In this document: positions 1 to 50,485 of the stretch, piece after piece | How the letters are laid out: each line of letters opens with the position of its first letter | How positions within the stretch are numbered: position 1 is the first letter of the stretch | Source of the DNA: Prevotella sp. | GTDB lineage: Bacteria; Bacteroidota; Bacteroidia; Bacteroidales; Bacteroidaceae | Assembly: GCA_017477435.1 (NCBI GenBank) | Contig: JAFUVV010000039.1 | Coordinates: forward strand, 1-50,485 | DNA length: 50,485 nucleotides | Reading direction: 5' to 3' | Notes under the pieces: generated by a model | Databases searched by the model: none | What the model saw: only the letters and a program-made list of their open reading frames with translations | What the model was told of the DNA's origin: nothing | Program-made: the position numbers and the translations under genes

Positions 1-430
1 TGGGGGCTAGGGGGCTCCGTCTTTTTCCGTGTATTCCGTAGTTAAGACCTCCATAAATCCAGAAATAAGAACATAAATGACTTCATTTTCGAGAATTTTC
101 GGAGGCAAAAAACACTCCCTCTGGGGGCTAGGGGGCTTCGTCCTTTTTACTACGGAACCCGCAGAACAAGCGGAGTTTTTCGTATTTTCCGTGTTATCTG
201 TAGTTAAAGTTTTTCGTCATCGTTTCATCGTCCTTCGTCATCCTCCCCCTCTGGGGGCTAGGGGGCTCCGTCTTTTTCCGTGTATTCCGTAGTTAAGACC
301 TCCATAAATCTCCAGAAATAAGAACATAAATGACTTCATTTTCGATAATTTTCGGAGGCATAAACACCCCCTCTGGGGGCTAGGGGACTCCGTCTTTTTC
401 CGTGTCTTCCGTAGTTAAAACCTCATGCAG
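1..430. repeat. Four-copy GC-rich interspersed repeat region
   Basis: The motif TGGGGGCTAGGGGGCTCCG or a close variant starts at 1, 122, 252 and 374. Copies 1 and 3 continue with about 105 nearly identical bases (1-107 and 252-360), so a long direct repeat of period about 251 is present. Just before copies 2-4 lies CCCTC or CCCCTC, which can pair with the GGGGG run to make a small hairpin. No convincing gene is present in 1-688; the 71-codon frame at 77-292 lies entirely in the repeats and looks spurious. Confidence 0.85.
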
Positions 431-485
431 ATTATGCAGATTTATCCTTTATCATTTAGCGCCATTGGGTCTTTTTTCTGTGCTT

Positions 486-541
486 TTAATAAAAATTAAC
501 GGAAGATCGTAGCACGCAATACATATTTTTACGTAATTTTG
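486..541 (+). promoter_or_regulatory. Promoter with conserved upstream AT box
   Basis: TAATTTTG at 534-541 matches the Bacteroidetes -7 box TAnnTTTG. An upstream box TTAATAAAAATTAAC begins at 486, exactly 48 bases before the -7 box. The same pair at the same spacing occurs before the gene at 6505. No clear -33 TTTG is visible. The leader to the start codon at 689 is about 145 bases. Confidence 0.6.
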
Positions 542-688
542 CATCGCTTTATGCAATTTTGCGAGTGATAATCAACGATTTCGGCTTACCGTATGAGAGA
601 CACAACAACAAGAAACCGCCCCTCGTCGCAACTGTCATTTGCAGTCTACTAAGAATAAGAAATTAAAAACAAAAAATAAAATACTATT

Positions 689-3600
689 ATGGCAAAAAAA
701 CTTAGATTTTTATTTACGCTGCTGTTCATCATGGCAGCCACCCTGTCGTGGGGAGAAGATAGATATGTTAAGGTAACTTCCATTGATGATGTTACCGAAG
801 GACAATATCTAATTGTTTGTGAAAGTAAAAAAGTTGCTATTACAGGTTCGGGAACAACAAAAGATAATATACCAGTAGGAACTTCTGTTTCTATAAATAA
901 TAATTCAATAACCGCAACTACTGAAATTGATAAAATATCTGTATTAATTTCAGGAAGCACAGATAAATATCTTTTGAAAACTCAAAGTGGATATTATTTT
1001 TATCATACAAGTACTACGTCAAATGGTTTTTCAGTAACGCGAAACAGTAGTACGGCACGTGAGGCGAAAATAACGTTTGATAATGATAATAATGTTAATA
1101 TTATTTCTTCTGGTTATTTAAGATATAATAATTCTACAGGAAAATTCAATTTTTATAAGCCAGCTACATATACAGGTCAAACTGCTATTCAACTATATAA
1201 GAAGGTTTCGGATTTTGCCACAAAAACAGATATTGCAACTCTAAATAGTATTTCTCCTACCACTGTTAATGTAGGTGCTATAGGCGAGTTCTCTCTTGAT
1301 GCTACATTTGCAGAAGGCACTGTGGCTGGTACAGATTATACGGTTTCATGGGAAAGTAGTAATACAGATGTTCTTGATGTAGTCGGTGGTACTTATGAGG
1401 CAAAAGCTGTTGAAACGGCTAACGTAACAGTAAAAGTTACTCCGACAGATACGGAAGCCTATAATGAGGTCAGCAAGACTTTTGCTGTTACTGTAATTCC
1501 TGCGCCTTTTGAAAGCATTGCTAAACTAACAGAACAGACAGATAATGGAACTTATAAGGTGCAGTTAAATAATGCAGTAGTTACTTATGTGAATGGAAAC
1601 TATGCTTATATTCAAGATGAAAGTGGTGCAATAGTTCTATATAAGAGTGGTCATGGTTTTACTGCTGGTCAGATTCTTAATGGAACAGCAGAAGTCACAT
1701 TCCAAATTCGTAATGCTAATCCTCAGATTACAAGTATTACAGGGTACACCGCAACAGAAGGTGCTGATCCTGAGCCTACAGTTATTACAGCGTTAGAATG
1801 GAACACGGGAATAGCAACAGTGTTGAGCCAATGGTTTAAAATAACTGGAGCTACAATTACGTCTGAAAGTGACAAATACTATGTACAATTAGGGAATGAA
1901 ACAGTTCAACTTTACGGTCAAGGTGAAGCAAGAACAATTTCAGTTAACGATCTTACTGCCAAATACACCATTATTGGTTTCCCAACAATGTTTAACACAA
2001 TACCAGAACTTCAGATATTTGTGCAGCCCGAGGTAGAAACATATAATATTACAGCTACTTCGAATAATGAAGAATGGGGGACAGTTTCACTTGAAGGAAC
2101 AGTAATCACTGCTACTCCTAAGGCAGGTTATCGAGTAGCGCTGGAGAATTCGTTTGTCGTAACATCAGGAACCGCAACTGTTAGTCAAGAAGGTAATGTC
2201 TTTACTGTGAATGCTGAAACTGATTGCACTGTGACGATTTACTTTGAGGCAATACCTACGCACAAGGCAACGTTCAGCGTGAATGGAGTCGTGACAGAAA
2301 AAGAATTTGCAGAAGATAGTGCTATTACATTTGATACTCCTGAAGATGTTGTGCTTGGTAAGAAATTCGTCGGTTGGACAAAGGCCGCCATCGATGGCAC
2401 GACAAACGAAAAGCCGGTGCTCGTCGACCTCGGCACCATGGGCACTGCAGATGTAACCTTCTATGCTGTGTTTGCAAATGTTACACCAGGAACTGCCACT
2501 CAGGTTACGGATGAACTGACTCGCGAGACAACGGGAGTGAAAGAAGAGGCTACATATTCTGATTGGTCGGATAAGAAAGTAGCTTCTGATGCTGTCTATG
2601 CAGGTCAGAGCGCAGGAGACCATAATTCAATACAATTACGTTCGAATAATAGCAATAGTGGTATTATAACTACAACCTCTGGTGGAAAATTGAAGAAGGT
2701 TGTTGTTGAATGGAATAGCAGTACTACAGACGGCCGCACCTTGGATGTATATGGTTCAAATATAGATTACAAGGCAGCCACTGATTTGTATAATACATCG
2801 AAGCAAGGAACAAAGCTCGGCAGCATCGTATATGGTAGAAGCACAGAGTTGTCGATCGATGATGAATATACCTTCATTGGCTTGCGTTCGAATAGTGGAG
2901 CCATGTATCTTGATAAAGTTTCTATTACATGGGAAACCGGTACACCTGCTACCTACTCCGACTACTGTACAACGGTTGTAGAGCCAGTTAGCGCTGTTTC
3001 TGCTCCTGTCATCTTCCACGATGAGGGTACGTATGAAGGTGCACTGACTGTGGCTATTGCTGGCGGGGGTACGATTAAGTACACGTTGAATGGTGGTACT
3101 GAACAAACTTACTCCGCTCCTTTCACCATCAGCGAGACGACTACTGTCAAGGCTTGGACCGAACAAGATGGCAATAAGAGCGACGAGGTGAGCAAGATAT
3201 TCACTATCGTGGAGAAGACTGCTGGTGTTGAGGTTGCTGAAGGCTACTACACCATTAAGAATAATGGTAACGGCAAGTTCGTGAATGTGGCCGGACGCAA
3301 GACAGTGACGTTCACCGATGCTATCGACGACAAGGCTGGCACTGTGCTGAAGGTGAAGACTGGCGAGAACGGACAGGTGGAGGTGCTGCGCTCACAAGGC
3401 ATCGACCTGCCAGGATATGCTGACAGGGCTATGAACTACGTGCCGAAGATTGTCAAGCTCGTGGTAGAAAAGCTGCATGCTGCAGGCAGTGGCGAGATTC
3501 TTGGTGAGCATGGACTCGACGCAATAATGCAGAAGTTCAACGATTCGTTCGACTACCATCTGTATATTGAGAACGCTAACGGGACCGATAACGCTAACGG

Positions 3601-4969
3601 CTATCGCATCTACGGTAAGACGCCGAGCATGAAGCCGGTTGTTGACTTCTACGCAGAGAACAAGACTAACGTCGACATTAAGCTCCCACAGCTTGAGGAG
3701 TTTATCAATAGTGCTATCCAGAAAGTTCTCGATAAGACTGGTGGTCGTGGCTCAAGCATCTTAACCGAGTTTAAGTTGCATGATATCTGGCAGAAGATGG
3801 GTGAAACACTCACTGAACCTGTTGAGGATGATGCCGCATCGATTGCTAAGTTCTACGAGGAAGTGCTCTCCAGCGAAGCAAACGTATGGAACTTCGCCTA
3901 CCAGACAGCAATGATCTACTGGGGGAATGTTAAGAACCACCCACGATATGCAGAGATGAAGGGTAAACTCGGCGAGTATGCGAAGTACATCGAAAAGGTG
4001 GAGAACATCCGTCCTAACTTCAAGTACTACATCGTGGCCAACGAAGCTGGCAACGACGTCGACTTCATCAGCGAGGGCAACACCGACATCAATGCCGCCC
4101 GCGCCACATGGACCCTCGAGAAGCGCACAGACTTCAAGGTGACATTCAACAAGGAGAATTCTATCAACCTCGGCCGCGAGCTCTATACCACCCTGTATAC
4201 CGACTTCGCTTACACAGTGCCAGAGAAGGTTAAGGCTTACAAGGTGACAGCCATCGACGAGAAGACAGGCTTGGCAACGAAGGAAGAGATTACTGGCGTG
4301 ATACCAGCTCAGACTCCTGTACTGCTGCAGATGATTGTTGATCCTAAGACTGTGACAGACGCAGATTTGATTCAGACACTCACACTGAGCATAGAAGCCG
4401 GTACTGCTGTGGCAGGCAACCTGCTGCAGGGACCAGAGTGGTTGATAAACAAGTATAGCATCACGGCTAAGCAAGTTGAGGATTTGTTCGGGTATGTACA
4501 TGATTTCCTTAAGTTGGCAGATGTCGAGGCATTGTATGATTCGTATGTGAAGGAATACGAATATCTGATGATAAGAAATGCTGGCACTGTTAACAATAAG
4601 TATTTCTTCGGACTTTCTGGTGATGATATTGCAGAGGCAGAAGTGAATGTTTGTCAGCTTGCAAAGCAAGGTAATCCACGACAGAGACTCGCATTCTATC
4701 ACAACCTTGGAAAGGTTGAAGCAAACAAAGCTTTCATTCCGAGTGAGACGATTGATCATGTCTATCTGTCACTTATTGGTGATGTAAACCGAGATGGTAA
4801 GGTTAATATTACTGATGTCACTTGTCAGATAGATATCGTTCTTGATAAGGATAAGCCAGAAGACAACTATGATTATGACGCAGCAGACCTTGATTTCAAC
4901 GACGATGTGACAATTTCTGATGTGACAGATCTTATTGATGTTGTGCTTGGAAAGAAAACAATAGAGTAA
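689..4969 (+). CDS. Large secreted multidomain protein with C-terminal dockerin pair
   Basis: 1426 aa. A typical signal peptide (Lys-Lys-Leu, hydrophobic core, about 22 residues) indicates export. Visible parts in order: N-terminal beta-rich region; a bacterial Ig-like stretch around 185-270; an OB-fold-like stretch around 275-450; a 'VGWT..FYAVFA' Listeria-Bacteroides-type repeat around 530-600; a chitobiase C-terminal-like Ig module around 775-840 ('TIKYTLNGG'); a helical region around 905-1110; a 'YTTLYTDFAYTVP...IPAQTPVLL' module around 1160-1220; and two F-hand calcium loops at the end (DVNRDGKVNITD; second loop DLDFNDDVTISD with Asp at the usual Gly position). Function unknown; binding or structural roles are likely and no catalytic motif is seen. 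The first two thirds are AT-rich, while from about 3240 the codon use becomes GC-rich. The next gene starts one base after its stop. Confidence 0.85.
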   Translation: MAKKLRFLFTLLFIMAATLSWGEDRYVKVTSIDDVTEGQYLIVCESKKVAITGSGTTKDNIPVGTSVSINNNSITATTEIDKISVLISGSTDKYLLKTQSGYYFYHTSTTSNGFSVTRNSSTAREAKITFDNDNNVNIISSGYLRYNNSTGKFNFYKPATYTGQTAIQLYKKVSDFATKTDIATLNSISPTTVNVGAIGEFSLDATFAEGTVAGTDYTVSWESSNTDVLDVVGGTYEAKAVETANVTVKVTPTDTEAYNEVSKTFAVTVIPAPFESIAKLTEQTDNGTYKVQLNNAVVTYVNGNYAYIQDESGAIVLYKSGHGFTAGQILNGTAEVTFQIRNANPQITSITGYTATEGADPEPTVITALEWNTGIATVLSQWFKITGATITSESDKYYVQLGNETVQLYGQGEARTISVNDLTAKYTIIGFPTMFNTIPELQIFVQPEVETYNITATSNNEEWGTVSLEGTVITATPKAGYRVALENSFVVTSGTATVSQEGNVFTVNAETDCTVTIYFEAIPTHKATFSVNGVVTEKEFAEDSAITFDTPEDVVLGKKFVGWTKAAIDGTTNEKPVLVDLGTMGTADVTFYAVFANVTPGTATQVTDELTRETTGVKEEATYSDWSDKKVASDAVYAGQSAGDHNSIQLRSNNSNSGIITTTSGGKLKKVVVEWNSSTTDGRTLDVYGSNIDYKAATDLYNTSKQGTKLGSIVYGRSTELSIDDEYTFIGLRSNSGAMYLDKVSITWETGTPATYSDYCTTVVEPVSAVSAPVIFHDEGTYEGALTVAIAGGGTIKYTLNGGTEQTYSAPFTISETTTVKAWTEQDGNKSDEVSKIFTIVEKTAGVEVAEGYYTIKNNGNGKFVNVAGRKTVTFTDAIDDKAGTVLKVKTGENGQVEVLRSQGIDLPGYADRAMNYVPKIVKLVVEKLHAAGSGEILGEHGLDAIMQKFNDSFDYHLYIENANGTDNANGYRIYGKTPSMKPVVDFYAENKTNVDIKLPQLEEFINSAIQKVLDKTGGRGSSILTEFKLHDIWQKMGETLTEPVEDDAASIAKFYEEVLSSEANVWNFAYQTAMIYWGNVKNHPRYAEMKGKLGEYAKYIEKVENIRPNFKYYIVANEAGNDVDFISEGNTDINAARATWTLEKRTDFKVTFNKENSINLGRELYTTLYTDFAYTVPEKVKAYKVTAIDEKTGLATKEEITGVIPAQTPVLLQMIVDPKTVTDADLIQTLTLSIEAGTAVAGNLLQGPEWLINKYSITAKQVEDLFGYVHDFLKLADVEALYDSYVKEYEYLMIRNAGTVNNKYFFGLSGDDIAEAEVNVCQLAKQGNPRQRLAFYHNLGKVEANKAFIPSETIDHVYLSLIGDVNRDGKVNITDVTCQIDIVLDKDKPEDNYDYDAADLDFNDDVTISDVTDLIDVVLGKKTIE

Positions 4970-4970
4970 A

Positions 4971-6308
4971 ATGAAAAATCGAATTTTGACAATATGCTTG
5001 TCGATGCTGTGCTGCCTGCCAATGGCAGCACAGCTCAACGGCACTGGCTTCTATCGTTTCCGCAATTCGCAGAATACAAGCGACTATATTAGCCTTGCTA
5101 ACGACAAGTTTAATTATACAACGATTATCAGTTCTGCAGCTGGAGGATTGGGCAAATTGATGTTTGATCGTACGAATGCTATTAATAGAGCAACTGTTTG
5201 TGCTACAAATTACTTGCAGACGGATATTCATCTGGTTGTAGATGAAGAAACGATAGATCCTTCTACTGTGATTTATGCAAAGAACACCACTGGTAATTAC
5301 TATGATTTGATAGGCCAAGGCACGAGCTTGTTAAGTCTTACTACTGGGCGATATCCAGGTACGGTGGAGCTGGATTTTGAGAATATCACAGCATTACTTT
5401 CTAAGGTCAGTGGTAGTGGTGCCAGTGCTTTATATACTTCCCGAGTATCGTTGAAAGCATCTAATTATAGTTCAGCAGACTTAGGAGATAGATATTTCAT
5501 CGACAATGCAGGAAAGTTTGATATAAGCGAATCGGGCTCTGCACAGAATGCAAAATGGTATATCGAACCAGTTACACACTTCAATATTAAGCCGGAAGTG
5601 GAGTTTGGTGGGAAGTATTACACTACACTTTATGTTCCGTTTGCTTTCACTTTAAGCAATAATGTGGAGAAGGCATACGCCATAAAGAGCATTCCGTCGG
5701 ATGGCAATCTTGAGATAGAAGAAGTTGCTACGAATGGAGGTACAGTGCCAGCAGGAACACCAGTGTTGCTTGAGTGCAGCTCGAATGTTGCAAGTGAATG
5801 TCAGCTGATACCTCAAGGAGAGCCTCGCACAGATATGGAAACTGCATATACTGGTACAAACCAGATGAAAGGTGCATACTTCTGTAATCAAGATGGAAAT
5901 GTGTATTATGATACTACGGCAGGGACAAATAAAGGTAGCTTTAATGCCAATAATTACACGGCTCCGACCAATCCGCAGAAATATGTGGTCGGTATTACTG
6001 CTTCAGGCAAGCTTGGCTTTGTGAAGGCTACGGGCACTGCAATGCCGGCGAATAAGGCATGGCTTGAGTATACTGGGACGGCCGAGCTTGTGCTGCCAAT
6101 AGAGGCAACGAAGATTGGCGATGTGAACAGAGACGGAGAGGTGAATATCTCGGATGTTACGGCAATGATAGATATCATTCTCGGAAAAGAAACTGCCGAT
6201 GACAACTATGATCATAAGGCTGCCGATGTCAATACAAACGGAACAATTAATATCTCCGATGTGACAAGTCTTATAGATATTATTCTCGGTAAAAATACCC
6301 AGCCATGA
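4971..6308 (+). CDS. Secreted protein with C-terminal dockerin pair
   Basis: 445 aa. Signal peptide 'MKNRILTICLSMLCCLPMAAQ' type, ending near residue 20. The body is beta-rich ('GFYRFRNSQ' opening, a lectin-like or RICIN-like start is possible), followed by the same 'YYTTLYVPFAFTL...PAGTPVLLEC' module seen in the preceding protein, and a C-terminal pair of F-hand loops (DVNRDGEVNISD and DVNTNGTINISD, separated by an ILGK helix). Starts one base after the stop of the upstream gene, so the two are probably cotranscribed and translationally coupled. It looks like a smaller paralogue of the C-terminal third of the upstream protein. No enzyme motif was recognised. Confidence 0.8.
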   Translation: MKNRILTICLSMLCCLPMAAQLNGTGFYRFRNSQNTSDYISLANDKFNYTTIISSAAGGLGKLMFDRTNAINRATVCATNYLQTDIHLVVDEETIDPSTVIYAKNTTGNYYDLIGQGTSLLSLTTGRYPGTVELDFENITALLSKVSGSGASALYTSRVSLKASNYSSADLGDRYFIDNAGKFDISESGSAQNAKWYIEPVTHFNIKPEVEFGGKYYTTLYVPFAFTLSNNVEKAYAIKSIPSDGNLEIEEVATNGGTVPAGTPVLLECSSNVASECQLIPQGEPRTDMETAYTGTNQMKGAYFCNQDGNVYYDTTAGTNKGSFNANNYTAPTNPQKYVVGITASGKLGFVKATGTAMPANKAWLEYTGTAELVLPIEATKIGDVNRDGEVNISDVTAMIDIILGKETADDNYDHKAADVNTNGTINISDVTSLIDIILGKNTQP

Positions 6309-6369
6309 TGTCTCAAAAGGTAAGAAAATGCGAAGAAAAAGAGTTAAAATGACATATAATCAAGGTTTA

Positions 6370-6425
6370 TTAATAAAAATTAACAGTAGCGTTAAATATC
6401 TAAACAAAGTAATTTACTAATTTTG
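6370..6425 (+). promoter_or_regulatory. Promoter with conserved upstream AT box
   Basis: TAATTTTG at 6418-6425 is a -7 box; TTAATAAAAATTAAC starts at 6370, 48 bases upstream, exactly as at 486/534. The sequence between differs, so box and spacing are what is conserved. It should drive the gene at 6505. Confidence 0.6.
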
Positions 6426-6504
6426 CACGACGATGTATCATCATCTTGCAATATCTAAGAGAAAGCGTTAACAAAAACAGAAAACAAAAAATAAAGAAAA
6501 CGAT

Positions 6505-7818
6505 ATGAAAAGAGTTTTATTCTCATTATTAGCAGTGTTCGCAGTCGGAAGTCTGTGGGCACAGAGTACAGTAGAAGAGACAGATTTGTCTGGTTTCAAT
6601 GATGCCTTTTACAATCCCGCAACAGAAGTTGTTCAAGGAAAAGAGACTTTATTGCCTATTTTCATGAAGAGTTCTGCAGCTCTAACTGGATGTCAGGTTT
6701 CAATTGTGTTGCCAGAAGGTGTTGAATTTGTAGAAGTCGGCGAACTGAATGCAACTCGATATGTTAAGAACGGGATACTTGAAGGCAATGTTAAAGATGG
6801 CGTTCTTACAATATTTGGTGCTGTAGTTGAAGATCACGGCTTTAATGCAGGAGATGATCTCTTAGGGTATATTAAGATCAAGGTTTCAGAGAATATGGCT
6901 ACTGGTGAATATCCAGTTGTTTATAAAAATGCTACAATGAGCGGTAGACGCAATGTTACTGATGGCGTTGACGAAGATAACAAACCGATAGCCATTGTTG
7001 AGAAGTTAGATGAAGTTGCGATTTCTCAAGAAGTTACATCTAAGATAATCGTAACAGACAGATTAACTCTTGATGAAAATGCAACAGAAGTTCCTGCTGC
7101 TGCTGAGAATGTAAATGTAAAAGTAAAGCGTACGATCAAGGCTAATACTTGGAGCACAATCTGCTTGCCATTTAATATGACTGCAGAACAGTTTAAAGCA
7201 GTATTTGGTGATGATGCTAAGTTAGCTTACTTTGATAGTGATAATACTGCTACGGTTACCGTAGAGAAAGAAGGCTCTAATATAAATAATATTACTATTG
7301 ATTTTACAGTAGATGATCTTTCGCTTGGATTCTTTGGAAATTATCCATATATTATTAAATTAAGTAAAGATATTACTGAATTTAATGTGGATGATGTGAA
7401 TGTTACACCAAATGAAGTTGATGCAAAAGCTACTTATACCACAGGAAATAGCAGAACTGGTTTTAAGAATTATGGCTTCTATGGTACTTTGCATTCAGGT
7501 GTCAAGATTCCTGTAGACGGATTGTTCCTTAGCGGTAATGAGTTCTGGTACGCTACAGAAAATACTAAACCTTTAAAGGGTTTCCGTGGATATTTTGAAT
7601 TTGATGAAGTACTGTCTGATAAAACCAAGTCTGCAAGTAGCATGATATTCCGTGTTAATGGTGAGGTCACAGCAATCGATGGTATAAATGCAGAACAGCG
7701 TGTGACAGAAGGTGTCTACGACCTGCAGGGCCGTAAGGTGATGGTTAAGGATGGCGACATTAACAACCTTCAGAGAGGTCTTTACATAATTAACGGAAAG
7801 AAAGTTGCAATTAAATAA
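6505..7818 (+). CDS. Secreted protein with cohesin-like N-terminal domain
   Basis: 437 aa. Signal peptide of about 19 residues ending 'SLWAQ'. Residues about 30-170 read like a cohesin-type beta-sandwich: 'LPIFMKSSAALTGCQVSIVL' strand, a 'GVLTIFGAV' strand, then 'GDDLLGYIKIKV' and 'GEYPVVYKN'. This is a pattern call from the strand order, not a database hit. Residues about 205-380 form the 'WSTICLPFNM' module common in Prevotella surface proteins. The C-terminus 'VYDLQGRKV...GLYIINGKK' resembles a short type IX-like sorting tail. It sits directly after two dockerin-bearing proteins, which makes it a candidate partner for them. It has its own promoter and no dockerin of its own. Confidence 0.75.
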   Translation: MKRVLFSLLAVFAVGSLWAQSTVEETDLSGFNDAFYNPATEVVQGKETLLPIFMKSSAALTGCQVSIVLPEGVEFVEVGELNATRYVKNGILEGNVKDGVLTIFGAVVEDHGFNAGDDLLGYIKIKVSENMATGEYPVVYKNATMSGRRNVTDGVDEDNKPIAIVEKLDEVAISQEVTSKIIVTDRLTLDENATEVPAAAENVNVKVKRTIKANTWSTICLPFNMTAEQFKAVFGDDAKLAYFDSDNTATVTVEKEGSNINNITIDFTVDDLSLGFFGNYPYIIKLSKDITEFNVDDVNVTPNEVDAKATYTTGNSRTGFKNYGFYGTLHSGVKIPVDGLFLSGNEFWYATENTKPLKGFRGYFEFDEVLSDKTKSASSMIFRVNGEVTAIDGINAEQRVTEGVYDLQGRKVMVKDGDINNLQRGLYIINGKKVAIK

Positions 7819-7838
7819 AAAGATTGGAGGATAAAGAT

Positions 7839-8009
7839 ATGAAAAAGACAATTTATTGCAAACCAGAAATAGAGGTTACGAAGTTGAATTTGAATCAATT
7901 GTTGAATTCCGTTAGTGGTAATGTTGGTGATGATAATATTGGCTATGGCGGAGTAGACAATGGCGAAAACGAAGGCGATGCCAAAGGTTTCTGGGATGAT
8001 GAATATTAA
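7839..8009 (+). CDS. Small Gly/Asp/Asn-rich peptide of unknown function
   Basis: 56 aa from the ATG at 7839; a longer frame would need a TTG at 7824. GGAGG at 7826-7830 sits 8 bases before the ATG, a good Shine-Dalgarno sequence, which is unusual in this phylum and decides the start. The N-terminus 'MKKTIYCKPEIEV' and the low-complexity tail 'GYGGVDNGENEG...AKGFWDDEY' recall a group of short Bacteroidetes proteins of the 'KP.(I/T)EV' type. There is no signal peptide or membrane segment. It follows the cohesin-like gene by 20 bases and precedes a terminator, so it is the last gene of that transcript. A peptide-precursor role is only a guess. Confidence 0.65.
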   Translation: MKKTIYCKPEIEVTKLNLNQLLNSVSGNVGDDNIGYGGVDNGENEGDAKGFWDDEY

Positions 8010-8041
8010 TAAACGATAACGATAACGTTAACGGGAACTGT

Positions 8042-8080
8042 ACTCTCTGCAGGGCGAAGGCCTTGCAGAGAGTTTTTTTG
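8042..8080 (+). terminator. Rho-independent terminator
   Basis: The stem ACTCTCTGCAGGG / CCTTGCAGAGAGT with a short loop is followed by TTTTTTT. It closes the transcript of the cohesin-like gene and the small peptide. Confidence 0.85.
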
Positions 8081-8136
8081 CATATTTAGATTCCGAAAAA
8101 AGGCGAAAATACTAAAGCAATCCGAAAAGAGGTTTT

Positions 8137-8335
8137 AAACCACAAATAACGCGAATTGAACGAATATAAAGTTGGTATTTAAGAACCGCCTAATCTGCAC
8201 TATCTGCATGAGTAAGAACACGAGACTTGTAGCAGACCCACTGACTGTATAGGAAGTAAACCCGCGAATGGAACGAATATAGAATAATGTTTATAAAAAG
8301 TGGGCTTCCGCGTAATCTGCGTGGTGTGTGAAATA
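8137..8335. repeat. Degenerate intergenic direct repeat
   Basis: Two related stretches, about 8137-8212 and 8257-8333, each contain CGCGAAT(T/G)GAACGAATATA followed about 40 bases later by TAATCTGC. They resemble the 'no gene' filler repeats often found between Bacteroidetes genes. Nothing coding is seen between 8010 and 8402. Confidence 0.55.
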
Positions 8336-8368
8336 TTTTTAACACTCTGATATTAGTGTATTTGGGAA

Positions 8369-8376
8369 TATTTTTG
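8369..8376 (+). promoter_or_regulatory. Putative -7 box for the nuclease gene
   Basis: TATTTTTG fits TAnnTTTG, 27 bases before the start codon at 8403. No convincing -33 element is seen, so this is tentative. Confidence 0.35.
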
Positions 8377-8402
8377 TAATTTTACAGCCAAATATTACTA
8401 AT

Positions 8403-10181
8403 ATGAGAAAATCGTTTTCACTTGGGGTCTGTGTGCTCCTTTCGATGATTGTAACACTGCCTGCTCTTGCTATCGACCGCCAGAGCCTCGCATCGTATGC
8501 CAGTGCGCTGAACGGCAAGAAGAAGGAGGCGCTGAAGACGGCGATATATAATATAATAAAGGAGCCCAATACACTTGATTATGGTAATGGTTATAAAAGG
8601 ACTTGGTGGGGTTTTTACAGAACGGATCGTGTTGAGAGTACCAATGAGTGTATAAACAGATATAGTTCAAAAAAGTTTTATTTTCCTGCGTCTTACAATA
8701 ACAGACGACTTTTAGGAATGAACATAGAGCATTCGTTTCCTAAGAGTTGGTGGGGTAGTCTTGAAAACGTGGGGGCATATATGGATTTATATAATTTATA
8801 TCCTTCAGATTCTTTGGCAAATTCCTCAAAAAGTAATTTACCTATGGGTGTGGTTACTCAAATTGATGAAGAGGAAGAAGGATATGATAAGGTTGGGCGT
8901 GGTATTATTGATGGAGTTTCAGGTGTAAAGTGTTGGGAACCTGGCGACCAATATAAGGGTGACTTTTCCAGAGTATATATGTACATGGCTACATGCTATC
9001 AAGATTTGGAATGGAAAGGTACACAAGGTCTGCAACAATTGCAAAACGATGTTTGGCCGACGCTGAAGCAGTGGGCTTATACGCTTTATCTACAGTGGTT
9101 GAAGTCAGACCCTGTGGACGAGTTGGAGATTGATAGGAATAATGCTGTGAATGCCATCCAGGGCAACCGTAATTTATTTATTGATTATCCTTATCTGGCA
9201 GAATATGTGTGGGGCGACAGCGTAGATGTGGCGTTCAATCCTTATAGCTCTATTTCTACTGCATCGGATGATGACAGATATTTTACAGTGGCTCCCTCTG
9301 GCATCGCAACACCGACATTCTCACCAGAGGCAGGTGTATTTATAAATCCACAGACTGTCACAATATCATGTGCCACAGAAGGAGTGACAATTTATTATAC
9401 CACAGATGGTTCGTCTCCAAAAGACATGAATAATGTCTATACCGGTCCGTTGACTATCGATAATTCTTGTATTCTTCAGGCAGCAGCATCGGATGGGAAT
9501 GGCAATTGGAGCCTAATTGCGTATGCTAATTACACTATAGTCAACAGTTCACTTCTGTTCTATGAGAGTTTTGACCAATGTTCAGGAACTGGTGGAAATG
9601 ATGATAAGGGCTTTACTGAAGCGAGTACGTACAATAATACTTTCAAGCCAGATAATGAGGGTTGGATTGTTGCAGATAATAGATATTATGCAGCTAATAA
9701 ATGTGCTAAATTCGGCACCGGTAGTGTTGTAGGTGTTGTTACTACTCCGACGTTTGCTGTTAATGGTAAATCTACATTCTCATTCAAGGCTGCCCCATGG
9801 GGAACAGATGGAACGTCACTTACTTTGGCTGTGAATGGCAATGCAACGCTTTCGGAAACCAACTTGACAATGAAGCAAGGTGAGTGGACGGAGTATGTGC
9901 TTACGCTGACGGGCAGTGGGCAAGTGTCGATAACATTTACGCCAGCGAAGAGATTCTTCCTCGATGAGGTGATGGCGGTGAGCGAGAGCATGGCGGGCGA
10001 CGTGAACAAAGACGGACGTGTGGACATCAGCGACGTGACGGCTCTCATCGATATCGTCCTGGGTAAGGACAGCACGCAGCCGTATCAGTATGATCATGAT
10101 GCTGCCGACGTGAACGACGACGGAAAGACTGACATCAGTGATGTGACGGCACTCATCGATATCATACTGGGGAAGGAGTAA
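8403..10181 (+). CDS. Secreted endonuclease I family nuclease with dockerin pair
   Basis: 592 aa. Signal peptide of about 23 residues ('LPALA'). Residues about 35-280 are an endonuclease I (EndA/NucM-like) domain of the His-Me-finger type: motif NIEHSFPKSWWG at 108-119, with His110 the likely general base, and a 'DLYNLYPSD' strand after it. A chitobiase C-terminal-like module follows (about 300-380, 'VTIYYTTDGSSP'), then a jelly-roll-like region (about 385-530), then paired F-hand loops DVNKDGRVDISD and DVNDDGKTDISD. The predicted role is extracellular or surface-attached nucleic acid degradation. Its own putative promoter lies upstream, and it converges with argD across a hairpin. The nuclease family call is firm; the surface attachment is inferred. 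Confidence 0.85.
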   Translation: MRKSFSLGVCVLLSMIVTLPALAIDRQSLASYASALNGKKKEALKTAIYNIIKEPNTLDYGNGYKRTWWGFYRTDRVESTNECINRYSSKKFYFPASYNNRRLLGMNIEHSFPKSWWGSLENVGAYMDLYNLYPSDSLANSSKSNLPMGVVTQIDEEEEGYDKVGRGIIDGVSGVKCWEPGDQYKGDFSRVYMYMATCYQDLEWKGTQGLQQLQNDVWPTLKQWAYTLYLQWLKSDPVDELEIDRNNAVNAIQGNRNLFIDYPYLAEYVWGDSVDVAFNPYSSISTASDDDRYFTVAPSGIATPTFSPEAGVFINPQTVTISCATEGVTIYYTTDGSSPKDMNNVYTGPLTIDNSCILQAAASDGNGNWSLIAYANYTIVNSSLLFYESFDQCSGTGGNDDKGFTEASTYNNTFKPDNEGWIVADNRYYAANKCAKFGTGSVVGVVTTPTFAVNGKSTFSFKAAPWGTDGTSLTLAVNGNATLSETNLTMKQGEWTEYVLTLTGSGQVSITFTPAKRFFLDEVMAVSESMAGDVNKDGRVDISDVTALIDIVLGKDSTQPYQYDHDAADVNDDGKTDISDVTALIDIILGKE

Positions 10182-10212
10182 AACCCACTCTTGGTTCCAA
10201 ACTCACCCTCAG

Positions 10213-10260
10213 TCCCTCCCTAAGGAATAGAAGGTCCTCCTTTTGTCCCTTAGGGAGGGA
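10213..10260. terminator. Bidirectional terminator-like hairpin
   Basis: A perfect 13-bp inverted repeat, TCCCTCCCTAAGG at 10213-10225 and its complement at 10248-10260, with a 22-base loop. It lies between the convergent nuclease gene and argD. The stem is GC-rich like the REP-like repeats elsewhere in the window, so it may be a repeat recruited as a terminator. Confidence 0.6.
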
Positions 10261-10264
10261 AGTT

Positions 10265-11395
10265 TTATTTGAGGACTTGGGCGAGGCTGTTGATGAAGCG
10301 GTCGGCGTCGGAGGTAGTTAGGCATAGCGGCGGTAACAGACGGAGGACGTTGGTGCCGGCGCAGCCTGTGAAGATGTGATGCTCGTGGAGCAGTTGCTGG
10401 CGTACGTCTTTGTAGGGCATGTCGAGTTCGATGCCGAACATGAGTCCCCGTCCGCGAACGTCGACGACATGCGGTAGTTGCATCTCTTTTAGTTTGTCGA
10501 TTAGGTAGTTGCCTGTCTTAAGCGCGTTTTCTGTCAGATTTTCTTTTTCCATCACTTCAGCCGTTGCTATTGCTGCTGCGCAGGCGAGGTGGTTCCCTCC
10601 GAAGGTTGTACCGAGTTGTCCGTACTGTGGTGTGAACTCGGGCGAGATGAGCATTGCTCCCATCGGAAATCCGTTGGCTATGCCTTTCGCCATGGTGATG
10701 ATGTCGGGGCGTATGTCGAGCCATTGATGTGCGAAGAACCGTCCGCTGCGACCGTAGCCACACTGTATCTCGTCGGCGATGAGCACCGTGCCATGCTCCC
10801 GGCATAGCGCTTGCAGCCCTTGCATGAACTCTCGCGTGGCGAGGCGTATTCCACCCACTCCCTGTATGCATTCAACGATCACGGCGCAAACGTCACCTTT
10901 TTCTATCTCTGCTGCCCATGCGTCGAGGTCGTTCAGCGGCAGTCGGCATACGTGTCCGCCGTCGTTTATCGGTGCGATGATCTTTGCGTTGTCGGTTGCC
11001 TCCACGGCGAGCGATGTGCGTCCGTGGAATGCCTTCTGTGCGGCGAGGATGCGTGTGCGGCCAGTGTGGAACGATGCCAGCTTGAGAGCGTTCTCGTTGG
11101 CTTCGGCTCCGCTGTTGATGAGAAACAGCTGATAGTCGTCATACCCGCTCAGTCGTCCGAGGCGATCAGCTAGTTCTTGCTGAAGAGGATTTACCACCGA
11201 GTTGCTGTAGAATCCGATCTTCTTCACCTGACATGTTATGGCATCGATGTAACGGGGGTGGCTGTGTCCGATGCTGATCACTGCATGGCCGCCGTAGAGA
11301 TCGAGATATTCTGTGCCGTGGTCGTCGTAGATGTGGCATCCGCGACCGCTCACGATGTTTATGTCGAAGAGTGGGTAGACGTTGTATAAGTTCAT
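10265..11395 (-). CDS. argD: N-acyl(succinyl)ornithine aminotransferase
   Basis: 376 aa, full length for class III PLP aminotransferases. It interconverts N-acylglutamate semialdehyde and N-acylornithine in arginine synthesis; in Bacteroidales the acyl group is probably succinyl, given argF' in this window. Seen: 'INSGAEANENALKLA' PLP phosphate-binding region near 93-107, 'FHGRT' at 123-127, 'IADEIQCGYGRSG' near 206-218, and 'MAKGIANGFPMG' with the Schiff-base Lys237. Last gene of the minus-strand arg group, 35 bases after argC; that gap holds a short TTCATAGTT-type tandem repeat. Confidence 0.93.
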   Translation of the reverse strand: MNLYNVYPLFDINIVSGRGCHIYDDHGTEYLDLYGGHAVISIGHSHPRYIDAITCQVKKIGFYSNSVVNPLQQELADRLGRLSGYDDYQLFLINSGAEANENALKLASFHTGRTRILAAQKAFHGRTSLAVEATDNAKIIAPINDGGHVCRLPLNDLDAWAAEIEKGDVCAVIVECIQGVGGIRLATREFMQGLQALCREHGTVLIADEIQCGYGRSGRFFAHQWLDIRPDIITMAKGIANGFPMGAMLISPEFTPQYGQLGTTFGGNHLACAAAIATAEVMEKENLTENALKTGNYLIDKLKEMQLPHVVDVRGRGLMFGIELDMPYKDVRQQLLHEHHIFTGCAGTNVLRLLPPLCLTTSDADRFINSLAQVLK

Positions 11396-11430
11396 AGTTT
11401 ATAGTTCATAGTTCATAGTTATGGGGAACT

Positions 11431-12423
11431 TCAGAATGCCGATGCCTTGAGGCGGAGGCCTGTGATTTCGTCGATGCCGGCCATGATATTCATATTCTGC
11501 ACGGCCTGTCCTACGGCTCCTTTCAGCAGGTTGTCGATTGCGGCAGTGATGAGCAGCCGACCAGCGTCTTTCTCGCAGTGGATGAGACACTTGTTGGTGT
11601 TCACCACTTGCTTCAGCGAGATGTCGCCATCCACGTAATGAGTGAACGGTTCGTCGGCATAGAAACTTTTATATATGTCCACTATATCTTCTGCCGTTGC
11701 CGTACACCGTGTCACCATCGTCGCGAAGATGCCTCGTGCGAAGTCGCCTCGCCATGGTATGAAGTCGATCGTAGGGCGTGAGCTGTCGCCGTCGAAGGAT
11801 GAAATGTTGGCCCCTAACTCGTTGAGCGACTGACATATCTCTGCGAGGTGCTGATGGCGGAATGGTTTATAGACGCTCATGTTGTCGGTTCGCCACGAGA
11901 AGTGAGTCGTCGGTTGCGGCTTCTGTCCTGCTCCAGTGCTTCCCGTGACGGCGTTGACGACCACGTCGGAGTCAATGAGTCCAGCCTTGGCGAGAGGCAA
12001 TAATCCGAGCTGCAGGCATGTAGCAAAGCACCCTGGGTTGGCTACGCAACGCGCGCCGGCAATCGCCGTACGATGGATCTCAGGCAGTCCGTAGACGAAT
12101 GGATTCCCGTCGCGGCGGATGCGGAAATCCTGCGCGAGGTCGATGATTTTCACCCTCGGCGGGATAGCGTGCTCTTTCAGAAACGCCTCGCTCTTCCCAT
12201 GTCCGAAGCATAGGAAGACGAAATCGGCGTCGTCGAACGGCATGTCGGTAGAGAATCGCATGTCGGTGTCGCCCACGAGGTCGGTGTGCACGTCGCTCAC
12301 CGGTCGTCCACCGTTGCTCTCGCTGTGGGCGAAGACTATCTCTGCCTGTGGATGATTCACGAGCAGCCGTATCAGTTCGCCGCCGGTGTAGCCGGCAGCG
12401 CCAAGAATGCCAATCCTGATCAT
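11431..12423 (-). CDS. argC: N-acyl-gamma-glutamyl-phosphate reductase
   Basis: 330 aa, normal length. NADPH-dependent reduction of N-acylglutamyl phosphate to the semialdehyde. Seen: N-terminal Rossmann motif 'GILGAAGYTGGELIRLL' at 5-21 and the catalytic Cys132 in 'NPGCFATCLQL'. 'GSTGAGQKP' follows later, as usual in the family. It starts 11 bases after the stop of the PspC-like gene and lies upstream of argD, consistent with one operon. Confidence 0.94.
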   Translation of the reverse strand: MIRIGILGAAGYTGGELIRLLVNHPQAEIVFAHSESNGGRPVSDVHTDLVGDTDMRFSTDMPFDDADFVFLCFGHGKSEAFLKEHAIPPRVKIIDLAQDFRIRRDGNPFVYGLPEIHRTAIAGARCVANPGCFATCLQLGLLPLAKAGLIDSDVVVNAVTGSTGAGQKPQPTTHFSWRTDNMSVYKPFRHQHLAEICQSLNELGANISSFDGDSSRPTIDFIPWRGDFARGIFATMVTRCTATAEDIVDIYKSFYADEPFTHYVDGDISLKQVVNTNKCLIHCEKDAGRLLITAAIDNLLKGAVGQAVQNMNIMAGIDEITGLRLKASAF

Positions 12424-12434
12424 GCGTTCCGATG

Positions 12435-12626
12435 TTAGAAATTAGGCGACTTTGGAGCCAGTATCCACAGGAGGATGTAGGCCAGCAGTCCTGTGCCGAA
12501 GCCGAAGAAGAGGACCACAAAGCCGATTCTCACGAGCAGCGAGTCGATGTTGAAATACTCTGCCAGTCCTCCGCATACGCCACCGATTTTCTTGTCGGTG
12601 GTCGACAGATAAAAGCGTTTTTCCAT
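12435..12626 (-). CDS. PspC domain small membrane protein
   Basis: 63 aa. 'KRFYLSTTDKKIGGVCGGLA' and 'YFNIDSLLVRIGFVVL' are characteristic of PspC domains, with one or two hydrophobic segments at about 32-57. PspC proteins are linked to envelope stress in other bacteria; whether this short version acts so is unknown. It is packed between argG (5-base gap) and argC (11-base gap), an unexpected place for it. Confidence 0.85.
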   Translation of the reverse strand: MEKRFYLSTTDKKIGGVCGGLAEYFNIDSLLVRIGFVVLFFGFGTGLLAYILLWILAPKSPNF

Positions 12627-12631
12627 AATTG

Positions 12632-13885
12632 TTATCTTTTTTCGTCGTTATGAATTCCGTAGTATACGCGCAGCGGCGTTGAGCTTACCTTTATGAATCC
12701 CTTTGCCTCTTCGCTTGTCCATCCGTGCTGCATCTCGCCATATTCTCCGAGTTTCGACTTCAGCAGGTCGTCTTTCGAGTCCACTCCCACGGTGTCGAAT
12801 CCGTAGGGCCGCAGTCGTAGGATAGCAGTGCCGTTCACGTTTCGTTGCGAGGAGGTGAGCATTGCCTCGATGTCGGGCATGACGGGTTCGAGGTACTGAC
12901 TCTCGTGGAGGAACATGCCGTACCAGTTAGCCACCTGGTCTTTCCAGTATTGCTGCCATTTCGAGAGAGTGTATTTCTCCAGCAGTCGGTGGGCTTCGAT
13001 GATGAGCATTGGTGCTGCGGCTTCGAATCCCACGCGCCCTTTTATCCCGATGATGGTGTCGCCGACGTTGCAGTCGCGTCCTACGGCGTATGCGGCTCCG
13101 ATTTCTTCTATTCGCTGTATGGCTTTTATCTTGTCGGTGAACCGCTCGCCGTCGACGGCAACAATCTCTCCTTTTTCAAACTCAATTTTCAGCAGTCGTT
13201 CTTCGGTCTGCGTGACGTGTTTGAGGAATGCCTCTTCGGGCAGTCCCTGCGCCGAGTCGAGCAGTTCGCCGCCGCAGATACTCGTGCCCCAGATGCCTAC
13301 GTTGTAGGAGTATTTCAGCTTGGCGAAGTCGGCATTGAAGCCATGGGCATTGAGATAGTCAACTTCGTCTTTTCGCGACAGTTTCTCGTCGCGGGTCAGT
13401 GTGATGATTTTCACCCCTGGTGCCATGACAAGGAATGTCATGTCGAAGCGTATCTGGTCGTTGCCAGCCCCTGTCGATCCGTGTGCAATGGCATCTGCTC
13501 CCACCTCGTTGGCGTAGCGTGCGATGGCGATGGCCTGGAAGATACGCTCTGAAGATACGCTGATGGGGTAGCAGTTGTTGCGCAGTACGTTGCCGAAGAT
13601 CATGTATCGGAGCGATTTCTCGTAGTATTCCTGTGTCACGTCGAGCGTCACGTAGTGCTTTGCACCGAGCTTGTAGGCGTTTTCTTCGTTCTTCTTCAGT
13701 TGCTCCTGTGAGAATCCTCCTGTGTTTGCACAGGCGGCATAAACTTCCCAACCCTCGTTTGCCAGTCGCATTACGGTGTATGATGTGTCGAGCCCGCCGG
13801 AGAATGCAACGACGACCTTGGGGGCGGAGCCCACCCCCGACCCCTCCCTGTGGAGGGGAGTTTCGAAAGTTTGATTTGCTTTCAT
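12632..13885 (-). CDS. argG: Argininosuccinate synthase with altered N-terminus
   Basis: 417 aa from the ATG at 13885; a longer upstream frame exists but that ATG overlaps the preceding stop as ATGA, the usual coupled arrangement. It joins citrulline and aspartate using ATP. The ATP pyrophosphatase loop 'VVVAFSGGLDTSYTV' normally begins a few residues after Met; here about 20 extra residues precede it (MKANQTFE... then TPLHREGSGVGSAP). Those extra residues are encoded largely by a REP-like repeat (13826-13860). The rest looks intact ('HGSTGAGNDQIRFD'). The N-terminal extension is probably tolerated, because the catalytic loop follows unbroken. Confidence 0.93.
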   Translation of the reverse strand: MKANQTFETPLHREGSGVGSAPKVVVAFSGGLDTSYTVMRLANEGWEVYAACANTGGFSQEQLKKNEENAYKLGAKHYVTLDVTQEYYEKSLRYMIFGNVLRNNCYPISVSSERIFQAIAIARYANEVGADAIAHGSTGAGNDQIRFDMTFLVMAPGVKIITLTRDEKLSRKDEVDYLNAHGFNADFAKLKYSYNVGIWGTSICGGELLDSAQGLPEEAFLKHVTQTEERLLKIEFEKGEIVAVDGERFTDKIKAIQRIEEIGAAYAVGRDCNVGDTIIGIKGRVGFEAAAPMLIIEAHRLLEKYTLSKWQQYWKDQVANWYGMFLHESQYLEPVMPDIEAMLTSSQRNVNGTAILRLRPYGFDTVGVDSKDDLLKSKLGEYGEMQHGWTSEEAKGFIKVSSTPLRVYYGIHNDEKR

Positions 13886-14332
13886 ATCTCTTTTTTGATC
13901 TTTGAAATTACGTTTTCTGTATTGGCAATTATTTCTTCGTTTTTGAAGCGTATGATTTTCCATCCTTTTGAGATTAACCACTCACTTCTCTTTTCATCAT
14001 ATTCCTTTTGTTCTGGCTGGTCGTGATATCCGCCATCTATTTCGATGGCTATTTTTTTTGTAGGACAAGAGAAATCAACTATGTAGTTTCCTATAATATG
14101 TTGTCTTCGGAAGTGCAGCCCAAGTTGTTTTCCTTTCAGATAATTCCATATTATAGCCTCAGCCTCCGTAGGATTTTTCCTGTTTTTATCTGCCAGCTCT
14201 TTTAGAACATCATAGTTTGCGCAATCCGCCGTCTGATATGATTTGCGTATGGAGCCCCCCTCCCCAGGGAGGGGTTGGGGGTGGGCTGTTCTTATGGAGC
14301 CCCCCTCCCCAGGGAGGGGTTGGGGGTGGGCT
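13826..14332 (-). mobile_element. Putative DUF559 cassette bounded by inverted REP-like repeats
   Basis: One repeat lies at 13826-13860 and two in direct tandem at 14251-14287 and 14296-14332 (period 45), in opposite orientation to the first. Over about 32 bases, the left repeat's complement and the right repeats differ at about two positions; the outer ends are AGCCCACCCCC and GGGGGTGGGCT. The interior (about 13865-14245) is strikingly AT-rich against its neighbours and encodes a DUF559 nuclease domain. The cassette lies at the junction of two arg genes, extends the upstream protein at its C-terminus and supplies a new start and N-terminus for argG. Target-site duplications were not identified. 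Confidence 0.6.
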
Positions 14333-14916
14333 TCCAGCCGTTCGATGCGGCGTAACACATCTTCCGGTATCTTTGCTGGGAGGTGTTCCTCGGGATCGAA
14401 GAGCATTGCCGTGCAGATGCAGTAGTGTCGGTCGGTGCGGCGTAGGATGTCAACGTTCTTACATCCGTTGCACCCGTCCCAGAAGGCGTCGTCGTCGGTG
14501 AGTTCGGCAAACGTCACTGGCTTGTAGCCCAGCTGCGTGTTCATCGTCATCACGGCAGCGCCGCTGGTGAGCGAGAATATCTTCGCGTTGGGCCATCTGG
14601 TGCGTGCGAGGGAGAACGTGAGGTCTTTTATCCGCTTGGCTATTCCCTGGCCGCGGAAGTCGGGATGTACGATGAGTCCGCTCGTGGTGACGTATTTTTT
14701 GTTTTCCCATGTCTCGATGTAGCTGAACCCTGCGAATCTGTCGCCGGCAAGGGCAATGACGGCCTTCGCCTGCAGTATCTTGTCGAGCAGATACTCGTGT
14801 GTGCGGCGTGCAATACCAGTTCCGCGCACGCTGGCAGCGTCGCTGATGGTCTGGAGTATCGAGTCGACATATTTCTCGTGGCTCTCATCGGCCACTACGA
14901 TTTTTATTTCTTCCAC
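13882..14916 (-). CDS. GNAT N-acyltransferase fused to DUF559 nuclease domain
   Basis: 344 aa. Residues 1-195 are a GNAT acyltransferase, with the acyl-CoA loop 'VHPDFRGQGIAKRI' at 83-96 and a 'QLGYKPV' segment. Its place between argR and argG suggests it makes N-acyl(succinyl)glutamate, the first arginine intermediate; I recall genetic work in Bacteroides supporting that role for the orthologue. Residues 197-224 are two copies of 'HPQPLPGEGGSIR', encoded by tandem repeats. Residues about 226-344 are DUF559, a Vsr-like PD-(D/E)xK nuclease fold with 'NYIVDFSCP' (Asp281) and 'IAIEIDGGYH' (Glu292, Asp294). GNAT is GC-rich and DUF559 AT-rich, so the fusion looks recent. The stop overlaps the argG start (ATGA). 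Confidence 0.85.
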   Translation of the reverse strand: MEEIKIVVADESHEKYVDSILQTISDAASVRGTGIARRTHEYLLDKILQAKAVIALAGDRFAGFSYIETWENKKYVTTSGLIVHPDFRGQGIAKRIKDLTFSLARTRWPNAKIFSLTSGAAVMTMNTQLGYKPVTFAELTDDDAFWDGCNGCKNVDILRRTDRHYCICTAMLFDPEEHLPAKIPEDVLRRIERLEAHPQPLPGEGGSIRTAHPQPLPGEGGSIRKSYQTADCANYDVLKELADKNRKNPTEAEAIIWNYLKGKQLGLHFRRQHIIGNYIVDFSCPTKKIAIEIDGGYHDQPEQKEYDEKRSEWLISKGWKIIRFKNEEIIANTENVISKIKKEI

Positions 14917-15074
14917 CTTATTTATATTTATTGGGAGTTATGGAGTTGTGGAGTAAAAGGAGTTATGACATGTGAATTGCATTTATGTGCGATATGTGCC
15001 TGCCGATGCTAAAATGGTCGCCTTTGCTCCTCTGTTTCCTGATTATTTGTCTTTATACCTTTTCTTCTGAGCGT

Positions 15075-15548
15075 TCATTCCGGCGAGAGTATCTCTCCGA
15101 GCCTCCTCACTGTTGTTTCCTTGTCGCCTGCCTCGTCGAGGGCGAGGAAGATGGTGTCGTCGCCGGCTATTGTGCCGAGGATTCCCGCGATGTTGGCCGT
15201 GTCGATGTGATAGGCTATGCTGCTGGCGTAGCCCGGTTTTGTGCGTACGACGGCGATGTTTCCCGACACCCGGAGCGTGAGGAATCCCGTGCCGTTCATC
15301 ATCTCGCTGATGGTCTGCGGGACGGGTGAGCGACGCACGATGCTCGTCTCGGGCAGTTTGTAGCAGTAGCCGCCGAGCGAGGTGGGCTGCTTCGTCACTT
15401 TCATCTTCTTCATGTCGCGGCTCAGCGTGGCCTGTGTGACGTTGTGTCCCACCTTGCGGAGCTCCACCAGCAACTCCTCCTGGCTGCCGATCTCTTTCTC
15501 GGAAAGAATCATGCGGACGTATTCGAGTCGTTCTTTCTTTGTTTTCAT
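15075..15548 (-). CDS. argR: Arginine repressor
   Basis: 157 aa from the ATG at 15548, which gives the usual ArgR N-terminus 'KKERLEYVRMILSE'; a much longer frame runs upstream without support. N-terminal winged helix with 'GHNVTQATLSRDMKKM' (SRD motif), then the C-terminal oligomerisation and arginine-binding domain with 'GTIAGDDTIFLAL'. It should repress the arg genes when arginine is plentiful. First gene of the minus-strand arg group; a 158-base gap separates it from the acyltransferase. Confidence 0.93.
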   Translation of the reverse strand: MKTKKERLEYVRMILSEKEIGSQEELLVELRKVGHNVTQATLSRDMKKMKVTKQPTSLGGYCYKLPETSIVRRSPVPQTISEMMNGTGFLTLRVSGNIAVVRTKPGYASSIAYHIDTANIAGILGTIAGDDTIFLALDEAGDKETTVRRLGEILSPE

Positions 15549-15578
15549 GAAATGTATATTTATTCTGTTTTCTGCCTG

Positions 15579-15610
15579 CAAAATTACATATTCTTGCACA
15601 AACCACCAAA
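15579..15610 (-). promoter_or_regulatory. argR promoter
   Basis: On the minus strand, TTTG (15607-15610), a 20-base spacer, then TAATTTTG (15579-15586): a full match to the Bacteroidetes promoter. About 30 bases separate the -7 box from the argR start. Confidence 0.75.
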
Positions 15611-15634
15611 TGTTTATGCGTTTTTCTGTTGTTT

Positions 15635-15653
15635 TATGCAGGTTAAATGCATG
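15635..15653. promoter_or_regulatory. Candidate ArgR operator
   Basis: TATGCA-GGTTAAA-TGCATG is an inverted repeat with ATGCA/TGCAT arms, just upstream of the argR -33 box, where an autorepressor site is expected. Known ARG boxes in several phyla carry similar TGCAT half-sites. Only one clear site is seen, so this is tentative. Confidence 0.35.
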
Positions 15654-15728
15654 TTTTGTTGCACTGGGAATATTTTTCTGCTGTGTCGGGAAGGCCGTCA
15701 GGGTGGCTTTGGTCGGTGGGTGGGGGAG

Positions 15729-15750
15729 AGTGCATGGGCCTTGTACTGTC
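15729..15750. repeat. Single unit of the 22-bp AGTAC repeat family
   Basis: AGTGCATGGGCCTTGTACT followed by three more bases matches the unit of the four-copy arrays at 29139, 35476 and 43641 with two changes. It stands alone in the argR/subtilase intergenic region. Confidence 0.6.
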
Positions 15751-15853
15751 GCCGAAACACGTGGACGGTTGTCCATATTGACTGCCAATACGCCGTTTTT
15801 GTGTTAAAATAACGCTGTTTCGCAGAAATTTTTTACAAAATGAAACAATTTTC

Positions 15854-15884
15854 TTGCGAGAAATTAAAAACTTTACTACTTTTG
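15854..15884 (+). promoter_or_regulatory. Promoter of the subtilase gene
   Basis: TTG at 15854-15856 and TACTTTTG at 15877-15884 with a 20-base gap. The leader to 15959 includes a small hairpin GCCG-AAAA-CGGC near 15897-15908. Confidence 0.65.
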
Positions 15885-15958
15885 CAGCTAGTTTTGCCGA
15901 AAACGGCGTTTTGACAATGGAATAAAATTATAGTGAAAGAATAATAAAAAGTATTAGA

Positions 15959-18900
15959 ATGAAGAATTTCAGGAGAAATCTGTTGCTGCTCATCGTTGCG
16001 GGCTTCTCGCTCGCCGGCATGGCACAGAACAGCGTAGATGACAAGATGTCGGGTGCGACACATTTTTTTATCAAAGATCGTGATGCAAAGACGGTCAGCA
16101 AGCCCACTATCAAGTTGAAAGACCTTACGCCAGATGCCAATTTGTCGGCACCTGAATTCATAGGTAAGCGTATCCAACCGCTTTATGCTAAGCCTGACAC
16201 TATCAATGGAAAAGCTTACATTTCGTCGTTTGTCCGATTGGACAACGAAAACAATACCTCTGCCATTGAGGCAAAAGGTGCCATCGTTCAATGTAAGTTC
16301 AGCAATGGGCTCGTCACAGCCCTTATTCCGGTCGACTCAATTGAGAGCGTTGCTGCTATTGCACAAGTGAAGAAAGTGAGTGTGGGTCGCAGAATGAGCA
16401 TGATGGGGAACAAAGCTCGTCAAGCCACCAACGTTGACGATGTCCTTACACAATCGACTGATGCAATTTCAGCCGGTCTTTCAAATAAATACGATGGTTC
16501 TGGCGTAGTACTCGGTGTCATTGACACAGGTATCGACTTCAATCACATCGCATTCAAGGATGCAAGTGGCAACAGCCGCATCAAAACGGCATATGTCTAT
16601 GATGGTAGTTCGGCAAAGGAATATTCTGGCAGCAGCATCACAAGTTCCCTTACTGATGACAGCACAGAAGATCATGGTACCCACACTTCCAGCACAGCTG
16701 GCGGATCGAGTGTCATCTTCAGCGGCACTGAAGGTTCTTCGTCATGGGGCAGTACCGTCACCGTTACCACCGACCACGCTAATGCCACCTTTGGCGGCAT
16801 GGCTCCCGGTGCCGACCTCTATCTGGCTGGTGTCAATGGACTGTCAGACACTTATCTGGCAAACTCGTTCCAGAAAATTGTCAACTATGCCGATGGTCAA
16901 GGAAAGCCCGTGGTGGTAAGCAACTCATGGGGCGCGTCGGTAGGTCCGCGCGACGGAACAGGAGACATAGCCGATGTCGTGAACACTTATTTTGGTGATT
17001 CTTACCCCAATCATATTTGTCTTTTCGCCGCCAGTAACGATGCCGGCAACGGCGGAATGTATATTAGTGGTTCGGCATCGAGCAGCAGTCCTCTCGGAAC
17101 TGTTATCAAGTCGAACTATAATAACTACTTTGTAGGTGTGATAGCCGATGCATGGACACGCACTTCTTCGTCGGCCACCATGATGTGTAAGATTATGACC
17201 ATCAACAAAAGTACAGGAGCTATCGTCAATACCTACACCGTTACTCCTACGACAAACGGAGCTTCGACAGGTATTTCTGGTCTCTATGCCATCAAGGAGA
17301 CCTCAAGCAGCGGCCATGCCGGATGCTATCTGTATGCCTATGGAAGTGGAAATGGCTACATCACCAGCAGTTACTACATTGCCGTGCAATTCTATCCCAG
17401 CAGCGGTAGTGCAACGGTAGACGTGTGGAGCCCTGGAGGCTATACTTATTTTGACAATTCTCCAAGCATCTCCGGTTATACATGGCAACTCGGCACTGAC
17501 GATTCGTCCGTCAGCGATGAGGCAACAATCAAAAACGCCATCGCCATTGGTGCTTATGTGACCAAGAATAGCCTCTACGACCACAATGGAACATCGCGCA
17601 GTCTTACGAGCAGCTATCCCAATGTGGGCGACATTGCCTATTTTTCGTCTTATCAAGTGGAAGGAAAAGGCGCCACTCAGGAACTTCTGCCATGGATAAC
17701 TGCACCTGGGGCAACCATTGTTGCTGGTGTTAACCACAATCATACGTCAGGCTCCTACAGCTATATGAACGATAATATGGCCGAATATAACATGTATCGC
17801 GTTAACAGCAATACCTCTAATCCCTACGGCTCGATGGAGGGAACATCGATGGCTACGCCATGTGCCGCAGGTATCGTGGCTCTCTGGCTGCAGGCAGCAC
17901 AAGAGGTGGGCAAGGATCTGACTGTTAATGATATCAAGGAAATAATGAAGGAGACCGCCATCAACGATTCCTACACCACCACAGGAGCAAATGCCTCCCA
18001 CTTCGGAAACGGTAAGATAGATGCTCTCGCAGGAATAAAATACATCCTCGGTGCTACTTCCGAACCGACCATCAAGGCAGAGCCCGCAGAGGTGAACTTC
18101 ACGGGATACGTGGGCGATACCTACACCCAGAAGGTCAGCGTGAAGGGACTGAACCTCGAAGCAGGCATCACCGCCACCATCAGCGGCGACAGTTCCTACA
18201 GCATCGACAAAAGCAGTATCACGCAGAGTGCCGCTGCCAGCGGAACAGACATCACCGTGACATGGAAGCCGACAGCAAAGGGAAACACGTCGGCCGTGCT
18301 CACACTGAAGAGCAATGGTGCTGAAGACGTGACGGTGAACGTCTCGGGAAGCGTCCTCTCTCCTGAAGTCATCGTCGACGCAACAAACAACACGGTGAAC
18401 ATGACCGCTGAGGCAGGTCTCACCTCCACCTCCACAATCGGCGTCCTGGGTTCCGACCTGAAAGATGCCGTAACCCTGACACTCAACGATGCAAACAGCG
18501 TCTTCTCGCTCTCCGCAACCACCGTGAGCAAGGCCGATGCCGAGGAAGGAAAAGACGTGAGCGTGACCTTCTCGCCGACCACCATCGGTAGCTACACGGC
18601 AACGGTCACAGTGACATCGCCAGGGGCTGAGAGTGTCGTCGTCAACCTCAACGGTACTGCCACCGCACCCGTCCCGACACTGACGGCAAGCGAGACAGAA
18701 CTCTCATTCTCTGCCGACTTGTCGACAGAACAGACGAAGACATTTGTCGTCAGTGGCCATGCACTCACGCAGGACGTCACGCTGACATTGGCCGACCCGA
18801 ACAAGGTGTTCACTGTCACACCTGCTACAATCGCCGCAAGCGACATCACTGCCGACGGCGTTGAGGTGACAGTAGCGTTCAACTCAAGCAAGGAAGGCAC

Positions 18901-19819
18901 GTTCACCGGAACGCTCACTCTCGCCAGCGAGGGAGCAGAAACGATTACCATAAACCTCTCTGGTGAGGCCACCGACGGAGGCACAGCAAGCGATCCATAC
19001 CTGAATATAGCCAAGTATGCCACCATCGACGACGCCGGCTGGAGCACCACCTATGTGAACACGCTCTACAAGTATACGGAATATACCGATGAGGAAGTAG
19101 GCTGGCTGACACTTCCTGTGTATGGAGCATGGACTTCATGTAACTTTTCTCCAAAGGCTCAAAAGTGGATAAATGCAAACTTTACGTCTAATAATAATAC
19201 GTATGCCGGAACGACATGGAGCTCGTCGGACGTCCTTTTAGGAAGCAGTCCATATTTCACGAAGACTTCAAATGTCGGTTCTCCACGTGCTATAGGCTAT
19301 AATTCCAGGACCAACTATACTCAAGAGGTTGTTTATTTCTACGTGACAAATACTACAGCTGTAAAACTCCTGGGCTTAGGGCAGAGCCGTTCTTCAAGTA
19401 CATACCCTGCTTCTCTGAAGATTTACGAGTGCACGAAGGCTGCCGACGGTACGTTGACAGACGGTACGACAGCTGTGAAGAGCTACACCAACTCTGCCAC
19501 ATCGGGCACGTTTGTCCTTTCTGCAACCGATCTTGATGCCTCTAAGATCTACAAGGTTGAGGCAGCAACCTATCGCAGCTATATTGCCGAGATTGCTTTC
19601 TGCACGCCGCTGAAGAAGGCTTCTGTCGTCGGCGATGTGACCCGCGACGGGAAGGTGGACATTTCCGATGTCACGGCAACGATAGACATCGTGCTCGGTA
19701 AGGACAGCACGGAACCGTACGTCTACGACCATGTGGCGGCCGACATGAATCAGGATGGGACGATCGACATATCCGACGTCACGTCGCTCATCGACTTTGT
19801 CCTCGGAAAGACTGAATAG
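15959..19819 (+). CDS. Secreted subtilisin-family (S8) protease with dockerin pair
   Basis: 1286 aa. Signal peptide of about 22 residues ('AGMAQ'). Peptidase S8 domain at about 180-690 with all three catalytic residues: Asp189 in 'GVIDTGID', His239 in 'EDHGTHT', Ser630 in 'EGTSMATP'; the long stretch between His and Ser suggests a protease-associated insert. Then three Ig-like repeats of about 95 residues (about 700-1000, 'EVNFTGYVGD', 'TVNMTAEAGL', 'ELSFSADLST'), another beta domain, and two F-hand loops (DVTRDGKVDISD, where Thr replaces the usual Asn, and DMNQDGTIDISD). The predicted role is extracellular protein degradation. A terminator follows, so it is monocistronic. Confidence 0.92.
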   Translation: MKNFRRNLLLLIVAGFSLAGMAQNSVDDKMSGATHFFIKDRDAKTVSKPTIKLKDLTPDANLSAPEFIGKRIQPLYAKPDTINGKAYISSFVRLDNENNTSAIEAKGAIVQCKFSNGLVTALIPVDSIESVAAIAQVKKVSVGRRMSMMGNKARQATNVDDVLTQSTDAISAGLSNKYDGSGVVLGVIDTGIDFNHIAFKDASGNSRIKTAYVYDGSSAKEYSGSSITSSLTDDSTEDHGTHTSSTAGGSSVIFSGTEGSSSWGSTVTVTTDHANATFGGMAPGADLYLAGVNGLSDTYLANSFQKIVNYADGQGKPVVVSNSWGASVGPRDGTGDIADVVNTYFGDSYPNHICLFAASNDAGNGGMYISGSASSSSPLGTVIKSNYNNYFVGVIADAWTRTSSSATMMCKIMTINKSTGAIVNTYTVTPTTNGASTGISGLYAIKETSSSGHAGCYLYAYGSGNGYITSSYYIAVQFYPSSGSATVDVWSPGGYTYFDNSPSISGYTWQLGTDDSSVSDEATIKNAIAIGAYVTKNSLYDHNGTSRSLTSSYPNVGDIAYFSSYQVEGKGATQELLPWITAPGATIVAGVNHNHTSGSYSYMNDNMAEYNMYRVNSNTSNPYGSMEGTSMATPCAAGIVALWLQAAQEVGKDLTVNDIKEIMKETAINDSYTTTGANASHFGNGKIDALAGIKYILGATSEPTIKAEPAEVNFTGYVGDTYTQKVSVKGLNLEAGITATISGDSSYSIDKSSITQSAAASGTDITVTWKPTAKGNTSAVLTLKSNGAEDVTVNVSGSVLSPEVIVDATNNTVNMTAEAGLTSTSTIGVLGSDLKDAVTLTLNDANSVFSLSATTVSKADAEEGKDVSVTFSPTTIGSYTATVTVTSPGAESVVVNLNGTATAPVPTLTASETELSFSADLSTEQTKTFVVSGHALTQDVTLTLADPNKVFTVTPATIAASDITADGVEVTVAFNSSKEGTFTGTLTLASEGAETITINLSGEATDGGTASDPYLNIAKYATIDDAGWSTTYVNTLYKYTEYTDEEVGWLTLPVYGAWTSCNFSPKAQKWINANFTSNNNTYAGTTWSSSDVLLGSSPYFTKTSNVGSPRAIGYNSRTNYTQEVVYFYVTNTTAVKLLGLGQSRSSSTYPASLKIYECTKAADGTLTDGTTAVKSYTNSATSGTFVLSATDLDASKIYKVEAATYRSYIAEIAFCTPLKKASVVGDVTRDGKVDISDVTATIDIVLGKDSTEPYVYDHVAADMNQDGTIDISDVTSLIDFVLGKTE

Positions 19820-19846
19820 TTTACATTTTCATATAATCTGGTTTTG

Positions 19847-19887
19847 TCTCGGGTGTGGCTGTTGAAGTCGCATCCGAGATTTTCTTT
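19847..19887 (+). terminator. Rho-independent terminator
   Basis: Stem TCTCGGGTG / CATCCGAGA around a loop of about 15 bases, followed by TTTTCTTTC, 27 bases after the protease stop. Confidence 0.75.
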
Positions 19888-19980
19888 CATTGCAGCTATA
19901 GCAAAAAGAGAGTTGATACATGCCATAATATCCCGTTTCTTGGTATAATGACCGATTTGGGTTAAAAACTTAGCACGATT

Positions 19981-20012
19981 TTTGCATGATTAAGGAAAAA
20001 GACTTATTTTTG
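19981..20012 (+). promoter_or_regulatory. Promoter of the Bax-inhibitor-1-like gene
   Basis: TTTG (19981-19984), 20 bases, TATTTTTG (20005-20012): a full Bacteroidetes promoter 28 bases before the start codon. Confidence 0.75.
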
Positions 20013-20040
20013 CTACAAATTTAAAAGACTATCGGAAATT

Positions 20041-20757
20041 ATGGAACTTACAGAACTCGAAAGAATGATCAACGAACGCGAGGGATATGTGTCGCTTGCG
20101 TTTCCCGCACTGATGCGGAAAGTGTATGTATGGATGGCCCTGGCACTTGCCATAACGGGTGTGACGGCCTTCGGAGTGGCAAATTCTCCTAACATAATGA
20201 TTGCCATCTACTCCAACCGTGCCGTGTTCTGGGGACTCATCATCGCTGAGCTGGCGCTGGTGTTCGTCGTCAGCGGAATGATTAATCGTCTGTCGCTGAC
20301 CACGGCGACGCTGCTGTTCACGCTCTACTCGGTGCTCAACGGCGTGGTGCTGTCGTCGATATTCGTCATCTATTCAGGCACTTCCATCGCCAAGGTGTTC
20401 TTCATCACCGCCGGCACGTTTGCCGCAATGGCCGTATATGGCTACACCACAAAGCGCGACCTGAGCACGATGGGACGGCTGATGTTCATGGGACTAATCG
20501 GTCTCATCATTGCCAGCATCGTCAATCTCTTCATAAAGAGCTCCGGGCTCGACCTCATCCTGAGCTACATCGGCGTGATCGTCTTCGTGGGTCTCACCGC
20601 ATGGGACACGCAGAAGATAAAGCAGATGCTTGCCATGCAGGAGGACATCGACGAGGGTGCACAGAAGATAGCACTCGTGGGAGCACTGTCGCTCTACCTC
20701 GACTTCATCAACCTCTTCCTCTACCTGCTGCGCATCTTCGGAGGAAGCCGCGACTAA
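20041..20757 (+). CDS. Bax inhibitor-1/YccA family membrane protein
   Basis: 238 aa, typical for the family. About seven hydrophobic segments are visible from residue 29 to 233, and the C-terminal 'GLTAWDTQKIKQM' and 'ALSLYLDFINLFLYLLRIFG' are signatures of the BI-1 family. Known members are inner-membrane proteins, some conducting calcium or interacting with FtsH. No specific role can be read here. It is followed by the DUF4923 gene on the same strand, 105 bases later. Confidence 0.9.
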   Translation: MELTELERMINEREGYVSLAFPALMRKVYVWMALALAITGVTAFGVANSPNIMIAIYSNRAVFWGLIIAELALVFVVSGMINRLSLTTATLLFTLYSVLNGVVLSSIFVIYSGTSIAKVFFITAGTFAAMAVYGYTTKRDLSTMGRLMFMGLIGLIIASIVNLFIKSSGLDLILSYIGVIVFVGLTAWDTQKIKQMLAMQEDIDEGAQKIALVGALSLYLDFINLFLYLLRIFGGSRD

Positions 20758-20862
20758 GGGTTGATGGGTGATGGCTGCAGGGTGATGGCTGGTGGCTTTG
20801 TGCCCCCACGCTCTCGCCCGGATGTCTTTAAGAGTATATTATCCATTAAACAATACAAAAAG

Positions 20863-21513
20863 ATGAAAAAACTAAACTATCTCGTGGCATGTGTTGCCAC
20901 ATCACTGCTCGTCGGCTGCGGCGGACTGGGCACACTCGGTACTGCTGCGGGCTCGTCGGCCGGCTCAAGTATTCTCGGTGGCGTACTCGGCGCCATCACT
21001 AACGGCGATGCACTCGGCAATATCCTCACAAGCGTGCTCGGCGGTGAGCGCCCGTCAGCCGAACAACTCATCGGCACGTGGAAGTATGCACAGCCAGGCG
21101 TGGCATTCACAAGCGACAACCTGCTCGCAAAGGCAGGCGGAGAGGTGGCGGCATCGCAGATAAAAGAGAAGCTGAGCACATACTACAGCTCCATCGGAGT
21201 GAAGGCGTCGAACACCTATCTGACGTTCAACCAAGACCTTACCTTCTCGGGCAAGATAGCCGGGAAGAGCCTCAGCGGAACGTATGTCTACGATCCTAAC
21301 ACGGCGCAGATAACACTGAAGACGCTCCTCTTCAGCGTCAATGCCTATTTGAAGCGTTCGGCAACGGGAATGGCAGTGCTCTTCGAGTCGAAGAAGCTCC
21401 TCACCATCCTGCAGACCATCGCAAAGATAAGCGGCAACGGAACGCTGCAGTCCATCGGCGACATCAGCACCAACTACGACGGTGTGCGCCTCGGATTCGA
21501 CATGGGAAGGTAG
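20863..21513 (+). CDS. DUF4923 family lipoprotein
   Basis: 216 aa from the ATG at 20863, chosen because it gives a proper lipoprotein signal: Lys-Lys, hydrophobic core and the lipobox LVGC with Cys19. An in-frame extension upstream to 20761 has no export signal. A Gly/Ser-rich linker follows the Cys, then a beta-rich domain with 'QLIGTWKYAQPGVAF' and 'TYLTFNQDLTFSGKI', as in lipocalin-like DUF4923 proteins common in Prevotella. Function unknown; outer-membrane or periplasmic anchoring is expected. A strong terminator follows. Confidence 0.85.
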   Translation: MKKLNYLVACVATSLLVGCGGLGTLGTAAGSSAGSSILGGVLGAITNGDALGNILTSVLGGERPSAEQLIGTWKYAQPGVAFTSDNLLAKAGGEVAASQIKEKLSTYYSSIGVKASNTYLTFNQDLTFSGKIAGKSLSGTYVYDPNTAQITLKTLLFSVNAYLKRSATGMAVLFESKKLLTILQTIAKISGNGTLQSIGDISTNYDGVRLGFDMGR

Positions 21514-21534
21514 TCCTGAAGGTTCTTAGCAGAC

Positions 21535-21577
21535 AAAATGGCGGTCAGATAAATCCGTATCTGGCCGCCATTTTTTG
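21535..21577 (+). terminator. Rho-independent terminator
   Basis: AAAATGGCGGTCAGATA pairs with TATCTGGCCGCCATTTTT (one mismatch or bulge) around a 6-base loop, ending in a T run; 21 bases after the DUF4923 stop. Confidence 0.88.
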
Positions 21578-21660
21578 TGTGATGACATGTTCTTTGGCGC
21601 GGGTGGTCAAGTCAGATTTGGGTTTTATGCGCATTGGTGGCTGTCATTATTGTCGTCTCC

Positions 21661-21784
21661 CACCACCCCTGCCCCTCCTCAGGTAGGAGGGGAAAGCCCG
21701 CGCCCTTTTGTTTTTGCAGTGTTGTTCCCTGACCTCGGGCAAGCTGTGTTTCCCCTCCTTTCCGAGGAGGGGACAGGGGTGGTG
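21661..21784. repeat. REPIN-like element (paired inverted REP-like repeats)
   Basis: The left arm (21661-21693) and right arm (21751-21784) are nearly perfect inverted copies with outer ends CACCACCCCTG and CAGGGGTGGTG. Each arm is itself a hairpin (CCCCTCC...GGAGGGG). About 57 bases lie between. The plan is the same as that of the repeats bounding the DUF559 cassette, without a gene inside. Confidence 0.7.
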
Positions 21785-21913
21785 CTGCTATCTGGCTTTG
21801 ATAGTGCTGCTATCTGGCTTTGATAGTGCTGCTATCTGGCTTTGATAGTGCTGCTATCAGGCCTTGATAGTGCTGCTATCAGGCTTTGATACTGGTAGTA
21901 TCTGTGCTTGATA
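21782..21913. repeat. Six-copy 22-bp tandem array with palindromic arms
   Basis: Six consecutive 22-bp units. Each contains arms CTATC and GATAG around a 7-base centre (TGGCTTT or AGGCTTT), plus a 5-base linker (mostly TGCTG). Units 1-3 are identical, unit 4 differs at two positions, unit 5 has mixed arms, and unit 6 has both arms changed to GTATC/GATAC, so pairing is kept. It abuts the REPIN-like element. No gene is seen between it and 22460. Confidence 0.85.
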
Positions 21914-22168
21914 CTGGCGGCGGAAGATTTTTTCGCTTTTATGACCCGCCCCTTTCAGGATATTTCTCTCTTTGCGCCGCTTGACGCAGGGCGATGCCCT
22001 GGGCTGACAGATGCTGCACTTTCAGTGCGTTCGGTGGCAGAGGCGGGACGGCTTTTGCAGGCTGGCGATGCAGCTGCGCGAGAGGGGACGCGCTCCTCAT
22101 GCGGCGTTTTTTTTTGTGGCGAAGGAGAATATTTTCCCGTTCTTTTTCCTTCTTTTCTTTTTTTTCCT

Positions 22169-22176
22169 TACCTTTG
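22169..22176 (+). promoter_or_regulatory. Putative -7 box for the structured RNA
   Basis: TACCTTTG fits TAnnTTTG. The upstream sequence is T-rich without a clear TTTG at the right distance. It is the nearest promoter-like site upstream of the rod-shaped RNA and of the methyltransferase gene. Confidence 0.4.
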
Positions 22177-22256
22177 TCACCACTGAAGAGCAGGCAAGCG
22201 TGCCGCCTTCGGTACTTTGTGGGTAAAATATTAACAAGCGTTTGCTGTTATTCGGA

Positions 22257-22380
22257 ATGTCCTAAGAATCTACCAAATTCAAAAAGAAACAAAACCGAAG
22301 AATAAGTCGCAAGCGCCTGTGCGATACGCATGGGCGTGACTTATCTGGTTTTGTAGGCTTTGGTAGAGCCTTTAGGACAT
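22257..22380 (+). ncRNA. Rod-shaped structured RNA upstream of the methyltransferase gene
   Basis: Five nested helices can be drawn by eye: 22257-22265 with 22372-22380 (9 bp), 22270-22277 with 22359-22366 (8 bp), 22290-22296 with 22347-22353 (7 bp), 22302-22308 with 22338-22344 (7 bp), and an apical hairpin 22314-22336. An A-rich internal loop (22278-22289) faces a short strand. The last five bases of the outer helix are also the first arm of the terminator at 22376, so the two cannot form together. It could be an attenuator-type leader for the genes downstream, or a stand-alone 6S-like RNA (a 6S-Flavo family exists in this phylum). The transcript probably begins near 22183. Confidence 0.6.
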
Positions 22381-22406
22381 GGATGAGAATCGTCCATGTC
22401 TTTTTT
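22376..22406 (+). terminator. Terminator overlapping the rod RNA's closing stem
   Basis: GACATGGA (22376-22383) pairs with TCCATGTC (22393-22400) around a 9-base loop, followed by TTTTTT. It lies 54 bases before the methyltransferase start. No separate promoter is visible between it and that gene. Confidence 0.75.
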
Positions 22407-22460
22407 GTGCTCTGCAGCCTACACCTCCGAAGATAAGCAATACGCCTAGATTTATAGCGT

Positions 22461-23525
22461 ATGGCAAATAAAAACCTAAACCAAGCCAAAGAAGCAAAGA
22501 AAGATGAGTTCTACACTCAGTTGGTAGACATCGAAAACGAGCTTCGCCACTACTCGGAGCATTTCCGGGGAAAGACTGTGTTGTGTAATTGCGACGATCC
22601 CTACGAGAGTAACTTCTTCAAGTATTTTGCACTGAAGTTCAACGCGCTGGGACTGAAGAAACTGATAGCTACATGCTACGACGGTTCGCCAGTGATGGGC
22701 AACGAACTGATGATTGACTTCGGCGACTTCACTGACGAGCCTAAGAAGATAGCCTATAAGGTGGAGATCACGGAAGTGAAGGATGTGAACGGCGACGGAG
22801 TGGTGAATCTCTCCGACGTTCAATACCTGTTGCAGAACGACAAGAATGTGCTCACGCTCCTCAAGGGCAACGGCGACTTCCGCAGTCAGGAGTGCATCGA
22901 GCTCCTGAAAGAAGCCGACATCGTCTGCACCAATCCCCCGTTCTCCCTCTTCCGCGAGTACGTCGCGCAGCTGATGAAATACGAAAAGAAATTCTTAATT
23001 ATTGGAAATCAGGGAGCGATGATTTACAAGGAAATATTTCCGCTGTTTAAACAAAATAAAATTTGGTTAGGTTATGGTTTTAAGGGGGGAGCAGGTCATT
23101 TCGTATCTCCGTATGAAGATGTTGCAACTGCTAGTGACCATAGAGAAGGAATGATAAGGGTGTCTGGAGTACACTGGTTTACTAATTTGGAACATATGAA
23201 GCATCAAGAGCTTTTAGTACTATATAATAAGTATACACCTGAAATGTATCCGAAATATGATAATTATAATGCCATTAATATTAATAAAACATCAGATATT
23301 CCTTATGATTATGATGGCGTTATGGGTGTCCCGATAACCTTTATGGATAAATATAATCCGACACAATTTGAGATAATCTGGCAGGCTAGTGGAAACACTC
23401 GTGCTTCTACGCCAAAAGAAGTTTTGCTTGAGCTTGGCTATACTCCTCACCCTGAAGATAGAGGAGGGTGCGGAGTTGTTAATGGAAAAAGGGTATATTC
23501 GAGAATTCTAATTAGAAGAAAGTAA
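22461..23525 (+). CDS. EcoRI-family adenine-specific DNA methyltransferase
   Basis: 354 aa. Opening 'NLNQAKEAKKDEFYTQLVDIE' and 'VLCNCDDPYESNFFKYF' are typical of EcoRI-type methylases; the catalytic motif IV is NPPF at 158-161. It transfers methyl from S-adenosylmethionine to adenine N6 at an unknown site. An EF-hand-like loop DVNGDGVVNLSD lies at 108-119; I recall similar loops in relatives, so it may be a family trait. Base composition changes at about 22990 (residue 177): GC-rich before, AT-rich after, which suggests recombination of the C-terminal, probably target-recognising, part. The DUF262-HNH gene starts 10 bases downstream. Confidence 0.88.
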   Translation: MANKNLNQAKEAKKDEFYTQLVDIENELRHYSEHFRGKTVLCNCDDPYESNFFKYFALKFNALGLKKLIATCYDGSPVMGNELMIDFGDFTDEPKKIAYKVEITEVKDVNGDGVVNLSDVQYLLQNDKNVLTLLKGNGDFRSQECIELLKEADIVCTNPPFSLFREYVAQLMKYEKKFLIIGNQGAMIYKEIFPLFKQNKIWLGYGFKGGAGHFVSPYEDVATASDHREGMIRVSGVHWFTNLEHMKHQELLVLYNKYTPEMYPKYDNYNAININKTSDIPYDYDGVMGVPITFMDKYNPTQFEIIWQASGNTRASTPKEVLLELGYTPHPEDRGGCGVVNGKRVYSRILIRRK

Positions 23526-23535
23526 TCTTTATTAT

Positions 23536-24657
23536 ATGCAAATCGAACTTCGCAAAGTGACCGTTCGCGAGCTGACGGCAGGATATGAGAACAATGAAGA
23601 GGGTGGCGTGCGCGGCTACGGAGGCAGGCTCGATATCAGGCCGCCGTATCAGCGCGAGTTCATCTACGACGACAAGAAGCGCGAAGCAGTGATCACCACC
23701 GTCAGGGCAGGATTCCCCCTGAACGTGATGTACTGGGCCACGCGCGACGAGGACGCCGACGTGCCTTTCGAAGTGATGGACGGACAGCAGCGGACAATAT
23801 CGCTCTGCCAGTATGTGAACGGCGACTTCGCCTACGACTTCCAGTATTTCGACAACCTGACAAAGGCAGAACAGGACCAAATCCTCGACTACGAGCTGCA
23901 CGTCTACGTCTGCTCGGGAACGGACAAGGAGAAGCTGAAATGGTTTGAGACAATCAACATCGCCGGCGAACGACTCACGCAGCAGGAACTCAGAAACGCC
24001 GTCTACGCCGGTCCGTTCGTCTCCGACGCAAAGCGATACTTCTCCAAGTCGAACTGTGCCGCCTACAACATGGGCAAGAACCTCATCAACGGCTCGCCCA
24101 TACGGCAAGACTATCTGGAGACAGCCCTGAAATGGATTGCCCGCAGCCAGAGCACCCCACAGCAGCGACTCACCATAGAGGGCTACATGGCAAAGCATCA
24201 GCACGACCCCAACGCCACGCAGCTGTGGCAGTATTTTGCGGCGGTGATAACGTGGGTGACGGCAACATTCGACGTGGGCAAGCGCAAGCAGATAATGAAA
24301 GGCGTGGACTGGGGACTGCTCTACGACCAGCATCACGACCGCATCCTCGACAAGAGCGAGCTGGAGAAAAGAATCTCGCGGCTGGTGATAGACTCCGAGG
24401 TGCAGAACAAGAAAGGAATATGCCCCTACGTCCTCAACGGCGACGAGCGCGAACTGGGACTGCGCGCCTTCCCCGACGACATAAAGCTCGCCGTCTACGA
24501 ACAGCAGTTTGGCATCTGTCCGCTGTGCGGCAACCACTTCGAGATAGAACAGATGGAAGGCGACCATATCACCCCGTGGCGGGAAGGCGGACGGACAGTG
24601 ATGGAGAACTGCCAGATGCTCTGCCGCGACTGCAACCGCAGAAAAGGCGCGAAGTAG
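23536..24657 (+). CDS. DUF262-HNH nuclease, probable restriction partner
   Basis: 373 aa. N-terminal DUF262 (ParB/GmrS-like NTPase-type fold) with 'RPPYQREFIY' at 35-44 and the signature DGQQR at 82-86. The C-terminal about 46 residues form an HNH nuclease: CPLC, 'GDHITPW', 'MENCQMLCRDCNRRKG', with two zinc-binding Cys pairs. It follows the methyltransferase by 10 bases, so the pair is probably one operon: modification enzyme plus nuclease. DUF262 proteins are known in type IV systems (GmrSD), where they need nucleotides; here the paired methylase suggests self-protection instead. Composition is uniformly GC-rich, unlike the methylase C-terminus. Cleavage specificity is unknown. Confidence 0.85.
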   Translation: MQIELRKVTVRELTAGYENNEEGGVRGYGGRLDIRPPYQREFIYDDKKREAVITTVRAGFPLNVMYWATRDEDADVPFEVMDGQQRTISLCQYVNGDFAYDFQYFDNLTKAEQDQILDYELHVYVCSGTDKEKLKWFETINIAGERLTQQELRNAVYAGPFVSDAKRYFSKSNCAAYNMGKNLINGSPIRQDYLETALKWIARSQSTPQQRLTIEGYMAKHQHDPNATQLWQYFAAVITWVTATFDVGKRKQIMKGVDWGLLYDQHHDRILDKSELEKRISRLVIDSEVQNKKGICPYVLNGDERELGLRAFPDDIKLAVYEQQFGICPLCGNHFEIEQMEGDHITPWREGGRTVMENCQMLCRDCNRRKGAK

Positions 24658-24784
24658 ACCTTCCCTCCGGCTCCTCCGGAGATGTGGACGCAGACTACGA
24701 TGGGGAGAATCGCTTCTACCACAGATTGCGCTGATCTCACTGATTATGTGTGCATGGCGCAGATAGGAGAGGTGGAGAATGACA

Positions 24785-24826
24785 AAAGGCAGCAAGAAGA
24801 TCAATAGCGATCTTTTTGCTGCCTTT
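24785..24826. terminator. Bidirectional terminator
   Basis: AAAGGCAGCAAGAAGATC pairs with GATCTTTTTGCTGCCTTT (one G-T wobble) around AATAGC. It lies between the convergent HNH gene and rpmH and should serve both. Confidence 0.85.
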
Positions 24827-24858
24827 CGGATGGAGACCATGCGGCCTCTGACGGGGGC

Positions 24859-25014
24859 TTACTTGCCGTGATTCTCGTCGGATACGGTAAGCTTCTTGCG
24901 ACCGTGACGACGGCGCGATGCCAATACGCGGCGACCATTCTTGGTTGCCATTCTCTCACGGAAACCGTGCTTGTTTACTCTGCGCCTGTTGTGAGGCTGG
25001 AATGTTCTTTTCAT
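24859..25014 (-). CDS. rpmH: 50S ribosomal protein L34
   Basis: 51 aa, starting at the ATG at 25014. The sequence begins [20 protein letters not shown] and continues '[25 protein letters not shown]', unmistakable for L34, a small basic protein of the large ribosomal subunit. It has its own promoter (25059-25089) and a terminator downstream. Confidence 0.97.
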
Positions 25015-25058
25015 TTTCTTCTATATTTTTTTTATTCGTTTTTCTCCGTTACGGGGTG

Positions 25059-25089
25059 CAAAAGTAGTCATAATTTTCGAATTGGCAAA
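25059..25089 (-). promoter_or_regulatory. rpmH promoter
   Basis: Minus strand: TTTG (25086-25089), 19 bases, TACTTTTG (25059-25066). Full consensus spacing, 44 bases before the rpmH start. Confidence 0.75.
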
Positions 25090-25140
25090 GAATTAAGCTA
25101 AATTTCGTAAGAAAAAATGCGTTTTTTTATATTTTTGTAC

Positions 25141-25148
25141 TACCTTTG
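25141..25148 (+). promoter_or_regulatory. Putative -7 box of efp
   Basis: TACCTTTG, 56 bases before the efp start. The -33 region is poor. It is divergent from the rpmH promoter. Confidence 0.5.
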
Positions 25149-25204
25149 CAGTCGCTACAATGCTAACGGACAATAAAAATTGAATAAACAAAATAGAATA
25201 ACTT

Positions 25205-25771
25205 ATGATTAACTCACAAGACATTAAGAAGGGTACTGCCATTCGTATGGATGGCGGAATATGGGTGTGCATCGAGTTCCAGCACCGCAAGCCGGGCAAG
25301 GGAAACACAGTGATGAACACAAAGTTGAAGAACGTCACCGACGGTCGCGTGCTCGACCGTACGTTCCTCGTGGGCGTGAAGCTGGAAGACGTGCGCATTG
25401 AGCGTCGTCCCTACCAGTATCTCTACAAGGACGGCGACGACTATATCTTCATGAATCAGGAGACCTACGAGCAGGCTCCCATCGCCAAGGACTTGGTGAC
25501 AGGCGTGGAGTATATGAAAGAGAGCGACATCGTGGAGGTTGTCAGCGATGCTGATACCGAGACAGTGCTCTTTGCCGAGATGCCAGTGAAGACCGTTCTC
25601 CGCGTGACTCATTCCGAGCCAGGCGTAAAGGGTGACACCGCTACCAACGCCACAAAGCCGGCCACACTGGAGACGGGCGTGGAGATCCGTGTGCCTCTGT
25701 TCATCAATGAGGGCGACCTTGTCCAGGTGGACACACGCGACGGCAGCTACCTGCAGCGCATGAAGGAGTAA
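25205..25771 (+). CDS. efp: Translation elongation factor P
   Basis: 188 aa, standard length. Three beta-barrel domains (KOW-like, OB, C-terminal OB). The tip loop 'HRKPGKGNT' carries Lys32, equivalent to the modified lysine of E. coli EF-P, in the KPGKG context. It rescues ribosomes stalled at consecutive prolines. The C-terminus 'GDLVQVDTRDGSYLQR' is the family signature. Divergent from rpmH, with a hairpin after its stop. Confidence 0.96.
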   Translation: MINSQDIKKGTAIRMDGGIWVCIEFQHRKPGKGNTVMNTKLKNVTDGRVLDRTFLVGVKLEDVRIERRPYQYLYKDGDDYIFMNQETYEQAPIAKDLVTGVEYMKESDIVEVVSDADTETVLFAEMPVKTVLRVTHSEPGVKGDTATNATKPATLETGVEIRVPLFINEGDLVQVDTRDGSYLQRMKE

Positions 25772-25785
25772 GATCCGATATTTCC

Positions 25786-25882
25786 TGCGAGGATTGTGTT
25801 ACGCGACATTGTCAGCCGAAGGCAGCATGCCAGCCGGCAGAGGCAATGGGGAGAAGAACGTAGCCCAATCCTCGCATTGTTT
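25786..25882 (+). terminator. Long-loop hairpin ending in a T run
   Basis: TGCGAGGATTG (25786-25796) and CAATCCTCGCA (25866-25876) are perfect 11-bp arms, followed by TTGTTTTTA. The 69-base interior holds a smaller GC-rich palindrome. It could end efp transcripts or be a leader element of the glycosyltransferase gene. Confidence 0.5.
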
Positions 25883-25907
25883 TTATTGATCAACACAAGA
25901 GAAAAGC

Positions 25908-26924
25908 ATGAGATATTCAGTCATTGTACCAGTGTTCAACCGTCCTGAAGAGGTGAACGAGTTGCTCGCGAGTCTTTGCCGTCAGACGCTGAAAGACTTC
26001 GAGGTGATTATCGTCGAGGACGGTTCCGACGTGGAGAGTCGCGATGTGTGTCGGCGCTATGGCGACCGTCTCGACATTATCTATTATGCCAAGGAGAACG
26101 GCGGTCCGGGTCTGGCACGCAACACAGGTGCCGAGCATGCCAGCGGCGAGTATCTCATCATCCTCGACTCCGACGTCGTCCTGCCCGAGGGATATCTGCA
26201 AGCCGTCGACGATGAGCTACGCCGCCAGCCGGCAGATGCATTCGGAGGACCCGACGCTGCACATCCCGATTTCACCCCCGTTCAGAAGGCCATAAGCTAT
26301 TCGATGACGTCGTTCTTTACCACCGGCGGTATCCGCGGCGGGAAGAAAAAACTCGACAAGTTCTATCCGCGGTCGTTCAATATGGGCATTCGCCGCGAGG
26401 TCTACCGCTCGCTGGGAGGGTTCTCGCAGATGCGATTCGGCGAAGACATCGACTTCAGCTACCGCATCTGTGAGGCAGGATATAGCACCCGGCTCTTCCC
26501 CGAAGCATGGGTGTGGCACAAGCGACGCACCGACTTCCGGAAGTTCTACCGCCAGGTGTACAACTCAGGCATCGCACGCATCAACCTTGAGAAGCGCCAC
26601 CCAGGCACAATGAAAGCCGTCCACCTGTTGCCTGCAGTGTTCACCGTGGGCACTCTCGCGCTCGTCTTTCTCTCGGCAGTGGGGTTCGTGGCCGGCGTAT
26701 GCTGGCTGATGTTGTTGCCGTGGGTGCCCATCGTGCTCTACGCGCTCATCATCTTCGCCGATTCTGCGCTGAAGAGTCGCAGCCTGCGCGTGGGTCTGCT
26801 GTCGGTGCCGGCAGCCTTTGTACAGCTGATGGGCTATGGCATGGGATTCATCAAGGCGTGGTGGAAACGCTGCGTGAAGAAAGGCGATGAGTTTGCTGCA
26901 TTCGAAAGGAATTTCTATAAATAA
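25908..26924 (+). CDS. Membrane-anchored family 2 glycosyltransferase
   Basis: 338 aa. GT-A fold: 'YSVIVPVFNRPEEV' start, 'VEDGSD' near 37, metal-binding DSD at 87-89, 'RFGEDIDFSYR' acceptor or catalytic region near 184-194, and a 'HKRRTDFRKFYRQ' segment. Two to three hydrophobic helices lie at about 225-310, suggesting inner-membrane attachment. It transfers a sugar from a nucleotide donor; acceptor unknown (polysaccharide, lipid or protein). It ends 14 bases before the serpin gene, which may be cotranscribed. Confidence 0.88.
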   Translation: MRYSVIVPVFNRPEEVNELLASLCRQTLKDFEVIIVEDGSDVESRDVCRRYGDRLDIIYYAKENGGPGLARNTGAEHASGEYLIILDSDVVLPEGYLQAVDDELRRQPADAFGGPDAAHPDFTPVQKAISYSMTSFFTTGGIRGGKKKLDKFYPRSFNMGIRREVYRSLGGFSQMRFGEDIDFSYRICEAGYSTRLFPEAWVWHKRRTDFRKFYRQVYNSGIARINLEKRHPGTMKAVHLLPAVFTVGTLALVFLSAVGFVAGVCWLMLLPWVPIVLYALIIFADSALKSRSLRVGLLSVPAAFVQLMGYGMGFIKAWWKRCVKKGDEFAAFERNFYK

Positions 26925-26938
26925 CACTTGTTTTGCCT

Positions 26939-28405
26939 ATGAAAAAGATCTTGTTTTTTTGCATAGCCTTGATTTTAGGTTGTGCGACGGTTGTTGCCCA
27001 GACGGTTGTCAAGGGCAAGGTGCTGGACGAAGACAGGAATGTTGTCATCGGAGCCACGGTGGAAGTCGTCGGCACGAAGACGGCCGTTATCTCCAATATC
27101 GATGGTGAGTTCACGATAGAGATTCCGAAGAAGAAATCTAAGTTGCGCGCGAGATACGTCGGCTTCGACGATGCGACGGTCGATGCCAAGCAGGGCGTGG
27201 AGATCATATTGAAGGAGCCCGTTGCGGTGGTGACCCGCAAGGAGCGGAGAGACATCAGTCTATCTGACGCCGACAGGAAGACTATAGCCAGCATCAACGA
27301 TTTCTCGTTCAAGATGATGAAGGAAGTCGGCTGTAAGAAGAGTGCGATTGTCTCGCCGCTGAGCGTTGCCTGTCTGCTTGCAATGACTTCTAACGGTGCG
27401 GCAGGAAAGACTCTCAGCGAGATGCAGACATTGCTTGGCAGCTCGCCGGCAGAGCTGAATGCCTTCTACAAGAGGTTGATTCCTTTCCTCACCGACAGCC
27501 AGTGGGGCAGCTCCTTCAGCATGGCCAACGCACTGTTCACTAACAAGTCGTTCCCCATGAGCAGCCAGTTCGTCGCAGAGGCAAGCGACAACTATCAGGC
27601 CATGGCGCGGAGCATGAACTTCGGCAGCAGCTCTCCGCTGAAGGCGATAAACGATTGGTGCAAGGAAAAGACTGGCGGAATGATTCCCAAGATAATCGAC
27701 AAGACCAGCCCCAGCGCACTGATGTATGCGCTCAATGCCGTCTATTTCGATGGCAAGTGGAAGCATGAGTTCGATCCGTCGAAGACGAAAGATGAGAAAT
27801 TCACGCTGCCCGGTGGGAAAGAAAAAACTGTGCCTATGATGCGACAGCAGCGGGTTCTCAGATATGCCAAGGCGAAGAATTGCGCCATGCTCATGCTGCC
27901 ATATCAGGGTGAGACGTCCTACGAGATGATCGTACTGCTCCCCGACAAGGACTGCTCTGTGGAGAAGATGCTGGAAGACTTCGACTATGCCTCGTGGAAT
28001 GAGGCTTGGAGCACAAAGACGCTCTGCGATGTGAGCGTGAAGCTGCCGCGGTTTGAGATTGACACCGACCAGCCGCTCAACGCCCTGATGAGTCGCATGG
28101 GCATACCGTCGGCCTTTGATGAGCAGCGAGCCGACTTCAGCCGCATGGCCGACATGAAGAAGATGGCTCCTGACAGCCGGCTCCATATCTCGAACATGAA
28201 GCAGATGGCCCGCATCGAAGTGGAGGAGACAGGCACGAAGGCCGCTGCTGCCACCCTCGAAGAGATTGTGGTGACAGGCGCGGCACACCCCGTAGTGCCA
28301 CGATTCAAGAAGGTGGACTTCCACGCCACACGGCCGTTTGCATACATAATCACCGAGCACGCGACGGGCATGATACTCTTCATGGGCGTGTACAACGGAG
28401 AATAG
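26939..28405 (+). CDS. Secreted serpin with SusC-type N-terminal domain
   Basis: 488 aa from the ATG at 26939 (an in-frame TTG lies two codons upstream). A signal peptide or lipoprotein-like leader comes first, then a carboxypeptidase-regulatory-like domain (about 22-95, 'VKGKVLDEDRNVVIGATVEV'), as at the start of SusC-type transporters. A full serpin domain follows (about 115-488; 'SPLSVACLLAM', 'NAVYFDGKWKHEF'). The reactive-loop hinge 'EETGTKAAAAT' at 429-439 has the small residues of inhibitory serpins; by counting, P1 falls near Thr446. It should trap serine or cysteine proteases by loop insertion, perhaps to protect the cell surface; the target is unknown. Confidence 0.9.
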   Translation: MKKILFFCIALILGCATVVAQTVVKGKVLDEDRNVVIGATVEVVGTKTAVISNIDGEFTIEIPKKKSKLRARYVGFDDATVDAKQGVEIILKEPVAVVTRKERRDISLSDADRKTIASINDFSFKMMKEVGCKKSAIVSPLSVACLLAMTSNGAAGKTLSEMQTLLGSSPAELNAFYKRLIPFLTDSQWGSSFSMANALFTNKSFPMSSQFVAEASDNYQAMARSMNFGSSSPLKAINDWCKEKTGGMIPKIIDKTSPSALMYALNAVYFDGKWKHEFDPSKTKDEKFTLPGGKEKTVPMMRQQRVLRYAKAKNCAMLMLPYQGETSYEMIVLLPDKDCSVEKMLEDFDYASWNEAWSTKTLCDVSVKLPRFEIDTDQPLNALMSRMGIPSAFDEQRADFSRMADMKKMAPDSRLHISNMKQMARIEVEETGTKAAAATLEEIVVTGAAHPVVPRFKKVDFHATRPFAYIITEHATGMILFMGVYNGE

Positions 28406-28434
28406 AAATTAGATATAGAACAACAAATTGCTTA

Positions 28435-29121
28435 ATGACAAAGCTTAACATAAACCAGTGGGCAGAGGAAGACCGGCCGCGCGAAAAGCTCATGCGGCTT
28501 GGTGCCGAGGGTCTGTCGAACGCCGAACTGTTGGCAATACTGATAGGGTCGGGCAGTACCACCGAGAGCGCCGTCGACCTTATGAAACGACTTCTGAGCG
28601 AGTGCGGCAACAATCTGAACACGCTTGGCAAGAAATCCATCGCCGACCTGATGGCGTATCGTGGCATCGGCGAGGCGAAGGCCATCACGATCCTTGCCGC
28701 CTGCGAGCTGGGCAAGCGCCGCCAGCAGGAGAAAGCGCAAGAGAGGATGAGGATGGATAGCTCGCTGGCAATATACAACTATCTGCTCCCGAAGATGCAG
28801 GACCTCGACACGGAAGAAGCCTGGGTGCTGCTCATGAACCAGAACTACAAGCTCATCAAGGGCGAGCGGCTGAGCCGTGGCGGCATCACCGAGACAGCCG
28901 TCGACGTGCGGCTGATCATTAAGCAGGCCGTGCTGTCGAACGCCACAATAGTGGCCATCGCCCACAACCACCCGTCGGGCAGTACGCGGCCGAGCAAGGA
29001 CGACGACCGACTGACGGAGCGAGTGAAGAAAGCGTGCGAGGTGATGCGGCTCTACTTCGCCGACCATGTCATCGTGACCGACGGCAGCTACTACAGCTAT
29101 CGCGACCAGGGACGCCTCTGA
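28435..29121 (+). CDS. radC: RadC family JAB/MPN protein
   Basis: 228 aa. N-terminal helix-hairpin-helix region ('AYRGIGEAKAITILAACELG') and C-terminal MPN/JAMM metal site 'HNHPSGSTRPSKDDD' (His177, His179, Asp190). Long annotated as a DNA repair protein, but its biochemical role is unsettled; peptidase or nuclease activity has been suggested. Starts 29 bases after the serpin stop. A 22-bp repeat array begins 17 bases after its stop, then a terminator. Confidence 0.92.
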   Translation: MTKLNINQWAEEDRPREKLMRLGAEGLSNAELLAILIGSGSTTESAVDLMKRLLSECGNNLNTLGKKSIADLMAYRGIGEAKAITILAACELGKRRQQEKAQERMRMDSSLAIYNYLLPKMQDLDTEEAWVLLMNQNYKLIKGERLSRGGITETAVDVRLIIKQAVLSNATIVAIAHNHPSGSTRPSKDDDRLTERVKKACEVMRLYFADHVIVTDGSYYSYRDQGRL

Positions 29122-29138
29122 TGACGACTGTCGGTGGC

Positions 29139-29226
29139 AGTACAAAGCCCATGTACTCCGAGTAGAAGAGTCATGTACTGAGAGTACAAAGCCCATGTAC
29201 TGAGAGTACAAAGCCTTTGTACTGGG
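29139..29226. repeat. Four-unit 22-bp AGTAC palindrome array
   Basis: Exactly four 22-bp units, each built on AGTAC-N9-GTACT (for example AGTACAAAGCCCATGTACT) with 3-base linkers; unit 2 is degenerate (AGTAG start). Its orientation is opposite to the array at 43641, judged by the centre sequence (AAAGCCCAT here, ATGGGCTTT there). It lies between radC and its terminator, so it would be transcribed as the radC 3' tail. Confidence 0.9.
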
Positions 29227-29272
29227 TCCTTTCTATACGTATAAGCCTGCCTTTAGTGGCGGCGGCGATGAA

Positions 29273-29304
29273 GAAAAAGCGCTAAAAGCAGCGCTTTTTC
29301 TTTT
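29273..29304 (+). terminator. Rho-independent terminator after radC
   Basis: GAAAAAGCGCT and AGCGCTTTTTC around AAAAGC, followed by TTTT. Perfect 11-bp stem. Confidence 0.8.
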
Positions 29305-29507
29305 GTTATACCAAGACTTTTCGTAACTTTTCCATCCTTGCGGATGAAGAAGTTACTTGCACTCGGCATAAAAAAGAAACACGTTTCTTTTGTTCTGCTC
29401 TCGTTTTTTCGTAACTATGACTTTGTCGAAGTTACTGCGTCTCGGTATAACAAAAATGAAAAAACGAGTTTTTTCTTTTGTTCTACTCTCGACTTTTCGT
29501 AACTTTG
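29298..29507 (+). repeat. Triplicated promoter region
   Basis: TTCTTTTGTT recurs at 29298, 29385 and 29473 (periods 87 and 88), each followed by a TTTTCGTAACT block. Between the copies lies GAAGTTACT...CTCGG.ATAA. Only the third copy keeps a perfect -7 box; the first reads TAACTTTT and the second TAACTATG. Confidence 0.75.
29477..29507 (+). promoter_or_regulatory. Promoter of the DUF59 gene
   Basis: TTTG (29477-29480), 19 bases, TAACTTTG (29500-29507). The spacer ends ACTTTTCG, as in the pta promoter. The start codon is 17 bases downstream. Confidence 0.8.
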
Positions 29508-29524
29508 CCCACAAAATAGCTAAT

Positions 29525-29845
29525 ATGACACAAGAAGAGAAAAGCGAACTTGAAGGAAGAATCGTCGATATTATCAAAACCGTATACGATCCCGAGATAC
29601 CTGTAGACATCTGGAACCTCGGGATGATCTATCGCATCGAGGTGAACGACGACCACTCCGTGGACATCGACATGACGTTCACTGCGCCCAACTGCCCCGC
29701 TGCCGACTTCATCCTCGAGGACGTGCGCACGAAGGTGGAGAGCGTGGAAGGAATCACGTCGGCTAACGTCAACCTTGTCTTCGAACCCGAATGGGACAAG
29801 AGTATGATGAGCGAAGAAGCCCGTGTAGAACTCGGATTTGAATAA
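29525..29845 (+). CDS. DUF59/MIP18 family Fe-S assembly protein
   Basis: 106 aa from the ATG at 29525; the frame is open upstream but the promoter overlaps it, so the shorter start is right. 'DIIKTVYDPEIPVDIWNLGM' and 'FTAPNCPAADFI' with the conserved Cys are characteristic of the DUF59 (SufT/YitW-like) family, which helps assemble or deliver iron-sulfur clusters. 88 bases separate it from the lpxH-like gene. Confidence 0.88.
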   Translation: MTQEEKSELEGRIVDIIKTVYDPEIPVDIWNLGMIYRIEVNDDHSVDIDMTFTAPNCPAADFILEDVRTKVESVEGITSANVNLVFEPEWDKSMMSEEARVELGFE

Positions 29846-29932
29846 TTGAGAATGGAAGGCCCCCTGCAATCGCTCAAGGGGGATGCTGGAAGCAGAGTCA
29901 TCTTGTTGCATTTTAAAAAAACATACCCTCTG

Positions 29933-30697
29933 ATGAAAAATGTTTATTTTCTTTCCGATGCTCACCTTGGGTCGTGGGCGATAAACCACAAGCGAATGCA
30001 GGAGCGCCGGCTGGTGCGCTTCCTCGACAGTATCAAGCACAAGGCAGCGGCGGTGTACCTGCTCGGCGACATGTTCGACTTCTGGAATGAATACCGCTAT
30101 GTGGTGCCGAAGGGATACACGCGGTTCCTCGGGAAGATTTCCGAGCTGACCGACATGGGCGTGGAGGTGCACTATTTCACGGGCAATCACGACATCTGGA
30201 CCTACGGCTATCTGGAGCGTGAATGCGGAGTGATACTCCACAGACAGCCGCTGACGACGGAGATCTACGGCAAGGTGTTCTATCTTGCCCACGGCGACGG
30301 TCTTGGCGACCCAGACAATAAGTACAAGTTCCTGCGGCGGATGTTCCATAATAAGACCTGCCAGCGTCTGCTCAACTTCGTGCATCCCCGCTGGGGAATG
30401 GCGCTCGGACTCACGTGGGCAAAGCACAGCAGACTGAAACGGGAGGACGGAAAGGAACCGCCATACATGGGCGAGGACAAAGAATTCCTGGTCCTCTATA
30501 CAAAAGAATATATGAAGACCCACCCCGAGATCGACTATTTCCTCTATGGACATCGCCACATAGAGCTCGACCTAACCCTCTCCGACAAGGCACGCATGAT
30601 GATCCTTGGCGACTGGATATGGCAGTTCACCTACGCCGTCTACGATGGCGAACACATCTTCATGGAGCGATATATCGAAGGAGAGACACAGCCATAA
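29933..30697 (+). CDS. lpxH: UDP-2,3-diacylglucosamine diphosphatase-like phosphoesterase
   Basis: 254 aa from the ATG at 29933; the upstream in-frame sequence has no family similarity. Calcineurin-like metal motifs in order: SDAHLG (Asp9, His11), GDMFDFW near 44, GNHD near 87, 'AHGDGLGD', and GHRH near 205. The 'FLGD(M)FDFW' context and 'HPRWGMALG' fit the LpxH branch, which makes lipid X in lipid A synthesis at the inner membrane. A small GC hairpin (CCCCCT...AGGGGG) lies at 29864-29881 before the start. Confidence 0.85.
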   Translation: MKNVYFLSDAHLGSWAINHKRMQERRLVRFLDSIKHKAAAVYLLGDMFDFWNEYRYVVPKGYTRFLGKISELTDMGVEVHYFTGNHDIWTYGYLERECGVILHRQPLTTEIYGKVFYLAHGDGLGDPDNKYKFLRRMFHNKTCQRLLNFVHPRWGMALGLTWAKHSRLKREDGKEPPYMGEDKEFLVLYTKEYMKTHPEIDYFLYGHRHIELDLTLSDKARMMILGDWIWQFTYAVYDGEHIFMERYIEGETQP

Positions 30698-30828
30698 AGC
30701 CTGTCGCCATCACATCAGGCACCGCATTTCTCATGCACGCGCGCGTAATATACGCGTAATATATTTATAATGTGGATGGTAGTTTGATTATTGAAAACAC
30801 CTTCGCGCTGCCTCTCGATTGACAACAA

Positions 30829-30876
30829 AAAAGCATCCGCCACATCTGGAACTGACCAGAAGTAGCGGATGCTTTT
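30829..30876. terminator. Bidirectional terminator
   Basis: AAAAGCATCCGC / GCGGATGCTTTT with an inner TCTGG/CCAGA stem, between the convergent lpxH-like gene and the SGNH hydrolase gene. The stretch 30698-30828 otherwise shows only a short ACGCGCGCGTAATATACGCG dyad. Confidence 0.85.
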
Positions 30877-30900
30877 ATCACATAATCACTATACGATTGT

Positions 30901-31599
30901 CTATCTCATCTTTTCGATTACGGGAACGATGAGACTCTCCATCACATCGTAGCCAGCCCCGTTTGGATGCACCTGCTCTGGTGTGTATCGTCCGTCCATG
31001 CCCTTGCCGTCGGGCGAGAGCATAGCGCTGAAGTAGTCTACGTATGGTATCTTCTTCTCTGCGGCGTATGCTTTCACGCGCGCATTCAGGCGGCGAATCT
31101 TCCCCATCACGTCGGTGAGCTCGCGACGCCATGGCATGAACTCTGCAGGAAGCGTAGAGGTGAGTATCACCTTTATCTTGTTTGCACGTGCCAGCTCAAC
31201 CATCGACACCACATTGCCGAAGGTCTGGTCTTCGTCGTACTTGCCGGTATTCTCGGCAATATCATTAGTGCCATAGTTTATCACAACAATCTTCGGTTGA
31301 AGATCGATGACATCCTGACGGAAACGCAGCAGGAACTGATATGAAGTCTGTCCGCTGATACCACGACCGATATAGCCATGCTTCTTGAAGAAATCGGGAT
31401 GATGGTTCACCCAACCCTCGGTTATCGAATTGCCCATGAAGACAACTCTCTTCTCTTTCTTTCCTGGCTTGCCGAGCTGGGCGTTTTCCTTTGCATAACG
31501 CTGATAGTTGGCAAAATCGTGGCGCTGTGCCGACGACGACTGTGTGCCTGCTATGATCATAAATACCACTGCGGCACTGAGCATAATTATTCTTTTCAT
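30901..31599 (-). CDS. Secreted SGNH/GDSL hydrolase
   Basis: 232 aa. Signal peptide of about 24 residues. SGNH blocks: 'VVFMGNSITEGW' (catalytic Ser58), Gly in 'IGRGISGQTS', Asn in 'NYGTNDIAE', and 'VHPNGAGYDVM' with the catalytic His. It is an esterase/acylhydrolase, probably deacetylating carbohydrates, as such Bacteroidetes proteins often do; substrate unknown. It lies downstream of the phosphoesterase gene on the same strand and ahead of a terminator. Confidence 0.9.
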   Translation of the reverse strand: MKRIIMLSAAVVFMIIAGTQSSSAQRHDFANYQRYAKENAQLGKPGKKEKRVVFMGNSITEGWVNHHPDFFKKHGYIGRGISGQTSYQFLLRFRQDVIDLQPKIVVINYGTNDIAENTGKYDEDQTFGNVVSMVELARANKIKVILTSTLPAEFMPWRRELTDVMGKIRRLNARVKAYAAEKKIPYVDYFSAMLSPDGKGMDGRYTPEQVHPNGAGYDVMESLIVPVIEKMR

Positions 31600-31651
31600 C
31601 TCTGTAAATGTTATGGTTCGGTTGTTAATAATGGAATCCTTTTATAAAAAA

Positions 31652-32743
31652 CTATTCGAACTTGAAGCTATCGGGGAAGACAAGATTCTGAGTGATGTTG
31701 CCACCCTTCTCGTGTATCCACGACCTGAACGTCGTGTTGTCTTCTGTGAATTCGAATATTCGCGCACCATTTGGTTTCAGATGGTTATACACTGTGTCGC
31801 CACCACTGAATCTTCCGAAAAGAAGGAACATCTCTTTCCACTTCATAGCATAGTCGTTGTCGTGGTCATGACCGCATACAAGTGCTTTCACATCGTCCAT
31901 CTCTTTCATCGAGGTGAACAGGCCCGAGTTGATGTATGGCGGACAAGGCTCCTCTCCCAGATTACCTTTCATCAGACGGTGGAAGTGTCCTTCTCCGTCG
32001 TGTAACGAATCGATATACTCCGGAACAGGAATATGCATGAATGCCAAGGCAGGCACAGGGACGTCGCCATTCATCTTACGCAACCGTTCCGACCACTGGC
32101 GATACCAACCTATCTGATCGAAATGAACGTAATCGTAGCTCCATCCACCAATGTTCTTCAACGAAGTGCTGTCGCCTGAATCGAAAAGATAGAAAGCCCA
32201 TTTAGGCACCCCACCCTTCTCTGGAACGAGAGTGATGATATCGTTAGAATCGCCATAGATGCCTTCAATACCTCGGTTAATATTGTATGGCAACTTCTTT
32301 ATTTCCTCAAAAATATCATGACGACTCACACCGAACTGCCCATCGTGGTTGCCTAATGCAACGGCAAAGGGCACTTGATGATCGGAGGCCACGCTGAGTA
32401 TTTCCTTCATACTGGAAATAGCATCAATCTTATGTGAAGGATTACCGTCAGATATTATGTCACCAGTATGTATGAGGAAGTCAGGACGCTCACTCTCGAT
32501 GATCTCTGTCACAGCGTCGTACGACCGCTTGCTGCGTGCATCGCCAGCAATGTAGTGGGTGTCGGTAATCTGCATTATCTTGAATTTCCCGTTCCTGAAT
32601 CGGAACTCATGCGTCACCGTCTCCATGTCGATACGCTTGCCATCGGCATTACTCTCTGCAAGACTCTGCGCAAAAGGCACGTTCGCAGCTATTCCCGTAA
32701 GTCCCAGAGCTGCTGAGTTTTTCAAAAAAGTCCGTCTGTCCAT
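31652..32743 (-). CDS. Exported calcineurin-like phosphoesterase (Tat signal)
   Basis: 363 aa. The N-terminus MDRRTFLKNSAALGLTG is a twin-arginine signal, so the protein is likely exported folded. Metal motifs: 'ITDTHYIAGD', 'HTGDIISDGNP', 'GNHDG', 'VCGHDHDND'. Relatives are purple-acid-like phosphodiesterases or phosphatases. Downstream of ackA by 48 bases and upstream of the SGNH hydrolase, probably one transcript with pta-ackA. Confidence 0.88.
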   Translation of the reverse strand: MDRRTFLKNSAALGLTGIAANVPFAQSLAESNADGKRIDMETVTHEFRFRNGKFKIMQITDTHYIAGDARSKRSYDAVTEIIESERPDFLIHTGDIISDGNPSHKIDAISSMKEILSVASDHQVPFAVALGNHDGQFGVSRHDIFEEIKKLPYNINRGIEGIYGDSNDIITLVPEKGGVPKWAFYLFDSGDSTSLKNIGGWSYDYVHFDQIGWYRQWSERLRKMNGDVPVPALAFMHIPVPEYIDSLHDGEGHFHRLMKGNLGEEPCPPYINSGLFTSMKEMDDVKALVCGHDHDNDYAMKWKEMFLLFGRFSGGDTVYNHLKPNGARIFEFTEDNTTFRSWIHEKGGNITQNLVFPDSFKFE

Positions 32744-32791
32744 AATGATAGTTTCTTACTTAAGACACTTTAAACAAAAAAGAAAAGAGAA

Positions 32792-34000
32792 TTAGTCTAC
32801 CTGCTTTCCAGTGACTATTGCCATGGTGTCGCGTGCGATGACGATTTCCTCGTCGGTGGGTATCATCACGACTTTCACTTTTGAGTCGTCGGCCGAGAGG
32901 ATTTGTTCCTTCGAGCGTACGTGGTTGCGCTCGCGGTCCATCTTCACTCCGAGGTAGTCGAGTCCTTCGCAGCTGTCCCAGCGCACGCCTTCCTGGTTCT
33001 CGCCTACGCCGGCTGTCCAGACGATGATGTCGACTCCGTTCATTGCTGCGGCATAGGCGCCGATGTATTTCTTTATGCGGTAGTTGTACATTTGCAGTGC
33101 GAGATGAGCTCGTTCGTTGCCCTCGGCGTCGGCGTTTTCGATCTCTCTCATGTCGGAGCTCAGGCCTGTGATGCCCAATACGCCGCTTTGCTTATTGAGG
33201 AAGTCGGCCATCTCCTGCGGTGCCATGCCTGTCTTCTGCATGATGTATGTCACTGCGCTGGGGTCGATGTCACCGCTTCGGCTGCCCATCATCACTCCTG
33301 CGAGCGGTGTGAGACCCATTGAGGTATCGATGACCTTGCCGTACTTCACAGCTGCCACCGAGGCGCCGTTGCCTATGTGGCAGGTGATAATCTTTTGAGT
33401 CTTGATGTCTACACCAAGGAATTCGCACACACGATGACTCACGTAGCGGTGGCTGGTGCCGTGGAATCCGTAGCGGCGGACGTGGTATTTCTCATAAAAC
33501 TCATATGGCACACCATAGAGATATGCGTATGGAGGCATTGTTGAGTGGAATGCGTTATCGAACACCGTCACCTGCGGTACATCGGGCATGAGTGCGTCGA
33601 CGGCGCGGATGCCTTTCAGGTGGCCGGCATTGTGGACTGGTGCCAGGTCGCAGAGGCTCTCGATGCCGTCTTCCACGCTTTTGTCTACGAGGCAGCTCTT
33701 CTCGAAGAGGTCGCCGCCTTGCACGATGCGATGTCCCACTGCGTCTATCTCGTCGAGCGACTTGAGTGCGCCGATCTCGGGGTCGAGCAGGGTCTTGAAC
33801 ACGAAGTTGACGCCTTCCTTGTGGTCGGGCATGTCGTGCATGATTTTCTTTTTCTCGCCGTTGGGCAGGGTCAGCTTGAGGAATGCCTCGTCGAGCCCGA
33901 TGCGCTCAACGCCGCCTTGTGCCAACACCGACTCGTCATCCATGTTGTATAGTTTATACTTTATCGATGAAGAACCACAGTTCAATACTAAAATTTTCAT
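32792..34000 (-). CDS. ackA: Acetate kinase
   Basis: 402 aa, normal length. It makes ATP and acetate from acetyl phosphate. Seen: 'ILVLNCGSSSIKYKLY' at the N-terminus, 'RRYGFHGTSHRYVS', 'TCHIGNGASVAAV', 'MGLTPLAGVMMGSRSGDIDP', and 'VWTAGVGENQ': all family signatures. It lies 40 bases downstream of pta; the two form the fermentative acetate branch. Confidence 0.97.
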   Translation of the reverse strand: MKILVLNCGSSSIKYKLYNMDDESVLAQGGVERIGLDEAFLKLTLPNGEKKKIMHDMPDHKEGVNFVFKTLLDPEIGALKSLDEIDAVGHRIVQGGDLFEKSCLVDKSVEDGIESLCDLAPVHNAGHLKGIRAVDALMPDVPQVTVFDNAFHSTMPPYAYLYGVPYEFYEKYHVRRYGFHGTSHRYVSHRVCEFLGVDIKTQKIITCHIGNGASVAAVKYGKVIDTSMGLTPLAGVMMGSRSGDIDPSAVTYIMQKTGMAPQEMADFLNKQSGVLGITGLSSDMREIENADAEGNERAHLALQMYNYRIKKYIGAYAAAMNGVDIIVWTAGVGENQEGVRWDSCEGLDYLGVKMDRERNHVRSKEQILSADDSKVKVVMIPTDEEIVIARDTMAIVTGKQVD

Positions 34001-34040
34001 AATGACTATACTATATTAATGTAACATTTTCACTTCATTC

Positions 34041-35048
34041 TTATTTGGCATCCATTGCTTGGCAGGCGGTGATGGCGACCATGTAGTAGATGTCGTCGAC
34101 GGAGCATCCGCGTGATAGGTCGTTCACTGGGCGTGCGATGCCTTGCAGGATTGGTCCTATGGCGATGGCTCCGCCGAGTCGTTGCACGAGTTTGTAGCCG
34201 ATGTTTCCCACTTCGAGGTTTGGTGCTACGAGCACGTTTGCCTTTCCTGCTATGTCGCTGCCAGGGGTTTTTTTCTGTCCCACCGACGGCACGAGTGCAG
34301 CATCGGCCTGCATCTCGCCGTCTATTTTCAGTTCGGGAGCCATTTCGCGGGCCAGTGCTGTGGCTTCTATCACCTTGTCGACCACTTCGTGTTTGGCGCT
34401 GCCTTTAGTGGAGAAGCTCATCATTGCCACTCTTGGCTCGCTGAATCCTGCCACGCTCTTGGCCGTCTGTGCCGTGCACACGGCTATCTGAGCCAATTGG
34501 TTGGCATCGGGCATAGGTGTTACGGCCACGTCGCCCATTACCACCACTCCATTCTCGCCATACTGTGGCTGATTGGTGATGAGGAGCATTGCTCCGCTGA
34601 CGCATGTGATGCCCGGGGCACATTTGATTATCTGCAGCGCGGGGCGCAGTGTCTCGCCGGTGGTGCTCAGTGCTCCTGATATCTGTCCGTCGGCGCCTTC
34701 GGTCTTGATGATCATGCAGCCCAGGTAGAGAGGGTTCTTCACCAGTTCGCGTGCCTCTTCGATGGTCATGCCTTTCTTCTTGCGAAGCTCGGCCAGCAGG
34801 GTGGCATATTCCTCGCTCCGCGGATTGTTAAGCGGATCGATGATTGTGGCTTTCCCGATGTTCTCAAGTCCCCACTCCTTGGCGAGGGCAAAGATCTCGT
34901 CGGGGTTGCCGATGAGGATAATGTTGGCAAGATCGTCTGCCAGCACGCGGTCGGCAGCACGCAGAGTACGCTCCTCGGTTGCTTCGGGGAGAACGATGCG
35001 TTGCTTGTTGGCTTTTGCCCGAGCAACGATTTGTTGAAGTAAATCCAT
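34041..35048 (-). CDS. pta: Phosphate acetyltransferase
   Basis: 335 aa, the short form without the N-terminal regulatory domains. It converts acetyl-CoA and phosphate to acetyl phosphate. 'KQRIVLPEATEERTLRAAD' opening and 'MSFSTKGSAKHEVVDKV', 'GEMQADAAL', 'GYKLVQRLGGAIAIGPI' are signatures. First gene of the minus-strand acetate operon with a strong promoter at 35117-35147. Confidence 0.96.
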   Translation of the reverse strand: MDLLQQIVARAKANKQRIVLPEATEERTLRAADRVLADDLANIILIGNPDEIFALAKEWGLENIGKATIIDPLNNPRSEEYATLLAELRKKKGMTIEEARELVKNPLYLGCMIIKTEGADGQISGALSTTGETLRPALQIIKCAPGITCVSGAMLLITNQPQYGENGVVVMGDVAVTPMPDANQLAQIAVCTAQTAKSVAGFSEPRVAMMSFSTKGSAKHEVVDKVIEATALAREMAPELKIDGEMQADAALVPSVGQKKTPGSDIAGKANVLVAPNLEVGNIGYKLVQRLGGAIAIGPILQGIARPVNDLSRGCSVDDIYYMVAITACQAMDAK

Positions 35049-35116
35049 AGTTGTATTTATATTAATGATATGTATGCCAAATCGGGGGGCATTTCAGGTT
35101 AATGCTCCCGCGTCCG

Positions 35117-35147
35117 CAAAGTTACGAAAAGTTGAGTGTAAAACAAA
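35117..35147 (-). promoter_or_regulatory. pta promoter
   Basis: Minus strand: TTTG (35144-35147), 19 bases, TAACTTTG (35117-35124). Spacer end ACTTTTCG and downstream C match the DUF59 promoter. The leader before pta is about 65 bases and holds a small ATGCC...GGCAT dyad. Confidence 0.8.
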
Positions 35148-35210
35148 GGAAAAGAATCTTTTTTTCCGTTTATCCCAAATAGGTCATTTGACTTTATGAT
35201 AGAGCTGTGC

Positions 35211-35242
35211 TTGTTTTAGTCGGATTATCGGTTTTATCTTTG
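35211..35242 (+). promoter_or_regulatory. Orphan promoter upstream of a 22-bp array
   Basis: TTG (35211-35213), 21 bases, TATCTTTG (35235-35242), followed by GGAGG and a 17-codon frame only. No plus-strand gene follows before 41402; the four-unit array lies 230 bases downstream. It could start a small RNA or be decayed. Confidence 0.4.
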
Positions 35243-35475
35243 GAGGCATGGCAGACTACGTCAAGGAGATAACAGCGGTAAGATGGCAAAACAGGCGCTG
35301 ATATAGCATAAAGAGGGCTATTTCAATCTACAACATATCGTATCTCTGCCTGATGACCGATTCGGGTTTATTCGCCGAGACGGAATGACCACTTCAATGT
35401 CGAAGCTGCAAGTATAACCAGTTTAAGGCAAAATAAGCGCATGTTTCTTTTGCAGCTGCCGGCTCCTTTGCCTGC

Positions 35476-35563
35476 AGTACATGGCCCATGTACTCTCAGT
35501 ACAAAGCCTATGTACTCGGAGTACAGCGTTCATGTACTCACAGTACAAAGCCCATGTACTGCA
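35476..35563. repeat. Four-unit 22-bp AGTAC palindrome array
   Basis: Four 22-bp units, each AGTAC-N9-GTACT, with 3-base linkers CTC, CGG, CAC in that order between them, the same order as in the array at 43641. The centres vary (ATGGCCCAT, AAAGCCTAT, AGCGTTCAT, AAAGCCCAT). It lies in the 640-base gap between pta and the DUF3472 gene, which has no gene of its own. Confidence 0.9.
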
Positions 35564-35688
35564 GCCAGACAGTATCTCCTCCGCTGCCGAAAGGCTTTTC
35601 CTGCTTTGGCGTTTGTCCGTCGTGACACAAAAAAGAGAGCCTCCTGCCACGTTGGCAGAAGACCCTCAGCTTATGAAAAAGAAATCTA

Positions 35689-38600
35689 TTATCTGTTTAT
35701 TGTCTTCTTTCCGCTTTGTATGATCACTCCCTTCGCATCCTTTCCTACGCGCTGCCCCTGCAGGTTGTAGCGTGGCGAATCGGGGTCGGTCGTGCCGATA
35801 TTGACGGCATCGATGCCTGTCGGCTCGCTGAAGGTGAACGTCAGTTTGTCGAGGTCGCCCATGTCGGCTGTCTTAGGCAGGTAAACCTGGTTTGCCCCGA
35901 GACTTGCCACTGTCGACTTCTCCATTATCGGCGTTGTGCCGTCGGCGCTGAGTATGTAGTACTCGCCGGCGGTCATGTCGGTTCTGCCGAGGTAGTTGCC
36001 GAGCAGATTCTTTGTGTCGATCGGCTCTGCGACGTATGCCTTCACAGCGAGAGAGTAGGTAGTGGATGGAGAGCCGAGAAGGATGAGCGGCGTGCCGGCA
36101 GGTATCACCTCGGCTGAAGTCTCAACGGCGTCGATCACTCCGTCGGCATCAACTCCACGCACGGTGTATGCCTTCAGCCCCTCGGGCAGGGTGATGTCGA
36201 AGTCGTAATAGAGAGGTGCCAGTCCTGCAGCGTTGGTGGTGATGTCGAAGGTGTTCACTTCTTCGAGCCACCACTGGTTGGCTACCTCCGTCGTCAGTCC
36301 GTTGCGGCATGAGGTTTGCGATGCTGCTCCGAGACCGTAGGTGGCAGTTGTCGACGATGCGATGACATAGTGGAAACCGCCTTTGTCGTAGACGGCTGCC
36401 TTCACGGCCTCTTCTTTCTCTGTCACTTTCGGCGAGCCTGTCTTGTTTTCAATTAGTCCCATTGCTTTGCCTTGGACGTTGAGGAAGTAGTAGTCGTCTT
36501 TTCCCTTGAGCACCCATATCTGAGAGGCGTTGTCGCTTTTCGGTTCAGTTCTCAGTCCTAATCCATCGCGCAGCTGTGCCATAGGTGCTGCGGCGCGGTT
36601 GGAGTAGCAGGAATGAAGGCGGTAGGCTTTCGAGTCGGGCTGAAAGGTGATGCGGCCTTCTCCCGATTTCAGCGCATCTGCCACTTCTGCCATTTTCGAA
36701 ACACCGACGTTGCCATTGTTGTAGAGGTCGATGATCTCTTGCCTACGTGCGGGATCGGTGATGTATCCCACGCAGCCTTCGGGAGTGTCGAGCATTTTTC
36801 CGAGATTATCCACGTTTGCCGCGAAGTCTTTAAAAGCCTGTACGGCATTGCGGGCTTTGTCGGATTCCGACAGTGCCGGCTGCATGGTGATGTTGTCTAT
36901 CAGATTGAAATAGGCCGTGGCGGTGAGGCTGGAGTTCATCACCACGGTGTTGTTTATCGGGTCTACGGCAAGGTATTTGTTGTTCTTGCTGAAATAGAAC
37001 TTGTCGCCCGACAAATTCAGAGAGAATCCTACGGGGATGTCGGAAAGCACCGGGACGTTGGTCATGTCGAGGAATTTCTTCTCCGCAATGTTGTAGAGAT
37101 AGTATTCGTCGTCGCCGTCGAAGTGGACGATTGTCCAGTTTGTTGCGTTGTCGGTGTAGTCGATCGGTGTCTTGGCAGCATCGCTGGCCGAGGCTCTTGT
37201 AGCTCCCAGCACTGCCAGCTTTCCGTCTTTCACGGTGATAGACCCCATGCCGTTGGTATTTGTCAAGACATAGGCGTGAGCACCTCCGATGTGACGCATC
37301 AGGCCCACCTTCCTATATATGAGAGGCATCGACGTCTCTGCAAATTCCACGATGGCGTCGAACAGAGTCCCTGCCTCGGCACATGTCCCGTCGGCATATA
37401 CTGCCTTCAGCGGAGCCAGGTCGGCAGTGCGATATCCGTCGAGGTCGTTCTCGCTGTCGATAAGCGCTTTGGCGATGGTGAGCAGTTGAGGTAGCTTGGC
37501 ATTCTTGCGCAGCGACGCCGTTATCTTGTCGGGGCCGCCGCGATGGATAATGTCTTGACCATACATGAGTAGCATGGCATAGATGGATTCAGTAGTGATA
37601 TTGGGGCTACCGTTGTTATACACACGTTTCAGATTGTCGTATTCCACCTTGCGGAACGTGTACCCTGTGGAGTCGTTCACAGCGCTTTTGATGGTGTTCA
37701 TGATTGTTGTCGTGTTCGACGACTCTGCGAGTTTCGTGAATACTATGGAGCGTCCTTCGCCGACGATAGCACCTTCTACGTTTTTCCACAGACGGTCGAG
37801 ATTGATGGTGTCGACGGGGGTGAAGTCGCTTGTGGCAGGGACTGTGAATGTCTTCTGCTTTCCGTCGTTCACGACTCCATACCCTCCGGCCATCATCCAG
37901 AAGCAGTTGTCGTACTCCTCGGCAATGCCATGGTCGAAGTCGAGACGTCGGTCGCGCTGGTCGGGACGCAGTCTGCTCGGGTCGTAATAATATCCCGTCT
38001 TCACCTGGTTGCATGGATACCACTTGTTCGATCCTGCAGTCTTCATGAACGAGTTGCGATAGTACATCTTTCTGGGGAACGCGCCATTGTCGGGCGACCA
38101 GTTCTCGAGGAATGCTCCCCATCCCTCGAAGAAGTTGGTGTTTGCACTCTTCCGGTGGGTTGCCATGTAGTACCATTTGTCGTCGTTGGCCATTTTGTAC
38201 CACATGGTAACGAGTGTATAGTGATAGACGAAGGTGCTGTCGGAGCCGTCTGTTTTCTTGTAGTTGATGACCATGTCCTGTGGTCGTGCGGCCGTGAGTA
38301 TCTGTACCCACTCTCCCGGGCGCCACCAGTTGTCGCCTTCGCCATATTCGAGGAACGCTTGGCAGCCTGTTCCCTCTCCGCCGAAGCGACGGCAGTTCAC
38401 GTCGGGACTTGCGTCAAGCGTGCTCGACTTCAGGTATTCAGGCAGTGTGGGATTCTTGTCTGTATCGCCGCTGTCCCACATCGAGAAGAGCACGTTGTGG
38501 TAGAAATTGTCGTAGAAAGATGTTGTGTTCCCGCGTGGAGTCTGCAGTCCGAGGTATCCTCCTATGAAGTTCATCACGGAGTAGTAGGTGTTGATCTGCT

Positions 38601-39258
38601 CCATGTTGGCAGGTGTCATCACCTCCGTGTAGCACCATTCGTAGGCATCGCTTGATGGAGCGAGCGGGTCGGTGGGTTTCTGCCAGTTCAGATATGATGC
38701 CAGGGCGCTCTGTATGCGTGCTGTTGTGATGCCCTTTGAGCTTTCCCGCTTGAAGAGCCAGTACCATATCTCGGCAACGGCACGCGGTACGCTTGCCTGA
38801 TCTACGCACGACAGCTCAAGCCGGTACCACGTGTCTTCGGGGAACACCATGTCGGGAAGCAGGGCCAGTGTGTCGACACCGTTTCCTACGGTACACTTCA
38901 CCCGATTCACGAGCAGCGTGTCGCCGCTGACAGGATTGGATAGCACGAGTTGCATCGTGGGATACCTATTGTTGCGAGTCTTCATCACAAGGTCGGCCTT
39001 GACGTGTCCTTCGGGAATGTGAACGTAGTAGCACAGGTGCTGCTCGCCCACGGCTTCTGAAGGCTTCGTAGGGTAGGACAACAGTTTGGCATGCTGGTCG
39101 GAGCATTCCTTTGTGGCATGGCCGTCGATTTCGGCACTGTAGTTTTTGCCCCATATCGTGTCGGTCACGTTGCGATAGTTCTGTGCGTCGACAGTGGTAG
39201 CAAGGAGGGCAAGGAAAGCAAATGTCAAAAGATAGATTCGCTTCATGGTTTTTTTCAT
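35689..39258 (-). CDS. Secreted DUF3472/DUF5077 protein
   Basis: 1189 aa. Signal peptide of about 25 residues ('TTVDAQ'). Residues about 35-170 look like DUF5077 (beta-sandwich, 'CYYVHIPEGHVKADLVMKTR') and about 180-460 like DUF3472 ('FIGGYLGLQTP', 'EGTGCQAFLEYGEG', 'YYMATHRKSA'). A helical region, a lectin-like 'YYFLNVQGKAMG' region and the 'YYDFDITLPEGLKAYTV...PAGTPLILLG' module follow. The C-terminus 'PRYNLQGQRV...IIQSGKK' is a Prevotella-type tail. A carbohydrate-related role is likely but unproven. Starting at Met5 instead would change little. It is the longest minus-strand gene here and has its own promoter. Confidence 0.82.
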   Translation of the reverse strand: MKKTMKRIYLLTFAFLALLATTVDAQNYRNVTDTIWGKNYSAEIDGHATKECSDQHAKLLSYPTKPSEAVGEQHLCYYVHIPEGHVKADLVMKTRNNRYPTMQLVLSNPVSGDTLLVNRVKCTVGNGVDTLALLPDMVFPEDTWYRLELSCVDQASVPRAVAEIWYWLFKRESSKGITTARIQSALASYLNWQKPTDPLAPSSDAYEWCYTEVMTPANMEQINTYYSVMNFIGGYLGLQTPRGNTTSFYDNFYHNVLFSMWDSGDTDKNPTLPEYLKSSTLDASPDVNCRRFGGEGTGCQAFLEYGEGDNWWRPGEWVQILTAARPQDMVINYKKTDGSDSTFVYHYTLVTMWYKMANDDKWYYMATHRKSANTNFFEGWGAFLENWSPDNGAFPRKMYYRNSFMKTAGSNKWYPCNQVKTGYYYDPSRLRPDQRDRRLDFDHGIAEEYDNCFWMMAGGYGVVNDGKQKTFTVPATSDFTPVDTINLDRLWKNVEGAIVGEGRSIVFTKLAESSNTTTIMNTIKSAVNDSTGYTFRKVEYDNLKRVYNNGSPNITTESIYAMLLMYGQDIIHRGGPDKITASLRKNAKLPQLLTIAKALIDSENDLDGYRTADLAPLKAVYADGTCAEAGTLFDAIVEFAETSMPLIYRKVGLMRHIGGAHAYVLTNTNGMGSITVKDGKLAVLGATRASASDAAKTPIDYTDNATNWTIVHFDGDDEYYLYNIAEKKFLDMTNVPVLSDIPVGFSLNLSGDKFYFSKNNKYLAVDPINNTVVMNSSLTATAYFNLIDNITMQPALSESDKARNAVQAFKDFAANVDNLGKMLDTPEGCVGYITDPARRQEIIDLYNNGNVGVSKMAEVADALKSGEGRITFQPDSKAYRLHSCYSNRAAAPMAQLRDGLGLRTEPKSDNASQIWVLKGKDDYYFLNVQGKAMGLIENKTGSPKVTEKEEAVKAAVYDKGGFHYVIASSTTATYGLGAASQTSCRNGLTTEVANQWWLEEVNTFDITTNAAGLAPLYYDFDITLPEGLKAYTVRGVDADGVIDAVETSAEVIPAGTPLILLGSPSTTYSLAVKAYVAEPIDTKNLLGNYLGRTDMTAGEYYILSADGTTPIMEKSTVASLGANQVYLPKTADMGDLDKLTFTFSEPTGIDAVNIGTTDPDSPRYNLQGQRVGKDAKGVIIQSGKKTINR

Positions 39259-39386
39259 CGGGACGCTTTTTTCTGCCTCTCCCGGCGATGGTCCCTTTAT
39301 CGTCGGAGGCTTGTGTATTTTAGGTTTGTTAGTATATGTTCCTATGGCATTGTGGGCATTGATTTCTTCACAATTATTACGCCCTG

Positions 39387-39418
39387 CAAATTTATATAAT
39401 TATTTGATAAATCTGCAA
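39387..39418 (-). promoter_or_regulatory. Promoter of the DUF3472 gene
   Basis: Minus strand: TTG (39416-39418), 21 bases, TAAATTTG (39387-39394), about 130 bases before the start. Confidence 0.55.
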
Positions 39419-39453
39419 GCGAATGCCGATTTTTTTTTGTTATCAGCTATTTA

Positions 39454-40227
39454 TCATTTCGACATTTCGTGTGCCAGTACGCTCTCCAGCTGTTCTGCAG
39501 AGAGTTTTCTGCGTAGTTCTCCGTGTATAGCCACTGCGATGTGTCCTGTTTCTTCCGACACTACGACTGCGATGGCGTCGCTGTCCTGCGATATGCCGAG
39601 AGCGGCGCGATGCCGTAGTCCGAGCTCACGAGGGATGTTGAGGCTGTGCGACACTGGCAGTATGCATCCTGCTGCCTTCACCCGCTTGTGTGAGATGACC
39701 ATGGCACCGTCGTGCAGTGGGGAGTTCTTGAAGAATATGTTTTCGATGAGTCGTTGGTTGATGCGGGCATCAATCACGTCGCCGGTATCGACTATGTCGT
39801 TGAGTGCGATGGCCCGTTCTATCACGATGAGGCTTCCCACGCGTTTCTTGGCCATGTTCATGCATGCCATCACTATCGGGAGTATCGTCTCTTTGTCTTC
39901 CTCTTCTGGTCGGTCGCTGCTCGAGAAGAATTTCTTTATCGAGCGGAAGCGCTGGTGGGCACCGATGGTGTAGAGAAACTTTCGTATCTCTTCCTGGAAC
40001 AGGATGATTATGGCGAGGGCTCCCACGCTGACGAGTTTGTCGAGTATCGAGCCGAGCAGTCGCATCTCGAGTATCTGACTGACAAATAGCCAGATGAGCA
40101 TGAACACCATTATTCCGATGAACACGTTGAGCGAGCGGCTTTCTTTCATCAGACGATAGATGTAGTAGAGCATTGCTGCTACGAGCACTATGTCGATGAT
40201 GTCTTTTATTCCGATTACAAATGGCAT
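39454..40227 (-). CDS. cdaA: Diadenylate cyclase (membrane type)
   Basis: 257 aa. Three N-terminal transmembrane helices (about 10-80), then a DisA_N cyclase domain with DGA at 173-175 and RHR at 205-207, the catalytic motifs for joining two ATP into cyclic di-AMP. This second messenger controls osmolyte and envelope balance. It lies 4 bases downstream of folP, a pairing I recall from other Bacteroidetes. Confidence 0.95.
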   Translation of the reverse strand: MPFVIGIKDIIDIVLVAAMLYYIYRLMKESRSLNVFIGIMVFMLIWLFVSQILEMRLLGSILDKLVSVGALAIIILFQEEIRKFLYTIGAHQRFRSIKKFFSSSDRPEEEDKETILPIVMACMNMAKKRVGSLIVIERAIALNDIVDTGDVIDARINQRLIENIFFKNSPLHDGAMVISHKRVKAAGCILPVSHSLNIPRELGLRHRAALGISQDSDAIAVVVSEETGHIAVAIHGELRRKLSAEQLESVLAHEMSK

Positions 40228-40231
40228 GGCT

Positions 40232-41044
40232 TTAGTTGTTTTTGTTCATTTCGTTGTATATTCTTACAGCTTCTGCAGCCTCCTTCACGTCGTGCACTCT
40301 CAGTATGCTGGTGCCTTTCGTCAGTGCGATGGTGTTGGCGACTGTCGTAGCGTTGAGAGAGTTGTCGGGCGTGGTGTCGAGCAGGCGATATAGCATGCTT
40401 TTCCGCGATATGCCCACGAGGAGTGGCAGTCCGAGCACTCTCAAGGTGTCGATACCGGCAATCACCGCGTAGTTCTCCTCCAGTGTCTTGCCGAATCCGA
40501 ATCCTGGGTCGAGGATAATGTCTTTGGCACCCATGGCGTGCAGTTCTGCCGTTTCGCGTCCGAAGCGTTGCAGCATGGCTTCCACCGTTGCTTCCACCGA
40601 TGTGAGCACGTAGGGCACGCGCATCCTGCTGATGCATTCAAACATTGTCTCGCCGGAGCCGTCGTCGAACGTCCCTTCTGTCACGTCGTTCACCATGTCG
40701 GCACCCCATTCTTCCACTGCCCGTCGCGCCACTTGCGGTCGGAACGTGTCCACCGACACGATGGTCTCGGGGAAGTCGGCCTTGATGCGTCTGAGGGCCA
40801 TTTCCAGTCGGGAGAGTTCTTCGTCTTCGCTCGCTATATCGCCGCCGGGACGGGTGGAACATGCACCCACATCTATAATCGTTCCGCCTTGACTGAGTAT
40901 CTCGCTGGCGCGACGTGTCACTGCCTCCTCGCTCTCCACACGGCTGGCGGAGAAAAACGAGTCGGGTGTCACGTTCAGGATTCCCATCACGAGCGGACGG
41001 GACAGGTCGATGAGTCGGCCGCGGATGTTTATGGTCGTGTGCAT
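40232..41044 (-). CDS. folP: Dihydropteroate synthase
   Basis: 270 aa from the ATG at 41044, which puts 'LVMGILNVTPDSFF' near the N-terminus as expected; a longer frame starts upstream at 41125. It condenses p-aminobenzoate with the pterin pyrophosphate in folate synthesis and is the sulfonamide target. 'IIDVGACSTRPGG', 'SVDTFRPQVA', 'ILDPGFGFGKTLEENY' and 'VGISRKSML' are present. The usual 'LMHMxG' loop reads 'VLTSVEATVEAM' here; I believe this is normal in Bacteroidales. Coupled to cdaA. Confidence 0.94.
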   Translation of the reverse strand: MHTTINIRGRLIDLSRPLVMGILNVTPDSFFSASRVESEEAVTRRASEILSQGGTIIDVGACSTRPGGDIASEDEELSRLEMALRRIKADFPETIVSVDTFRPQVARRAVEEWGADMVNDVTEGTFDDGSGETMFECISRMRVPYVLTSVEATVEAMLQRFGRETAELHAMGAKDIILDPGFGFGKTLEENYAVIAGIDTLRVLGLPLLVGISRKSMLYRLLDTTPDNSLNATTVANTIALTKGTSILRVHDVKEAAEAVRIYNEMNKNN

Positions 41045-41099
41045 GGCGTCTTTTTGTCCTGAGACGAGGGCATGTTGCCCGCGCTGCGAATAGTCAGGG

Positions 41100-41107
41100 C
41101 AAAGATA
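41100..41107 (-). promoter_or_regulatory. Putative -7 box of folP-cdaA
   Basis: TATCTTTG on the minus strand, 55 bases before the folP start. No clear -33 box. The rest of the 357-base gap to murF shows only the divergent murF promoter. Confidence 0.45.
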
Positions 41108-41303
41108 ACACTTTTTTCGTAACATAAGGCCGCCCGGGCACGTTTTTTTGCAAAACTATCTGTGCGCGGGAGGATGGCATGATTGTTTTCCTCGTGTGAG
41201 TGGAAAAATATCTATAGCATCTATAGAAACTATAATATCTGTATTTTTTTCAATTTTCTCCCATTTCATCGGGAAAAACAATGAAATTTATCTCTTTTTT
41301 TTC

Positions 41304-41334
41304 TTTGCAGTGTGAACATTAACATTTAATTTTG
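41304..41334 (+). promoter_or_regulatory. murF promoter
   Basis: TTTG (41304-41307), 19 bases, TAATTTTG (41327-41334): full consensus, 67 bases before the start. Confidence 0.75.
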
Positions 41335-41401
41335 CACATGACATAAAGCGTGCCTCACGTGGACAGAAGTCCTCGCTTGGCAGGCTGAAAAAAGCGAAAA
41401 C

Positions 41402-42700
41402 ATGGATAAGACGATTTTCGATCTATACCTGCGTCAGGGCAGCCTGACCACCGACAGCCGTCAGTGTCCTGCCGGGAGTATCTTCTTTGCCCTCAAGGGC
41501 GAGTCGTTCGATGGCAACCGTTTTGCAGCGTCGGCGCTTGAGAAAGGCTGTGCCTACGCCGTGGTCGACGATGCCGCGATAGTGCCCGAGGGCGACAGCC
41601 GCTATATTCTCGTCGACGATGTCCTCACGGCTTTCCAGCATCTTGCACGCGACTATCGCCGGCAGTTTGACATCCCTGTCGTGGGTATCACCGGTACCAA
41701 CGGCAAGACTACTACGAAGGAGCTCGTCAGCCAGGTGCTTTCTGAGCAGATGAACGTGCTCGCCACGGAAGGCAACTTCAACAACGACATCGGTGTTCCG
41801 AAGACATTGCTGCGCCTGAACGGCAGTCACGACATTGCCGTGATAGAGATGGGCGCCTCCCATCCTGGCGATATCCGCCGCCTTGTCGAGACGGCCGAAC
41901 CCACCTGCGGACTTATCACCACCGTGGGCAAGGCTCATCTGCAGGGCTTTGGGTCGTTTGAAGGCGTCTGCCGCACGAAGGGAGAGCTCTACGACTACCT
42001 CCGGCGGAGCGAGAAGAGCGTGGTGTTCATCAACAGTGCCAATCCCCACCTGATGGCGATGGCTCAGAACCTGACTCTTGTCGACTATTCCTCCTCGCCT
42101 GCCGAGGGACTCTACGTCGAGGGCCGTCTCGTTCGTTGTGCTCCGCTGCTCACGTTCCGCTGGCGCCACGCCTCGGGGCGGTGGCATGAGGTGGATACGC
42201 AGCTGGTCGGGGCCTACAATATCGACAACATGCTCGCTGCCGTGGCTGTGGGGCTCTACTTCGGCATCGAGCCCGAGAATATCGACCATGCCCTTTCCTC
42301 ATATCGTCCGACGAACAACCGCTCGCAACTGACGCTGACGGCGCACAACCGCCTCGTCGTCGATGCCTACAACGCCAATCCCATGAGCATGGCGGCGGCG
42401 ATAGACAATTTCCGACGCATGGAAGTAGACCATAAGATGGTCATCCTCGGACAGATGGGAGAGCTCGGAGCATCGTCCCACGAGGAACACGTGCGCATAG
42501 TGCAGTTGCTCGACGAGGCACAGTTCGACTCGGTGTGGCTCGTAGGGCAGGAGTTTGCCTTCGCCGACGGCAAGTATCGCGTGTTCAGCAACGTCGAAGA
42601 GGTGAAGGCTGTACTCCGCGAAAACCCTGTCGAGGGCATGTATATCCTCATAAAAGGCAGCAATTTCACTCGGCTATATCAGTTGCCGGAACTATTATAA
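41402..42700 (+). CDS. murF: UDP-MurNAc-tripeptide--D-Ala-D-Ala ligase
   Basis: 432 aa. Mur ligase with the ATP loop 'GITGTNGKTTTKE' at 95-107, 'TEGNFNNDIGVP' and 'IEMGASHPGDI' in the central domain, and 'VVDAYNANPMSM' in the C-terminal region. It adds D-alanyl-D-alanine to the peptidoglycan precursor in the cytoplasm. It stands apart from a dcw cluster, as is usual in Bacteroidales. The helix-hairpin-helix gene begins 18 bases downstream. Confidence 0.95.
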   Translation: MDKTIFDLYLRQGSLTTDSRQCPAGSIFFALKGESFDGNRFAASALEKGCAYAVVDDAAIVPEGDSRYILVDDVLTAFQHLARDYRRQFDIPVVGITGTNGKTTTKELVSQVLSEQMNVLATEGNFNNDIGVPKTLLRLNGSHDIAVIEMGASHPGDIRRLVETAEPTCGLITTVGKAHLQGFGSFEGVCRTKGELYDYLRRSEKSVVFINSANPHLMAMAQNLTLVDYSSSPAEGLYVEGRLVRCAPLLTFRWRHASGRWHEVDTQLVGAYNIDNMLAAVAVGLYFGIEPENIDHALSSYRPTNNRSQLTLTAHNRLVVDAYNANPMSMAAAIDNFRRMEVDHKMVILGQMGELGASSHEEHVRIVQLLDEAQFDSVWLVGQEFAFADGKYRVFSNVEEVKAVLRENPVEGMYILIKGSNFTRLYQLPELL

Positions 42701-42718
42701 AATCTGTTCTATCCTGAC

Positions 42719-43612
42719 ATGAAATTCTCGTGGCGGCCGATCATCCTCCCTGGCGACAAGAAAGCCATTGCTTTCCTGCTCGCTATCATCGCGCTGGGCA
42801 TTGCGGCTTTCCACCTGCTCGGCGACGACAGCACCGTCGCCACGACTTCTCTTCCTTCAGACTCTACTGCCGTGCACCGTACCTACAGCCACGGCTTTCA
42901 GCGGCAGCAGGCGTATGTCTACGACGAACCACAGCCGAAGGCAGAACGCTTTTTCTTCGACCCGAACACCGCCGACAGTACACAGCTGCTCCTCCTTGGG
43001 TTGCAACCGTATCAGGTTAAGAATATATATAGGTATCGCGCGCGAGGCGGAGTCTATCGACAGCCGTCGGACTTTGCACAACTCTACGGACTTACGCAGA
43101 AGCAATATCGCGAGCTGGAGCCGTATATCCGTATCTCTCCCGACTATCGTCCTGCTGCAGAGACGGTTGCCGATTCCACTCCTGCACCACGCGACACGAC
43201 ACTATACCCCCTGAAACTGCAGGCCGGCGAACGCATCAGTCTGAACACGGCCGACTCTACAGCGCTGCGCAAGATTCCCGGCGTGGGCCACTATTATGCC
43301 CGCCAGATAGAGCGTCGGCGTCGGCAGCTCGGGGGATTTGCGAGTGCCGACCAGCTTAGCGAGATAGACGGGCTGCCCGAAGAGGTGCGCGAATATGTCG
43401 AGGTGGATGCCTCCGAAGTGAAACGGATGAACGTCAACCAGCTGACTCTCAACGAACTGAAGCGGCATCCATACATCAATTTCTATCAAGCGCGGGCCAT
43501 CTGCGACTATCGCAGGCTGCGCGGACCGCTGTCAAGCATCGACGATCTGCGCCTCATGAAGGAGTTCACCGACGACGACCTCCGACGCTTGGCGCCATAT
43601 ATAGAATTCTGA
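42719..43612 (+). CDS. Helix-hairpin-helix (ComEA-like) membrane-anchored protein
   Basis: 297 aa. One N-terminal transmembrane segment at about 16-36, then three helix-hairpin-helix motifs: 'FDPNTADSTQLLLLGL' near 90, 'SLNTADSTALRKIPGVG' near 175, 'MNVNQLTLNELKRHPYI' near 237. Such motifs bind DNA without sequence preference; ComEA proteins act in DNA uptake, but here the role is unproven. Likely cotranscribed with murF. A 22-bp array lies 28 bases past the stop. Confidence 0.87.
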   Translation: MKFSWRPIILPGDKKAIAFLLAIIALGIAAFHLLGDDSTVATTSLPSDSTAVHRTYSHGFQRQQAYVYDEPQPKAERFFFDPNTADSTQLLLLGLQPYQVKNIYRYRARGGVYRQPSDFAQLYGLTQKQYRELEPYIRISPDYRPAAETVADSTPAPRDTTLYPLKLQAGERISLNTADSTALRKIPGVGHYYARQIERRRRQLGGFASADQLSEIDGLPEEVREYVEVDASEVKRMNVNQLTLNELKRHPYINFYQARAICDYRRLRGPLSSIDDLRLMKEFTDDDLRRLAPYIEF

Positions 43613-43640
43613 AAGACCTTCATCTCTTTCTCTTGATTTC

Positions 43641-43728
43641 AGTACACGGGCTTTGTACTCTCAGTACATGGGCTTTGTACTCGGAGTACATGGCTTTTGT
43701 ACTCACAGTACATGGGCTTTGTACTGGT
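43641..43728. repeat. Four-unit 22-bp AGTAC palindrome array
   Basis: The most regular member of the family: four units of AGTACATGGGCTTTGTACT type with linkers CTC, CGG, CAC. Units differ from each other at one to two bases. It follows the helix-hairpin-helix gene at the 3' side. Confidence 0.92.
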
Positions 43729-43787
43729 GCAAAGTGACTGATGCGCCTTCCTTGTTGCAATCTGTTGAACGCGTCTCCCTGCCGCAG

Positions 43788-43900
43788 ATTCAATCGAATC
43801 TGCGTAATTTCCCCGTGCTTTTTTCCAATGACGTCGGCTTAAAATCAGTGAAATCGGTGAAATCTGTGGTAGAACAAATCTCTATCTGTGGTAGATTAAA
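43788..43900. repeat. 'AATCTGTGGTAGA' filler repeat
   Basis: CAGATTCAATCGAATCTGCG, then AAATCAGTGAAATCGGTGAAA and two GTGGTAGA copies. Related words (ACCACAGATT, GCTGATCTCACTGATT) occur at about 24718-24742. This is the common Bacteroidetes intergenic repeat of the 'aatctgcgtaatctg' kind. No gene is seen in 43613-43928. Confidence 0.55.
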
Positions 43901-43928
43901 AATCTTATCCTTGTCTGGAGAACAGGGT

Positions 43929-44984
43929 CTATCTGCGGAGTAGGATGTCGGCAAGAATCCTTAAATCCTCGTCGGTGGTGGCCCACGACGTGACAAACCT
44001 GCATAGCATCGAATCCTTGCCGTGTGGCTGCCAGATGGTGAAGTCGACTTCCTTCTTCAGCCGGGCGACGAGGCTGTTCGGTATGATGACAAACTGCTGG
44101 TTGGTGGGCGAATCGATGTAGAACGCGAACCCTGCTTTGCGTAGTATGCCTTTCAGCTTCTCGGCCATGGCAATGGCATGACGGCTCAGCTCTGTGTAGA
44201 GCAACAGTCCGCTGTCGGGGTCGGTGGTGAAGAGCGCGTCGAACTGTACTCCCGCCAGTCGTCCTTTCGCCGAGAGTGCTCCGTGACGCTTCACGTTGGA
44301 GAAGAACCCTCGTGGCGTGGGCACGTGGTGACCTGTGAAGACGACTGCCTCGCCGCAGAGGGCACCGCATTTGGTTCCGCCGATGTAGAATGCGTCGCAG
44401 TGACGGGCGAGCCACGGCAGGGTGACGTCGGCGGAGGCAGCAAGGCCATATCCCAGTCGGGCACCGTCGACGAAGAGAGGCATGCCGTGGCCGAGGCACA
44501 CGTTGTAGATGGCTTCTATCTCAGCGGCGGTGTAGAGCGTGCCCATCTCGGTGGGGAAGGTGATGTAGACCATTCCTGGCTGCGCCACATGCTCGCGACT
44601 CTCATCGTGAAGATACACCTGCATATATCTCTCGAGCACGTCGGCACGCAGCTTCCCGTCCACGCTCTCCAGTGCTATCACGCGATGGCCGGCGGCTTCC
44701 ACGGCCCCGGCTTCGTGGACATTGATGTGGGCTGTCTCGGCACACACCACTCCCTCATACGACCGCAGCAGCGAGTCTATCACCACCGCGTTGGCCTGGG
44801 TGCCGCCCTGGAGAAAATACACTCCGGCGTCGGGGCAGCAGCATGCCGCGCGTATCTTTTCGCGTGCCTGCTCGCTCCAGCGGTCGAAGCCGTAGGTGAG
44901 GCTGATCTCTGAATTTGTATCAACAAGGTGTTGCAGCACCTTGGGATGGGCGCCGTTGTTGTAGTCGCATTCGAAAGATATCAT
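43929..44984 (-). CDS. Threonine aldolase family PLP lyase
   Basis: 351 aa. PLP fold-type I beta-eliminating lyase: 'CDYNNGAHPKVL' start, 'LQGGTQANAVVID' near 58-70, 'VDGARLGYG' near 172-180, and 'YIGGTKCGALCGEAVV' with the cofactor Lys205. The low-specificity L-threonine aldolases cleave threonine or allo-threonine to glycine and acetaldehyde. It lies 55 bases downstream of the Rid-like gene on the same strand. Confidence 0.9.
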   Translation of the reverse strand: MISFECDYNNGAHPKVLQHLVDTNSEISLTYGFDRWSEQAREKIRAACCCPDAGVYFLQGGTQANAVVIDSLLRSYEGVVCAETAHINVHEAGAVEAAGHRVIALESVDGKLRADVLERYMQVYLHDESREHVAQPGMVYITFPTEMGTLYTAAEIEAIYNVCLGHGMPLFVDGARLGYGLAASADVTLPWLARHCDAFYIGGTKCGALCGEAVVFTGHHVPTPRGFFSNVKRHGALSAKGRLAGVQFDALFTTDPDSGLLLYTELSRHAIAMAEKLKGILRKAGFAFYIDSPTNQQFVIIPNSLVARLKKEVDFTIWQPHGKDSMLCRFVTSWATTDEDLRILADILLRR

Positions 44985-45039
44985 AAAAGCCTGTGAGTTT
45001 TGTTTATGGTTGAAAAAGTTGTCGGACGTGGTCTTTGCC

Positions 45040-46059
45040 TTAGTCTTTCGATGCTATGCACTCCATTTCGATGAGCCATTCCGGCCGGCACACCTTAGCC
45101 TGCACGATGACGTGGGGGACAGCGGGGAATCGCTCGGTCATAAACTTATGGATAGGCTCATAGTCGGAAATATCTCTCAGGTAGACAATGAAATATTTCA
45201 CGTTGCCGAGACCTGCTCCGCCGTCTTTCAGCAAGGCGTTGATGTTCTCCAGCAGTCGGTTGGCCTGTCGCATCACGTCGCCTACGTAGATCACGTTGCC
45301 ATGCTTGTCGATGCTTGCCGTGCCAGAGATGAAGAATGTCTGCTTGCCGTTGTGGCTCAGACGCGTGCCCCGCTCGAAGGCAACGCCGTATTCATGCGTC
45401 GGGCTGAGATAGTCGAGCGCTTTCAGATAGGTCTTGTCTGTTTCCTTGATGCTTGGAAACGTCAGGAAGTCCATTGCCACGCATTCCGACCGCGTCTGCG
45501 TCTGGCCGCCGATGCCTGTGGAGGCAATGAAATGAGTGTCGACGGTAAGGCCGTAGTGGTTGAAGATGTCGTTGCGCGCTTTCACCACGCCAGCGTAGTT
45601 ATTATCGATGTCGCCCACATAGATCCAGGTCCTCACGCAGTGGGTGTCGAGCCTCAGATTGCGATCCTTCATCATGCGGAGATACTTTTCGAAAAGCATG
45701 ATGGTCTGGGTGTAGGAGTTCATTCCCTTCGTCTCGCCGTCGGTCAGTCGGAGGCTGTGGAAAAGGAAATCGGGCTCACCCGCGGCGGTCTTTATCAGCA
45801 GCGTTATCTTACTCCCGTCGACGGGAGCTTGCTCCACGACACTGATGGCTGTCTCGCCGAGCATGTTCTGATAGAGTGACGACTCCACCAGGCGTTGATA
45901 CTGGTTCTGGGCATCGCTGAGGAAAATCTTGGTGTAATGCAACTGGCGACCTTCCAGCTTTTCCTCTTTCAGATAGTCGCCTACCTTTGTGCAGAGAGAA
46001 TAAAGGCGCTCTGCAAAACTGCCTTCTTTCTCTGCCGCAATGATGGTATATCTTTCCAT
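45040..46059 (-). CDS. Rid/YjgF-fold protein, chorismatase-like
   Basis: 339 aa, far longer than RidA (about 130), and apparently two YjgF-type halves. The C-terminal half has 'FISGTASIDKHGNVIYVGDV' and a conserved 'PHVIVQAKVCRPEWLIEMECIA' end. The length and layout recall FkbO/Hyg5 chorismatases, which hydrolyse chorismate, but Bacteroidetes relatives are usually annotated only as Rid family. Function is therefore uncertain. It has a -7 box at 46080-46087. Confidence 0.7.
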   Translation of the reverse strand: MERYTIIAAEKEGSFAERLYSLCTKVGDYLKEEKLEGRQLHYTKIFLSDAQNQYQRLVESSLYQNMLGETAISVVEQAPVDGSKITLLIKTAAGEPDFLFHSLRLTDGETKGMNSYTQTIMLFEKYLRMMKDRNLRLDTHCVRTWIYVGDIDNNYAGVVKARNDIFNHYGLTVDTHFIASTGIGGQTQTRSECVAMDFLTFPSIKETDKTYLKALDYLSPTHEYGVAFERGTRLSHNGKQTFFISGTASIDKHGNVIYVGDVMRQANRLLENINALLKDGGAGLGNVKYFIVYLRDISDYEPIHKFMTERFPAVPHVIVQAKVCRPEWLIEMECIASKD

Positions 46060-46079
46060 TGTTATCGTTCTTTATGGTG

Positions 46080-46087
46080 CAAAGGTA
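46080..46087 (-). promoter_or_regulatory. Putative -7 box of the Rid-like gene
   Basis: TACCTTTG on the minus strand, 20 bases before the start. A TTTG lies upstream, but with only a 14-base gap. Confidence 0.4.
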
Positions 46088-46187
46088 AGGTTTTTCGACA
46101 ACAAAAGAAAAAATAGGATAAAGAAAATGCGGAAAATCAATATTTATAGGTATCGATTCTCCGCATTTGGCTGTGTCGCTGTCTTGA

Positions 46188-47150
46188 TTACAAATCTTCG
46201 AGCATTCGTTTTAGTATCACCTCGGCTGATATTTCGCGGTTTGCTGCTTCTGGTATGACCAGCGAGCGTGGACTCTCAATCACGTCGTCGCTGACGATGA
46301 GACCACGACGCACGGGCAGACAGTGCATGAAGAAAGCGTTGTCGGTCCACGACATATGCTCTGCGTCGACAGTCCAGCTCATGTCCTCCGACAGGATCTT
46401 CCCATAGTCCTCCTTACGGCTCACCCCGGGGCAGCTCCAGTTCTTTGCATAGATGAAATGTGCACCTTTGAAGGCTTTCCGCTGGTCGTGCTCCACTCGG
46501 CAACTGCCTGCGAACTTCGGATCGAGCTCGTAGCCCTCGGGATGAGTGACGACGAGGTCGACGTCGGCTGCTGCCATCCATTCGGCAAACGAGTTGGGCA
46601 CGGCCTGCGGCAAGGCACGGCAGTGGGGTGCCCAGGTGAGAACGACCTTCGGACGGGCCACGGGCTTATGTTCCTCGATGGTGATGAGGTCGGCAAAGGC
46701 CTGAAGGGGATGCACCGTGGCCGTTTCCATTGCCATCACGGGTCGGCCGCTGTATTTGACAAATTGTCCGACGACAGTCTCCGCGTAGTCGTAGTCGCGG
46801 TCTTTGAGTCCGGCGAACGACCTGACGGCGATGATGTCGCAGTAGGACCCCATGACGGGGATGGCCTCGAGAAGATGCTCGCTCTTGTCGCCGTTCATTA
46901 TCACCCCGCGCTCCGTCTCCAGCTTCCACGCACCGGCGTTCACGTCGAGCACCATGACGTTCATTCCCAGATTCATGGCCGCCTTCTGTGTGGAAAGACG
47001 GGTGCGGAGGGAGTTGTTGAAGAAGATCATGAGCAGTGTCTTGTTCTTGCCCAGATGTTGATATGCAAAGCGATTTTGCTTCACTTCGAGTGCCTCGGCA
47101 ATGGCTTTGTCGAGCGGACCGAGGTCGGTTACGTTGAAAAATGTCTTCAT
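46188..47150 (-). CDS. argF': N-succinylornithine carbamoyltransferase
   Basis: 320 aa. Transcarbamylase with the carbamoyl-phosphate motif 'NNSLRTRLST' (in place of STRTR), 'HPLQAFADL', and the 'HCLPVRRG' block. It closely follows the Bacteroides fragilis succinylornithine enzyme as I remember it, including 'GAWKLETERGVIM' and 'PEGYELDPKF'. It makes N-succinylcitrulline for arginine synthesis. Position 90, Pro in the fragilis enzyme and tied to acyl-group choice, is Ser here (GDKSEHL). The start overlaps the stop of the AMP ligase gene (ATGA). Confidence 0.92.
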   Translation of the reverse strand: MKTFFNVTDLGPLDKAIAEALEVKQNRFAYQHLGKNKTLLMIFFNNSLRTRLSTQKAAMNLGMNVMVLDVNAGAWKLETERGVIMNGDKSEHLLEAIPVMGSYCDIIAVRSFAGLKDRDYDYAETVVGQFVKYSGRPVMAMETATVHPLQAFADLITIEEHKPVARPKVVLTWAPHCRALPQAVPNSFAEWMAAADVDLVVTHPEGYELDPKFAGSCRVEHDQRKAFKGAHFIYAKNWSCPGVSRKEDYGKILSEDMSWTVDAEHMSWTDNAFFMHCLPVRRGLIVSDDVIESPRSLVIPEAANREISAEVILKRMLEDL

Positions 47151-48805
47151 TTCGAGTTGTCTTTTTGTCTTATCTCTACGCGACGTATTTTTCCCGATAT
47201 GGTCTTTGGCAGTTCGTCGACAAATTCTATTATTCGCGGATACTTATACGGAGCGGTCTCGTGTTTTACGTGGTTCTGCAGTTCTTTCACGAGCTCTTCA
47301 CCGGCACGGTCTTTCCATTCTTTTCCGAGCACGATGGTGGCCTTGACGACCATTCCCCTGATCTCGTCGGGCACTCCCGTGATGGCACATTCCACAACGG
47401 CGGGATGCGTCATCAGTGCGCTCTCCACCTCAAACGGGCCGATGCGGTAGCCCGAGGACTTTATCACGTCGTCGGTGCGACCGACAAACCAGTAATAGCC
47501 GTCTTCGTCGCGCCAGGCCACATCGCCAGTATGATAGATGCCGTCGTGCCATGCTTCATGGGTGAGTTCCGGATCGCGATAGTATTTCTTGAAGAGTCCG
47601 ATAGGCTTGCTGTCGCCCACACGCACTACAATCTCTCCTTTCTCTCCGTCCTCGCAGGGAGTGCCGTCGGGGCGAAGCAGATCGATGTCGTACTGAGCGT
47701 TGGGCTTTCCCATCGATCCAGGCTTAGGCTTCATCCACGGCATCGTGCCCAGTGTCATCGTTGTCTCCGTCTGGCCGAAACCCTCGTAGATGGTTATTCC
47801 CGTCAGTTCTTTGAAGCGGTCGAACACGGCGGGATTGAGTGCTTCGCCGGCAGTGCAACAATATCTGAGCGACGAGAGATCATACTTCGAAAAGTCCTCA
47901 CGTATCATGAACCTGTAGATTGTAGGCGGAGCACAGAACGACGTTATCTTGTACCGCTCTATCTGTCGGAGAATCTTCTCGGCCGTGAATTTCTCATGGT
48001 CGAACACGAACACCGTTGCCCCGGCAAACCACTGACCGTAGAATTTCCCCCATACAGCCTTTCCCCAGCCCGTATCGGCCACAGTCAGGTGGATGCTGTC
48101 CTCTTTCAGGTTGTGCCAGAACACTCCGGTGGTGAGGTGTCCGAGGGCATACAGGAAGTCGTGGGCAACCATCTTCGGCTCACCGCTCGTACCACTGGTG
48201 AAGTACATAAGCATCGTGTCCTCGTTGTCGTTGGGATGCCTAGGTTTCACAAACGGCGGAGCATAACCAATTTCGCGATGCCAGTCGTGGAACCCCTTTG
48301 GAACGATAGGTCCTACGCTGACGAGCGTTTCCACTGTAGGACTCTCGTCCATGGCGGTCTCCACCTGACTGAGAACGTATTCCTCACCTACGCAGACGAT
48401 GGCCTTCACCGATGCACGGTTGTTGCGGTAGATGACGTCGTGACGCGTGAGCATGTGAGTTGCAGGAATCACTATGGCCCCGAGCTTGTGCAGCGCGAGC
48501 ATGGTGATCCACCACTCGTAGCGACGCTTCAGGATGAGCATCACTTTGTCGCCCTGCCCGATGCCGAGGCTCTGCAGGTAGCTCGCAGCCTGGTCGGATT
48601 CTTCCTTCAGACGGCCGAACGACGTGATGCGCTCCTCGCCATCGTCGTTGGTCCAGATAATCGCCGTCTTCTCAGGCGCCTCATCGGCCCACGCGTCCAT
48701 AACGTCGTAGGCAAAATTAAAATTCTCGGGTATCTTGAAATGCAGGTTCTTTTTAAAATCTTCTTCCGAAGAAAAACTTGTCTGCGTCAGAAATCGCTCT
48801 ATCAT
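47147..48805 (-). CDS. AMP-dependent acyl-CoA synthetase
   Basis: 552 aa. ANL superfamily: P-loop 'YFTSGTSGEPK', 'YEGFGQTETT', 'YHTGDVAWRDEDGYYWFVGR', and the catalytic Lys in 'PKTISGKIRR'. It activates a carboxylic acid with ATP and loads CoA; the closest group seems to be medium-chain/acetyl-CoA synthetase-like proteins of gut Bacteroidetes. It lies downstream of an XRE-cupin regulator and overlaps argF' by four bases, so the three are probably one transcript. Confidence 0.92.
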   Translation of the reverse strand: MIERFLTQTSFSSEEDFKKNLHFKIPENFNFAYDVMDAWADEAPEKTAIIWTNDDGEERITSFGRLKEESDQAASYLQSLGIGQGDKVMLILKRRYEWWITMLALHKLGAIVIPATHMLTRHDVIYRNNRASVKAIVCVGEEYVLSQVETAMDESPTVETLVSVGPIVPKGFHDWHREIGYAPPFVKPRHPNDNEDTMLMYFTSGTSGEPKMVAHDFLYALGHLTTGVFWHNLKEDSIHLTVADTGWGKAVWGKFYGQWFAGATVFVFDHEKFTAEKILRQIERYKITSFCAPPTIYRFMIREDFSKYDLSSLRYCCTAGEALNPAVFDRFKELTGITIYEGFGQTETTMTLGTMPWMKPKPGSMGKPNAQYDIDLLRPDGTPCEDGEKGEIVVRVGDSKPIGLFKKYYRDPELTHEAWHDGIYHTGDVAWRDEDGYYWFVGRTDDVIKSSGYRIGPFEVESALMTHPAVVECAITGVPDEIRGMVVKATIVLGKEWKDRAGEELVKELQNHVKHETAPYKYPRIIEFVDELPKTISGKIRRVEIRQKDNSK

Positions 48806-48886
48806 AAGTCTAATTTATAACAAAAATGCTAACATTGCCAGAGTCTGTCAACCTCCAAACGTTTTCTATTATCTATCACACAAAAA

Positions 48887-49444
48887 TCAGTCAATCGCCA
48901 CGGCTACGAATCTCACAGCCTTGTCGCCTATGGCCTTCATACCATGAGGGGCTGACGACTCGAAATAGATGGAATCGCCCTCGTTGAGACGTATCACCTT
49001 CTCGCCGATATACACCTCCATCGTACCTTCAAGTACGTAGTTGAACTCCTGCCCGCTGTGGCTATTCTTATATATCCTCGTTGCATCAGGCTTAGGCTCC
49101 ACGGTTACGATGAACGCGTTAGCCTTACGTTTCTGGAACCCACTCGTCAGACTTTCATACTTGTATGCCTTCGTGCGCTCCACGCTAAGTCCCTGACCAC
49201 GACGCGTCACGTAGTAAGACTTCATTCGCGGCTCCTCGCCGAACATCAGCTCGTCGGCAGAGATACCGCAGCGGCGAGCTATCTTCATCAGATTGCTGAT
49301 GGTTATGTCCGCCTCGCCACGCTCTATCTTCAAATACCTTTCTTCCGAAATGCCGCACAGCGCAGCCAGCTCGCTCACCTCTATATCGACAATCTCGCGC
49401 AGACCACGCAACCGCTCGCCAATTTGCTTCATAGCTTCTTCCAT
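48887..49444 (-). CDS. XRE-cupin transcriptional regulator
   Basis: 185 aa. N-terminal helix-turn-helix at about 5-65 ('IGERLRGLREIVDIEVSELAALCGI') and C-terminal cupin at about 105-185 ('HSGQEFNYVLEGTMEVYIGE', 'LNEGDSIYFESSAPHGM'). Such regulators sense a small ligand in the cupin and often control the next gene; here that is the acyl-CoA synthetase, 81 bases downstream, and with it argF'. Confidence 0.92.
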   Translation of the reverse strand: MEEAMKQIGERLRGLREIVDIEVSELAALCGISEERYLKIERGEADITISNLMKIARRCGISADELMFGEEPRMKSYYVTRRGQGLSVERTKAYKYESLTSGFQKRKANAFIVTVEPKPDATRIYKNSHSGQEFNYVLEGTMEVYIGEKVIRLNEGDSIYFESSAPHGMKAIGDKAVRFVAVAID

Positions 49445-49471
49445 AACAAATATTTTAACTGTTTGAGGTTA

Positions 49472-49479
49472 CAAAATTA
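49472..49479 (-). promoter_or_regulatory. Putative -7 box of the XRE-cupin operon
   Basis: TAATTTTG on the minus strand, 27 bases before the start codon. The -33 element is not obvious. Confidence 0.5.
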
Positions 49480-49664
49480 GCAACATTTTTTCCATTACGG
49501 CAATATATTGTCGTTTTTTGTGAATTTCTCGTAAAAGATATGTCAATGCGGAAGGACGCCCGTAACTTGCATGTAATGTAGCCTATGCAGTGACGAAGCA
49601 AAATATGTCGCATGACAGCTAGGCATAAATTTTCATATTCAAAGAAAAATTTTCTGCTATATTC

Positions 49665-49694
49665 TTGCAGATAATATAAAAATTATTACTTTTG
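49665..49694 (+). promoter_or_regulatory. Promoter of the DUF2795 gene
   Basis: TTG (49665-49667), 19 bases, TACTTTTG (49687-49694), 41 bases before the start. Confidence 0.65.
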
Positions 49695-49735
49695 CACGCA
49701 GATTAAAAATGAACACAATTAATTGACATTAGACT

Positions 49736-49957
49736 ATGTATTGGACACTTGAATTAGCATCAAAATTGGAAGACGCACCATGGCCAGCAACCAAGGAAGA
49801 ACTCATCGATTATGCGATTCGTTCCGGTGCACCTCTTGAGGTTCTCGAGAATCTTCAGGAGATAGAAGATGAGGGCGATGTATATGACAGCATTGAGGAT
49901 ATCTGGCCCGACTATCCAACAAAAGAAGACTTCCTTTTCAACGAGGATGAGTATTAA
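49736..49957 (+). CDS. DUF2795 family small acidic protein
   Basis: 73 aa. 'LASKLEDAPWPATKEELIDYAIRSGAPLEVLENLQEI' is the DUF2795 pattern, and the tail is strongly acidic. Function unknown. It has its own promoter and terminator. Confidence 0.88.
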   Translation: MYWTLELASKLEDAPWPATKEELIDYAIRSGAPLEVLENLQEIEDEGDVYDSIEDIWPDYPTKEDFLFNEDEY

Positions 49958-49987
49958 GGCTTACGTCTAAGCCTAAACCATTTAATG

Positions 49988-50035
49988 CCAGCGAGATAAG
50001 CAAAGATTTTTTGTTTGTCTCGTTGGTGTTTTTAT
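49988..50035 (+). terminator. Rho-independent terminator
   Basis: CCAGCGAGA pairs with TCTCGTTGG (one wobble), with extra AAA/TTT pairing inside, followed by TGTTTTTATTT; 30 bases after the DUF2795 stop. Confidence 0.75.
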
Positions 50036-50105
50036 TTGAGTATGTTGAAAAGAATCTGCCTGCGCTAATATTGCACAAGTTGGGTTAGAGGGCATTGGAA
50101 AAAGT

Positions 50106-50288
50106 TTATTCCAGTGTTAAATTAAACTTACCGTTAATACTAATCTTGCCGTATTCTTCGTCGGGCTGGTTCTCTAACGTGTACTGGCCGCTATAGTTTA
50201 CCTTCGTGCCGTCTTTCGAAGGCATGGAATTGGAAAAGGTCAAAGTGCCACTTAATGTTATGAAATCGATGGCATAAGGAATCTTCAA
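50106..50288 (-). CDS. Hypothetical beta-rich protein or fragment
   Basis: 60 aa from a TTG at 50288; the frame is open back to 50333 with no ATG. The residues ('ITLSGTLTFSNSMPSKDGT', 'YSGQYTLENQ', 'GKISINGKFNLTLE') look like the last strands of a lipocalin-like or beta-barrel domain. Without a proper start it may be the broken 3' end of a gene whose upstream part is the neighbouring reading frame at 50347-50485. Confidence 0.35.
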   Translation of the reverse strand: MKIPYAIDFITLSGTLTFSNSMPSKDGTKVNYSGQYTLENQPDEEYGKISINGKFNLTLE

Positions 50289-50346
50289 GCCTACTGTGAA
50301 ATTATCAGAAAGAGTTCGTAATCTTTCACTTTCTTATGTTTTTTCA

Positions 50347-50485
50347 CTACTGTCCAAAGAAATTTTTCCATAAGGTCAGCTGACCATTATCGGAGTCATT
50401 CTGAGGATGTTTTGGTTTAACAAATAGCTCGCCTAAGGGTTTCCTCTCAAAGAGTACTTTCCCTATGGCAGCCGATAAAATATAA
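50347..50485 (-). CDS. C-terminal end of a protein running out of the window
   Basis: 45 codons open from the right edge to a TAG at 50347-50349. The text includes 'AAIGKVLFERKPLGELFVKP' and ends 'LTLWKNFFGQ', with coding-like composition. The family was not recognised. The start lies outside the window. Confidence 0.5.
   Translation of the reverse strand, partial: YILSAAIGKVLFERKPLGELFVKPKHPQNDSDNGQLTLWKNFFGQ

Follow-up and report, generated by a model that had tools for sequence, protein, structure and literature searches.

What kind of element is the AT-rich DUF559 cassette that sits within a GC-rich operon, between an acyltransferase gene and argG, in a Prevotella genome, and does it have counterparts elsewhere? 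In the window, that is, the whole 50,485-nt stretch of DNA analyzed here, the cassette spans approximately 13828-14332 and, read along the minus strand, follows the order acyltransferase, 2 tandem repeat copies, DUF559, 1 inverted copy and argG (Table 1). The original prediction had described an AT-rich DUF559 domain amid GC-rich genes, inverted GC-rich repeats (1 on the argG side and 2 in tandem on the acyltransferase side), an acyltransferase lengthened at its C-terminus, and a new argG start with about 20 new N-terminal residues, and all of these features held up. The DUF559 domain matches PF04480 (E 1.5e-32, 112.1 bits; Pfam gathering cut-off, 20.6), and the GC content is 0.33-0.38 in intervals between 13850 and 14224 vs mostly 0.50-0.63 in the adjoining coding intervals. 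Repeat alignment confirmed the inverted arrangement, with 13828-13858 and 14257-14287 being 94% complementary over 31 nt, and the repeat core pattern has 3 matches in the window vs 0 in 100 shuffles; single-strand folding of the window repeats was not clearly better than that of shuffles (z -0.4 to -1.6).

Both flanking genes are read into the cassette. The native acyltransferase portion ends near 14340, as judged from the acyltransferase ends of relatives, and its frame stays open through both adjacent repeats (HPQPLPGEGGS twice) to the nuclease, which lies in frame within the same ORF. On reading the window sequence, no in-frame ATG, GTG or TTG was seen between the repeats and the DUF559 domain, and the window nuclease would therefore be made only as a fusion. 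On the other side, argG can start at the ATG at 13885, from which it reads MKANQTFETPLHREGSGVGSAP and then the usual ArgG sequence, with 22 residues preceding KVVVAFSGG. The window's cassette contains no gene besides the nuclease. Pfam matches of the fused protein comprise only DUF559, MTES_1575 and the GNAT host domain, with no HuH/Y1 or other transposase domain and, at E 0.001, no intein domain among them; no Rfam intron match reached the gathering score in 12400-15700, where 4 matches fell far below the cut-offs. Elsewhere in the window, a small reading frame (12424-12634; PspC-like by eye) lies between argG and argC and is present in several congeners, and 8403-10181 encodes an Endonuclease I joined to chitobiase-like, Fn3-associated and dockerin domains.

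Table 1. Features of the DUF559 cassette and its flanking genes (positions in the window).
Feature	Position	Strand	Details and basis
GNAT acyltransferase-DUF559 in-frame fusion	13882..14916	-	344 aa, GTG start; PF04480 and reading frame
DUF559 nuclease domain, predicted Vsr-like restriction-endonuclease fold	13885..14202	-	PF04480, conserved residues, AF2 model
Inner palindromic repeat copy, acyltransferase side	14248..14287	-	in-frame reading HPQPLPGEGGS
Outer tandem repeat copy	14293..14332	-	40-nt direct repeat, 100% identical to inner copy
Inverted repeat copy, argG side, within argG reading frame (TPLHREGSGVGS)	13828..13858	+	repeat comparison
argG, element-supplied ATG overlapping nuclease TGA, 22 added residues, native ATG absent	12632..13885	-	frame reading and empty relatives

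The window gene probably encodes a DNA-cutting enzyme. The residues invariant over 39 DUF559 sequences are E, W, Q, D-F, E-x-D-G, D and R, and the best solved structure matches of an AF2 model (pLDDT 87) are 3hrl, 3r3p and Vsr. The predicted fold resembles those of Vsr and the homing endonuclease I-Bth0305I, placing DUF559 within a known homing-endonuclease fold. In Caulobacter, a role in mismatch repair has been proposed for the DUF559 protein VsrA, on which the DNA damage response upon methyltransferase loss depends (PMC12907096).

The junction between the acyltransferase gene and argG, 521 bp long in the window, measures 41-220 bp and lacks a nuclease in all 29 fetched congeners with this gene pair (L061-L089). 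These relatives provide the empty site that had been predicted, with the acyltransferase ending near the 14340-equivalent point, as does the native part in the window. The opposite outcome, the same fusion with the same flanks throughout relatives, was not observed: besides the 29 of 29 empty junctions, occupancy changes 18 times on the ArgG tree vs a shuffled mean of 18.7 and is thus scattered. The 45 rows of this tree (7 filled upstream of argG, 13 downstream, 1 on both sides and 24 empty) were selected in two ways, by ArgG similarity and by nuclease possession, with genome G520 appearing twice (L211 and L265) and the duplicate genomes L070, L076 and L077 left out; "empty" denotes the lack of a nuclease, with L074 and L082 bearing repeat relics. 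DUF559 genes with repeats of the same type at other junctions, also anticipated, were found, for example, at argG/argC in L202 and at speA/argB in L204. Six other congeners carry DUF559 between the acyltransferase gene and argG (L188, L192, L193, L198, L211 and L217), so the site itself is recurrent. In 12 congeners, fetched by their nuclease, DUF559 lies between argG and argC, as it does in L080 and L087, which are among the 29 with an empty acyltransferase/argG junction. Genome G520 has DUF559 at both junctions of one argG, with different repeats, approximately 1.8 kb apart.

The argG/argC junction illustrates how such sites are filled. In the close empty relatives L073, L078 and L088, the gap between the 2 genes is zero. 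The filled loci shown have their left repeat at or shortly after the argG stop codon (in L202, TAA is followed by GAAGCCCACCCC), succeeded by the nuclease, an ATG, the inverted repeat read in frame (NTPLLLGGVGG) and argC from about its fourth codon, with the native argC ATG missing. The start region is thus replaced; no target duplication was evident by eye between filled and empty sites, the relatives being too diverged. Relics of filled junctions also occur: at argG/argC, L082 retains a repeat pair and the new frame, still continuous with argC, without the nuclease, a REPIN-like scar, L074 only the left repeat, and L087 a truncated nuclease, and the acyltransferase-argG gap of L087 holds another REPIN-like scar, an inverted repeat pair approximately 70 bp apart without a nuclease.

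Inverted repeat pairs are a common property of DUF559 genes. Among the best-scoring matches listed, with a pair counted as positive at a score of at least 16 and other placements in the same loci serving as controls, such pairs flank 62 of 91 DUF559 genes in the genus (vs 9 of 719 control placements), 49 of 109 solo loci with enough flank in the phylum (vs 0 of 880) and 37 of 75 named loci of many phyla (vs 4 of 637), with 29, 60 and 38 loci, respectively, scoring below 16. None of these sets is a random draw: the genus loci comprise 2 from the source genome, 29 fetched by search and the 60 next-best of the match list, the phylum count omits L050, which has no anchor, and 4 solo loci with short flanks, and the named loci are the best 80 minus 5 with short flanks. 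Frames exceeding 600 aa (12 loci, 1 of them Pfam-checked) were set aside as presumed helicase fusions; the checked one, L047, is an amidotransferase fusion, and only L044 of the other 11 reached a score of 16. One long-frame match of G338 was left out of the fetched set. DUF559 matches are present in 167 of 299 congeners and PF04480 in 170 of 296 phylum genomes. The named positive loci belong to Pseudomonadota, Bacteroidota, Cyanobacteriota, Planctomycetota, Myxococcota, Zixibacteria, Kiritimatiellota and others, with no Chloroflexota locus reaching a score of 16 among the best 80. A single genome can harbor several repeat kinds, as in G166, where the 4 fetched DUF559 genes have at least 3, 2 of the 4 (L047 and L118) being alike. 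Outside the genus, some units adjoin genes on the opposite strand (L115, L125 and L177), so the operon-junction habit holds for the genus only. A canonical G-quadruplex motif is found in 34 of 124 arms vs 0.2 expected from letter shuffles. In L171 and L222, tandem repeat amplification yields tandem peptide units (ALTGTPPEEGNKT 5 times in L171).

At several junction types, the downstream start is replaced in occupied sites. The native downstream ATG is kept in none of the 37 scored filled junctions (0/7 argG, 0/11 argC, 0/14 korB and 0/5 gmk) vs all 34 scorable empty ones (26/26 argG and 8/8 argC, with korB and gmk lacking empty comparators); for want of an exact motif, the scoring left out 3 of the 29 argG empties, all but 8 argC empties, and 1 of 12 argC and 3 of 17 korB filled loci. 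An exception is gltX/waaA, where L209, L213, L214 and L229 retain a Met immediately following the repeat; a Met just after the repeat is also present in L251, L258 and L267. In 51 of 62 loci, the frame of the downstream gene has a start ahead of the right repeat and crosses that repeat without a stop, vs 16 of 124 for the other 2 frames. Of the 58 loci scored for the stop codon of the left gene (4 of the 62 being left out), 23 have it no more than 6 bp from the left repeat and 15 more have it 7-60 bp past the repeat start, so that in these 15 the repeat is read as a C-terminal extension. The 29 genus loci below score 16 are absent from the post-repeat Met, right-repeat frame and repeat type-matching analyses.

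In many loci, the nuclease itself is fused to a host protein. Its frame extends more than 120 aa past the domain in 32 of 91 genus loci (26 downstream, 5 upstream and 1 both), and Pfam at 1e-6 identified a host domain in 7 of the 10 fused genus proteins scanned (ArgB-type kinase twice, IspF, Gmk, RpiB, and poly(A)-polymerase/CCA-type twice), the 3 with none at this threshold being L188, L192 and L241; in L188 and L192, the acyltransferase was found by tblastn. All 6 phylum fusions scanned by Pfam have a host domain (HisF-type, coproporphyrinogen oxidase, RNase H, N-formylglutamate amidohydrolase, M23 peptidase and amidotransferase). DUF559 also lies inside genes, namely, an M23 peptidase gene (L127) and, in frame but at different points in L239 and L256, a CCA/poly(A)-polymerase-type gene; L240, outside the Pfam scan, has the same CCA-type gene cluster. 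Fused enzymes can be the only copy: the fused Gmk is the only PF00625 match in 5 of 5 genomes (3 of them 99% complete), and the fused IspF is the only PF02542 match in 5 of 6, the sixth (62% complete) also containing an unfused match.

Across the genus, the same junctions are used repeatedly, including korA/korB, argG/argC, acyltransferase/argG, argS/rnhA, gltX/waaA and porV/ispF, as well as galK/nucleotidyltransferase, yicC/gmk, speA/argB, ffh/folD, tkt/rpiB and the etf operon (genes named by eye and only partly by Pfam). One junction can be occupied by distinct nuclease clades that differ in their repeats, and some clades in turn occur at more than one junction: on the nuclease tree, which is built on few columns and has many unresolved forks, etfB/etfA groups with korA/korB (99/87) and speA/argB with ffh/folD and tkt/rpiB (98/82). 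With the 13 of 91 rows that have no site group left out, site labels change 23 times on this tree, compared with a minimum of 13 and a mean of 55.3 after shuffling, indicating that nuclease lineages are site-faithful, with switches. Such mostly site-specific lineages would also be expected if these were old vertical fusions, with one ancient DUF559 entry per junction, many losses and repeats diverging in place. Pointing the same way, the acyltransferase fusion is common to 5 of the 7 occupants of its junction, and in 7 of the 10 comparisons made within sites, nuclease distance correlates with flanking-gene distance (r 0.51-0.90; korA/korB and gltX/waaA on both sides, argG/argC and argS/rnhA on the left and acyltransferase/argG on the right, with the other 3 not correlating), so that some occupants may have been inherited vertically or carried along with their flanks by co-conversion. 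Nevertheless, we consider purely vertical descent unlikely, given that dissimilar nucleases occupy the same junction in near-identical hosts (in L202 and L210, 95% for ArgG and 49% for the nuclease; in L206 and L233, 96% for KorB and 57% for the nuclease), related nucleases occupy different junctions, and shuffling the labels on the ArgG tree makes occupancy no more scattered than it already is.

The repeats follow the type of the nuclease, between sites as well as between genomes. Among 1372 pairs of nucleases from different sites and different genomes, nuclease and repeat similarity are correlated (r 0.281), a value reached in 0 of 999 permutations (maximum 0.131); the test covered 62 genus loci with arms, 56 of them site-labelled, with labels pooled. 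Mean repeat similarity is 0.86 in the 22 pairs with a nuclease similarity of at least 0.7, which stem from 3 clade groups (kor/gltX, argB/folD/rpiB and kor/etf), and about 0.40 below 0.6. Among the 12 same-genome nuclease pairs, no correlation between repeat and nuclease was found (r 0.19, 285 of 999 permutations), repeat similarity being below 0.65 in 11 and 0.84 in one. This matching of repeat to nuclease weighs against a housekeeping Vsr-like repair or restriction nuclease near which ordinary terminators or REPs accumulate, as do the rarity of inverted pairs at other positions of the same loci and the position of the right repeat, terminators being unexpected within a downstream reading frame. 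The role proposed for VsrA (PMC12907096) and the modeled Vsr fold match would suit a housekeeping enzyme, an explanation that we nonetheless regard as quite improbable.

Palindromes are also dispersed through genomes, in numbers linked to the nuclease. The pattern CCCCTCCN{2,8}GGAGGGG was counted in 120 congeners, its reversed form giving 0-2 matches per genome. The 65 genomes with DUF559 have a median of 29 palindromes (41 have at least 20 and 6 have none) vs a median of 0 in the 55 without (29 have none and 2 have at least 20; p 1.7e-11), and the count follows DUF559 copy number (Spearman 0.69). The 29-row tree, with L083 left out, offers only 5 phylogenetically independent pairs (approximately 3.6 for, 0 against and 1.4 tied; not significant), so relatedness may underlie this correlation. 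Alternatively, the nuclease could be passenger cargo, with an IS200/RAYT transposase or some other enzyme mobilizing the palindromes; REPs and REPINs are linked to RAYT (TnpA-REP) (PMC3116915, PMC8266576). We regard this as highly improbable, because palindromes increase in number with the presence and copy number of DUF559, the type of repeat matches that of the nuclease and the window's cassette is devoid of any other gene.

In the source genome, a second full DUF559 gene sits between etfB and etfA (L001 1393-1915, G000:C25), flanked by an inverted repeat pair that differs from that of the window (AGCCTCACCCCC...) and with etfA extended; next to the third PF04480 match (L003, 23.8 bits), no such repeats were seen by eye. 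The repeat of the window (type A) has 27 matches in this genome, including the 3 in the window, but 9 of the 27 share one multi-copy upstream context (TTAAGACTGTTACTTGGGCCC; L004, L005, L010, L012, L013, L016, L020, L023 and L025), so the copies are not all independent. Several of these 9 lie near contig ends, and L014 shows a run of tandem repeat starts. The repeat of the etf cassette (type B) has 6 copies at up to 1 mismatch, 2 of which belong to the cassette itself; at up to 2 mismatches, there are 8 matches vs 4 control matches, making its dispersal weak.

Considering the recurrent unit with its type-matched repeats, the patchy occupancy of its sites, the start replacement and fusions, and the link between nuclease and palindrome numbers, we propose, with a probability of about 0.72, that the cassette is a member of a widespread, repeat-associated homing-like element, a REP-like nuclease-palindrome pair that captures gene starts, its cutting and movement being what we infer. 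The unit consists of a DUF559 nuclease, with its predicted Vsr fold, and 2 inverted copies of its own palindrome, and in the genus it recurs where the stop of one housekeeping gene meets the start of another on the same strand. Its left repeat often begins at the upstream stop codon, whereas the right repeat usually forms part of the reading frame of the downstream gene; at several junction types, the native start of that gene is replaced by one within the element. The nuclease would cut empty junctions and/or its own palindrome, and repair would copy the element in, in a homing-like manner. Dispersed palindromes might arise as by-products or represent non-autonomous copies, in the way that REPINs relate to RAYT, although palindromes may have other roles, for example, in termination. 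An element captured in frame would leave the host gene functional and would be difficult to lose cleanly, and loss of the nuclease can leave repeat scars. The original prediction of a selfish module that targets junctions and survives by in-frame fusion thus stands in that units at other junctions and in-frame survival are widespread, but it needs qualification: the acyltransferase/argG site is recurrent, vertical inheritance or co-conversion may account for some of the spread, and movement is an inference.

Several known systems share some of these properties. RAYTs are HuH tyrosine enzymes, and the REP/REPIN-RAYT system resembles the element described here in that type-matched inverted palindromes bound a nuclease gene and have further copies scattered through the genome; by contrast, the nuclease here is predicted to have a Vsr fold, and the window repeats, the family inspected by eye, bear no GTAG or CGTC tag at the palindrome foot. 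To our knowledge, start-codon capture and fusion to essential genes are no part of the REP picture. The homing endonuclease I-Bth0305I, of the Vsr-fold family named EDxHD, sits in a phage intron, whereas the window unit lacks an intron at the Rfam gathering score, has its own palindromic ends and has relatives at other junctions. In fungal mitochondria, endonuclease elements are reportedly fused to a gene end that they replace (Paquin and Lang); they likewise have an endonuclease ORF in frame with a host gene and supply a new gene terminus, but are organellar and replace the C-terminus, and we know of no cognate palindrome families for them. Rickettsia palindromic elements are palindromes read in frame inside proteins, as are the repeats here, but they are protein-internal, the DUF559 units lie at operon junctions, and no nuclease associated with the Rickettsia elements is known to us. 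Finally, VsrA of Caulobacter (CCNA_02930) is a DUF559 protein with a Vsr-like fold, but it was studied as a mismatch-repair-type nuclease, and the accessible part of its description names no flanking palindromes or mobility. Our literature search found no report of such a DUF559-palindrome element, and it appears to be a mobile element of a type not previously described.

On a bolder reading, which we hold tentatively and at somewhat less than even odds, DUF559 would represent a bacteria-wide selfish class that homes into operon stop/start junctions with type-matched palindromes, replaces the downstream start and becomes the obligatory N-terminus of essential enzymes, to be lost only by rare exact repair, and the dispersed GC-rich palindromes of many genomes would be its non-autonomous offspring. 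If the proposed homing-like element is real, it would provide a large, functionally uncharacterized domain with a role and tie a second enzyme family, besides RAYT, to bacterial palindromic repeats, predicting cognate nuclease-palindrome pairs that can be tested. It would also reveal a route by which essential enzymes gain N-terminal extensions or whole nuclease domains and would explain the odd proteins in which DUF559 is joined to a housekeeping enzyme.
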